38,053 nt of DNA, taken from IMG/VR virus record IMGVR_UViG_3300035204_000928, positions 1 to 38,053 of that record. One strand, written 5' to 3'. The notes under the pieces are model-generated. The model made no database searches. It was not told where the DNA came from and saw only the letters and a program-made list of their open reading frames with translations. Both the position numbers and the translations under genes were made by a program. Position 1 is the first letter of the stretch. Each line of letters starts with the position of its first letter. This DNA comes from a virus. Shown here in pieces: positions 1 through 38,053 of this stretch.

Positions 1-1
1 A

Positions 2-3000
2 TTAAAAGCGTTTTCTGAAAAAATGATTTCTCATGTTGGTGAAGGAATAAAGCCTCATGTCCGTAAACTATTTAAATATGTTAAAGACTATCTTAAAAAC
101 CCAAAAATTGGACTAGGTATTGAGGTCGTGGAAGATGGTGTTACTAAGATTCTGCAAGATGGTGAACCTACAGGCTTCTTTATAACAGCCGGAGATTTTA
201 TGGCACGTAACCTAAAGGGTGAAAGATACCCGTTTGGGGTTAGAAGTGCTGAAGTATATGGTAGCTTTTCTCTTGGGAAAACCCCGACTACTAAACTACT
301 AAAAGCTGCGAAAAAAGGTATGCGTGTTGTAGCTATTGGCGGATATACAGGCATAGAAGGTTCAATGAAAGATAATATATCTTTTCACAAAGGCGTATTA
401 TCTACTGTTAAAGAGCGTTTAGGGGTAAGGGTATTAGATAAGTTAATTAAAAAGCATGGTTACAGTAAAGAAGAACAGTTAAATAATGACTCGCAAAAAT
501 CACTTTCAGGTATTTTAGCTGATGCTAATAAAATTATAAAAGAGCGTAATGACAGTGGAACAGGGAAACCCTTAAAAAGGATTATTAAAAAAGATATTGC
601 TTTAAATTTTGTTGAACCTGATGTGTTAAACTTGCTTGGTAGGATAAATTATATTGGTATATTAAAAGAGGTACGTACAGGTGATGCTAGAAACTATAAA
701 CATGATATTTATGTAACCGAACCAATATTTGAAAAAATTATAGAGCTTGAGAATAAACCATATTTAAGAGATTTAATTGCTGAATTACCTGATGCAACAT
801 TTAACAAAGGCTTATCAAGAAAAGAGTGGGGAAAGGCTATATCTCAAGGAGACTTAACTGTTGCAAGGGGTGACTCTCCATTGGGTGACTTATTATTAAA
901 AGCAGCGATAGAAGGTGGCACCGGCTTTAAGAGAAATATAGAAGCCCCTGTGCAAATTTACTCAGAGTCTTTAAAAAAGAGAAACATAACTGAAGCAATA
1001 GAAGATTTAAGTAGTGAACGTGGTTTCCGACTAAGGAAAGCAAGTGTGGAGCTTGATGGTGCTTTAGGGTTGCAGAATCTATCAAGGGAAACTATCCATA
1101 TCAATGGAGAGGTAGGCAATGGGGTTGTCACAGAGTACATACATACTCCTGAGACTGCAACTGCTTTAAAGTTAAAAGGTGCAATGTTATCTCTTTTAGG
1201 AAAGCAACCGGATGTCACAACCTTTATTGGTAAGGACAAGGGTAATCACTCTTTATATAAATTAACTACTATCAATAAAGATGTAAAGGGTATAGCTGAA
1301 GCTTTAAATACTGTTGGGGTGAAAGATTTTATAATTACCCGAAGGGGCTTAGAAACAGATGTTACTATAAAAGACTATGGGGAAGTAAATATAGATGCTG
1401 TAAATAATTTAGCTAAAATTTTGGATGCTAATTACAGCAAAGCTGAAGGTGAGTTTGTAGAACTGTTTGGAACAAATAATCAAAAACACTTAAAAGGTAA
1501 AAAACAAGGAGAATTTTTCAATGAAAAAGAAAAAAGTCGGTTCGCTCACGAAAGAGCTATTGAGATTATTGCAAGTCAACCCGAAGGGTGGAAAATTGCC
1601 AAAAAAATCTTCACCAAAAATTTATCAGATTTCACCGGGGGTAAAAAAGTTGAAATAAAAAGGGCAGATGAATTATTAAATGACATTAAATTAAAACGTA
1701 AAACGTTAAGCAAGGCTGAGGGAGATAAACTTGCTCATGGGATTGAGACTGAGGGCGGAAGAGCTTTAGATAGGCTTATAGAAGGTGGTTCTATGGGAAC
1801 TAAAAATTTCTATGGGAGAGAAACATCTAATTATTCTCGTAAACAGAAATTTGAAGATGCTACAAAAGTGGCAGTAGCAGTTTTACACAAGGGTGCAAAG
1901 AACTTTCAGGTGTTTGCTAAAGAAATGATTAGTAAGCTAGGTAAATCAGTTAAACCTTTATTGAATAAACTATATGGTGAGGCTAAAAAATATCTTAAAA
2001 ACCCAAAAATTGGACTAGGTATTGAGGTGGTAGATAAAGATGGCACCCCTATTAATAAAAATAAAATTGGTGAAGATGTTACAATTTGGGGTGATAGATA
2101 TACCGAAACCGGGGAGCCACTACCTAAGTCTGAGTTAATTAAAAAGAAGAAAAAACTTAATGGGGCAATCCATATTACAGAAGCAGGTTTAAAAAGTAAT
2201 AAAATAGCTACTGATGCTGATTTTAAGAGAATGAAAAAAGAATTGTTTGGTGAAACAACACTTAAGAATATTCTCAACTCATCTGATGCATCATCTTATT
2301 TGCAGATGAAAGCATACCATGAACTATTAGGTCGTTATTCTAACAGGGCAGTTACTGTTAAATTAGGTGGTAAAGAGGTTACCTTGTCAGATTTAACACG
2401 CACCCCTAAAGTAGAAGAGGTGCCTGACCCGTTAAGTGTTGTGACTAAAGAAATGGGTGTTGATATCCCTGAGGGTTCTAAGGTTGATATATCTCGCTCA
2501 GAACTAACTGATGTTGATTTAATCGCAGATGCAAATATGAGTAAACCACGCAAAACTCCTAAAGTCCCCGGAAGCCCTACAGGTAAAGGGGCATGGGTTA
2601 CTATTAAAAGGTTTTTGCGTAATATATCTAGTACAGAAGATTGGATGAGTCATATTCAGCAACAACATGGGGTAAAGACGTTTGATGTATGGGAGCGAAT
2701 TAGACAAGGACAGGCACAATTTGAGGCAAAAAGGGGTGAATGGACAGGTAAATTACAAAATGCTTTAGAGCCTTTTGGAAAAACAAAAAATTGGAATGAT
2801 TGGTTTCCACAAGAAGATAGAATGAGGGTTCATGAAGCCTTGGTTGGGAAGATTGACCCATCTACCCTTAAGCCTCATGAAGCAGCAGCTTATAAAGTTT
2901 TACATGAATATTATAATGACCCTGTTATGAAAAAAGCATACAGAACAATGCGTTTTATGGATTGGTATCAAAATGCTTCAGGAAATTTAAAAGGGGTTGC

Positions 3001-4873
3001 TCCTGACGTTATACAACTTACTAACGGTGAGCTTGTGTGGGGTAGGATTAAAAAGGGCAAAGATAGTGATAGCTTTGTAGAAATTAACATTGGTGACGGT
3101 AAAGACCCAAATATATTAAAGGTAAAGAAGAAAGATATTGCAGATGATGGTGTTGGCTCTACCTTAGACAGATTAGCAAAAATCCTAGAGAAGGAACATG
3201 AAAGCGGTAGTACTACTTTTGACCTTTTCCACAAAGAGCTTGAGAATACACCGGGATTCTTGGTGAGTAAAAACTATGCTCCCGAGTTTTCAGCTGATAC
3301 TAAGTTAGGCTTTAATGTCCCTATGAAAGAGATGAGCAAGGGATTTTTAAAATCTAAACAAGATGGGGAAACGTCAGTAAGGTTTGATGCTTTAAATAAT
3401 TTTACACGCAAAGTTACTGCAGATTTAAAATTTATGTTTCTTAAAAATCCTGTAAGAGAGATGAAAGATATATATGAAAGTGGTCGGCTTTCACAAGAAG
3501 CTAACATTGAGATTGCTCAAACCATTGATTACTTAGATAGACCGTTTGATGCATCTTCTTTAACTGCTTTTGAACGACATTTGGTTGGTAATATCATGAA
3601 AGTATCTTTAACAACATTAAAAGCGTGGACACGAAACTCTCTTCAAAGGTGGACAGCCATGCCTTATTATAGTGTAGCGGATATGCCTTCATTCTTATTA
3701 AATACAGCTAAAATGACCTTTAACAGAGGGGGTATGTTTAATGCCCGTAAATCATCATCTTTCAAAAAAGCACCGAATAAGCTTAAAAAATATTTTTTAG
3801 AGCTAGTAACAAATGACCATGTATTACAAGAGGAGTTTCTTCACAGGTATCACACCCCTTGGCTTGACAAAGGTGGTATAGCAGGTCGTTTTGCTAAAAA
3901 AGCAATGGATTTATATACCGGTGTTGATACAACAAATAGATGGGTTAACTTTAAAAACGCTTATGATGTTGTATCTAAGCATTTAAACTCAAACAAATCA
4001 TTTGGAAAAATTAGAAAGAAAATCTTTTGGGATTTCTTGCCGGAAAGTTTAAAGGATAATTTACGTCATGAGATAGAAGCAGGAAACACTGATTATGTTG
4101 CAATGAAAATAGCTGAAAGCATGACAGGTAGGAAATGGCAGTATAGATATGGTAGGTTGGAGAGGAGTATGCACGAGAAGTCACACAAAGGTGCATGGTT
4201 TGGGCGTGTAACCAACTATTCAAGAAACTATATGTTGAGAAACCTTGACGCAGGTAAAAGAATATTTGATGGTACGACAGGTATGGTTAAGACTATAGGG
4301 CGTGACCATGCACAATTTAAATTACATCGTCAAAAAACTCTCCAAAGCACAAAAGAGTTAATCGGATTGTATCTAGTATCATCCATGCTAGAAGAGACCT
4401 TTAAAGGTATAACAGGCAAAAGAGGTATTACAGGTTGGAACCCTATCAACGCAATGATGGGTGAAATTTATCCTTTTGTTGATACCTTATCAGACTTAGG
4501 AACTCCCCTAGCTTCATTGGGAAGTGTATCTATATCTCTTAGCCACTATCTTGCCGGAGATATGTCTAAAAAAGAGTGGGAAAAATCTTGGCAAAGAGAC
4601 TTAAGAGCAACCATTAGAGCAGTTGATACAATGTCTTTACAGCAAATTATGTTTTATAAGTGGTTTGTGGTGGGTGGATTAGAAATTATCTATGGTAAAA
4701 ATGGTATAAAACCATTGAGTGATGCTATAAATAAAGGATTAAACCCTGAGAAATGGGGAAGAGAGAATGTCGATAGGACTGAGCTAGAAATGGCACAACA
4801 CCTTGCATTTGGTAAAGACTATATTGAAAGTACTAGAAGCTATCTTAAGAAGAAAGAAAAGCCTGTATTTTAA
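2..4873 (+). CDS. Giant phage polyvalent (virion-associated) protein, 5' end outside window
   Basis: The reading frame is open from base 2 to a TAA at 4871-4873, so over 1620 residues are seen and the start lies left of the window. The ATG at 23 is probably internal, because the residues before it (AFSEK) already align with an internal repeat. A segment of about 38 residues, ending YLKNPKIGLGIEV, recurs at the window start and again about 634 residues later. Motifs of the type 'F-kEMIskLG--vKPlLnklY' recur between modules of large polyvalent phage proteins that enter the cell with the DNA. The C-terminal third is rich in W, R and amphipathic helices, with a hydrophobic stretch (LIGLYLVSSMLEETF) near residue 1450. 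No catalytic motif was recognised. It lies convergent to the early genes and probably ends the late region. Virion location is inference. Confidence 0.7.
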   Translation, partial: LKAFSEKMISHVGEGIKPHVRKLFKYVKDYLKNPKIGLGIEVVEDGVTKILQDGEPTGFFITAGDFMARNLKGERYPFGVRSAEVYGSFSLGKTPTTKLLKAAKKGMRVVAIGGYTGIEGSMKDNISFHKGVLSTVKERLGVRVLDKLIKKHGYSKEEQLNNDSQKSLSGILADANKIIKERNDSGTGKPLKRIIKKDIALNFVEPDVLNLLGRINYIGILKEVRTGDARNYKHDIYVTEPIFEKIIELENKPYLRDLIAELPDATFNKGLSRKEWGKAISQGDLTVARGDSPLGDLLLKAAIEGGTGFKRNIEAPVQIYSESLKKRNITEAIEDLSSERGFRLRKASVELDGALGLQNLSRETIHINGEVGNGVVTEYIHTPETATALKLKGAMLSLLGKQPDVTTFIGKDKGNHSLYKLTTINKDVKGIAEALNTVGVKDFIITRRGLETDVTIKDYGEVNIDAVNNLAKILDANYSKAEGEFVELFGTNNQKHLKGKKQGEFFNEKEKSRFAHERAIEIIASQPEGWKIAKKIFTKNLSDFTGGKKVEIKRADELLNDIKLKRKTLSKAEGDKLAHGIETEGGRALDRLIEGGSMGTKNFYGRETSNYSRKQKFEDATKVAVAVLHKGAKNFQVFAKEMISKLGKSVKPLLNKLYGEAKKYLKNPKIGLGIEVVDKDGTPINKNKIGEDVTIWGDRYTETGEPLPKSELIKKKKKLNGAIHITEAGLKSNKIATDADFKRMKKELFGETTLKNILNSSDASSYLQMKAYHELLGRYSNRAVTVKLGGKEVTLSDLTRTPKVEEVPDPLSVVTKEMGVDIPEGSKVDISRSELTDVDLIADANMSKPRKTPKVPGSPTGKGAWVTIKRFLRNISSTEDWMSHIQQQHGVKTFDVWERIRQGQAQFEAKRGEWTGKLQNALEPFGKTKNWNDWFPQEDRMRVHEALVGKIDPSTLKPHEAAAYKVLHEYYNDPVMKKAYRTMRFMDWYQNASGNLKGVAPDVIQLTNGELVWGRIKKGKDSDSFVEINIGDGKDPNILKVKKKDIADDGVGSTLDRLAKILEKEHESGSTTFDLFHKELENTPGFLVSKNYAPEFSADTKLGFNVPMKEMSKGFLKSKQDGETSVRFDALNNFTRKVTADLKFMFLKNPVREMKDIYESGRLSQEANIEIAQTIDYLDRPFDASSLTAFERHLVGNIMKVSLTTLKAWTRNSLQRWTAMPYYSVADMPSFLLNTAKMTFNRGGMFNARKSSSFKKAPNKLKKYFLELVTNDHVLQEEFLHRYHTPWLDKGGIAGRFAKKAMDLYTGVDTTNRWVNFKNAYDVVSKHLNSNKSFGKIRKKIFWDFLPESLKDNLRHEIEAGNTDYVAMKIAESMTGRKWQYRYGRLERSMHEKSHKGAWFGRVTNYSRNYMLRNLDAGKRIFDGTTGMVKTIGRDHAQFKLHRQKTLQSTKELIGLYLVSSMLEETFKGITGKRGITGWNPINAMMGEIYPFVDTLSDLGTPLASLGSVSISLSHYLAGDMSKKEWEKSWQRDLRATIRAVDTMSLQQIMFYKWFVVGGLEIIYGKNGIKPLSDAINKGLNPEKWGRENVDRTELEMAQHLAFGKDYIESTRSYLKKKEKPVF
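89..126 (+). repeat. Exact 38-base intragenic repeat, copy 1
   Basis: The 38 bases beginning TATCTTAAAAACCC and ending GGTATTGAGGT are identical to 1991-2028. They lie in the same reading frame of the same gene, 1902 bases apart (634 codons). They encode YLKNPKIGLGIEV. Flanking codons have diverged although the surrounding protein still aligns. Confidence 0.95.
1991..2028 (+). repeat. Exact 38-base intragenic repeat, copy 2
   Basis: Second copy of the repeat at 89-126, in the same frame of the giant polyvalent protein. Upstream residues still align with those before copy 1 (EMISKLGKSVKPLLNKLY against KMISHVGEGIKPHVRKLF), but there the DNA has drifted. The repeat seems to mark a boundary between protein modules. 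Confidence 0.95.
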
Positions 4874-5247
4874 TCTTCATTAGGGTCGGGTATTTTTATA
4901 TTACAATCCATAGCTGCCCATCGAATTATCTGCTCTATATATTCGTGAAATTCTAGTTTACTTAGTTTTGATGTAGAGGTTACTTTAAAGTAATCTTTTA
5001 AAGTGTCGTGCAGGTCATATTTAGTATAGCCCCCAAATTGTTCATCTTCTAATAAAGTGCCTATAACAACCTTCCAATAATATTTATTCTGAAAATGAGA
5101 CCTTGACACAACCTCTGTAATAGTTATTTCTACTTCTCCATTCAAGGTATCTAAAAAATCATCCATCCCTTTTCTATCAGATATTTTTAATACCCTATCA
5201 TCTCTGATAATACCTCTAAATGAACGTGAACGTGGCTCTTTACTCAA
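4870..5247 (-). CDS. NinB-like recombination protein
   Basis: 125 residues. The core RSHFQNKYYWKVVIG matches the 'S--QN--yW' signature of lambda NinB and related phage recombination proteins. The C-terminal part, a region deciding an embryonic helix then EFHEYIEQIIRWA and ending IPDPNED, also follows that family (tail of the form l-Pdp-e). NinB proteins bind single-stranded DNA and assist recombination. The start is TTG: a perfect AAGGAGGT lies six bases upstream of it, so the rare start is well supported. It overlaps the preceding HNH gene by 8 bases and is the last gene of the leftward operon. Its TAA shares bases with the TAA of the convergent giant gene. Family assignment is by motif only. 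Confidence 0.65.
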   Translation of the reverse strand: MSKEPRSRSFRGIIRDDRVLKISDRKGMDDFLDTLNGEVEITITEVVSRSHFQNKYYWKVVIGTLLEDEQFGGYTKYDLHDTLKDYFKVTSTSKLSKLEFHEYIEQIIRWAAMDCNIKIPDPNED

Positions 5248-5521
5248 CGAAATACCTCCTTAAGCACATAAAAGCATCTTTCCATAGATTAACCCTATAT
5301 TTCTCTTGAAACTCCTTTAAGGTAGTATTACCACGCTCTGAGTGGTGTTCTCTACATAAAGGAATGCATGAAAAATCTAAAGTGGTGCCTGTGATTGTAC
5401 CTTTTTTGCCTATACCCCCCATCCCCCGAGCTTGTAAGTGGTCGGGGTCAACAGGGGATTGTCCGCAAACTATACATGGCTGACTTTTTATATATGTTAT
5501 ATAATCTTTAGTATCAACCAT
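5240..5521 (-). CDS. HNH endonuclease (phage Ref/DUF968-like)
   Basis: 93 residues with a Cys2 pair (C16-x-x-C19), PDH at 26-28, an IPLCREHH block at 53-60 and a closing YRVNLWKDAF. This is the usual order in small phage HNH proteins of the Ref/DUF968 type, metal-dependent nucleases linked to recombination. An in-frame extension of 33 residues to a start at 5620 is leucine-rich only because it is the shifted frame of the upstream gene, so the ATG at 5521 is chosen. It overlaps the upstream gene by 8 bases and the NinB-like gene by 8. It sits among other recombination genes (RusA, PD-(D/E)XK-like, NinB-like). Confidence 0.75.
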   Translation of the reverse strand: MVDTKDYITYIKSQPCIVCGQSPVDPDHLQARGMGGIGKKGTITGTTLDFSCIPLCREHHSERGNTTLKEFQEKYRVNLWKDAFMCLRRYFVE

Positions 5522-5702
5522 CTGCGTTGGAAATCTCAAAATCCAATATAACATCATTAACATCAAGCTTCTTGCTACTAGTAATAACAATAAAATCAGC
5601 AACACCATCTCTATAAGCAATAGCTTCTTCTTTAGTGGGGAAAGGTCTTAAGGGTAGATGCCCTCCACCTTTCGCCATATCTATCCAACTAACAAGGTAC
5701 AT
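5514..5702 (-). CDS. Hypothetical small phage protein, 62 aa
   Basis: Starts with MYLVSWIDMAKGGGHLPL, then a helical PTKEEAIAYRDGVADF segment and a beta-rich acidic end. AAGGAG lies seven bases upstream of the ATG. The pattern (short strand, 'ft-keeA--yr' helix, strand) is common in small unnamed phage proteins, but no function is known to me. It lies between the PD-(D/E)XK-like and HNH genes, overlaps the latter by 8 bases, and is probably co-translated with it. Confidence 0.65.
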   Translation of the reverse strand: MYLVSWIDMAKGGGHLPLRPFPTKEEAIAYRDGVADFIVITSSKKLDVNDVILDFEISNADG

Positions 5703-6217
5703 TAATTAACTCCTTTATTTGTGTAATATTCCAATCTACGGTTCCAATCATCACTATTTTCATCATATCCCCCAACCCTTTCTCCAATCTTTTTAAATAA
5801 CCTAAAAGGGAGTGCAATTATGGGCTCTATATCTTGGCGGTCTCTCTGTTTGACGGTTCTACCACCCACTATATAGTTATAGTCGTTAGGGGAGTTTTTC
5901 TCACTAACAAACATCCAATCACCATCAACACCATCATTTAACCTTATAACAAATATAAAAGGTAACCCGGTGTATGTGGTAAACTGTTGACCTGCTATCC
6001 ACTTGTTTAACGAAAGATGAATGTCTGTTGGGGTATTTTTCATATACCGGTGTTTAACCTCAACCCACCCTGTGATTAAGCCATCTTTTAATACACCAAA
6101 ATCTAATTTTTGATACCAATGTAATTTAAACAACTTTCTCCCCCAATAACGCTCTAAATCTTCCCTAAGATACCCTTCTTTAACTAGATGTAGTGGGGTT
6201 TCGTATTTACTCCGCAT
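5702..6217 (-). CDS. Putative PD-(D/E)XK-type nuclease
   Basis: 171 residues. After an N-terminal basic helix there is LDFGVLKDGLITGWVEVKHR, in which D39, E53 and K55 fit the D-x(n)-(D/E)xK core of restriction-endonuclease-like nucleases. The following LSLNKWIAGQQFTTYTGLPFIFVIRL resembles the alpha-beta part after that core. Neighbours are RusA, HNH and NinB-like genes, so a DNA-processing role in recombination or packaging is inferred. It overlaps the zinc-ribbon gene upstream by 11 bases. Alternatives are a VRR-NUC-type or a degenerate, non-catalytic nuclease fold. Confidence 0.6.
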   Translation of the reverse strand: MRSKYETPLHLVKEGYLREDLERYWGRKLFKLHWYQKLDFGVLKDGLITGWVEVKHRYMKNTPTDIHLSLNKWIAGQQFTTYTGLPFIFVIRLNDGVDGDWMFVSEKNSPNDYNYIVGGRTVKQRDRQDIEPIIALPFRLFKKIGERVGGYDENSDDWNRRLEYYTNKGVN

Positions 6218-6407
6218 GTTTTATTATATGCTCCTCAAGTGTGATTTTATTTGTATGCCCATGCTCTCTTTTAGCACAAGGTTTACAGATTAACAATATA
6301 TTATCATTAAGACCTTCCCATAAATATTGGTCTTTATCAACGCCAAACTTAGTGCACATTTGACATTGAAAAGATTGTTTCTTAATGTGTTTGGTTATTT
6401 CTCCCAT
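6207..6407 (-). CDS. Small zinc-ribbon protein, 66 aa
   Basis: Two CxxC pairs (CQMC at 15-18 and CKPC near residue 42) separated by about 24 residues form a likely zinc ribbon. The C-terminus has HGHTNKITLEEHIIKH. A GGAGATGG purine run precedes the ATG. It overlaps RusA upstream by 13 bases and the nuclease downstream by 11, so it is translationally coupled between two DNA enzymes. A DNA- or protein-binding accessory role is plausible but not shown. Confidence 0.65.
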   Translation of the reverse strand: MGEITKHIKKQSFQCQMCTKFGVDKDQYLWEGLNDNILLICKPCAKREHGHTNKITLEEHIIKHAE

Positions 6408-6832
6408 ATTTCCATCTCCGTTCTTGGAAAGTGTGAATATAACATCCTTGACTGTACCTCACAAACTGTTTTATCATCTTCCCATAATATACCATTACAA
6501 GCATCTAAAACAAATTTAATACAGTTATCTATATCGGGTTTGGTTGTTACCCAAACAGGTGCAGTCGGTTTAAGTTTATTAGAGTGTTTCCCTGTCCTAA
6601 AATGTGACTTGGGTCTTGGCATGTAAAAAACTACAGACAGCCCTACTGCTCCTTTGAGTGCCTTGCCCTTCCAATTTTCAGTAACAAGCTTGGCAAACTC
6701 TTTTTTCTCTTCAGCTGAGGGGTCATAAACTATAACTCTATTCCCTCTTGCATTATATTTGTGTCTTTTTTGTGCTATAGGGGTTCCTTTTATTACAAGA
6801 AAATCCTCATATACTCGCTCTATCATTACCAT
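6395..6832 (-). CDS. rusA: RusA-like Holliday junction resolvase
   Basis: 145 residues. The RusA signature is clear: KPDIDN at 98-103 followed by KFVLDACNGILWEDD to residue 120, supplying the acidic residues that bind catalytic magnesium. The basic segment MPRPKSHFRTGKH lies just before, as usual in the family. RusA dimers cut four-way junctions; in phages they resolve recombination or replication intermediates before packaging. Length is close to family norm (about 120-145). The ATG at 6832 is used; a second ATG at 6826 overlaps the previous stop as TAATG, an arrangement common in this genome, and may be the true start. Confidence 0.9.
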   Translation of the reverse strand: MVMIERVYEDFLVIKGTPIAQKRHKYNARGNRVIVYDPSAEEKKEFAKLVTENWKGKALKGAVGLSVVFYMPRPKSHFRTGKHSNKLKPTAPVWVTTKPDIDNCIKFVLDACNGILWEDDKTVCEVQSRMLYSHFPRTEMEIWEK

Positions 6833-7032
6833 AAGGGTTGGCTCTTTCTTTTATATTGTTTTTTTTGCCATTCTTTTATACATGTAACACAATGGGATGA
6901 CCTACCTCTATATTCATCCAATGGTTTTTCTTTGTTACATTTTGTACAAATCTTACCACCATCAGTAAGTCGTTCTTTGTATTTCCTTTGTGTGGTTAAA
7001 ATATGACCTCCAAATCTAACATCTCTTGTCAT
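6826..7032 (-). CDS. Zinc-knuckle protein, 68 aa
   Basis: The central CTKCNKEKPLDEYRGRSSHC segment continues to VTC, giving two CxxC pairs about 16 residues apart. It looks like the zinc knuckle found at the front of many phage HNH proteins, but no HNH residues follow; the protein ends in a short basic tail. Basic residues flank the knuckle on both sides. It starts within the stop of the upstream membrane peptide gene (ATGA overlap) and runs into rusA. A nucleic-acid-binding accessory protein is the simplest reading. Confidence 0.65.
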   Translation of the reverse strand: MTRDVRFGGHILTTQRKYKERLTDGGKICTKCNKEKPLDEYRGRSSHCVTCIKEWQKKQYKRKSQPLW

Positions 7033-7181
7033 TTGTTCTTCCCCATCCTTTCTGTGTTATGTCCACCTTTAAAATATAAATCATCATCAATATCTTTTTC
7101 GCCAAAGTGTATCTCAAAATGAGATACTTTGTACACGAACAAGATAAACACAATTATTGCTAACATCAATATTACATACAT
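7029..7181 (-). CDS. Single-helix membrane peptide, 50 aa (paralogue of 8157-8291)
   Basis: Residues 1-17 (MYVILMLAIIVFIFLVY) form one transmembrane helix or uncleaved signal anchor. A charged tail follows with SHFEIHFGEKDIDDDLYFKG. It shares helix and tail (SHFEI, KDIDDDL-FKGGHN) with the peptide encoded at 8157-8291. The start overlaps the preceding stop as TAATG and the end overlaps the next start as ATGA. Function unknown; an inner-membrane location with the acidic tail in the cytoplasm or periplasm is inferred. Confidence 0.6.
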   Translation of the reverse strand: MYVILMLAIIVFILFVYKVSHFEIHFGEKDIDDDLYFKGGHNTERMGKNK

Positions 7182-7336
7182 TATTCATCTTCTTGCCTCT
7201 TATATTCTTTAGTCATAAACCCTGCACCAACCTTTGATTCCTCTATTTTTATTGGATAGGTTTCATTACACTCATCACACAGATAAATATTATCTTCTCT
7301 ACGTGTTCCATTGTTATCACACATTTCACATATCAT
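7181..7336 (-). CDS. Small zinc-ribbon protein, 51 aa (paralogue of 8056-8160)
   Basis: Begins MICEMCDNNGTRREDNIYLC, then DEC: two CxxC pairs 13 residues apart, a compact zinc ribbon. The first 50 bases of the gene are identical to the gene at 8056-8160, but here a longer tail (GAGFMTKEYKRQEDE) is present. GAGG lies about ten bases upstream of the ATG. It is coupled to the downstream membrane peptide by TAATG. Function unknown. Confidence 0.6.
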   Translation of the reverse strand: MICEMCDNNGTRREDNIYLCDECNETYPIKIEESKVGAGFMTKEYKRQEDE

Positions 7337-7375
7337 TTATTTTTTTCCTCGTTTTTAATTTTTTATAGCTAGTTA

Positions 7376-7397
7376 TACAGTACTACAGTATACAGTA
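7376..7397. repeat. Triple TACAGTA repeat in an operon gap
   Basis: TACAGTA occurs at 7376-7382, 7384-7390 and 7391-7397, within the 64-base gap between the membrane protein gene (7401) and the zinc-ribbon gene (7336). Neighbouring genes overlap, so this gap stands out. It could be an operator or internal promoter region; no clear -35/-10 pair was found. Confidence 0.4.
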
Positions 7398-7400
7398 GAC

Positions 7401-7748
7401 TTAATATAACTGTATTATCATGATTATAATGGCTAGCCCCATTGTAACCCATACCTTTAAAGTCATCGGTTCACCTAAATAAAAATAAGTCATAATTGGG
7501 AATGTAATCATCGATGCCGCAAACCCCATAAATCTTACAGACCATAAATTACCAAAACCTAAATAACCATATTTGGTACAATACCAAAATAATATACTAA
7601 TGGGAATACCAAGTAAAGACATCCATAACATTGATTTTGTTCCCTCAGCCCATTTCCATACTAACTGACTATTCAGTTGATACCAAACTATTATATTTGC
7701 TATTGTGAAATATAATAAAGTTAAAAAAACATATTTAATTTGAATCAT
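7401..7748 (-). CDS. Multi-pass membrane protein, EamA/SMR-like
   Basis: 115 residues with four hydrophobic segments (about 3-22, 40-58, 66-86 and 95-114). The stretch LGFGNLWSVRFMGFAASMIT with a following glycine-proline pair resembles small drug/metabolite-transporter-like proteins also met in marine phages. A transport substrate cannot be guessed. It starts in the stop of the upstream gene (ATGA, 4 bases) and is followed by the only sizeable gap in this part of the operon. Function in phage infection is unknown; alteration of the host membrane is an inference. Confidence 0.6.
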   Translation of the reverse strand: MIQIKYVFLTLLYFTIANIIVWYQLNSQLVWKWAEGTKSMLWMSLLGIPISILFWYCTKYGYLGFGNLWSVRFMGFAASMITFPIMTYFYLGEPMTLKVWVTMGLAIIIMIIQLY

Positions 7749-8056
7749 TTATTAGCTTTCCTCATATGTCGTTTTTGTGATTTAGACATCTTATTGGATT
7801 TATTTTTTGTAGGTATTTCCTCTTGTGGTTTTAAATAATCATAAATTTCTTTCATAATTATTTTAAATTGTTTTTGAGTAAGACTTCCTTCCTCAATTAC
7901 AGCTAACCAACTATCAGAATAAGCAACTTTTATTGGAGTTCTATTGTCGTCAATTTTTACATGATGTCCAATTTCAACAGTTACTTTAATCCCATATGGT
8001 TGTTTTCTGTTTAATACATATTCTTCATCATAAAGTACTTCAGGTTTACAACTCAT
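7745..8056 (-). CDS. Hypothetical protein with basic tail, 103 aa
   Basis: Starts MSCKPEVLYDEEYV. It has a beta-rich middle (IKVTVEIGHHVKI, then WLAVIEEG), a helix (TQKQFKIIMKEIYDYLK) and a lysine/arginine-rich tail (KMSKSQKRHMRKANK). The ATG at 8056 is preferred over the in-frame start at 8095 because it overlaps the previous stop as TAATG and GGGAGG lies just upstream. The basic tail suggests nucleic-acid contact. No family recognised. It sits between the two copies of the duplicated zinc-ribbon/membrane-peptide pair. Confidence 0.6.
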   Translation of the reverse strand: MSCKPEVLYDEEYVLNRKQPYGIKVTVEIGHHVKIDDNRTPIKVAYSDSWLAVIEEGSLTQKQFKIIMKEIYDYLKPQEEIPTKNKSNKMSKSQKRHMRKANK

Positions 8057-8160
8057 TAGTCCTCCCTTATTATTATTGGATATGTTTCGTGACACTCATC
8101 ACACAAATAGATATTATCTTCTCTACGTGTTCCATTGTTATCACACATTTCACATATCAT
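8056..8160 (-). CDS. Small zinc-ribbon protein, 34 aa (paralogue of 7181-7336)
   Basis: MICEMCDNNGTRREDNIYLC followed by DECHETYPIIIRED. The first 50 bases are identical to the gene at 7181-7336, but the tail is 17 residues shorter. Two CxxC pairs keep the zinc site complete. Its start overlaps the stop of the membrane peptide (ATGA) and its TAA overlaps the next ATG. The near-identity shows a recent duplication. Confidence 0.6.
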   Translation of the reverse strand: MICEMCDNNGTRREDNIYLCDECHETYPIIIRED

Positions 8161-8291
8161 TTATTATTATGCCCCCCTTTAAATTTTAAGTCATCATCAA
8201 TATCTTTTTTATCAAGTTTTATCTCAAAATGAGATGTCTTGTGCACGAACAAGATAAACACAATTATTGCTAATATTAAAATATAAATCAT
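8157..8291 (-). CDS. Single-helix membrane peptide, 44 aa (paralogue of 7029-7181)
   Basis: MIYILILAIIVFILFVH forms one transmembrane helix, followed by a charged tail with SHFEIKLDKKDIDDDLKFKG. It matches the peptide at 7029-7181 in helix, spacing and tail. Here the membrane peptide precedes the zinc-ribbon gene, the reverse of the other copy. ATGA overlap with the gene upstream. Function unknown. Confidence 0.6.
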   Translation of the reverse strand: MIYILILAIIVFILFVHKTSHFEIKLDKKDIDDDLKFKGGHNNK

Positions 8292-8548
8292 TCATCTCCT
8301 TTTAGTGCTTCTATTAACATTTTAACACTTCCTACAGTTGTCCAATACCTTGTTTTACTGCCATTATCCATTTCCAACCTAACTTCATAATTAACGCAAG
8401 TAAGTGGGTAATCAACACCATTATCATATTCCCATAATTTTGGAAAATCTTTAGATTGAACAAACCCTAATTCCTCAAGGGCTTCATCTGTTAAAGGTTT
8501 GTCCCAATCTTCAAACTCAAGTATCTCTTGTATTTTATTTAGATTCAT
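8288..8548 (-). CDS. Hypothetical protein, 86 aa
   Basis: Begins MNLNKIQEILEFEDWDKPL, then a helical segment, a beta hairpin region (VNYEVRLEMDNGSKTRYWTT) and a final helix (SVKMLIEAL). An upstream in-frame TTG at 8572 would add eight residues inside the preceding gene; the ATG at 8548 is preferred though its ribosome-binding site is weak. It overlaps the upstream gene by 14 bases and the next by 4. No family recognised. Confidence 0.55.
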   Translation of the reverse strand: MNLNKIQEILEFEDWDKPLTDEALEELGFVQSKDFPKLWEYDNGVDYPLTCVNYEVRLEMDNGSKTRYWTTVGSVKMLIEALKGDE

Positions 8549-8729
8549 AAACTTTTTCCATTTCTTCAACAACCTCTTTCATTCCTACAATTATGCTTAC
8601 AGGGTGATAAGTTAGACTAATCATCAAACCCCATATCTTTTGAAGAAACTCTGTTGTTGTTGCACCAAAAGGTAGTGAGATTGTGTATTCTATATCATCT
8701 GCTTCTACTTTTATTTTAATCTTCTTCAT
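8535..8729 (-). CDS. Hypothetical protein, 64 aa
   Basis: Short protein starting with a lysine-rich strand (KKIKIKVEADDIEYTISLPFG) and ending in a helix rich in E, K and V (MKEVVEEMEKVYESK). A strong AAAGGAG lies eight bases before the ATG. The 19 bases around the start (8725-8743 on the + strand) recur exactly at the start of the next gene upstream. Function unknown. Confidence 0.6.
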   Translation of the reverse strand: MKKIKIKVEADDIEYTISLPFGATTTEFLQKIWGLMISLTYHPVSIIVGMKEVVEEMEKVYESK

Positions 8730-8743
8730 TTTATTTCTCCTTT
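8725..8743 (-). repeat. Duplicated translation start site, copy 1
   Basis: The + strand 19-mer TTCATTTTATTTCTCCTTT, which carries the ribosome-binding site and ATG of the 64-aa gene, is identical to 8933-8951 before the 61-aa gene. It is read on the minus strand as AAAGGAGAAATAAAATGAA. Confidence 0.85.
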
Positions 8744-8751
8744 TATCATTA

Positions 8752-8937
8752 TTAATCGTTTATAGGCTCTATACATTCGCCATTATTACAATTTTTATCT
8801 TCGCAATAATTACAATCGTAATCTGTATCGTAATTCATTTTTCCTCCTTTATTTTCTATTATATAAGATGTGTCTGCCTCCTCTACTCTATTATGTGCTA
8901 ATTCACAAGATAATTGTATAAAGTCGCTATTATTCAT
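8752..8937 (-). CDS. Cysteine-rich small protein, 61 aa, with possible internal start
   Basis: N-terminal half (MNNSDFIQLSCELAHNRVEE) is polar and helical; the C-terminal half (DYDCNYCEDKNCNNGECIEP) carries four cysteines. AAAGGAG precedes the ATG at 8937. A second strong site, AAAGGAGG, lies just before an in-frame ATG at 8838, which would give a 28-residue cysteine-rich peptide alone. First gene after the non-coding region with the repeats, so it heads a new transcription unit. Function unknown; the cysteines may bind metal. Confidence 0.6.
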   Translation of the reverse strand: MNNSDFIQLSCELAHNRVEEADTSYIIENKGGKMNYDTDYDCNYCEDKNCNNGECIEPIND

Positions 8938-8951
8938 TTTATTTCTCCTTT
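8933..8951 (-). repeat. Duplicated translation start site, copy 2
   Basis: Exact copy of 8725-8743. It spans the ATG and ribosome-binding site of the 61-aa cysteine-rich gene. Confidence 0.85.
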
Positions 8952-9036
8952 AATCACAAAATACAACCCAATATATAGTCATATAATCACAAAATACTAC
9001 CCAATCATACAAGTTGGATAGTGATACTACCCAACT
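8951..9036 (-). repeat. Three iterated repeats upstream of a leftward unit
   Basis: On the + strand TAATCACAAAATACAACCCAA (8951-8971) is repeated at 8984-9004 with one change, and a third, diverged copy ends in ACTACCCAA at 9026-9034. Spacing is 33 then 30 bases, three turns of the helix. Read leftward each unit is TTGGGTAGTATTTTGTG-like. They lie just before the first gene of the unit. An operator array or a phage-specific promoter element is inferred. A weak TATGAT lies between copies (minus strand, 9004-9009). Confidence 0.6.
9012..9036 (-). other. Stable hairpin in the leader of the leftward unit
   Basis: AGTTGGATAGT (9012-9022) pairs with ACTACCCAACT (9026-9036) around a three-base loop. 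The single mismatch on the + strand becomes a G-U pair in minus-strand RNA, so an 11-bp RNA stem forms in the leftward transcript. No U-run follows, so it is not a simple terminator. Confidence 0.5.
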
Positions 9037-9186
9037 AAGTGCAGACAGCAGTAGTTTTTTTTATTGCCTAAACAAGGTGCAACTTACAGCCACCAAATAC
9101 TGTGTGCGATTAGAAAATCAATTAACACATAGCTTTCCGACTTTGCGTTGATGTTTCTGTGCCATCTACACTTCTCTTGTTGGTAG

Positions 9187-9228
9187 TTTTAAAAAGGCAC
9201 TAACCCTACGTATGGTTAATGCCTTTTA
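9187..9228 (-). terminator. Rho-independent terminator for the replication operon
   Basis: Minus strand: AAAAGGCATTAACC pairs with GGTTAGTGCCTTTT across a short loop (ATACGTAG-like), followed by more U. The one mismatch on the + strand is a U-G wobble in leftward RNA, which favours leftward action. It lies 75 bases after the stop of the 67-aa gene (9303) and before the next unit. An A-run on the other side makes weak bidirectional action possible. Confidence 0.75.
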
Positions 9229-9302
9229 AGGAAAGGTGGTGTAGCACCCACACTCTCTAATCTTGCAAGTAAACTTATGTTCGACAACACTCAGAGTTGC
9301 CC

Positions 9303-9506
9303 TTACGGGGTCTGAATAGTGTCTTTAAAGTTATTATCTGCCCTTTCCTTGTTAAATTCTACAACCATATTGTTGAGCAATGTTATATCAATGGTATTAA
9401 TCCTCAAGCTATCCCCACCCTTTAAAAAGGGGTCGGGTGTAAAATATAACCTGCAGTTTGCATACTCTAAAAACTCTGTTAATAATGCTATATCAAGTTC
9501 TTTCAT
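9303..9506 (-). CDS. Hypothetical protein, 67 aa
   Basis: Polar, helix-strand-helix look (MKELDIALLTEFLEYANCRL, then LRINTIDITLLNNMVVEF). AAAGGAG precedes the ATG and it overlaps the helicase-loader-like gene by 14 bases. It is the last gene before the terminator at 9187-9228. No family recognised. Confidence 0.6.
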   Translation of the reverse strand: MKELDIALLTEFLEYANCRLYFTPDPFLKGGDSLRINTIDITLLNNMVVEFNKERADNNFKDTIQTP

Positions 9507-10020
9507 TTTTTACTCCTTTCTTTAAAACTTCACTTAATGACTCGCACTGACCATGTGGGGTCAATCTCCCCTTGAGTGTTGGTAGAATAAATTCTGTATT
9601 ATCCCTCTTACAACGCTTCCATTGTTCAAGAATATTTTTATATTTAAAATGAATTAATCTGCCCAACTCCTCTTCTTTCATGGTACACATGTTCAACCAC
9701 CCAATGTCCTCAGCTATGGCGTGACTAATTTGAAACTTAAACTTTGGAGTTGAATATGACCCATAACGTGAGATGGCTTTAATGATATCAGTCTTCGCCT
9801 CCACCTCACTACATTCTTCTCCGTTTAATATATCAATCAACTCAGCTACACTAGGAAAAAACTTTAATGTCTTCCCTGCCTCAACTACAGTGCGTTTAAA
9901 ATCTTCTTCAGAATAATCTTTTAACAGAAGGTAATAACTATCAGCCAACGCAGTGTCTATTGGCTGTCTAAATATAGTAAACAGCATTGCCATACCTTCT
10001 CTGAAGGGTTTTCTATCCAT
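9493..10020 (-). CDS. Putative helicase loader / replication accessory protein
   Basis: 175 residues. The N-terminal half, DTALADSYYLLLKDYSEEDF followed by KRTVVEAGKTLKFFPSVAELIDIL, follows the pattern of phage helicase-loader proteins such as G39P ('W-e-L-d--y--v--a--kfFPsvaEi'). It directly follows the initiator gene, as loaders do. The ATG at 10020, overlapping the initiator stop by 8 bases, is preferred over the in-frame start at 10098 that lies within that gene. It would bring the host replicative helicase to the origin; no phage helicase gene is visible. Assignment rests on one motif and context. Confidence 0.55.
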   Translation of the reverse strand: MDRKPFREGMAMLFTIFRQPIDTALADSYYLLLKDYSEEDFKRTVVEAGKTLKFFPSVAELIDILNGEECSEVEAKTDIIKAISRYGSYSTPKFKFQISHAIAEDIGWLNMCTMKEEELGRLIHFKYKNILEQWKRCKRDNTEFILPTLKGRLTPHGQCESLSEVLKKGVKNERT

Positions 10021-10762
10021 TAACAAAGTCCTCAACCTTTGAGGTTGTATCGGTAGATTGAAATTTAGACAACATGTTTTGAAATTTTGTCGCTCCATTT
10101 TTCGACTTTTTTCTAAGCCCTGTTATTGTAATAATATTTGGAGCCCAAAAATCATCATTAACAGCCCATGTTAGAGAATTACGTATCACCTCAAGAGAAT
10201 ATCCATCTATCCTTATTAGCTTCTCAACAACATCATAACCAACCTTAATCTGCTTATCAATGTTCTTGTAGTAATGAGGATATTTAATCATTTGATGATT
10301 ACAAAACTCTTCCACTGTGTCCACTATTTCTACATCTCTATCCATATTTATGTCCATATACATAGGAGACCCTACCTCCCCCTCTTGGGGGGTGTTGGAG
10401 GGGAGGGGGGGGGAGAGGGTACCTCCCACCCCATACCTCTCCATGTCCTCAACACACTTTCTTTGTAGATAACCATTTTTACTAGCAAACTCTACCCCAT
10501 ATTGAAAAGCAGGGTAGTCTTTAATAAACCACACCCCTGTGGTGTTGGTAGTTTTTACTTGTTTTAGAAGTGGGATTGGCATCTCGGTAATTGGGATGCC
10601 TGTCAACATTTTCATTATAGTCCAATTTTCTACCCAAAAACCACTCTTATCGCAGTTATCAACTAGAAATTGCCATACAACTTTTTCATCTGAAGACAGG
10701 TTGAGATACCACTCTCTTTCCCATTTCTTTACATCTGTAAACCTTTTTTCAGTGGGTTTCAT
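10013..10762 (-). CDS. Replication initiation protein (lambda O / DnaD-like)
   Basis: 249 residues. N-terminal WYLNLSSDEKVVWQFLVDNC with a following DKSGFW is the winged-helix start typical of phage replisome organizers. A flexible linker at about 115-140 is rich in proline (LSPPLPSNTPQEGE). The C-terminal domain has DDFWAPNIITITGLRKKSKN then GATKFQNML, a conserved ending in O-like proteins. Such proteins bind origin DNA and recruit the helicase through the C-terminal half. It lies between SSB and the loader-like gene. The linker DNA is strongly G-rich on the + strand (10387-10419); in lambda the origin lies in the same place within O, so this may be the origin. Confidence 0.75.
   Translation of the reverse strand: MKPTEKRFTDVKKWEREWYLNLSSDEKVVWQFLVDNCDKSGFWVENWTIMKMLTGIPITEMPIPLLKQVKTTNTTGVWFIKDYPAFQYGVEFASKNGYLQRKCVEDMERYGVGGTLSPPLPSNTPQEGEVGSPMYMDINMDRDVEIVDTVEEFCNHQMIKYPHYYKNIDKQIKVGYDVVEKLIRIDGYSLEVIRNSLTWAVNDDFWAPNIITITGLRKKSKNGATKFQNMLSKFQSTDTTSKVEDFVNG
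10387..10419 (+). other. G-quadruplex-capable tract inside the initiator gene
   Basis: Runs of G6, G4, G9 and G3 separated by short spacers fit a four-run quadruplex motif on the + strand, which is the template for the gene. The mRNA carries C9. It encodes the proline-rich linker of the initiator. Role as origin or pause site is inferred; a slippage-prone homopolymer is certain from sequence. Confidence 0.55.
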
Positions 10763-11196
10763 TAAAAAGGTATATCCTCATCCATTGCAGGTTGTTTAGG
10801 GGTTGTATCGTAGTCTATATTTAAAGACTTACAAATCAACCTAAGCATCTGCTCTATGTTTTCTAACGAACTTGGTGATGCAGGTGGTGTAGATGATGGG
10901 GGGGCAGAGGAGGGCGGTGAGCTTAAATTGGAGATACTATTTAAGGTCTTCCCATCTACTTGAAAAACAGGAATGCTCTCCCCTGCGTTTAATACTTTAG
11001 TAATAGATACTGTTTGCCCTCTATTCACTTTAAGCCCCTCTAATAAGCTATTAAGACTCTCTGTGGCGTAAAAGACATCATCTTCATTGCAAGACCAAAG
11101 GTACTGCACACCATATTTACCACTTACCATCTTACCTTTATCATAAGATAATTTCACATCAATACTATCGTTCTCGCTAAATTTTATTATAGCCAT
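10762..11196 (-). CDS. ssb: Single-stranded DNA-binding protein
   Basis: 144 residues. It ends in PAMDEDIPF, the acidic tip by which SSB proteins recruit partners. Residues 1-88 are beta-rich as expected for an OB fold, with aromatic residues (YLW, F, Y) that could stack on DNA. A serine/proline linker (SSPPSSAPPSSTPPASPSS) lies at about 92-110, followed by an unusual helix (ENIEQMLRLICKSLNIDYD) before the tip. The N-terminal part is not closely similar to bacterial SSB, so this is a divergent phage type. It lies between the annealing protein and the initiator, overlapping the former by one base (TAATG). Confidence 0.75.
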   Translation of the reverse strand: MAIIKFSENDSIDVKLSYDKGKMVSGKYGVQYLWSCNEDDVFYATESLNSLLEGLKVNRGQTVSITKVLNAGESIPVFQVDGKTLNSISNLSSPPSSAPPSSTPPASPSSLENIEQMLRLICKSLNIDYDTTPKQPAMDEDIPF

Positions 11197-11801
11197 TATA
11201 CGTTCTCCTTTTGTTGTTTTTCATTGAAATTACTAACTTGTTTTTCCATATATTTTAATCCTGTGATGATTTGGTTTTCTGATACAAACCCTTTCCACCA
11301 ATCCTTAACCACCCCACGCTTACTATCATACATTTTAGATGCTAATAGTTCTTGAAACCTAGCTTTCTGTTCTTCGGTAGGGGTAAACGGTTTTTCATGA
11401 GGAACATCCTCTCCTGCATATATATAATGCCCAAGCCCCCACATAGCCATACACTTTGTAAAGCATCTCATTTTGGCGTTTGATATCTGAAGAGCATTAG
11501 GAGACACTATAGCGTTATGCCTATAATCCATAACAGGCAACCACATACTTCTTTTTAAGTCACCTATGGTGATAGTGCATTCTACCGAAGCTGTTGTGTC
11601 GGCATACTCTTTTATATCTAAACCCTTGTCTGAAACAGTAAAAGTATATTCTGCTGTTGGATAGTGTTCCATCATTATTCCCCAAGCCCAAGCCCAAGAC
11701 AAATAACTTAAAGTCATCTTCTTGCCTTCAACTGTTTCAATATGGTCATTAACATCCACCTTAGATAGGGTGTCCCACACTTCTTTATATGTTATTTTCA
11801 T
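11196..11801 (-). CDS. Sak3-like single-strand annealing protein (DUF1071)
   Basis: 201 residues. YLSWAWAW at 33-40 and MRCFTKCMAMWGLGHYIYAG at 111-130 are hallmark motifs of the DUF1071/Sak3 family, Rad52-related annealing proteins of phages. They pair single strands during recombination-dependent replication and often work with a neighbouring SSB, present here. It starts inside the stop of the XRE gene (TAATG) and ends in the start of ssb. Length fits the family. Confidence 0.85.
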   Translation of the reverse strand: MKITYKEVWDTLSKVDVNDHIETVEGKKMTLSYLSWAWAWGIMMEHYPTAEYTFTVSDKGLDIKEYADTTASVECTITIGDLKRSMWLPVMDYRHNAIVSPNALQISNAKMRCFTKCMAMWGLGHYIYAGEDVPHEKPFTPTEEQKARFQELLASKMYDSKRGVVKDWWKGFVSENQIITGLKYMEKQVSNFNEKQQKENV

Positions 11802-11983
11802 TAATTCTCCTTGATTGTAATGTTTAATGCTTGTTCTATTCTATACACCATCCAAAATGGTATATTTCTTTCCCCCGACAACATCCTCGACATGTAAGCT
11901 TCGCTGACATTTATTTTGTGTGCCAACCACCGCTGTTTAATCCCTCTTCGCTCCAAATATTGTTTAATTTCTGTCTTGTCCAT
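11801..11983 (-). CDS. XRE-family HTH regulator, 60 aa
   Basis: A minimal Cro/CI-type helix-turn-helix: IKQRWLAHKINVSEAYMSRM, then LSGERNIPFWMVYRIEQAL. It has no extra dimerisation or peptidase domain. It heads the operon of annealing, SSB and replication genes and probably represses its own promoter. The ATG at 11983 is chosen over an in-frame TTG at 12019. No ribosome site precedes it; a -10 box TATATT ends six bases before the ATG, so the mRNA would be leaderless, like lambda cI from PRM. A small gene diverges from it at 12053. Confidence 0.8.
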   Translation of the reverse strand: MDKTEIKQYLERRGIKQRWLAHKINVSEAYMSRMLSGERNIPFWMVYRIEQALNITIKEN

Positions 11984-11989
11984 GTAACA

Positions 11990-12019
11990 AATATAACACT
12001 TGTCAAGAATAATTACCAA
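11990..12019 (-). promoter_or_regulatory. Leaderless promoter of the XRE/recombination operon
   Basis: Minus-strand -35 TTGGTA (12014-12019), 18-base spacer, -10 TATATT (11990-11995); transcription would start at or next to the ATG (11983). A TTGACA also lies in the spacer (complement of 12000-12005). CTTG/CAAG half-sites at about 11998-12006 and 12016-12021 could be operator half-sites for the XRE protein. Confidence 0.5.
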
Positions 12020-12028
12020 GTATTTAAT
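12000..12028 (+). promoter_or_regulatory. Divergent promoter for the small rightward gene
   Basis: -35 TTGTCA (12000-12005), 17-base spacer, -10 TTTAAT (12023-12028). It overlaps the leftward promoter, so one repressor could control both. The gene starts at 12053. Confidence 0.5.
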
Positions 12029-12052
12029 GATTAAGATGTGATATATTATGTT

Positions 12053-12256
12053 ATGAATAAAATTTATAATTTAACAATAATGTACAACGAAGAGACTGAG
12101 GAAATTGAGTTTATCCAAGAGGTAATAGAAGGTGAGGTTCTACTCTCTCCCGTAATAGAAGTACCACCATCCAAAGATGAGCCAATAATTGATGACATAA
12201 AAACAGCTCTAATGTCAGTATTATTCACCGAGGATGGTGGTATTGGGGTTACTTAG
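12053..12256 (+). CDS. Small acidic protein, 67 aa, lone rightward gene in the early region
   Basis: MNKIYNLTIMYNEETEEIEF, then IQEVIEGEVLLSP and a C-terminal helix (DDIKTALMSVLF). Strongly acidic. ATG at 12053 is preferred to an in-frame GTG at 12038; neither has a clear ribosome site. It diverges from the XRE gene and converges with the RHH gene, overlapping its 3' end by 8 bases. An antirepressor or partner of the regulators is possible from position only. No family recognised. Confidence 0.55.
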   Translation: MNKIYNLTIMYNEETEEIEFIQEVIEGEVLLSPVIEVPPSKDEPIIDDIKTALMSVLFTEDGGIGVT

Positions 12257-12407
12257 TTTTTTGTTCAGCTTGTTGTACAAACTGTTTCATTAAATCAATC
12301 ACCGCTGATTTAACGGACTTATAGCCAACCTTAAAGACCATTGATTTAAACTCGTTATAAAGCTTTTCATCAACGCCCCTTATGTTCATTGCAGGTTTCT
12401 CAGTCAT
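12249..12407 (-). CDS. Ribbon-helix-helix-like protein, 52 aa
   Basis: MTEKPAMNIRGVDEKLYNEF, then KSMVFKVGYKSVKSAVIDLM: a short strand (MNIRGV) followed by two helices, as in Arc/MetJ-type DNA-binding proteins. AAGGAG lies before the ATG. An imperfect palindrome GGTACAAATGTTACC (12441-12455) lies just upstream and may be its operator. Its 3' end overlaps the rightward gene. Confidence 0.6.
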   Translation of the reverse strand: MTEKPAMNIRGVDEKLYNEFKSMVFKVGYKSVKSAVIDLMKQFVQQAEQKTK

Positions 12408-12440
12408 ATCTACTCCTTAAATAATTATTATGTAAATTAA

Positions 12441-12455
12441 GGTACAAATGTTACC
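12441..12455. promoter_or_regulatory. Possible operator upstream of the RHH gene
   Basis: GGTACAAATGTTACC has matching GGTA/TACC arms. On the minus strand TTGGTA with a 17-base spacer leads to TACATA, a weak promoter overlapping it. The 58-base gap between 12407 and 12466 is the only room for control here. Confidence 0.35.
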
Positions 12456-12465
12456 AATACAAAGA

Positions 12466-12612
12466 TTATTCTTTGGGGTAGATATTTTTCTTAAGGTTGT
12501 AGTATTTTTCCACAAGCTCATGGAGAGCTTTTAGTTGTGGTCTCATTTCAGCGAGTATTTCCTCTGCCATTAGCAGGTTAGCTTCTAGTTTTTCAAGGTC
12601 AATTAGTCTCAA
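12466..12612 (-). CDS. Small coiled-coil protein, 48 aa, TTG start
   Basis: LRLIDLEKLEANLLMAEEIL, AEMRPQLKALHELVEKYYNL then KKNIYPKE: nearly all helix with leucine heptads. The TTG at 12612 directly follows the stop of the RHH gene upstream (TAATTG) and has AAGGAA before it. An ATG at codon 15 is the alternative. Function unknown; a partner of the adjacent RHH proteins is possible. Confidence 0.45.
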   Translation of the reverse strand: MRLIDLEKLEANLLMAEEILAEMRPQLKALHELVEKYYNLKKNIYPKE

Positions 12613-12777
12613 TTAGTATTTCCTTTCTGTTCTATCTCTTGTGTTTTCTTTTAAGTATTTAGTGACAATAAAAAGAACTTGTTTAGTCACACTTCTAAGG
12701 TCTGCCTCAGCACTCTGTTTTAACCTATCCATCATAAGTGGTGACAGTTTTACTTGTATAAATTTATTCTTTTTCAT
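12613..12777 (-). CDS. Ribbon-helix-helix-like regulator, 54 aa
   Basis: MKKNKFIQVKLSPLMMDRLK, then QSAEADLRSVTKQVLFIVTK: strand, helix, turn, helix typical of Arc/CopG-like DNA-binding proteins. A strong GAGGAG lies seven bases before the ATG, inside the end of the upstream gene. DNA target unknown. Confidence 0.65.
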   Translation of the reverse strand: MKKNKFIQVKLSPLMMDRLKQSAEADLRSVTKQVLFIVTKYLKENTRDRTERKY

Positions 12778-12970
12778 ACTTACTCCTCTTTTTTGGTTTT
12801 AGTCTTTTCTTTAAAGCATCCCACCGCCTCTGTACAATGTCTATTAAACGCTGTGTTAGAACAGTGTTGTGGCTAGTCGTGTCTCCTATCTTTAAAAGCT
12901 TGTATTCATCTAGCAATTCAACATAAGAGCTTTCGGTCTCCCAACTTATAAAGCTATTACTTTTCTTCAT
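12764..12970 (-). CDS. Hypothetical basic protein, 68 aa
   Basis: MKKSNSFISWETESSYVELL followed by a helix with arginine and lysine (QRLIDIVQRRWDALKKRL) and a very basic tail (KPKKRSKYEKE). AAGGAG precedes the ATG. Overlaps its neighbours by 14 and 4 bases. No family recognised. Confidence 0.55.
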   Translation of the reverse strand: MKKSNSFISWETESSYVELLDEYKLLKIGDTTSHNTVLTQRLIDIVQRRWDALKKRLKPKKRSKYEKE

Positions 12971-13470
12971 CTTTCAACTCCTTCGTAATCACCGACACAG
13001 ATACAATCTATATCATTCTTTTTATACCCGAGTGTTTCTAGAAACTTAGCCATATTTTTATTCTCGTCTGCTAACATGACTCGCTCCTCTTTAACCTCTT
13101 GTTTTTTATTAGCCAAAACCTCGTCAACGCTTTCTGTTACAATCATGTTTTGTTTTTCCGCTTCTTTTTTCAATATGGGCAAACATAACATATATAGCTC
13201 TTCATCCTTTATGGATGCAACTTCTTCAACGTAACTACCCGTTTTGGTCTCAAAAAATACCGTTATCATTATTTCTCCTGATATCTTCCCATTATCTATC
13301 TCCTTTTTATATTCATTTAAAAAATCGGTAAAGTCATCTTCACTATAATATCTTATGAGTTTATGCTCATACTCTCTGTATTTATGTAGCAAGTCCATCA
13401 TTACACTAACATCGTGCAGTGAGAAATGCTCCTCTAATGCCTTTTCTATATTGCTAAATGTCTCGGTCAT
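12967..13470 (-). CDS. Hypothetical protein, 167 aa
   Basis: Mostly helical, acidic N-terminal half (YREYEHKLIRYYSEDDF), a short beta segment (GEIMITVFFETKTGSYVEEV), then a long charged helix (ESVDEVLANKKQEVKEERVM). No known motif. It has a weak GTGGGGA site before the ATG. ATGA-type overlap with the next gene. Confidence 0.6.
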   Translation of the reverse strand: MTETFSNIEKALEEHFSLHDVSVMMDLLHKYREYEHKLIRYYSEDDFTDFLNEYKKEIDNGKISGEIMITVFFETKTGSYVEEVASIKDEELYMLCLPILKKEAEKQNMIVTESVDEVLANKKQEVKEERVMLADENKNMAKFLETLGYKKNDIDCICVGDYEGVER

Positions 13471-13486
13471 TTATTCCCCACTTTCT

Positions 13487-13843
13487 TCAATATAAGTATT
13501 CTAGTAATTTATCGTAGCACCAATCAGAGTGTTCTTCGCAAAGCCACTCTAATTCTCTTTCGGTTAAGTCTCTAAAACTGTTTGGTTGATGCTCATAACT
13601 AGCATAAGTGATATGAGCATCAACAAAGTCGGGGGAGTCTGCACCATCAACCCCCTCCCACTCTAGGTCGTGTATTTTATCTAGGTCGAGATTGACTTCA
13701 CAGTTTTGACAGTTTTCTCTATCAAGCCCATAAGTGGGGTAGTCTAAATAATATAAAAGGTTCTTCTTAGAGTTACTAACCCATTCATATTGCCAAACCC
13801 TCTTGCACCCATCACAGTATTTAGTTTTATATTCCTTTGGCAT
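13487..13843 (-). CDS. Zinc-ribbon protein, 118 aa
   Basis: CDGC at 10-13 and CQNC near 45-48 make a likely zinc site; the intervening segment is aromatic (VWQYEWV, YYLDYPTYGL). The C-terminal half is acidic and aromatic (LTERELEWLCEEHSDWCYD). AGGAGA precedes the ATG. One of several zinc-ribbon proteins in this early region. Function unknown. Confidence 0.6.
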   Translation of the reverse strand: MPKEYKTKYCDGCKRVWQYEWVSNSKKNLLYYLDYPTYGLDRENCQNCEVNLDLDKIHDLEWEGVDGADSPDFVDAHITYASYEHQPNSFRDLTERELEWLCEEHSDWCYDKLLEYLY

Positions 13844-14012
13844 TTTGTCTCCTATCTAAGAACTCAATAGCACCATCAAGCTCTTTAAAGGTTTTCTGTA
13901 GATATTCCTTGCTAAAATCCATACAAGAATATACTTCATAACACCAATCACTATTCCGACGTATATACCAACCCTTATAAAGCCAATGTTTTGTTGTGTC
14001 TTTACTCTTCAT
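13827..14012 (-). CDS. Hypothetical protein, 61 aa
   Basis: WLYKGWYIRRNSDWCYEVYS followed by KTFKELDGAIEFLD resembles the compact beta-beta-alpha layout of many small phage proteins. The ATG at 14012 with GGAAG upstream is preferred over an in-frame start at 14051, which lies within the membrane peptide gene. Overlaps the next gene by 17 bases. Confidence 0.55.
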   Translation of the reverse strand: MKSKDTTKHWLYKGWYIRRNSDWCYEVYSCMDFSKEYLQKTFKELDGAIEFLDRRQNAKGI

Positions 14013-14136
14013 ATCTCTTCCATCCTTTATTAAATTCACTCCAAGTATCAATCATCCAACTAGCAAGATTTATTATCCCATAAATAATAAATACAGGCAT
14101 CAATATCAGCATAAACATCCAAAGTAACACCTCCAT
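14002..14136 (-). CDS. Small membrane protein, 44 aa
   Basis: MEVLLWMFMLILMPVFIIYG begins a single long hydrophobic segment of about 26 residues, followed by a polar amphipathic end (WMIDTWSEFNKGWKRYEE). GGAGGTG precedes the ATG, which abuts the previous stop. Eleven-base overlap with the next gene. Function unknown. Confidence 0.55.
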   Translation of the reverse strand: MEVLLWMFMLILMPVFIIYGIINLASWMIDTWSEFNKGWKRYEE

Positions 14137-14658
14137 TTACACCTCCAACTTTATGATTTGTTGTAATAGACAGTTTAGCTCCTCTGCCACCAAATGTTCA
14201 GCCCAATAACCCTTACTTATAGCTTTTTTAAGTGTCATGGTTTTACATTCATCAAGAAGGTCGGTTACTAAGGGGTCATTAAAGTGCATAGTATCAAAAC
14301 CTATAAACCAATATCCTTCGTATTCATCAAGAGCTTCAGCAAATGTAACTCCCCCATGAACACTTACTCTTGGCTCCTCACACCCTGCAAGGTCAGACCC
14401 AAAAAGTGGATGTCCTATAGGAACACCAACATAACCACACAACCACCCCATATCTCCTCCAACCTTTGTAATTTTTGTGATATAGGTTTCATTGTCTGAG
14501 TTAATTATTCTAATCTTTGTTTTTTGTTTTACAACGTGGTCAAGTAGTAGCCCACTTGAAGTCTCTCCACAACCACCTTTGCCCATATACTCTCCTTTCG
14601 AGTTGTAAGGTTTGAAGTGAGATTTATTCATTCTTCTTATAGTCTCTATACTATGCAT
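14137..14658 (-). CDS. Conserved phage hypothetical protein, 173 aa
   Basis: The order GWLCGYVGVPIGHPLFG (72-88), a short VHGGVTF block (about 100-106) and WFIGFDTMHFND (about 117-128) is a pattern I have met in unnamed phage and prophage proteins ('GYV-vp-gHPlyg ... vHGGltf ... GFDcaH-gD'). Conserved H and D residues could be catalytic or metal-binding, but no activity is known to me. AAGGAAA precedes the ATG. Part of the early small-gene array. Confidence 0.65.
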   Translation of the reverse strand: MHSIETIRRMNKSHFKPYNSKGEYMGKGGCGETSSGLLLDHVVKQKTKIRIINSDNETYITKITKVGGDMGWLCGYVGVPIGHPLFGSDLAGCEEPRVSVHGGVTFAEALDEYEGYWFIGFDTMHFNDPLVTDLLDECKTMTLKKAISKGYWAEHLVAEELNCLLQQIIKLEV

Positions 14659-14669
14659 TGATATTTCCT

Positions 14670-14864
14670 TTATTTTATTGTATTTGCTAATGAAATATTA
14701 TTTTTTATGATATGATTATACTGCTGTCTCAAGTCATGAGCTTCTAACCATCCCTTGCAACCATGCATTAGAATAGTTAATATATCATCATCAGTTATAT
14801 TCTCAAGTTCTCTTTTTGCGAGTTCTTCAGCCATCTCGTCTCTTGTTTTTTGTCCAACTTTCAT
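14670..14864 (-). CDS. Hypothetical protein, 64 aa
   Basis: Helical: MKVGQKTRDEMAEELAKREL, then TDDDILTILMHGCKGWLEAH. The 'd-il--LmhGckGW' turn is seen in other small phage proteins of unknown function. AAAGGAG precedes the ATG; ATGA overlap with the gene upstream. Confidence 0.55.
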   Translation of the reverse strand: MKVGQKTRDEMAEELAKRELENITDDDILTILMHGCKGWLEAHDLRQQYNHIIKNNISLANTIK

Positions 14865-15199
14865 CTGCTCTCCTTTACTATTCTGTTATAATGTCTAGAC
14901 GAATGCAACAATATTGTAGCCCCTGTAGGTTCATCATGAGAATATCTAACGAAAGATAATTGATGTCCTTCTTTATTTACCACAACTCTCCAACTGAAGT
15001 CTCCAAACTTTGATATAATATTGTTTGCTGAAACCCCAAACACATCAGTCGCTCCTGACATTCTTCTCCATCCCATGTTTCTTCCTTGAAGAAAACCATT
15101 TTTTATCCTAGTTTTCTTTAGGATTTCACCTAGATAATCTAAGTCGTCTTCCCATTGCCAATCATCACAGTCATTGGTAATTTCCATTAATCGTATCAT
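14861..15199 (-). CDS. Hypothetical protein, 112 aa
   Basis: N-terminal acidic segment (NDCDDWQWEDDLDYLGEIL), a middle GRNMGWRRMSGATDVF and a beta-rich end (WRVVVNKEGHQLSFVRYSHD). A very strong AAGGAGGAG lies before the ATG at 15199, which supports this start over an ATG four codons later. Function unknown. Confidence 0.6.
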   Translation of the reverse strand: MIRLMEITNDCDDWQWEDDLDYLGEILKKTRIKNGFLQGRNMGWRRMSGATDVFGVSANNIISKFGDFSWRVVVNKEGHQLSFVRYSHDEPTGATILLHSSRHYNRIVKESR

Positions 15200-15200
15200 T

Positions 15201-15329
15201 CTACTTCTCCTCCTTCTTGTTGATACATTTTATACATTGAAGTTGATGTGGTGATACAATCTTCAATTCACTCTTGTGCTTTAACTTTTTACATGAACCA
15301 CACACAAACTTCTCAACATACTTACTCAC
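15201..15329 (-). CDS. Small zinc-ribbon protein, 42 aa, GTG start
   Basis: CGSC and CIKC pairs about 20 residues apart within MSKYVEKFVCGSCKKLKH to LQCIKCINKKEEK. GAGGAG lies before the GTG at 15329, which overlaps the previous TGA (GTGA). Lysine-rich throughout. It fills an otherwise empty gap between two genes. Function unknown. Confidence 0.55.
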   Translation of the reverse strand: MSKYVEKFVCGSCKKLKHKSELKIVSPHQLQCIKCINKKEEK

Positions 15330-15523
15330 TGCTTCTCCTCTGACTGTCTATCGTGTTGTTCGTTCATAAAAGTACAGAAACACTCGTCACAATAGATATC
15401 TCCAAAAGCACTGCGTGTCATATCTTCTTCGAGACAAACATGACCACAATCACCATCACATAACACCCCCCTTTTAATAAGAGCTTTTTGTGTTGGTTTA
15501 TATTCTACGTTAAAATAACTCAT
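15326..15523 (-). CDS. Zinc-ribbon protein, 65 aa
   Basis: Two cysteine clusters (CDGDCGHVC near 22-30 and CDECFC near 45-50) suggest a treble-clef or ribbon zinc site; the first resembles a DnaK-suppressor-like or RING-like knuckle but no family can be fixed. GGGAGA precedes the ATG. Overlaps both neighbours by four bases. Confidence 0.6.
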   Translation of the reverse strand: MSYFNVEYKPTQKALIKRGVLCDGDCGHVCLEEDMTRSAFGDIYCDECFCTFMNEQHDRQSEEKQ

Positions 15524-15795
15524 TGATTCTCCCTTATAAACTCTACTACTGCTTTATACACTTCATTTATATCGCTATATAAATTAATGTCAAGCATCTC
15601 CTGTGGTACTCCCTCATAGTATTGCTCTATCTTCTGTACTACAGGTATCAACCAATCCCAAGACTCGTCGTATGGGATATATGGGTAGTCAACCTCAATA
15701 TTCATGGGAAACATATCATGTTCATCGGTATAATATGATACTCCATCTTTAATTGATAACCCCATAAATTCTGCTATTAGTTTATTATCATCCAT
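15520..15795 (-). CDS. Conserved phage hypothetical protein, 91 aa
   Basis: DDNKLIAEFMGL near the N-terminus, then YDESWDWLIPVVQKIEQYY, and a C-terminal DINEVYKAVVEFI helix. The 'y--sWDWLmpVvekIe' motif is common in small proteins of many phages and plasmids, with unknown role. AGGAGA precedes the ATG. It follows ArdC-like and precedes zinc-ribbon genes. Confidence 0.65.
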   Translation of the reverse strand: MDDNKLIAEFMGLSIKDGVSYYTDEHDMFPMNIEVDYPYIPYDESWDWLIPVVQKIEQYYEGVPQEMLDINLYSDINEVYKAVVEFIRENQ

Positions 15796-15979
15796 TGTTT
15801 ATTCTCCTTAAAAATTCTCTTATAATACCCTGTAGTGATTGAACACAAGGTTTCCCAAGTGTCCAACCACTATCTTTAACAACCCCACTCATGCTCTCAA
15901 TCTCATAATACCCTGTAGAGAGGTTGATGTGAGCTTCATACTCCAAGCAACTAAAGATTGATGAAAATTTTATACTCAT
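15788..15979 (-). CDS. Hypothetical protein, 63 aa
   Basis: MSIKFSSIFSCLEYEAHINL, then STGYYEIESMSGVVKDSGW and a closing helix (QGIIREFLRRINN). The ATG at 15979 overlaps the ArdC-like stop as TAATG with GGAGAG upstream; an in-frame start at 16045 lies within the ArdC-like gene and is rejected. Function unknown. Confidence 0.55.
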   Translation of the reverse strand: MSIKFSSIFSCLEYEAHINLSTGYYEIESMSGVVKDSGWTLGKPCVQSLQGIIREFLRRINNG

Positions 15980-16926
15980 TATTTCTCTCCATTCATGATG
16001 TAGTTTGTAGAGCGTAAAGCTCGTGTTGAAGCCCATAATATCCACTGAGGGTCACTCTTAAGCTTGGATGCCCATCCTTGACAGTAAGCTAACGTGTTGT
16101 TGCTTACACTCTCGGAGAACAGTCCTGCTTCAGCTAACAACATGGAAGAGCCAATCTCTGCAACTAACTCTTCTTTAGAATAAGCATGGTCACCGAAGGA
16201 GAAATTCTCACTAAGTCTGTCAAGACGAGCTTTAGACCCACTTGAGTGTACCATCTCGTGGAATAGTGTGGAGTAAAAGTGTTTTTTACCGTCGTGAACA
16301 CTCAAACCATTAGATTTGGCTTTCTCGACATGATTTCTCATAGAAGGACACTCAATTAAGTCCATTGAGGGTCGATAGAAGGCACCATTTTTCCCATTAA
16401 CGTCAATCTCAAGGTTCTTCTCTTGACAGTCATAGGCATCAACGATAGCTTGAGCTTGTTTTAAAACCTTCAGTTTCCCCATCTTCTTAGGTTTCTCGAC
16501 AACAGGAAGCTCAATGCCCTCACATTGGGAGACATTGAAGACCTTAAAGTGTTTCAAGAAGGGGATTGATTTCTCAACAATATCACCATTTTTGTCCTCA
16601 ACCTCTCTCTTGATAAACTTCCAAAACACAACAAAAGCTCCCTTCTCGCCCTTCTTCACGTTACCACCTAAATCTTTCGCTCCTTTGTAGGTAACCCAAG
16701 CATTGTGGGGATATTTGTTGTTCATAGCTAAACAGCCAAGAGAGAGCTGATTGAACAGCCCTTTATAGTGTTTCTTTGATGCAAAATTATAAGCAGAAGC
16801 TCCTCCGCCTGTTTTCATGAAGGGCATCTCCCAAGCAAGTTTCCCCTCAGACAGTACGTCAATGATAGGTTGAGCAAACTGTTCAATAATCGCTTCCTTT
16901 GATAGTCCTTTGTATTTCTTACCCAT
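15979..16926 (-). CDS. ArdC-like antirestriction protein
   Basis: 315 residues. The N-terminal part, with FNQLSLGCLAM, WVTYKGAKDLGGNVKKGEKG and VVFWKF, is the ssDNA-binding ArdC domain (DUF1738). The C-terminal part has the zincin motif HEMVH (223-227) and a downstream glutamate region EELVAEIGSS (252-261), the metallopeptidase-like domain. ArdC of plasmids protects incoming single-stranded DNA from host restriction. Both domains look complete. In this phage early array it would counter host defence just after entry; that role is inferred. AGAGGA precedes the ATG. Confidence 0.85.
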   Translation of the reverse strand: MGKKYKGLSKEAIIEQFAQPIIDVLSEGKLAWEMPFMKTGGGASAYNFASKKHYKGLFNQLSLGCLAMNNKYPHNAWVTYKGAKDLGGNVKKGEKGAFVVFWKFIKREVEDKNGDIVEKSIPFLKHFKVFNVSQCEGIELPVVEKPKKMGKLKVLKQAQAIVDAYDCQEKNLEIDVNGKNGAFYRPSMDLIECPSMRNHVEKAKSNGLSVHDGKKHFYSTLFHEMVHSSGSKARLDRLSENFSFGDHAYSKEELVAEIGSSMLLAEAGLFSESVSNNTLAYCQGWASKLKSDPQWILWASTRALRSTNYIMNGEK

Positions 16927-17110
16927 TACACTTCCTCTTAATATTTATAACTTCAGCACCCCAACCACTCGCTTCCTCTCGTGCTTCAGCCATTATCTTA
17001 TCTCTATTTGTTTCATTTGTTTCCATATGAAAATAGAAATGCTCACCGTGTTCTATACAATTAACTTCGTATGTCGTTATCATCTCATCCATTTCATCAT
17101 GTAATCTCAT
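16919..17110 (-). CDS. Hypothetical protein, 63 aa
   Basis: MRLHDEMDEMITTYEVNCIE, then HGEHFYFHMETNETNRDKIM and a short basic end. Contains several H and two C residues but no clear metal motif. Overlaps ArdC-like by 8 bases and the upstream gene by one. Function unknown. Confidence 0.55.
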   Translation of the reverse strand: MRLHDEMDEMITTYEVNCIEHGEHFYFHMETNETNRDKIMAEAREEASGWGAEVINIKRKCNG

Positions 17111-17532
17111 TACTGCACCCCTTCTAATTTACTGTTAAAACAATCTACGCATTGGATTTTCTCCACTTTCTTGCCCATGTCGGAATCATAGACCATACAG
17201 GACACCCTGTCGTTTGGCTCGACAACAGTCTTGCCACACAACTCACAAGACGGTTTTCTGTACTCAAAAACCGAACATAGGTCATCGAAGCCCACAGATA
17301 CATTGTGGACATCTAACTCTTCGGTCAACTCAGAGGTAGTGGTTAGCAATTCTCCTGTGAACTTTTCATCCAAATGGATGTTTACTCTCGGAATCTTACA
17401 GAAGTCATAGACATCCACCACAAAGTTCCCAATCTCTGTTCTCACCTTCAGAGTGAGGCTGTCATTGTTTTGGATAATCTCTACCTCTTGGTGGTCTCCG
17501 ACGTTTTTATTTAAAATTGTTTCTATACTCAT
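17110..17532 (-). CDS. Zinc-ribbon protein, 140 aa
   Basis: N-terminal beta-rich part (EVEIIQNNDSLTLKVRTEIG) and a C-terminal zinc ribbon: CELC near residue 96 and CVDC near 128. AGGAGA precedes the ATG, which overlaps the previous stop. A higher GC content and different codon use than neighbours are visible in the second half. Function unknown. Confidence 0.6.
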   Translation of the reverse strand: MSIETILNKNVGDHQEVEIIQNNDSLTLKVRTEIGNFVVDVYDFCKIPRVNIHLDEKFTGELLTTTSELTEELDVHNVSVGFDDLCSVFEYRKPSCELCGKTVVEPNDRVSCMVYDSDMGKKVEKIQCVDCFNSKLEGVQ

Positions 17533-17804
17533 TATTTATATCTCCTTTTTTTGCACGACTCATCTCTGATTTTTTCTAATTCAACAATACGTTCTTCTAG
17601 TTTATCTTTAAGCTCTTTTGGAATATTCCAAAAAGTTATTGCTTTCAATGTTCCTATAAACTCACCTTCCAATCTTGCCGTTTCAACTTTTAATCTTTTG
17701 ATTTCAAACTTTAAAGATGCAACCTTTTCAGTTAAAGCTTTTATTACAATCTTCTCATCAGTGTCAAGCTTTCTATTGACCCTATCTCTTTCTATTTGAT
17801 TCAT
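17532..17804 (-). CDS. Coiled-coil protein, 90 aa
   Basis: Almost entirely helical with heptads: KIVIKALTEKVASLKFEIKR, then LKVETARLEGEFIGTLKAIT, and a second helix LKDKLEERIVELEKI. A short break at FWNIPK separates the two. AAAGGAG precedes the ATG. Function unknown. Confidence 0.6.
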   Translation of the reverse strand: MNQIERDRVNRKLDTDEKIVIKALTEKVASLKFEIKRLKVETARLEGEFIGTLKAITFWNIPKELKDKLEERIVELEKIRDESCKKRRYK

Positions 17805-17816
17805 TATTCATCTCCT

Positions 17817-18176
17817 TTAGCAATCTATATATCCTGTTTGGGTAACGAGGATGCGTGTTTTTGTTCGTTTAATTTTGGGTTTATTACGCAATGTCCTTCC
17901 ACTACAATCCCAATCATTATCATCATAAACACCCCTGTCTCTGTCTTCATATATATCGAGGTCATATAGGCACTCACCCAATTTTTCGTCGGATAAGTTC
18001 CCCACAAACACCCACCAACTTGTCCAATACTCTCCATCCCCTTTAATACCACTATGGGTGACATTATTTCTCGCAAGTTTCATATAATGCCCTAGCTCTG
18101 CCTTTGCATCAGCAAGTTTAAATTTCAGCTCTTTAACTTCATTCATGTACTCGACATAGTTTTTAGCCGTATTCAT
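17817..18176 (-). CDS. Hypothetical protein, 119 aa
   Basis: N-terminal coiled helix (YMNEVKELKFKLADAKAELG), then an aromatic segment (YWTSWWVFVGNLSDEKLGEC) and an acidic region (DIYEDRDRGVYDDNDWDC) followed by a basic tail. AGGAGA precedes the ATG. The last residues form no motif known to me. Confidence 0.6.
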   Translation of the reverse strand: MNTAKNYVEYMNEVKELKFKLADAKAELGHYMKLARNNVTHSGIKGDGEYWTSWWVFVGNLSDEKLGECLYDLDIYEDRDRGVYDDNDWDCSGRTLRNKPKIKRTKTRILVTQTGYIDC

Positions 18177-18400
18177 CTGTTCTCCTGTGTTAAATTATAT
18201 TTTGCTCCCCACTTGGAAGCTAGTTTGGTCGCAATTTCCTCAGAAACTGCCTTATGGTTTGGTCTAGCAATCACCTTTAGCTCCACCGATGGTTTTGGTG
18301 GATATGAAGTGTCGCTCTTTTTGATTATCTGACGAGAAATGTAAGATGAAATATCTGCGTCAGTATCACCCTGTTCGTATCTATCGTTATGTAGTATCAT
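18173..18400 (-). CDS. Hypothetical protein, 75 aa
   Basis: MILHNDRYEQGDTDADISSY and a beta segment VELKVIARPNHKAVSEEIAT followed by a short helix. TAGGAGA precedes the ATG. Overlaps the downstream gene by four bases. No family recognised. Confidence 0.55.
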   Translation of the reverse strand: MILHNDRYEQGDTDADISSYISRQIIKKSDTSYPPKPSVELKVIARPNHKAVSEEIATKLASKWGAKYNLTQENR

Positions 18401-18409
18401 GGTTATCTC

Positions 18410-18514
18410 CTATTTTATGAAATGAACAAATGTTGATAAAAATGTGAATAAGAGGAGGAACTCTCCAATCATCCGACAGTAAATCTTGATGTTTTCTTTG
18501 GTCTTGAATTTCAT
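18410..18514 (-). CDS. Tiny membrane peptide, 34 aa
   Basis: MKFKTKENIKIYCRMIGEFL then LLFTFLSTFVHFIK: a basic start and one hydrophobic C-terminal helix. The ATG overlaps the preceding TGA (ATGA). Its stop is 9 bases before the next gene. A real gene by position and overlap, with no known role. Confidence 0.5.
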   Translation of the reverse strand: MKFKTKENIKIYCRMIGEFLLLFTFLSTFVHFIK

Positions 18515-18675
18515 TTGGTTCTCCTTTGTAAATATTCTCGGTAGCTCTTCATATCTCCTTTGATACGAAGTAAATTTAGCTCTCGCTCTTTCTTCTGCTC
18601 TCTAGATGGTCGGTGAGCAGGTCTATCTGCTCTAATTTTGCCCATCGTGGCTTTATCGGTCGAATAACATAACAT
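18511..18675 (-). CDS. Basic peptide, 54 aa, first gene of the leftward early operon
   Basis: MLCYSTDKATMGKIRADRPA, then HRPSREQKKERELNLLRIKG: strongly basic and helical. TAAGGAG lies six bases before the ATG at 18675; earlier in-frame starts (ATG at 18681, GTG at 18702) have no such spacing. It directly follows the structured leader. A nucleic-acid-binding role is plausible from charge. Confidence 0.55.
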   Translation of the reverse strand: MLCYSTDKATMGKIRADRPAHRPSREQKKERELNLLRIKGDMKSYREYLQRRTK

Positions 18676-18685
18676 AATCATCTCC

Positions 18686-18727
18686 TTAATTATTGAGGAC
18701 ACGAAGGGTAGCGAACCCTAGTTTCAT
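18686..18727 (-). CDS. Possible leader peptide, 13 aa
   Basis: ATG at 18727 (AGAGGA just upstream) encodes MKLGFATLRVLNN and ends in a TAA that overlaps the TAAGGAG ribosome site of the first early gene. A longer in-frame version would start at 18802 (38 residues). A related frame MKISLGTLPF is at 18890-18922. Proximity of stop to the next ribosome site suggests translational coupling or attenuation, but chance is possible. Confidence 0.3.
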   Translation of the reverse strand: MKLGFATLRVLNN

Positions 18728-18960
18728 ACATCCTCTGTTCGTGTCCAATCTACTAACAGAACATCTCCCGAAGGAGTTACCAACGCATAGCTCTGACACC
18801 ATGCTCCATCCCTAGTTAAAGATACCCAACTAGGTGTTCGTGGCTCTTGCTAAGTTCTGTCCACAGGATTGACGGAAGCTAGTGGGTGGTTAGAAGGGTA
18901 GTGTTCCCAACGAAATCTTCATACTCCTGTCTATTCTTCCTCGTAACACTCAAATCTATA
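18697..18960 (-). ncRNA. Candidate structured leader RNA of the early operon
   Basis: Minus-strand RNA can form a 9-bp stem GGACACGAA/TTCGTGTCC (18697-18746) with an inner AGGGT/ACCCT hairpin, a CTCC-UUCG-GGAG tetraloop hairpin (18765-18776), a CCTAGTT/AACTAGG hairpin (18811-18834), and long-range ACAGAAC/GTTCTGT pairing (18756-18762 with 18853-18859). The stretch is richer in GC than its surroundings and lies just upstream of the first early gene. Repeated elements (GAAGGGTAG) occur inside. Could be a 5' regulatory RNA or a stable small RNA. Confidence 0.45.
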
Positions 18961-18990
18961 GTATGGTGTCGTCGGGGGTATAGAGGGTAG
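18703..18990. repeat. Diverged GAAGGGTAG elements
   Basis: GAAGGGTAGCG begins at 18703, GAAGGGTAGTG at 18893, and GAGGGTAGCAC at 18983. Copies 1 and 2 continue to align over about 35 bases (to TTCATACATCCTCTG and TTCATACTCCTGTC). A fourth, related piece lies at about 18820-18840 (ACCCAACTAGGTGTTCG against ACCCTAG...TGTTCG). They look like old tandem duplications. Confidence 0.5.
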
Positions 18991-19046
18991 CACTCAACTG
19001 CTCAGTCTCAATCCATTCTCTCTGCACACCTCTCAGTGTGTCTCAC

Positions 19047-19180
19047 TGTTGGTTACACCTACCGTCGTAGTCACTCCAACACTATGTCAAAAATACGGTT
19101 CCTTTGACCGCTACCGTAAGTTACAACTGTAACATAATGGGATGCAACAACTATCTGTTACCTCCGTTACAAAAATAATT
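19047..19180. repeat. Clustered GTTAC/GTAAC motifs
   Basis: GTTAC or its complement occurs at about 19052 (GGTTACACC), 19119 and 19128 (GTTACAACTGTAAC, a hairpin), 19157 (TGTTACCTCC) and 19165 (CGTTAC). A pairing of this density suggests protein-binding sites such as operators or replication iterons. Confidence 0.4.
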
Positions 19181-19220
19181 CTAGCATGGTCGAGGTCGAA
19201 GGGAGTATTAAGGAGAAACT

Positions 19221-19316
19221 GTGGTGGGTACCACGTAATTATAGACGTACTCCCCTACTATAAACAATACAAGAGAACTATAGGAACTGTGCAGACTGTG
19301 TGGTGACCTGTGTGGT
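19221..19316. repeat. Hairpin and paired TGTGTGGT repeat
   Basis: GTGGTGGGTACCAC (19221-19234) is a 5-bp hairpin. TGTGTGGT is repeated at 19297-19304 and 19309-19316, with a 12-base period. Function unknown. Confidence 0.35.
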
Positions 19317-19367
19317 CGTGAAAACTAGGATTATATGCAGGGATAGGGAGAAATAGGTTACATACTA

Positions 19368-19482
19368 CCCCTCTGATACCCCTCTGACACCCCTCCTACC
19401 ATCCCACCCCTGCTCCCCTCCCCCCTCACACCTCCCCTCTCACCCCCCCTCCCCCTACCCCTCCCCTCCCCCACCCCCCCCT
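19368..19482. other. Long C-rich polypyrimidine tract
   Basis: About 115 bases are almost all C and T on the + strand with runs up to C8; from 19413 to 19483 there is no G at all. The minus strand therefore carries many G3-G8 runs able to form quadruplexes. It stands in a very AT-rich genome between divergent early and late genes, just upstream of the terminase genes. A replication origin, fork barrier or packaging signal is possible; none is proven. Confidence 0.6.
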
Positions 19483-19564
19483 AGACTGTCGTCGGTGGCT
19501 ACGTCGAAACGAATCCGAGTTTTTTGAAAGATAACGTAATTCTGTGAGGGAAAACCCACAGCTA

Positions 19565-19594
19565 GGGTGCCCCGTATGCTACGCACCCCATACG
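19565..19594. other. Interleaved inverted repeats
   Basis: GGGTGC (19565-19570) is complementary to GCACCC (19583-19588), and CGTATG (19573-19578) to CATACG (19589-19594). The arms interleave, so only one stem forms at a time unless a pseudoknot is possible. Located 190 bases before the small terminase gene. Confidence 0.45.
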
Positions 19595-19604
19595 ACATTT
19601 TGCC

Positions 19605-19747
19605 CCAATTTTTAAAGATTGGTAGTGGGTATCGGGTGAGACCCCCACTCTCCTCCCCCCTCCCCTCCGGGGTGGGCTATGTATATATACATGTATATGT
19701 AAAATAGATGTAAAAGAATTTATTTTTATTTAATGTAACAGATGTAA
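19605..19747. other. Palindromes and ATGTAA repeats before the terminase genes
   Basis: CCAATTTTTAAAGATTGG (19605-19622) is palindromic apart from one pair. ATGTATATATACAT (19679-19692) and ATATACATGTATAT (19685-19698) are overlapping perfect palindromes. ATGTAA occurs four times (19697, 19708, 19733, 19742). Such a cluster beside terS could bind the small terminase (pac) or a late regulator. Confidence 0.45.
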
Positions 19748-19772
19748 TATATTATACTATGGAAGTTTATAG

Positions 19773-19778
19773 TATAAT
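19773..19778 (+). promoter_or_regulatory. Leaderless late promoter -10 box
   Basis: A perfect TATAAT at 19773-19778 is followed by only six bases before the ATG at 19785, so transcription would begin at the start codon. The -35 region (TATTAT, 17 bases upstream) is poor, hinting at an activator or the ATGTAA repeats. The same -10/+6/ATG geometry occurs before the XRE gene. Confidence 0.5.
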
Positions 19779-19784
19779 AGCCTT

Positions 19785-20468
19785 ATGAGGGAATATACCG
19801 TCAAGGGTATATCGCATAAGGTGTACGAGCCTGATGAGGTGCCTATTGATATACAGCCGATTTCTAATTGGTCTGATGCTGATATAGGTGATTGGGTTGT
19901 AGCAGACGATGGTTGTGTAATTCAAGTGCTACGGAGGTACAATAATGTGATAGGTACGTGCACAGGAAGTTATATTTCCTCACGAGGCATGACAACGGAG
20001 AAGCAGCAGGATATATATTCTGTAGGTGGTAAGAGTTATGCTAGTCGCATGAGAGACAGGGTTAAGCCCACTGAGAAGGAGATATTATTTGCTTCTTACA
20101 TAGTTCGTGGTAATAAGCCTGTTGAAGCCTACTTGAAGGTTTTTAACACAAAGAATGAAACCACAGCTAAGAAGCGTGCAGCAATATTGGTTCAACAAAA
20201 GAGGATTCAAAATTTAATGAGAGAAGAATTAAAATTAGCATTTGCTAAACAGGCGATAGATTTAGACTATTTACTTGAGGCTGCAAAGAACGTAGTAGAT
20301 GGTGGAAAGAACGACTCTGATAGATTAAAAGCTCTCAGTATGTTATGGGATGCGTTTGGGGTTGTTGAGAAAAAGGCAGTTACTGAGGTCAAGGGTGTAT
20401 TCCAAGGGTTCTCAGATAACCAATTAACAGCAATAGATAGGGATTTACTGACAGATGGAGAAAAATAA
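19785..20468 (+). CDS. terS: Terminase small subunit
   Basis: 227 residues. The central part (YIVRGNKPVEAYLKVF, then KKRAAILVQQKRIQNLMREE) is the helix-turn-helix and coiled region typical of small terminases ('Fa-yiv-g-ka-eAy-kvf...a---a--Ll--~~i~--l'). An N-terminal domain of about 80 residues (GDWVVADDGCVIQVLRR) with beta strands is extra and seen in some phages. It recognises the packaging site and regulates the large subunit, encoded just downstream. The gene starts directly under a promoter with no ribosome site. Confidence 0.75.
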   Translation: MREYTVKGISHKVYEPDEVPIDIQPISNWSDADIGDWVVADDGCVIQVLRRYNNVIGTCTGSYISSRGMTTEKQQDIYSVGGKSYASRMRDRVKPTEKEILFASYIVRGNKPVEAYLKVFNTKNETTAKKRAAILVQQKRIQNLMREELKLAFAKQAIDLDYLLEAAKNVVDGGKNDSDRLKALSMLWDAFGVVEKKAVTEVKGVFQGFSDNQLTAIDRDLLTDGEK

Positions 20469-20530
20469 AGATGTCACACCTGTACCAAAATTTTTTCGAC
20501 CCTTCGGGTACTATGGTAATCTAAAGGTAT

Positions 20531-22102
20531 ATGGCGAATATAAACACAAAAAACGTAAGCAGAGCCGAAGAGGCACTAAAGCTAGCACAAAATGACCTTA
20601 TAGCATTTGGGAAGTTATTTCTTCCTGATGATTTCATGAGGTCTGAAACACCGTTTTTTCATTACGAAATTGCTGATACAATTTTTGAAAAAGATGACGA
20701 CGGAAAGTATTCTCATACCAACCTTGCTGTTATTATGCCAAGGGGACATGGGAAGACAGTTCTCACTAAAGCGGATATTGTTCATGCTTTTTGTTTTGCC
20801 AAGGAACCATTGTTCTATGGATGGGTATCAGCTACACAAAAGCTTGCAACAGGGAATATGGATTATGTAAAATATCACCTAGAGTTTAACGACACAATAA
20901 GATACTACTTTGGAAATTTAAAGGGTAGAAAATGGACAGAATCAGATATAGAGACATCAAATGAGTGCAAACTTCTTTCAAAATCTAACATCTCGGGTAT
21001 TAGAGGGGGTGCAAAACTTCATAAAAGATACGACCTTGTTGTCTTGGATGACTTTGAAGATGAGAACAATACCCTTACTGCTGAGTCAAGGGATAAAAAC
21101 TCAACTATGGTTACTGCAGTTGTTGCTCCTGCTTTGGAGCCTTATAATGGCAGGCTCCGTATTAATGGCACACCTGTGCATTACGATTCTTTTATCAACA
21201 ATCTTATTGTTAATTATGAGCGTGCGGAGGCTGATGGAGAAGATTTTTCGTGGAAAGTCAAACTCTACAAAGCAATAACAAGTAGTGGTTCGTGCCTGTG
21301 GGACTCTTGGTTTGGGCATGCTAAACTAGAAGAAAAGAAAAGATTCTACCAAGACTCAGGACAGCCTCAGAAGTTCTACCAAGAATATATGATGGAAGTG
21401 CAAAGTGCTGAAGATTCCATATTTAATATGAATCATATCAAATATCATGATGGAACCTACAAGTGGGATGAGGATAAAAAAATGTCTTTTATTGTAATTG
21501 ATGGGGAATATAAACCTGTAAATGTGTTTTGTGGTGTTGACCCTGCAACTGATTCCGACAGGAGGGATAGTGACTTTAGCGTTATTTTGTATATTGCTGT
21601 CGACATTGACAATAATATTTATGTTCTTAATTATATTCGTAAGAGAAGCCTACCTGTTCTTGGGATTCCGGGCGACAACAAAAAGGGTATTGTTGATATT
21701 ATTTTTGATAATAATCAGGTCTTTCACCCTAATCTACACATCATTGAAGAAACTACTATGTCGAGACCAATCTTCCAATCGTTAATATCAGAGATGAAAC
21801 GAAGGAATGACTTTACTGTTAAGTTTAGAGAAGAAAAGCCCGGTACTAGGATGTCTAAGAGAGATAGAATACAAGAAGTCTTATCTCAACGAATGAGTAT
21901 AGGTAGTGTGTTTATTACTAAAAACATGTACGATTTGCAGCATGAAATCATCACGTTTGGAAAACGTATGGGTCACGACGACACGATTGATGCATTAGCA
22001 TACGCAGTTAAGTATGCCGCCCCTCCTCAAGGACTTAAATCTAATAAAGATACAGGATATTATAAACCAAAACCAAAACCAAAGAGTTGGATAATAGCAT
22101 AA
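20531..22102 (+). CDS. terL: Terminase large subunit
   Basis: 523 residues. Walker A MPRGHGKT (69-76), Walker B DLVVLDDFED (168-177) and a C-terminal nuclease with GVDPATDSD (335-343) and a last acidic motif GHDDTIDAL (481-489). It pumps DNA into the head with ATP and cuts the concatemer. It directly follows the small subunit; AAAGGT precedes the ATG. All key residues are present. Length and motif order are normal. Confidence 0.93.
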   Translation: MANINTKNVSRAEEALKLAQNDLIAFGKLFLPDDFMRSETPFFHYEIADTIFEKDDDGKYSHTNLAVIMPRGHGKTVLTKADIVHAFCFAKEPLFYGWVSATQKLATGNMDYVKYHLEFNDTIRYYFGNLKGRKWTESDIETSNECKLLSKSNISGIRGGAKLHKRYDLVVLDDFEDENNTLTAESRDKNSTMVTAVVAPALEPYNGRLRINGTPVHYDSFINNLIVNYERAEADGEDFSWKVKLYKAITSSGSCLWDSWFGHAKLEEKKRFYQDSGQPQKFYQEYMMEVQSAEDSIFNMNHIKYHDGTYKWDEDKKMSFIVIDGEYKPVNVFCGVDPATDSDRRDSDFSVILYIAVDIDNNIYVLNYIRKRSLPVLGIPGDNKKGIVDIIFDNNQVFHPNLHIIEETTMSRPIFQSLISEMKRRNDFTVKFREEKPGTRMSKRDRIQEVLSQRMSIGSVFITKNMYDLQHEIITFGKRMGHDDTIDALAYAVKYAAPPQGLKSNKDTGYYKPKPKPKSWIIA

Positions 22103-22157
22103 ATCATGATTAAGTTATAATGCTGTTTTTCACAAAAATTAAAGGAATATAACCAAA

Positions 22158-24425
22158 ATGGCTTCAAAAAAAGATAAAGCAGGGCTAATCCATAACCTTT
22201 TTCTTAAATTAAATGGACAAACTCGACAAGAATGGGAAAAAACCAACCAAAAAGGGCATGATTTCTATTTAGATAACCAATTAACTAAAAAAGAAGAAAA
22301 TGCATTATCAGAGGCAGGAATGCCTACTTTTACTATTAATCGGATTATTCCTATTGTAGAGATGTTAAATTTCTATGCTACTGCAAATGACCCTAAGTGG
22401 CAAGCAATAGGTGCTGAAGGTAGCGACGCTGATATTGCTGCTGTTCATAATGACATTGCAGATTATATATGGTATATCTCAAACGGTAAACAAATTATGC
22501 ATCAGGTGATAAATGATGCATGTACAAAATCAACAGGTTATTTTCAAATATATGTAGACCCAAATTCAGACCAAGGAATGGGCGATGTAAAATTAAGAAA
22601 CCTTGAGCCTTTCGATGTTTATATAGACCCACAATCTAGAGATTTGTTGTTCCGAGATGCCGCATTTATGATGGTTCATAAGGTTATCCCAAGAGCACAA
22701 CTTTCAAATGTCTTTCCTCAGTATAAGAATAAAGTTAAAAAAGCAAACTCACAATATCCTTCTCATTTTTCTTTAACAGAAAAAGCTGACGGTAATGATT
22801 TCCAATATAAAGATATTAATGAGAATTTCACCATACTAGGTGAAGATGATTTGCTTATAGATTATTACGAACTATACGAAAAAGAGTCCCTTCCTTTTAT
22901 GAACGTGTTCTATAGAATAGAACCTTCGGAGCAGGACATAGCCCGGATTGAATCAACAATATCACAGCAAATGGAGGGCGTTAGGGATGAAATGCAGGTT
23001 CAACTGCTTGAACAGAAAAAGATACTTAATGAGCAACTTGAAGCAGGTGAAATCATTCAGGAACGCTTTGATATTGAAATCAAAAAAATGGCTATCCAAG
23101 CAGAGGAGAGTTTTAATCAACAAAAACAACAAAGATTGCAACAGGCAATGGAAGAAGTTAGTCAAATAGAGCAAACTGTTATGTCTGAAAAAGAATTTAA
23201 TATATTGATGAAGGGGAAGCTTAAAGAGAATCTAGTTGATGCTGTTAAATTTTATGATACAAAAATTAAACTTTCACTCTGCGTAGGAGATGAGTTAATA
23301 TCTGAAAGCTACCTTCCCGGTAAAGAATATCCAATAGTGCCAATCCATTATAATTGGACAGGGACGCCTTATGCAATGTCCGCTGTATCACCATTGATTG
23401 GGAAACAAACCGAGATGAATAAAGCTCATCAATTAATGGTGCATAATGCGTCTTTAGGTTCATCTTTAAGGTGGAAATATGTAGATGGCTCTATTGATGT
23501 AGACTATTGGGAACAGTTCGCATCAGCACCCGGTGCACTCTTACCTGTCAACAATGGCTATGAACCGCCTAAGGAAGTACTCCCGGCACAGCTATCAGCA
23601 GCTTTTGCAAACATTGTGGCTGAAGGAAGAGGTGACTTAGAGTATCTTGCAGGAATTTACTCATCTATGCAGGGTGATGTTAGTAAACAACCGGACACAT
23701 ATAAAGGATTGTTAGCTAATGATGAATATGGAACACGCAGAGTCAAAGCTTGGGTAGAAGGGGCTGTTAAATCAGGCTTAAAGCAGGTGGGGCTATTAGT
23801 TAAAGATTATGCCCAAGATACCTATACAGCTGAAAAAGTATTTAGAATAGTACAGCCTAATAATATCCAAGAGCAAAAAGAGGTAGCTATTAATGTTCCT
23901 ATTTATAATGATTATGGGGATGTAATTGGTAAATTTAATGATTATGCTTCTGCTAATTTAGATATAAGAGTTACTGCCGGAAATAGTTTGCCGATTAACA
24001 GGTGGGCATATCTAGGCGAGTTAAAAGAATTAATGCAACTAGGTATTGTAGATGACCTTGCTGTTTTAGCTGAGACAGATGTTAAAAACAAAGAAGGTAT
24101 AGCAGAGCGTAAATCTATGTATGCACAACTTCAAGGACAGCTGTCAGAGCTTGAAGAAAAAACGAAAGACCAAGCCGGAACCATTGAAACACTTGAACGT
24201 CAGCTTGTACAAGCCGGCATTAAGGATAAAGTTCGACAAGTTGAGCATGATATGCGTAAGAAATTTGTTGATACCGCAGCTAGACTTAAAGGGGATGCTG
24301 CAGTAGAAAAAGCTAATCAAGACAAAATAGGGCATAAGATGAAAACAGACTCTGATGCCTACAAAAAAGACTTAATCAGGGATAGAGAAATAAAAAAGTT
24401 GCAAACACCACCTAAACCTGAGTAA
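22158..24425 (+). CDS. Portal protein (P22 type)
   Basis: 755 residues. N-terminal pattern (NRIIPIVEMLNFYATANDPKW, LEPFDVYIDPQSRDLLF, DAAFMMVHK) follows P22-like portals. A long helical, glutamine-rich insertion spans about 270-345 (MQVQLLEQKKILNEQLEAGE onward) and the C-terminus is a coiled coil (about 650-755), like the P22 barrel. The portal forms the dodecameric DNA gate at the head vertex. AAAGGA precedes the ATG. It sits between terminase and scaffold, as expected. Confidence 0.85.
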   Translation: MASKKDKAGLIHNLFLKLNGQTRQEWEKTNQKGHDFYLDNQLTKKEENALSEAGMPTFTINRIIPIVEMLNFYATANDPKWQAIGAEGSDADIAAVHNDIADYIWYISNGKQIMHQVINDACTKSTGYFQIYVDPNSDQGMGDVKLRNLEPFDVYIDPQSRDLLFRDAAFMMVHKVIPRAQLSNVFPQYKNKVKKANSQYPSHFSLTEKADGNDFQYKDINENFTILGEDDLLIDYYELYEKESLPFMNVFYRIEPSEQDIARIESTISQQMEGVRDEMQVQLLEQKKILNEQLEAGEIIQERFDIEIKKMAIQAEESFNQQKQQRLQQAMEEVSQIEQTVMSEKEFNILMKGKLKENLVDAVKFYDTKIKLSLCVGDELISESYLPGKEYPIVPIHYNWTGTPYAMSAVSPLIGKQTEMNKAHQLMVHNASLGSSLRWKYVDGSIDVDYWEQFASAPGALLPVNNGYEPPKEVLPAQLSAAFANIVAEGRGDLEYLAGIYSSMQGDVSKQPDTYKGLLANDEYGTRRVKAWVEGAVKSGLKQVGLLVKDYAQDTYTAEKVFRIVQPNNIQEQKEVAINVPIYNDYGDVIGKFNDYASANLDIRVTAGNSLPINRWAYLGELKELMQLGIVDDLAVLAETDVKNKEGIAERKSMYAQLQGQLSELEEKTKDQAGTIETLERQLVQAGIKDKVRQVEHDMRKKFVDTAARLKGDAAVEKANQDKIGHKMKTDSDAYKKDLIRDREIKKLQTPPKPE

Positions 24426-24454
24426 CTTTAGTAACTAATTATAAGGAAATTTTA

Positions 24455-25315
24455 ATGAGTAAAGAAAACAGTAACCCACAAGATGACATGACTGATTTAG
24501 TTATGGGTGGCTCTGAAGACTACTTTGAAGAGTTAGAGAAGCAGGTTAATCCTGCTATCTATGACGACAAACCTCAAACAGAAGAACAGGTAACTCCTGA
24601 GGCGGAAAGTAATACTCAGGACTCCATGGAAGGTAGCGGTGCTACCGCAAATTGGGAGAGTGACGATAATCCGTACAAAAAACGGTACAGTGATTCAACT
24701 AGAGAAAACTCTAAAAATCAAAAAATGCTTGAAGAAAATCAACAATATTCAGCATTAATTGATATAATGAAAAAAGATGCAGGTCTTATAGACCATGTCA
24801 GGGGATATTTAGAAACAGGTGGTGGGAAGAAAAAACCTTCTTTGCCCGAGGACTTTATATTTGATGCTGACGAGGCTATACACGACCCAACATCAGTTTC
24901 GGGGCAAGTATTTAAGAATGCTGTAAAAAATGTAGTTTCGCAGGAAGTTCAAAAAACTGAAGCGAATCTTAATAACCGTATTGACACTGAAAAAAAACAA
25001 GTTGAAGACAGAGACGCTGCAATCAAATGGATGAAAGACAACGATATGTCAGAAGAAGAGTTTTTAGACATGTTAAATAAGGCAGGTGAGCACACAATCA
25101 CTTATGATGATATGAACCTAATTATCAATAAAGATAAGGTTAAAAATAAGGTTGCTAAAAATACTAAGCAAGATGTCATTAATCAAATGAAAAATGTGCG
25201 AAAAAACCCCCAAACAGTGTCCGGCACAGGAAGTGCTGATGTAGAGGATATCACCACAGAAGATAAAGTTTTCAATGTCATTAAAGGACTTGAAGACGAC
25301 GACCTGTTCGGATAA
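24455..25315 (+). CDS. Scaffolding protein
   Basis: 286 residues, acidic N-terminus (GGSEDYFEELEKQVNPAIYD), highly charged and helical centre (VQKTEANLNNRIDTEKKQVE), little beta structure. Position between portal and major capsid is the classic place for the internal scaffold that shapes the procapsid. AAGGA precedes the ATG. Assignment from position and composition. Confidence 0.75.
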   Translation: MSKENSNPQDDMTDLVMGGSEDYFEELEKQVNPAIYDDKPQTEEQVTPEAESNTQDSMEGSGATANWESDDNPYKKRYSDSTRENSKNQKMLEENQQYSALIDIMKKDAGLIDHVRGYLETGGGKKKPSLPEDFIFDADEAIHDPTSVSGQVFKNAVKNVVSQEVQKTEANLNNRIDTEKKQVEDRDAAIKWMKDNDMSEEEFLDMLNKAGEHTITYDDMNLIINKDKVKNKVAKNTKQDVINQMKNVRKNPQTVSGTGSADVEDITTEDKVFNVIKGLEDDDLFG

Positions 25316-25377
25316 ACTTTTACAATATAGTATAGTTTTACCGAACTTAATTTAATTAAGGAAAGGATGGCTATATT

Positions 25378-26913
25378 ATGTCAACTTTAGATTATAATGG
25401 AAACCAAAGCATATCTGATATTACAGGTATAAGTGGAGGTACTCCTGATACAGGTGAAATGCGTAGAAAGTATAACTTTTCTGAGCAATTCACAGAACTC
25501 GCATTAGACCAAACACCATTTTTTAGATTAGTTTCTAAGATTGGTAACAAACCAACCGATGACCCTCAATTTAAATTCACCGAAAAACGTCAATCATGGA
25601 TGAAGCGTTATGCTTACTGTATTGGTGCAGGTGATGCAACAACTGCAGGGCTTGATGGTGATTTAGATGCATCTGAAACTCATCTATATATGGCTACTGA
25701 TTACAAGAATCAAGGTAATATTCAAAATGTAATCGGGCAAGCCGGTGTAGAAGTTGGTGATGCAGGAACAATGCCTAAGTTTTACTTAAAAAATCAAGTT
25801 ATTAAAGTTAATTATGCTAGTACAGCAGGCGGTGGCTTTGCAGATTATGCTCTTTATAAAGTATCAGCGGTTGTAGAGGGATGGCTTTGTCATACTGTCG
25901 CTGATTCAAATGCAGTAGGTGACTTTGTTTCCGCAGCCCCTGATACTCTTGCAAGCTATTATGAGGTTGCACAATTAGCCGTAGATGTGGTTAAAGATGT
26001 TAGTGCAGCTAGTAGATACTTAACTTCTTATAACTCTTCATCTGTATTAATTACTGATGTAGCACCTAACTCTGATGGTTCTAATAGTATCTCTAATGAG
26101 TTAGAAGTTATGCGGTCTTATGTAACAGGAACTGCTTATGGCGAGGGTTCGACTTTAATGGAAATGAATTGGGCAGACCAACCTTACTCAGTAGGGTATG
26201 GTTATACTCAAATTTTCCGTTCAGAATTTGGTATGTCTAACTCAGCTCGAGCAACTGCATTGAAGTATGAGAAAAACGAATGGGCAAGGCTATGGAGAGA
26301 TAAGTTAATTGAGCACAAGTGGGAAATTGAACAAACTGCACTATTTGGTAAACAAGGTGTTTCTAGTAATGTTCAGTACACACAAGGTGCGGTTGACTAT
26401 GTCTTAACTAACGGTAACTTGTTTGACTTAGACCATGATATTAAATCTTCTGATGATTTTCTAGAAGACTTAAGTATGTTGGTTGACCCAAGATATAACA
26501 ACTCTAAGAAAATGGTATTCTTCTGTGATACTGCAACATATAATTGGTTGCACAAACTAGGTGGATATTTCCAAAACAATCTAGAGAAATCACCAAACTT
26601 CTCTTCTTCGTTTGCTGCAACAGGCAAGAAAAGAGTATTCGGTGTTGATTTCACAACTATCTCTACTGTATATGGTGACATTAATGTTGCTAGAAATATA
26701 CACTTAGATGGTAGTGGTGTTAAGATTCTTGGTATCAATCTAAGTCATGTTAAATGGCGACCATTGTCAGGTAACGGTGTAAATAGAGACACATCAGTAT
26801 ATGTTGGTGTACAAACTCTTGAAAACACAGGTACAGACAAACGTGTTGACATGATTCTAACTGAAGGTGGATTCGAGTGGTCTATGCCTGAATGCCACGC
26901 AATATGGAAGTAG
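25378..26913 (+). CDS. Major capsid protein
   Basis: 511 residues. N-terminal SEQFTELALDQTPFFRLVSK is the usual opening of large HK97-fold capsid proteins after an N-arm. Later segments FCDTATYNWLHKLGGYFQN and GVKILGINLSHVKWRPL, and the end MILTEGGFEWSMPECHAIWK, are beta-rich. It follows the scaffold and precedes decoration genes. AAAGGA is ten bases upstream of the ATG, and a seven-codon frame (MAILCQL) starting at 25367 overlaps the start. Family naming beyond 'HK97-like' is not safe from sequence alone. Confidence 0.85.
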   Translation: MSTLDYNGNQSISDITGISGGTPDTGEMRRKYNFSEQFTELALDQTPFFRLVSKIGNKPTDDPQFKFTEKRQSWMKRYAYCIGAGDATTAGLDGDLDASETHLYMATDYKNQGNIQNVIGQAGVEVGDAGTMPKFYLKNQVIKVNYASTAGGGFADYALYKVSAVVEGWLCHTVADSNAVGDFVSAAPDTLASYYEVAQLAVDVVKDVSAASRYLTSYNSSSVLITDVAPNSDGSNSISNELEVMRSYVTGTAYGEGSTLMEMNWADQPYSVGYGYTQIFRSEFGMSNSARATALKYEKNEWARLWRDKLIEHKWEIEQTALFGKQGVSSNVQYTQGAVDYVLTNGNLFDLDHDIKSSDDFLEDLSMLVDPRYNNSKKMVFFCDTATYNWLHKLGGYFQNNLEKSPNFSSSFAATGKKRVFGVDFTTISTVYGDINVARNIHLDGSGVKILGINLSHVKWRPLSGNGVNRDTSVYVGVQTLENTGTDKRVDMILTEGGFEWSMPECHAIWK

Positions 26914-26922
26914 AGGTTAATT

Positions 26923-27174
26923 ATGGCTAAATATTGGATAGCAAACAACCCAAATGGCGAAGTAACAGATGACCAAGTTGTGGCTCTTAAGTCTTTATCT
27001 AATGCAGATTTAGATGAGTTGGACGATTTGGCGGCAGCACTACCTATGGCAGCTGAGGCTGACCTTGACCAAGACATAAGTAATACTTATGTTGAGGCTG
27101 AGATTCAGGCTATATCTGATAAGGTAGATGATTTATTAGCTAAAATGCGTATAGCAGGCTTACTCGCTTCGTAA
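26923..27174 (+). CDS. Small head protein, 83 aa
   Basis: MAKYWIANNPNGEVTDDQVV, an alanine/aspartate-rich middle, and ending VEAEIQAISDKVDDLLAKMR then IAGLLAS. The helical 'vea-i--i---v--Ll--Lr-aGll' end is found in small head-associated proteins after capsid genes. A head fiber anchor, or decoration is likely but unproven. It starts 9 bases after the capsid stop. Confidence 0.6.
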   Translation: MAKYWIANNPNGEVTDDQVVALKSLSNADLDELDDLAAALPMAAEADLDQDISNTYVEAEIQAISDKVDDLLAKMRIAGLLAS

Positions 27175-27188
27175 CTTAACCCGGTGTT

Positions 27189-27225
27189 TCCCTCCTACCT
27201 CGATTGGTTCTCCGAGGAGGAGGGA
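27189..27225 (+). other. Strong bulged hairpin after the capsid genes
   Basis: TCCCTCCT-A-CCTCG (27189-27202) pairs with CGAGGAGGAGGGA (27213-27225), 13 bp with a single bulged A and a ten-base loop. No U-tract follows (GATTCACTATAAAATT-like), so it is not a standard terminator. It lies between the highly expressed capsid unit and the decoration genes, where a processing or attenuation site would lower downstream expression. Confidence 0.55.
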
Positions 27226-27286
27226 TTCACTATAAAATTAAACAAGCCCATTCACGCACAGCCAGTGCTTAGGGCAGGAGGTGAAT

Positions 27287-27586
27287 ATGGCAAAAAAACG
27301 AGGTTTACAGGGCTACACAGTACAAGAAGCACAGAACGCAAGTTTAGGACAAGCAGGTGCAGAATATATTTCAGATGATACATCTTCAGGTGCTGATATT
27401 GTAGCAATACAAGCATTAGGAACTACATCAGGCACAGGGGCTACTACAGTAACAGCCACATCTTTAGACACAGGTAAATGGGATTCTTTATCTGATGTTG
27501 AAGTACCTGCAGGAGTTACTATTTTTGGGGCTTGGTCATCTGTTACTATTGGTGCAGGTGATGCAGCAATTTTATATAGAGGCTAG
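27287..27586 (+). CDS. Small virion structural protein, 99 aa
   Basis: MAKKRGLQGYTVQEAQNASL, a threonine/glycine-rich beta segment (TTSGTGATTVTATSLDTGKW), and ending VEVPAGVTIFGAWSSVTIGA then GDAAILYRG. The 'vpaGvtiyg-w--v--~gd-aiiY~G' end is common in small structural proteins near the capsid gene of marine phages. AGGAGGTGA precedes the ATG; an in-frame GTG at 27281 is less likely. Confidence 0.65.
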   Translation: MAKKRGLQGYTVQEAQNASLGQAGAEYISDDTSSGADIVAIQALGTTSGTGATTVTATSLDTGKWDSLSDVEVPAGVTIFGAWSSVTIGAGDAAILYRG

Positions 27587-27588
27587 TT

Positions 27589-28314
27589 ATGCCTAGATTA
27601 GGTTTAGGACTTTCATTAAACAAAGTTAATACACCTTTTGCTGCTTTTGCTAACACCTATTCACTTGCTTTTGATGGAACGGATGATTATGTGGATATTT
27701 CCATAAACAATTTTTGTGATGGAGATTTTAGTATTGGTTATTGGGCTAAGAATGATATGGAGAGTGCTGACTATTGGAGGGGAGTATCACTTTCACCCAC
27801 ATATCAAACAGGACTCTTTATTGCACATCATAGAATTTTAGGAAAAGATTCATTGGGGAATGATTTTGATAAAACTTTCCCTACTGTGGGAGGAACAGTT
27901 GGGGGTACTTATGGTGAATGGCATTATCATGTGGTGACTTATGATATTTCTACAAAGACTTTTAATTTATATGTAGATGATGCATCACCTACTACAAAAA
28001 CTATTACTGGTGACCTAAAAACTGATGAAGATATGATTAGAATTGGTAGAAATGGTGGTTATTATTTTGAAGGCAATCTTGACGAAGTTGCTGTATGGGA
28101 TGCAGCATTAGATGGCGATGCTGTAACTGCAATATACAATTCAGGCACACCGATTGATTTGACTTCTGATTCAGGAGATTATGATAATTCAGGGGATTTA
28201 CAAGGTTGGTGGAGAATGGAAGAAGGAAGCGGAAGTTCAGTTGCAGATTCATCCACTAATTCAAACACAGGCACAATTTCAGGTGCTACATTTTCAACGG
28301 ATGTGCCGTCATGA
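27589..28314 (+). CDS. LamG (concanavalin-A-like) decoration protein
   Basis: 241 residues. After an N-terminal RLGLGLSLNKVN tag comes a LamG/Laminin_G_3 jelly-roll: SLAFDGTDDYVDIS, FSIGYWAKN, EWHYHVVTYDISTKTFNLYV then GNLDEVAVWDAALDGDAVTA, and a WWRMEEGSG end. These lectin-like folds on phage heads are thought to bind sugars or mucins and concentrate virions near hosts. The gene follows the capsid module. The short 'LGLGLSL' start occurs in other marine structural proteins. Confidence 0.85.
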   Translation: MPRLGLGLSLNKVNTPFAAFANTYSLAFDGTDDYVDISINNFCDGDFSIGYWAKNDMESADYWRGVSLSPTYQTGLFIAHHRILGKDSLGNDFDKTFPTVGGTVGGTYGEWHYHVVTYDISTKTFNLYVDDASPTTKTITGDLKTDEDMIRIGRNGGYYFEGNLDEVAVWDAALDGDAVTAIYNSGTPIDLTSDSGDYDNSGDLQGWWRMEEGSGSSVADSSTNSNTGTISGATFSTDVPS

Positions 28315-28550
28315 GTTATCCAAATAGAAAATACATGATAATTCCATTTGCAGATGTAACGGATGAAATGATTGCCAACTCAATGGAATACTCCAAAGAT
28401 ACATTGAGGAATACAGTCAAGGGCAACGATAATGTCATCCTGAAATATGAAGGTTCAAAACCAAGATGTTTTTATGGGATAGATACTTATTCACATTCAG
28501 AGATATTGTTAGAATTGCAGAAAGAGGAATGGACTGATGAAGATGCCTAA
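28311..28550 (+). CDS. Conserved small protein next to LamG gene, 79 aa
   Basis: MSYPNRKYMIIPFADVTDEM, then SKDTLRNTVKGNDNVILKYE and RCFYGIDTYSHSEILLELQK. The order 'kyviIP-sdvtdemi-----s-dtlr-s--g---ilKwEg--P-cf-g--tys--eil' recurs in small genes after LamG-type genes of marine phages. It overlaps the LamG stop by four bases (ATGA), so it is probably made with it. Role in the virion unknown. Confidence 0.65.
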   Translation: MSYPNRKYMIIPFADVTDEMIANSMEYSKDTLRNTVKGNDNVILKYEGSKPRCFYGIDTYSHSEILLELQKEEWTDEDA

Positions 28551-28635
28551 AGACAAGATTGCAACATTCAGATTGGGAGGCAAGCAGTGTCTAAGTCTAA
28601 TTATTTCATTAAACAAAGTAAATGCACTTTTATAG
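28543..28635 (+). pseudogene. Remnant of an N-terminal 'LSLNKVN' tag gene, 30 codons
   Basis: MPKDKIATFRLGGKQCLSLI then ISLNKVNALL. The DNA at 28604-28632 matches the LamG gene start at 27611-27639 with three changes in the first 28 bases (16 identical bases first). The frame shares the N-terminal tag of the LamG protein, but nothing of the lectin domain. Best explained as the remains of a duplicated decoration gene after deletion; a real 30-residue peptide cannot be excluded. Confidence 0.45.
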
Positions 28636-28647
28636 TAGGAGTTTATA

Positions 28648-31017
28648 ATGAGCTTACAATCAGAAGTTGAATCATTAATAGGGGTAGTCCCTTCTACATC
28701 AGAGTTAGAGAAGGCATTAGTTGCAGGGGCATTAGATACTGTACGACGTGTATCTTTATCATCTCCTGATGACTTATGGCTTTTCACTACTACTTCTACT
28801 GTTCCGATTAGTGGATTAGATGTAGAGAGTGGTAAGATACAAGATGTTAGTTATGGTTCAAAACCATGTAAACTTCTTCCTTTGGATAAAAGGTTTCAAG
28901 CAGCTGACTCTGACAGTATATGGTTTGCTACGGGAGAATACCCTGTCTATTATTTACTTGACGGAAAAATACATGTATTGCCAAGTGTTGGTATTGATGA
29001 CGAATTTGACATTGATAGTAGTTATACTACAGGTGTAAGTAATGGTATAGTTTCTGCTGATGATGGAAATAGTACATTAATAAATCTTGACACAACTAGT
29101 GGGGCTAATGGAGATGGAATCCATGACCTTAATGTTGGAGATTTTGTAAAGATATTTCAGTCCGAGGTAGGGGCTAATACATATTATGAAGGTATATTTA
29201 TGGTTATACAAGATGCTCAAACTTCATTTACCATACCTAGAGTATATCAAGAAGTTGTTGAGGGCGATTTTGGCAACTATATAATAACTAAAGTATCAGC
29301 ATCTGCTACATACCTTGCCACACCGGTTATAAATGGTGAAGATATAGATAATTTCCCCGAGACTTATTATAGATTTCCTGTTATGTATGCTGCGATGTCT
29401 GTGGCAATGACTAAAATGGCTGATATTCAAGCAGGAATACCGCAACTAGAATTGCCTGAATTTATTGTTCCACCTATAATAGAGTCTCCTGTAGAAGAAT
29501 TACCAACATACACTCCTCCTAGTGGGCTAATATTGCCACCACCCCCTGAAAGTGTTACTATAGATTATTCAGGGGTAGGCAACGCACCTGAGTATAATGC
29601 TGTTGCTGATGCGGTTTTACCTGAATTATCTTTTGATATTTCTACTATTGACATTGATGAATTAGTTGTTTCACCACCTCCACCTTCTCCTGTCGCAGAG
29701 GATGGCAGTGATGGTATGATTGATTTTGATACAATGGTACGGTCTAAAATTCCAACATATACTAAACCTGTATTTAATGCACCTGAGTTTCCAAATATAC
29801 CACAACTAGAATTACCTTCATTACCTGCACCACCTGCTTATGATAATCTAACAGATGTCAACCTTACTGTTGCATCAACAGCAGGAGAGCAGCCTGAGGT
29901 TGTGTTGCCTGTATTATCAGCACCTGATTATGCAGCTATAGATGATTGGATTAATGTTGAAGAAGATACTGAATTAGCAGGAGCATTTTTACAAAAAGCA
30001 CAACTAATGATAAGTGAATATCAGGCTAAACTATCTGCAGAACAAGTTTCTTTTAATAGAGATATGGAAGTTTATAAATCTAAAATACAAGAAGAGCTAC
30101 AAGAGGTTCAGCAAAAATTAAGCAAAGAAAACCAACAAATACAAGCAGACATGTCGGTATACAATGCAAAGGTTCAGGCTTATCAAATAGATGTAAACTC
30201 AAAAGTAACTATATGGAGTAAAAACCATATTGAACTTGCGTATGCTAAATGGATAAGTGAGTATGAGAAGAAAATAGCTCAATATCAGGCTGATATGGGT
30301 AATGAAACAAACTCTTTTAATGCAGCAGTACAAGAATATCAAGCAGAGATAGCTAAGGTAACAGGGGAGGCATCTAATACTTTAACAGCAGACCAAAATC
30401 GTTTTGCTAGAAAACTACAAAAACACCAAACAGAAGTAGAGACATGGAAAAACGTGGTTAATAATGAAGTTCTTAATTGGCAAACAACCGTAGCACAACC
30501 CGTTATGACTAAGTTTGCACAAATAAGAGGTGAGAATATAGCTGAATGGACTACTAAAACCTCATCTGAAATACAACATTGGGGTAACAGGTTAACATCA
30601 GAACAACAAGCATATAATGCAGAATTGCAAAAATGGCAAGCATTAATAGCTAAAGAAACAACAACTTATTCAGCTGAAACAGGGCTAGATTTATCGCATT
30701 ATCAGGCAAAAGTTCAAGCTGCAATCCAAGAGTTTCAATCAAACTCTAACTTTGCAATGGAACAGCATAAAGTACAACTAGAGAAATATCAAGCAGAATT
30801 TAATAGAACATCTGCAATAAACAATGAGAGAAATGCACTTTATCAAGCCGATTTAGGGAATTATAATGCAAAAGTACAAGCCAATATTGGTGAGTTTAAC
30901 GCTATTGTACAAGCCGATGGGCTAGAGTATAAATGGTTATCAGATAAATATATGTTATTAAAAACACAATACAATGAGGGGTTTTTAACGCCACCTCAAA
31001 AAGAAGGGACTAGATAA
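28648..31017 (+). CDS. Large virion protein with connector-like head and long coiled coil
   Basis: 789 residues. Residues 1 to about 265 look like a head-tail connector/adaptor domain (MSLQSEVESLIGVVPSTSEL ... ETYYRFPVMYAAMSVAMTKM). A proline-rich linker follows (about 270-400, many PPP and LPxLP motifs). The rest, from about 445, is a continuous coiled coil with repeated YQA motifs (SEYQAKLS, QYQADMGN, HYQAKVQA, KYQAEFNR). AGGAG precedes the ATG. A stalk, or tail/neck fiber, is likely. No enzyme motif seen. Confidence 0.65.
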   Translation: MSLQSEVESLIGVVPSTSELEKALVAGALDTVRRVSLSSPDDLWLFTTTSTVPISGLDVESGKIQDVSYGSKPCKLLPLDKRFQAADSDSIWFATGEYPVYYLLDGKIHVLPSVGIDDEFDIDSSYTTGVSNGIVSADDGNSTLINLDTTSGANGDGIHDLNVGDFVKIFQSEVGANTYYEGIFMVIQDAQTSFTIPRVYQEVVEGDFGNYIITKVSASATYLATPVINGEDIDNFPETYYRFPVMYAAMSVAMTKMADIQAGIPQLELPEFIVPPIIESPVEELPTYTPPSGLILPPPPESVTIDYSGVGNAPEYNAVADAVLPELSFDISTIDIDELVVSPPPPSPVAEDGSDGMIDFDTMVRSKIPTYTKPVFNAPEFPNIPQLELPSLPAPPAYDNLTDVNLTVASTAGEQPEVVLPVLSAPDYAAIDDWINVEEDTELAGAFLQKAQLMISEYQAKLSAEQVSFNRDMEVYKSKIQEELQEVQQKLSKENQQIQADMSVYNAKVQAYQIDVNSKVTIWSKNHIELAYAKWISEYEKKIAQYQADMGNETNSFNAAVQEYQAEIAKVTGEASNTLTADQNRFARKLQKHQTEVETWKNVVNNEVLNWQTTVAQPVMTKFAQIRGENIAEWTTKTSSEIQHWGNRLTSEQQAYNAELQKWQALIAKETTTYSAETGLDLSHYQAKVQAAIQEFQSNSNFAMEQHKVQLEKYQAEFNRTSAINNERNALYQADLGNYNAKVQANIGEFNAIVQADGLEYKWLSDKYMLLKTQYNEGFLTPPQKEGTR

Positions 31018-31505
31018 TGGGAACACGAATAGATTGGGGGGTATCAATAACCCCTGTAGTAGAAATAGTTGCAAGCGGTGAGGCTTTGGGAGCAGAAACA
31101 TTATCTTCTGATATAAAAGGAAGTTTAGGTGGAGGAAACTCAAAAGGGGCATGGACTGGTAGTAATATAGTAGATTGGAGTGATAGAGTACATACCCACA
31201 TGTCAACAGCAGACGGAGGGTCAGAAAACGGTGAAATAGCCTATACAGATGCTGATGGGGTGTTTGTTAAAAATTCCGGACATGATTATGATGCTACAGT
31301 AACAGTCGGTAGTAATATTAATCGGGGGCTTACCACTGCAGCGGAAGAAGCAGGCGATGAAGTAACAGTTACAATAGGAGGTGTTGTAATAGCATCTTTA
31401 AAAGGTGGTGAGGCTATATTCCTGCCGAATCCGGATAACTCTACAATAACTCTTGGTAGTACAGGAAGTACCCCAATAGCAGTGCAATACGCTGTACTTA
31501 ATTAG
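31017..31505 (+). CDS. Small virion structural protein, 162 aa
   Basis: Glycine- and threonine-rich beta-type protein (GSNINRGLTTAAEEAGDEVT, VTIGGVVIASLKGGEAIF then NPDNSTITLGSTGS). The start overlaps the end of the coiled-coil gene by one base. The C-terminal part is like decoration-type small jelly rolls. Exact role unknown. Confidence 0.55.
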   Translation: MGTRIDWGVSITPVVEIVASGEALGAETLSSDIKGSLGGGNSKGAWTGSNIVDWSDRVHTHMSTADGGSENGEIAYTDADGVFVKNSGHDYDATVTVGSNINRGLTTAAEEAGDEVTVTIGGVVIASLKGGEAIFLPNPDNSTITLGSTGSTPIAVQYAVLN

Positions 31506-31513
31506 GAGTAGAG

Positions 31514-31777
31514 ATGACAGTTAAAGAATTAATGGAATTAACCGGAGAGACAAGATTTAACTATGTTAAGGTATTAATTAATGATGCACTTAATGAGATT
31601 CAGTTAATAACAAACGAGAATGTCACACAATATACTACAACACTAGAAGAAGGTGTTTCTAAATACAGTCTTCCTTCTAATTTAGTACAAGTGAAGGACA
31701 TTAAAATAAAGGACACTGAAACAGGGTATTACAATCCAATACCTAGAATACATATTAAAGAATATAAGGAAAAATAA
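31514..31777 (+). CDS. Head-tail connector-like protein, 87 aa
   Basis: MTVKELMELTGETRFNYVKV, then NDALNEIQLI and VSKYSLPSNLVQVKDIKIKD with NPIPRIHIKEY. The 'y-LPsdlvqvkdI' strand after an opening helix is the usual pattern of phage adaptor proteins. It is short for the family, so a partial domain. GGAG precedes the ATG. Confidence 0.55.
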   Translation: MTVKELMELTGETRFNYVKVLINDALNEIQLITNENVTQYTTTLEEGVSKYSLPSNLVQVKDIKIKDTETGYYNPIPRIHIKEYKEK

Positions 31778-31778
31778 A

Positions 31779-32252
31779 ATGGCATATAAAAGAAAAAAAG
31801 TATCAGAAAGTGACATAATCGCACAAAATAAAATCATAGAGAGAAAGAAAAACTATGCAAAGCGGCAAGCATCTCGAAAAGATTTAATGAAAATGAACGA
31901 CAAGGATTTAGTTTACGCAAAAACTAAAGGTGATGCTGTAGCACGAGATATAAGAGAAGTTGCTATGGGTGGTAAGGATGCTGATGTTACTGATATAGTT
32001 AAGGGCTTATCTGATGAGCGTAAGGCTATAAAACAGGCAAATATCGATGACAAAGAAATCGCTAAACGACGAGAAAGATATATGGAAATGAAACGCAATA
32101 AGTCAAAAGGTTCTCTAAAAGACAAAAGTGGTAAAAAAGCTGCTGATAGGTATGGTGGTGAGAATGGTTATAAGGCAGGTGGAAAAGGTCACAATGGTTC
32201 TTTTAAATTCCGGACAGCATTTCAAAGAAAAGGCTATAAAGCAGGGGAATAA
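31779..32252 (+). CDS. Lysine-rich hypothetical protein, 157 aa
   Basis: MAYKRKKVSESDIIAQNKII, many K and R throughout, a helix (RKDLMKMNDKDLVYAKTKGD), and a glycine-rich basic tail (GGENGYKAGGKGHNGSFKFR). AAGGAA precedes the ATG. The charge suggests DNA contact inside the head or neck. No family recognised. Confidence 0.5.
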   Translation: MAYKRKKVSESDIIAQNKIIERKKNYAKRQASRKDLMKMNDKDLVYAKTKGDAVARDIREVAMGGKDADVTDIVKGLSDERKAIKQANIDDKEIAKRRERYMEMKRNKSKGSLKDKSGKKAADRYGGENGYKAGGKGHNGSFKFRTAFQRKGYKAGE

Positions 32253-32626
32253 TGACAGCTATTAGAGATAAATATGGATATTTTATACGTGGTAGAGAAT
32301 TAGTAGTTATAGAATGGGTGGACTCAGTTATTTCAAATGCTCCTCCTTATGTAGCCCCTTCTTCTACTATAAGTGATGGGTTAATGTTAGAGTATACAGC
32401 AATAGATGACCTTTCTGAAATATTAACTGAGAAGGATATTTTACCGGTGCATGATACTCTAGCATTAGCTGTTGTAGATTATGTAAAGGCTCAATTAGTA
32501 GAAGATATGCGTGATTATGCTAAGAAAGAATATTTTATGACTAGGTTTAAAAATAGAATAGCTAAATACACTAATGCTCGAGTTGGAGGTCTTAGAAGAG
32601 TCCTTGGTGATTCACACATGAGGTAA
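32252..32626 (+). CDS. Head-tail joining / tail component, 124 aa
   Basis: LMLEYTAIDDLSEILTEKDI, LPVHDTLALAVVDYVKAQLV and a basic end (FMTRFKNRIAKYTNARVGGL). The order 'lp--h-~ali~Yv~~~l~ed ... rf~~ria~~~n~r~gg~r~v' is found in small connector genes beside fiber genes of environmental phages. Starts one base inside the previous stop. Function by context. Confidence 0.55.
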   Translation: MTAIRDKYGYFIRGRELVVIEWVDSVISNAPPYVAPSSTISDGLMLEYTAIDDLSEILTEKDILPVHDTLALAVVDYVKAQLVEDMRDYAKKEYFMTRFKNRIAKYTNARVGGLRRVLGDSHMR

Positions 32627-32630
32627 TCAA

Positions 32631-35174
32631 ATGTCGGTTTGGAAGAATAAGAATGAGGATGGCTCAACCGTATGGGAATCACGAGATGAAACCCAAATAG
32701 GGCAGACCGGTGATTATACTAGTGCTGCAAAAGCAGTAACTTCTATTCTAGGTACAAAATATCATCTATTTGACGATAAAGAATTTATCTTTGGAAAGGA
32801 TGAGGATTATACATTACAGTATAATTCATCTGAAAATAAGTTTATAATAAACTCTAATCACTCAGAGGTATTTTCTATAGACAGCAGTGGTCTAGTTTCA
32901 ATTACAGCACTAGATACTGGAGTTGTATATCTAAATCAAGAATTATCTATATCTACAGGGTTTATAACCTTTAAAGAAGATGGTGATGATTTTGTTTTTC
33001 AACCAACTGCAAATGGTGCTGTTTATGGGAATAATACAAGTAGTAGTAATAATTCTGTTTTATTTATTAAAAATCAAGCAGGAGCAGGCAGTGGGGATTC
33101 TATTTTAAATCTAGGAATACTCAATGAAAATAGTCAAGCATACATAGCATTTCAAGACTATACTAATCCATCAGCTAGTTCATATAGCTTAGGTTTAACG
33201 GATAAAGAGTTTATACTAAGTACAACTTTTCTAGGAGTTGATGGTATTTATGGAAGTCCTATTATTACTGTTGATGATAATCATGAAATAAATCTACATA
33301 ATAATGTTATTATAGATAGTAACCTAATGCTTGGTAATGATAATATTGAAGATATATTAGATGATAAAGTCAATAGTTCACAAGTATTAACAGATGTACC
33401 TTTGAATGCTGTATTTACAGATACTACATATTCTGTAGGTGATGGTGGTTTAACTCAGAAGAATTTTACAACTGCATTAGAAACTAAATTAGATGGTATT
33501 GAGGCTCTTGCAGACGTTACAGATACTACAAATGTTGTAGCAGCTTTAACAGCAGGTACTAACGTAACTATCGCAGGTGACGGAACTATCAGTTCTACTG
33601 ACACTAATACTACATATTCGGTAGGTGACGGTGGACTAACACAAAATAACTTTACTGATACATTAAAGGGTAAACTAGACAATATTGCTGAAAACGCTAA
33701 CAATTATACCCATCCTGCTAATCATGCACCTAGTATTATCACTCAAGATAGTAGTAATAGATTTGTTACTGATACTGAGAAGGCTACATGGAATGCAAAG
33801 CAAGATGCATTATCTAATGTCAGTGATGGTACAGGAGGAGAGATATTATTATCGTCTAATCTAAAAGTTAATGGTAGCACCATCACATCAGTCAGTGATG
33901 ATAGTGATATATATATTAACCCTAATGGAAGTGGTGATATTATATTAAAAACTGACTCCGCTACAAAAATAATTACAACCGATTTCATGGATGTGATGGA
34001 TGTCAATGAAGTATATACCCTCCTTAGAATAGAGTCTGCAGATGGTGGTCATGGATTGAAAATAGGTAATAGTACAGGTACTACCGCCTTAACAACCATT
34101 GCGAGCAACCCCTTAGCTATACAGGCTGCGGGTAATCCACTTACTCTTGATGGGGGAGCAGGATTAATTTTAGGACAATATATTGACACTTCAAGTTTAG
34201 CAGTAAAATTCGACACTGACGGGATGAGTTCCGATAGTGATTATTATCTTGCCTCAGTTAAAAATATAAAATCTTATGTAGATGGTGCAATAGGTGACTA
34301 TCTTCCTTTATCTGGTGGCACTATGACAGGTTCAATAGCTATAGGAGGATATAATTTAACAGAAGTAGGTCAAGTACACTCTTCTTCTATGGAAGTTTTT
34401 AGAGTAGCAGGGAATGCTATTACTTTCTCAGGAGATGTGAATGTTAACTCTACTATAAAAAGTTCTGTTGATTTAACATTACAACCTTCACGTGAATCTA
34501 GTGGGACTGTATCACTTGCGTTGCAACCTCAAAATGGTGGTACAGGTGATACTGAAATAGCTTTAAGTTCTGATAAAGTTACAGGGTCAGCAGTTAAGAC
34601 TGACCTTTCAGCAGACTCTGATAATTATCTAGTTACTCAACAAGCAGTCAAAACTTATGTAGATGATAATGCAGTATCTAAGATTACTATGAGTCATAGG
34701 GCTCGATATAACTGTCTTAATACGAATTATTATTATGTCAATGGACAGGGGAGTGGGTCAACTTTTGGAACTTCAACAAATGTAAACTCTGTAGATGCAA
34801 ATAATCGGGCTAGTATAGACTACTGGAGAAGCTTTAGGCTTGGAGGATATATAATTCCTATGACAGGAAAGATAGAATCTTTATGTATGATGGCAGAAAC
34901 TAGTAGTGCAAATGGAGATTGTGAGTTTGATATGTGGACTGCATCGGGCTTGGATGATGGTGATACAGGTAGTAGCACTGTTAACCTTACATGGGTAAAG
35001 GAGGCGGGTTTTTCTATGACCTATGCAGCAAATCGCCACGAAAAATACATTGCAACAGGACTAGATATTACAGTTAATGAAGGTGACTATGTTATGTTTA
35101 CAGCAAGAAGAACTAGTAGTAATGATGGTTCTTACTATTATTTAACTGCAAATATATTAATAGAGGAGTCTTAA
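32631..35174 (+). CDS. Tail fiber / receptor-binding protein
   Basis: 847 residues. N-terminal part beta-rich, then two tandem units starting TTYSVGDGGLTQ-NF at about residues 263 and 326, each with a KLDGIEALADVT- or KLDNIAENAN-type motif of phage trimeric fibers. A repetitive shaft follows (SGGTMTGSIAIGGYNLTEVG). The C-terminal about 150 residues form a separate domain (FRLGGYIIPMTGKIESLCMM ... LDITVNEGDYVMFTARR), likely the receptor-binding jelly roll. AGG-type site is weak before the ATG. Confidence 0.8.
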   Translation: MSVWKNKNEDGSTVWESRDETQIGQTGDYTSAAKAVTSILGTKYHLFDDKEFIFGKDEDYTLQYNSSENKFIINSNHSEVFSIDSSGLVSITALDTGVVYLNQELSISTGFITFKEDGDDFVFQPTANGAVYGNNTSSSNNSVLFIKNQAGAGSGDSILNLGILNENSQAYIAFQDYTNPSASSYSLGLTDKEFILSTTFLGVDGIYGSPIITVDDNHEINLHNNVIIDSNLMLGNDNIEDILDDKVNSSQVLTDVPLNAVFTDTTYSVGDGGLTQKNFTTALETKLDGIEALADVTDTTNVVAALTAGTNVTIAGDGTISSTDTNTTYSVGDGGLTQNNFTDTLKGKLDNIAENANNYTHPANHAPSIITQDSSNRFVTDTEKATWNAKQDALSNVSDGTGGEILLSSNLKVNGSTITSVSDDSDIYINPNGSGDIILKTDSATKIITTDFMDVMDVNEVYTLLRIESADGGHGLKIGNSTGTTALTTIASNPLAIQAAGNPLTLDGGAGLILGQYIDTSSLAVKFDTDGMSSDSDYYLASVKNIKSYVDGAIGDYLPLSGGTMTGSIAIGGYNLTEVGQVHSSSMEVFRVAGNAITFSGDVNVNSTIKSSVDLTLQPSRESSGTVSLALQPQNGGTGDTEIALSSDKVTGSAVKTDLSADSDNYLVTQQAVKTYVDDNAVSKITMSHRARYNCLNTNYYYVNGQGSGSTFGTSTNVNSVDANNRASIDYWRSFRLGGYIIPMTGKIESLCMMAETSSANGDCEFDMWTASGLDDGDTGSSTVNLTWVKEAGFSMTYAANRHEKYIATGLDITVNEGDYVMFTARRTSSNDGSYYYLTANILIEES

Positions 35175-35175
35175 T

Positions 35176-35412
35176 ATGACATCTATAGATACAGAGGTAC
35201 TAGACTTTGAAAGAACATCTTTTTCAAGCGACGAGCTTAATAGGATGGCTAATGGAGAAGAAGGGATTACTGTCGTTTTGGAAAACGAATCTCTTGCAAT
35301 ACAGGAATTATATAAGGTTGTCTGTGAACTCACTGAAAAAATTAATATTATATATGGAGCAGTAGTGACTGATTTAAGACTACAAGACCCGTATAAAGAT
35401 ACTAGAAGGTAG
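35176..35412 (+). CDS. Hypothetical protein after fiber, 78 aa
   Basis: MTSIDTEVLDFERTSFSSDE, then LESLAIQELYKVVCELTEKI-type helices ending in DPYKDTRR. GAGGAG precedes the ATG, which follows the fiber stop directly. A fiber chaperone or trimerisation factor is possible from position only. Confidence 0.5.
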   Translation: MTSIDTEVLDFERTSFSSDELNRMANGEEGITVVLENESLAIQELYKVVCELTEKINIIYGAVVTDLRLQDPYKDTRR

Positions 35413-35420
35413 TAGGACTA

Positions 35421-35867
35421 ATGAAAAGAGAAATAAAAACAATTATTAAAGACGTTTTACAACATATTGGAATGGACTCTGAAGATGCTAGGGCTTTAGT
35501 GTTTAGAACAGGCATGGCAGAGACAGGATATAGAGCATTAAAGGGTTATGGTGGAAACCCTGCTTTGGGATTTTTTCAATGTGAACCTGATACTATTGTG
35601 GACATAATAGACAACTATGTTCTATATAGACCGGAATTAAAAATTAAACTCTATGCATTAGGATTAGACGAGACCAATATTGATGTTCGTTTTATGTCTA
35701 ATATTGCATTGCAAGTAGCATTTTGTAGAATTAAATATAGGCGAGATAAAGAAAAGATACCTTCGGCAGAAGATATTATAGCTCAAGCTAAATATTGGAA
35801 GAGGGTATATAATACTGAATTAGGAAAAGGTACAATAGGGCATTTTATGAATGCTAATAAGGAATAA
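35421..35867 (+). CDS. Lysozyme-like peptidoglycan hydrolase
   Basis: 148 residues. GMAETGYRALKGYGGNPALG then FFQCEP (31-56) holds a glutamate (E34) and a GFFQ(C/M)EP block in the arrangement of lysozyme/transglycosylase-like phage proteins ('T-mvEsgy--lkq-ggg-PALGffQ-EP-T--di'). It lies before a holin-like gene, so endolysin is a fair inference; a virion-borne cell-wall enzyme is the alternative. No signal peptide. Confidence 0.6.
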   Translation: MKREIKTIIKDVLQHIGMDSEDARALVFRTGMAETGYRALKGYGGNPALGFFQCEPDTIVDIIDNYVLYRPELKIKLYALGLDETNIDVRFMSNIALQVAFCRIKYRRDKEKIPSAEDIIAQAKYWKRVYNTELGKGTIGHFMNANKE

Positions 35868-35874
35868 TGTGAAG

Positions 35875-36084
35875 ATGAGAAATGTAATAGATTCGCTTAG
35901 TCAGCATCCCCAAATAGGGGTAGGAGGGAGTTTTGGGGGCTTCTTTGGGTCAGTATTTATGACCACACCCATATTTCAATTTTTGTCCGCTTTTTTTGGG
36001 GCATTAATTGGATTAATTACTTTAATAGGAATAATAAAAAGGTTATATGCAGACACCGACAAGAAGAGCAGTAGTAACTCCTGA
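35875..36084 (+). CDS. Holin-like membrane protein, 69 aa
   Basis: Two hydrophobic segments (about FGGFFGSVFMTTPIFQFLSA and FFGALIGLITLIGIIKRLYA) separated by a short turn, with a charged serine-rich end (DTDKKSSSNS). The ATG at 35875 is preferred; an in-frame ATG at 35851 has no ribosome site. It follows the lysozyme-like gene by 7 bases. Class II holin is likely; pore formation is inference. Confidence 0.6.
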   Translation: MRNVIDSLSQHPQIGVGGSFGGFFGSVFMTTPIFQFLSAFFGALIGLITLIGIIKRLYADTDKKSSSNS

Positions 36085-36820
36085 TAAACACTTTCCTATT
36101 GCAGATATCCCTGCAATAAAGTGTGTTGTAAAAGCGATAGAAATAGTTAAGCCGACAATCTATGTGGATTTAGGAGATGTTGGAGAGTGGGAATCATTTT
36201 CACATTGGAAGTGGAAAAGAAGAAAAAAACCAAGTATTGAGTATTTAATACCTGATATGGACATGGATGTGATAGATGTTAATGATGGTATGGATATAAT
36301 AGATGAGGCATTAGATAAGGTTGGATGTACGGAGAAGCATTTTTGTGAAGGGAATCACGAGGATTGGTTGACCCAATTTACAGAAGAGCACCCGTATATA
36401 ACAAAATATGAGGTTAAAAATGCACTTAGACTACAAGAAAGAGGTTATAAATATTACCCAATGGGAAAGCATCTTAAGATTGGTAAACTGTATTTTTACC
36501 ATGGACACCAATATGGTGGTATGTATCATACAGCTAATCATCTTCGTAAGTTGGGTAGTAATATAATGTATGGACATCACCACGATTTGCAGCACATGAC
36601 TGCTACCCACATGGATGGGGCTAAAGGGGCATGGAGCATTGGCTGTTTAAAAGATATGTCTGAAGAGTCAAATCGTTGGCTATCTAATAGAAAAACAAAT
36701 TGGGCACATGCCTTTGCTATTATAGATTATTATGAGGATGGATTATTTACCACAGATGTGGTTCAGATTATTAACGGGAAATGCTCAGTAATGGGCGAAT
36801 TTATAGATGGGAATAATTGA
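36047..36820 (+). CDS. Calcineurin-like metallophosphoesterase
   Basis: 257 residues with the family motifs in order: DKH (13-15), LGDVGE (42-47), GNHED (102-106), HGH (152-154) and GHHH (176-179), which bind two metals. Such phosphoesterases cut phosphodiesters or remove phosphates; a phage substrate is not known. The gene overlaps the end of the holin-like gene by 38 bases, in another frame. All motif residues are present, so activity is likely. Confidence 0.8.
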   Translation: MQTPTRRAVVTPDKHFPIADIPAIKCVVKAIEIVKPTIYVDLGDVGEWESFSHWKWKRRKKPSIEYLIPDMDMDVIDVNDGMDIIDEALDKVGCTEKHFCEGNHEDWLTQFTEEHPYITKYEVKNALRLQERGYKYYPMGKHLKIGKLYFYHGHQYGGMYHTANHLRKLGSNIMYGHHHDLQHMTATHMDGAKGAWSIGCLKDMSEESNRWLSNRKTNWAHAFAIIDYYEDGLFTTDVVQIINGKCSVMGEFIDGNN

Positions 36821-37014
36821 TGATTCAAGGTAAATTAATAGGCTTGCTTTTACGCAAATTACTACCTTATGTATTAGATGAAGTAGTAGGGATAATAAAA
36901 CCATTGCAAAAATATGTATTTCAGCCAAACGAACTAGATAAAGAGGTGATGAAAATTAATAAACGATTAGACAGAATTGAAGAGGAACTAGATGAGTCAA
37001 GGCAACCAAACTAA
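36820..37014 (+). CDS. Hypothetical protein, 64 aa, amphipathic start and coiled coil
   Basis: MIQGKLIGLLLRKLLPYVLD, then EVVGIIKPLQKYV and a C-terminal coiled coil (DKEVMKINKRLDRIEEELDE). The ATG shares a base with the previous TGA (TGATG). The hydrophobic start could touch membrane. Role unknown, possibly lysis-related from position. Confidence 0.5.
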   Translation: MIQGKLIGLLLRKLLPYVLDEVVGIIKPLQKYVFQPNELDKEVMKINKRLDRIEEELDESRQPN

Positions 37015-37222
37015 CCCAACTGAGAACTTTGCAAGAAACCAAAGAGCTATTGAATCTCGAAAAGGGAAGCAAAAACACTCTTATGATTCACGTCTTGACA
37101 AATTAGAGGCACAAATGGTTAATTTGCAAAAACAAATCAATGATATAAACGCAAGAATCAAGACCTTTTATAAAGTAGCAAAAGATAAAAAAGGTAATAC
37201 GATAGTAGTAGTTAATAAATAA
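36992..37222 (+). CDS. Coiled-coil hypothetical protein, 76 aa
   Basis: Polar N-terminus (MSQGNQTNPTENFARNQRAI), then heptads DSRLDKLEAQMVNLQKQIND. The start lies 23 bases inside the preceding gene. Ends in a short basic strand (KGNTIVVVNK). Function unknown. Confidence 0.5.
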   Translation: MSQGNQTNPTENFARNQRAIESRKGKQKHSYDSRLDKLEAQMVNLQKQINDINARIKTFYKVAKDKKGNTIVVVNK

Positions 37223-37231
37223 GGAGCCAAA

Positions 37232-37429
37232 ATGAAGAAATTAATGAAATTTTTACAAGACTTTGCAATAAATTACGTGCTTAAATATTTAAAAGAAAAC
37301 AAAGAAGCAGTTATTGCCGGTGCTAATAAGAAGATTAATATGCCTATTCTCAATGAACAGCAAGAAGAAGAGCTTATGGAAGCAATCTACGAAGTAGTTT
37401 TAGATGTTGTAGAAGGTATTAAAGAGTAG
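37232..37429 (+). CDS. Hypothetical protein, 65 aa
   Basis: Helical MKKLMKFLQDFAINYVLKYL, then KENKEAVIAGANKKINMPIL and a second helix EEELMEAIYEVVLDVVEGI. AAGGAG precedes the ATG. Amphipathic rather than membrane-spanning. It immediately precedes the last, large gene. Function unknown. Confidence 0.5.
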   Translation: MKKLMKFLQDFAINYVLKYLKENKEAVIAGANKKINMPILNEQQEEELMEAIYEVVLDVVEGIKE

Positions 37430-37433
37430 TATT

Positions 37434-38053
37434 ATGGCAAAGCAAATTAAAACAATACAACAATTTGATGGTGGTTTTGTAGATTTCTCTGACGGGAGAG
37501 ATATACAAGACAAGGAGGCTATTGAGGCTAAAAACGTCTCAGTGCGAAATGTTGGTCGTATTAGTTTGCTTGGACAGTCTTCTGCAAATACAGATATAGA
37601 TACTTTAGGTAATAATGTTGGGATGTCTTCAAACGATACGTTTTTCACTTTTTCAACTGATATAAACATTAATGCTGCTACGGGTGGTGAAGATTGGATA
37701 GCGTTTGTAGATAAAACCTCATCTAATTTATACCTACATAATATATCTACAGAAACCCCTACTTGGACTAATGTTGATGTAGATACATTTATAGGGATTG
37801 AGGGTTCAGTTTACTATAATGTGAGTGGTTCTTCTCTAAATAATGATTGTGGTTATTATTTTGTAGATGGTATATTAAGGGTTTGCAATACAGAAACAAT
37901 AAAGACCTTAGCCCCTAGTATTACCTATGGGTGTGACTCTTTGTGGGTGGGGTATATAAATAAAGCCTTTTTAAGTGGTAGTGGTACTCATGCAATAACA
38001 GCTGACCATTTGGGATGTTATCCTGCAGAATTAATTTCTCCTTATGTCCCTGT
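37434..38053 (+). CDS. Large tail-type structural protein, 3' end outside window
   Basis: The frame from the ATG at 37434 stays open to the window edge (206 codons). Start MAKQIKTIQQFDGGFVDFSD, then GRDIQDKEAIEAKNVSVRNV and GRISLLGQ. The 'qf-GGlvdfs-~rdI~d~e~~eakNv~v~~~G~i~~~Gq' opening is common to large tail or tail-nozzle-like proteins of environmental podoviruses. The rest is rich in short beta strands, compatible with a repeated beta fold. It is the last gene seen before the gap to the giant protein. Confidence 0.65.
   Translation, partial: MAKQIKTIQQFDGGFVDFSDGRDIQDKEAIEAKNVSVRNVGRISLLGQSSANTDIDTLGNNVGMSSNDTFFTFSTDININAATGGEDWIAFVDKTSSNLYLHNISTETPTWTNVDVDTFIGIEGSVYYNVSGSSLNNDCGYYFVDGILRVCNTETIKTLAPSITYGCDSLWVGYINKAFLSGSGTHAITADHLGCYPAELISPYVP

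Follow-up and report, generated by a model that had tools for sequence, protein, structure and literature searches.

The DNA ahead of the early operon of an uncultured phage appears to encode a structured leader RNA that ends in half a tRNA. We analyzed a 38,053-nt stretch of an IMG/VR phage record (the window), in which this leader occupies about 400 nt of the minus strand, roughly from 19094 to 18697. With a probability of about 0.45, we read it as a family-specific structured RNA whose half-tRNA would act as an RNase P/RNase Z-type processing signal. The conserved structure and the position in the leader were established by comparison with relatives, and it is from these that we infer the function; as far as the collected sequences indicate, the RNA is confined to one subgroup of an uncultured phage family defined by its terminase. 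A sequence-only reading of part of this region had proposed tandem, decayed peptide-and-hairpin units forming either a translation-sensing attenuator or a stable small RNA. Of this proposal, the part that places a stable, structured RNA before the early operon receives strong support from covariation in relatives, and the leader looks real and functional but would not be a set of decayed mini-genes. Taken on its own sequence alone, the leader finding is weak and the logic of repeats and peptides fails. Folding of the whole leader as a single sequence gave a stability z of -0.26, which is not unusual against shuffles, and is uninformative.

Genomic setting of the leader

Late genes in the window lie on the plus strand, among them those for the terminase small subunit (terS, 19785-20468), the terminase large subunit (terL, 20531-22102), the portal and the major head protein. 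The early operon runs on the opposite strand from about 18675 down to 4870 and encodes an ArdC-type anti-restriction protein, a Sak-type annealing protein, a DnaD-like loader and a RusA resolvase. Some 1.1 kb separates terS from the first early gene and holds no convincing gene. For the product of that first gene (MLCYSTDKATMGKIRADRP..., 18511-18675, minus strand), PHROG and Pfam gave no match, and the protein as a query returned only a near-identical record; a similar CYSTD-type small protein is encoded early in the operon of relatives. Its Shine-Dalgarno sequence AAGGAG (18682-18687, minus strand), as read from the sequence, is located 9 nt past the tRNA-like domain (TLD) that closes the leader. 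No integrase was found among the larger ORFs tested, a subset of the ORFs in a record that may be incomplete.

Upstream of the leader, and both close to and upstream of terS, two short minus-strand elements (19595-19621 and about 19529-19545; CTTTAAAAATTG... and ATTACGTTAT..TTT) are common across the phage family; they may serve in packaging or as an origin. These conserved elements are flanked by long G-rich tracts (runs like GGGGGGGTGGGGGAGGGGAGGGG) at 19355-19480 and about 19640-19680 on the minus strand of a phage whose GC content is otherwise 37-45%, and the tracts could form G-quadruplexes.

Search for related leaders

Terminase searches returned hundreds of contigs belonging to one large phage family, and the regions upstream of terS, taken from 242 loci, yielded 156 distinct sequences. 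A second record (L002) carries a leader sequence identical to that of the window. When the window leader was compared with the first 80 terminase relatives by low-stringency blastn, it aligned with the identical record only; leaders used as blastn queries against 50,697 deposited phage records had no match, and alignment of the terminase against genome contigs produced no relative. Since no alignable leader was present among these relatives, homology was sought through structure. Enrichment of 8-12-mers picked up mostly the conserved elements near terS and not the leader. Rfam and ARAGORN reported nothing at the leader locus of the window, and Rfam searches at gathering and relaxed thresholds returned, beyond chance matches, only weak similarity to the T-arm of tmRNA and, in distant relatives, tRNA. 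A leader layout of hairpin H1, further hairpins and the TLD is common to relatives with the same family of terminase, and the leaders compared were about 230-525 nt long.

Structured RNAs of uncultured phages are poorly charted. The leader RNA matched no Rfam family in the window or the other loci tested (tRNA itself matches in distant relatives), and no description of it was found in the open-access literature, although an earlier description elsewhere is possible.

A covarying hairpin with a fixed loop

Hairpin H1 (18945-18970, minus strand) has the stem GACAC/GTGTT and the loop CATACTATAGATTTGA, which differs by 2 mismatches from the family loop, a near-invariant 16-nt sequence (CATACAATAGAWTTGA) that in several relatives sits inside complementary arms of unrelated sequence. 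Covariation in relatives had been named as a check on the earlier structural proposal, and the H1 stem does covary: in an alignment of 13 elements, 11 of the 12 pairs had changed on both sides, and stem covariation reached 0.787 against 0.207 (sd 0.036) in shuffles. Sliding the partner columns by 1-3 positions destroyed the covariation. A covariance model (R2) built without the window matched a single place in its 38 kb at E <= 5, namely 18945-18970 on the minus strand, with an E value of 7.1e-5. Confident matches over 64 loci all fell inside leaders, at one or two copies per leader, and whole relative records of up to 61 kb contained confident matches at one locus each, again the leader.

The loop was also scanned alone across all of IMG/VR with no stem requirement, which returned 87 stretches. 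Most of these have 0-2 bp around the loop, and 11 elements, including that of the window, have 4-8 bp; where the stem was at least 4 bp, the new loci, as checked, all carry the terS or terL of the family. An extra hairpin is inserted within the H1 loop in three relatives (L020, L026 and L093), and one leader (L003) has kept the TLD and lacks H1. Such a constant loop suggests a binding partner, either a protein or a second RNA, for the RNA in its released or nascent state.

A tRNA-like domain at the end of the leader

The TLD (18697-18746, minus strand) comprises an acceptor-like stem, a linker of 19 nt (18738-18720) and the T-arm AGGG-TTCGCTA-CCCT (18719-18705), with no anticodon arm and no encoded CCA. 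The acceptor-like stem pairs GGACACGA (18746-18739) with TCGTGTCC (18704-18697); the long closing stem reported earlier therefore exists, at 8 bp in our manual register and not at 9 bp. Like a tRNA, the element has an acceptor stem stacked on a T-arm with a TTCRANY-type loop, although the T-stem of the window is only 4 bp and its loop TTCGCTA is without the usual A58. The 19-nt linker stands where an anticodon arm would be expected, and neither ARAGORN nor Rfam called a tRNA in the window. The scan score of 12.5 was equaled in none of 1000 dinucleotide shuffles, the TLD was the only match of at least 12.0 on either strand of the 38 kb, and its local fold had a z of -2.93.

Leaders of the relatives end with a stem of 7-8 bp directly stacked on a stem of 4-6 bp that carries a 7-nt TTCR-type loop, and a linker of 11-35 nt replaces the D and anticodon arms; many members have a GG within this linker, like the tRNA elbow. 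We scanned 13 leaders for stacked minihelices (a 7-bp stem on one of 4 bp or more) whose 7-nt loop could have any sequence, and this loop-blind scan found 12 minihelices in 11 leaders, of which all but one (11/12) had a T-loop-type NTCR loop. Across 13 sequences 154 of 156 acceptor and T-stem cells were paired, whereas swapping whole strands among sequences left 95 paired on average and 120 at most; the observed percentage is biased upward by partial selection of the elements on pairing. At most positions of the stems at least three pair types occur (13 sequences, manual register), and this diversity, together with the independent loop test, is stronger evidence for the TLD than the pairing percentage. 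Because MAFFT misplaces the register of the 5' acceptor strand, pairs were counted by hand and no TLD covariance model was built.

The acceptor is followed by TCAATAA in the window and by CTAA, CTGA, CAAG or CAAT in relatives, none of which is an RCCA-type 3' motif. Individual relatives depart from the common form: the leader TLD of L007 is degenerate and was missed by the scan, that of L190 has an intermediate-looking linker with an extra 5-bp/7-nt arm, and the record of L026 ends before the TLD position. Two further, near-identical TLDs are present between early genes in L238/L007, one past the stop codon of the first early gene and the other between two later early genes, each then followed by a Shine-Dalgarno sequence. 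In L238 these half-tRNAs lie at 10768-10811 and 11212-11255 (AAATGTAG...GGGGGTTCRATTCCCCC.CTACATTT), with CTARTTTTTTTT between each and its Shine-Dalgarno sequence.

More distant relatives include some with tRNA genes: in 18 of 156, ARAGORN detected an early-region tRNA, always a tRNA-Met with a CAT anticodon. These genes (L125, L060, L139, L135, L037, L066 and others) resemble initiator tRNAs, often with an unpaired 1:72, G2-C71 and C3-G70; in L125 the anticodon stem carries GGG/CCC. Several of them adjoin conserved non-coding sequence (CGACCTGATATGGTGG...GGAGTAATGAACCAC).

Other leader elements

The CTCC-UUCG-GGAG hairpin noted earlier is present in the predicted fold at 18776-18765 on the minus strand. 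It occupies the position of the P4 hairpin of relatives, a stem-loop between GGCTCGAA and GTTGCC, and its presumed homology to P4 comes from position, not from sequence. Ahead of it, a hairpin GCAUGGU/GCUAUGC (18785-18804, minus strand) is predicted from the window sequence, and the central part of the window leader was matched to relatives by position only. When six leaders were aligned, the result suggested a long-range helix around the second H1 and the P4 hairpin before the TLD, with at least one compensatory change in 26 of the 53 predicted pairs among these few sequences. At the 5' end, the box ATTTTTGACATAG (19082-19094, minus strand) resembles the TTTTTGAMATA box of relatives, which was found 32-190 nt ahead of H1 in 12 of 14 leaders, window included, and is a possible promoter or transcript-start signal. 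Directly upstream of this box, at about 19095-19111 on the minus strand, lies a terminator-like hairpin GCGGTC..AACCGT followed by ATTTTTGACA; it is not obviously common to relatives.

Repeats and short reading frames

Three related repeats had been counted in the leader. Two exact copies of GAAGGGTAG are indeed present, at 18703 and 18893 on the plus strand, and match at 13 of 16 positions across 16 nt; the supposed third, AGAGGGTAG at 18982, has 2 mismatches. Of 1000 dinucleotide shuffles of these 305 bases, 142 (14%) held a repeated 9-mer, so the GAAGGGTAG repeat is close to chance. Both short frames exist on the minus strand, MKISLGTLPF (18890-18922, ATG at 18922) at chance level and MKLGFATLRVLNN (18686-18727, ATG at 18727) overlapping the linker, T-arm and 3' acceptor strand of the TLD. 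The second frame is not conserved: a MKLGFATLRV-like peptide was encoded by none of the ten relatives inspected, four of which have no ATG within the TLD. The region contains four ATG-initiated mini-ORFs of 8-30 aa where 2.0 are expected, which is near chance.

With frames near chance and not conserved, the notion of tandem decayed peptide-and-hairpin units found no support in the comparison; what relatives repeat is hairpin H1 instead. The covarying H1 was absent from the sequence-only reading, as was the TLD, which holds both the 3' repeat copy and the MKLGFATLRV frame. The leader illustrates clearly that what looks like repeated mini-ORFs in raw sequence may be accounted for by RNA structure after comparison with relatives.

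Proposed processing at the half-tRNA

According to the reading we favor, the half-tRNA would imitate the top half of a tRNA, host RNase P would cut at the 5' side of the TLD, and RNase Z or exonucleases could possibly cut at its 3' side. Such cutting would detach a stable leader RNA from the early mRNA and define where the 5' end of that mRNA lies. The extra TLDs between early genes in L238/L007 fit such punctuation by processing. In its anatomy, the TLD is an acceptor-T minihelix recognizable by RNase P, for which there is precedent: model RNAs consisting of an acceptor stem and T-stem-loop are correctly cleaved by bacterial RNase P RNA, and among phage RNAs, M3 and C4 are established substrates of RNase P (PMC11143913). 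Likewise, the long RNAs MALAT1 and MENbeta acquire their 3' ends when RNase P cleaves at a reduced tRNA-like element (PMC11693755).

Counting against processing are the lack of an encoded CCA/RCC after the acceptor, the 4-bp T-stem and the loop without A58, as well as the degenerate leader TLD of L007 and the L003 leader without H1. Bacterial RNase P favors an RCC/RCCA-type 3' motif. More tentatively than processing itself, we propose that the RNA represents a hitherto undescribed kind of phage leader. Half-tRNAs lacking an anticodon would punctuate the early transcript, at the end of the leader and in some phages between early genes too; at these marks host tRNA-processing enzymes would divide the early mRNA into separate units, setting free a stable non-coding RNA that carries the fixed-loop hairpin. 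If half-tRNAs are in fact cut by host RNase P/RNase Z, phages would use on early mRNA the tRNA punctuation that is known from mitochondria and MALAT1.

Alternative explanations

The main rival, in itself unlikely, is a cis antiterminator similar to HK022 put, in which the folded RNA would bind RNA polymerase and later terminators would be read through, with the TLD as a stable cap or accessory. By itself, the put RNA suppresses both pausing and termination within early phage genes (PMC9378689). By position the leader, too, is a structured RNA heading a long early operon, and it carries one or two copies of a fixed-loop hairpin. Antitermination of this kind, however, leaves unexplained both the T-loop/acceptor module and the extra TLD copies between early genes in L238, and the leader RNA is several times longer than put.

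Somewhat less likely again, the half-tRNA might recruit or sequester a tRNA-binding factor (EF-Tu, the CCA-adding enzyme, RNase P or a tRNA-directed defence) and in this way regulate the first early gene or shield the phage. The tight spacing of 9 nt from TLD to Shine-Dalgarno sequence agrees with this, as does the CAT-anticodon tRNA that distant relatives keep in the early region, but no CCA is encoded and the sequence indicates no specific partner.

Phages often carry tRNA 3' ends as attP, and the TLD could be a decayed tRNA or a tRNA-derived attP left by recombination, with no present function. The tRNA-Met(CAT) genes in the early region of distant relatives and the extra 5-bp/7-nt arm of L190, which resembles an intermediate, speak for such an origin. 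We nevertheless consider it improbable, because the acceptor strands and T-stem co-vary and compensatory change keeps them paired across diverged sequences; nor does the lack of an integrase among the larger ORFs tested favor it. Equally improbable is a large self-assembling RNA of the GOLLD/ROOL type whose tRNA partner has been reduced to half. GOLLD and ROOL are found near tRNAs in phages (PMC12286853), and the leader too combines a large structured phage RNA with a tRNA-like element, but neither family had an Rfam match in the window or relatives and the leader is only about 230-525 nt long. Least credible is the peptide-sensing attenuator with tandem mini-ORFs, since its two frames are preceded by AGGAG- or GAGG-like sequences but are near chance in number, encode a leader peptide that relatives do not conserve and lie, in the case of the second, inside the TLD, and a scan of the minus strand revealed no terminator-like hairpin between the leader and the first early gene.

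Comparison with known systems

The leader RNA resembles two known kinds of element, the structured phage leader RNA and the tRNA-like processing element. tmRNA also has a T-arm and acceptor without a normal anticodon arm, whereas the acceptor strands of the TLD are only about 11-35 nt plus the T-arm apart, which leaves no room for a tag reading frame. ARAGORN found no tmRNA, and the best Rfam score for tmRNA, seen in relatives L007 and L093 only, was 16.3 bits (cmscan, one L007 T-arm), far below the gathering score of 47; the tmRNA reading is disfavored. In HK022 put, too, a structured RNA stands at the head of phage early transcripts, but the leader is longer and holds a TLD, and put-like action is here a candidate. 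GOLLD and ROOL are also structured phage RNAs of large size that often have tRNA genes close by; compared with these the leader is shorter, has no Rfam similarity to them, heads an early operon and contains a half-tRNA instead of a tRNA. The M3 RNA and the C4 antisense RNA of P1/P7 are phage RNAs recognized by RNase P, as the leader would be; the leader differs from them in position and length and matches neither C4 (RF01695) nor any other Rfam family. In MALAT1/mascRNA and MENbeta/menRNA, as in the leader, a structured RNA ends in a reduced element of acceptor and T stem-loop. Those RNAs are eukaryotic and keep small D and anticodon-like stems, whereas the phage TLD has a linker only and is directly followed by a coding operon.
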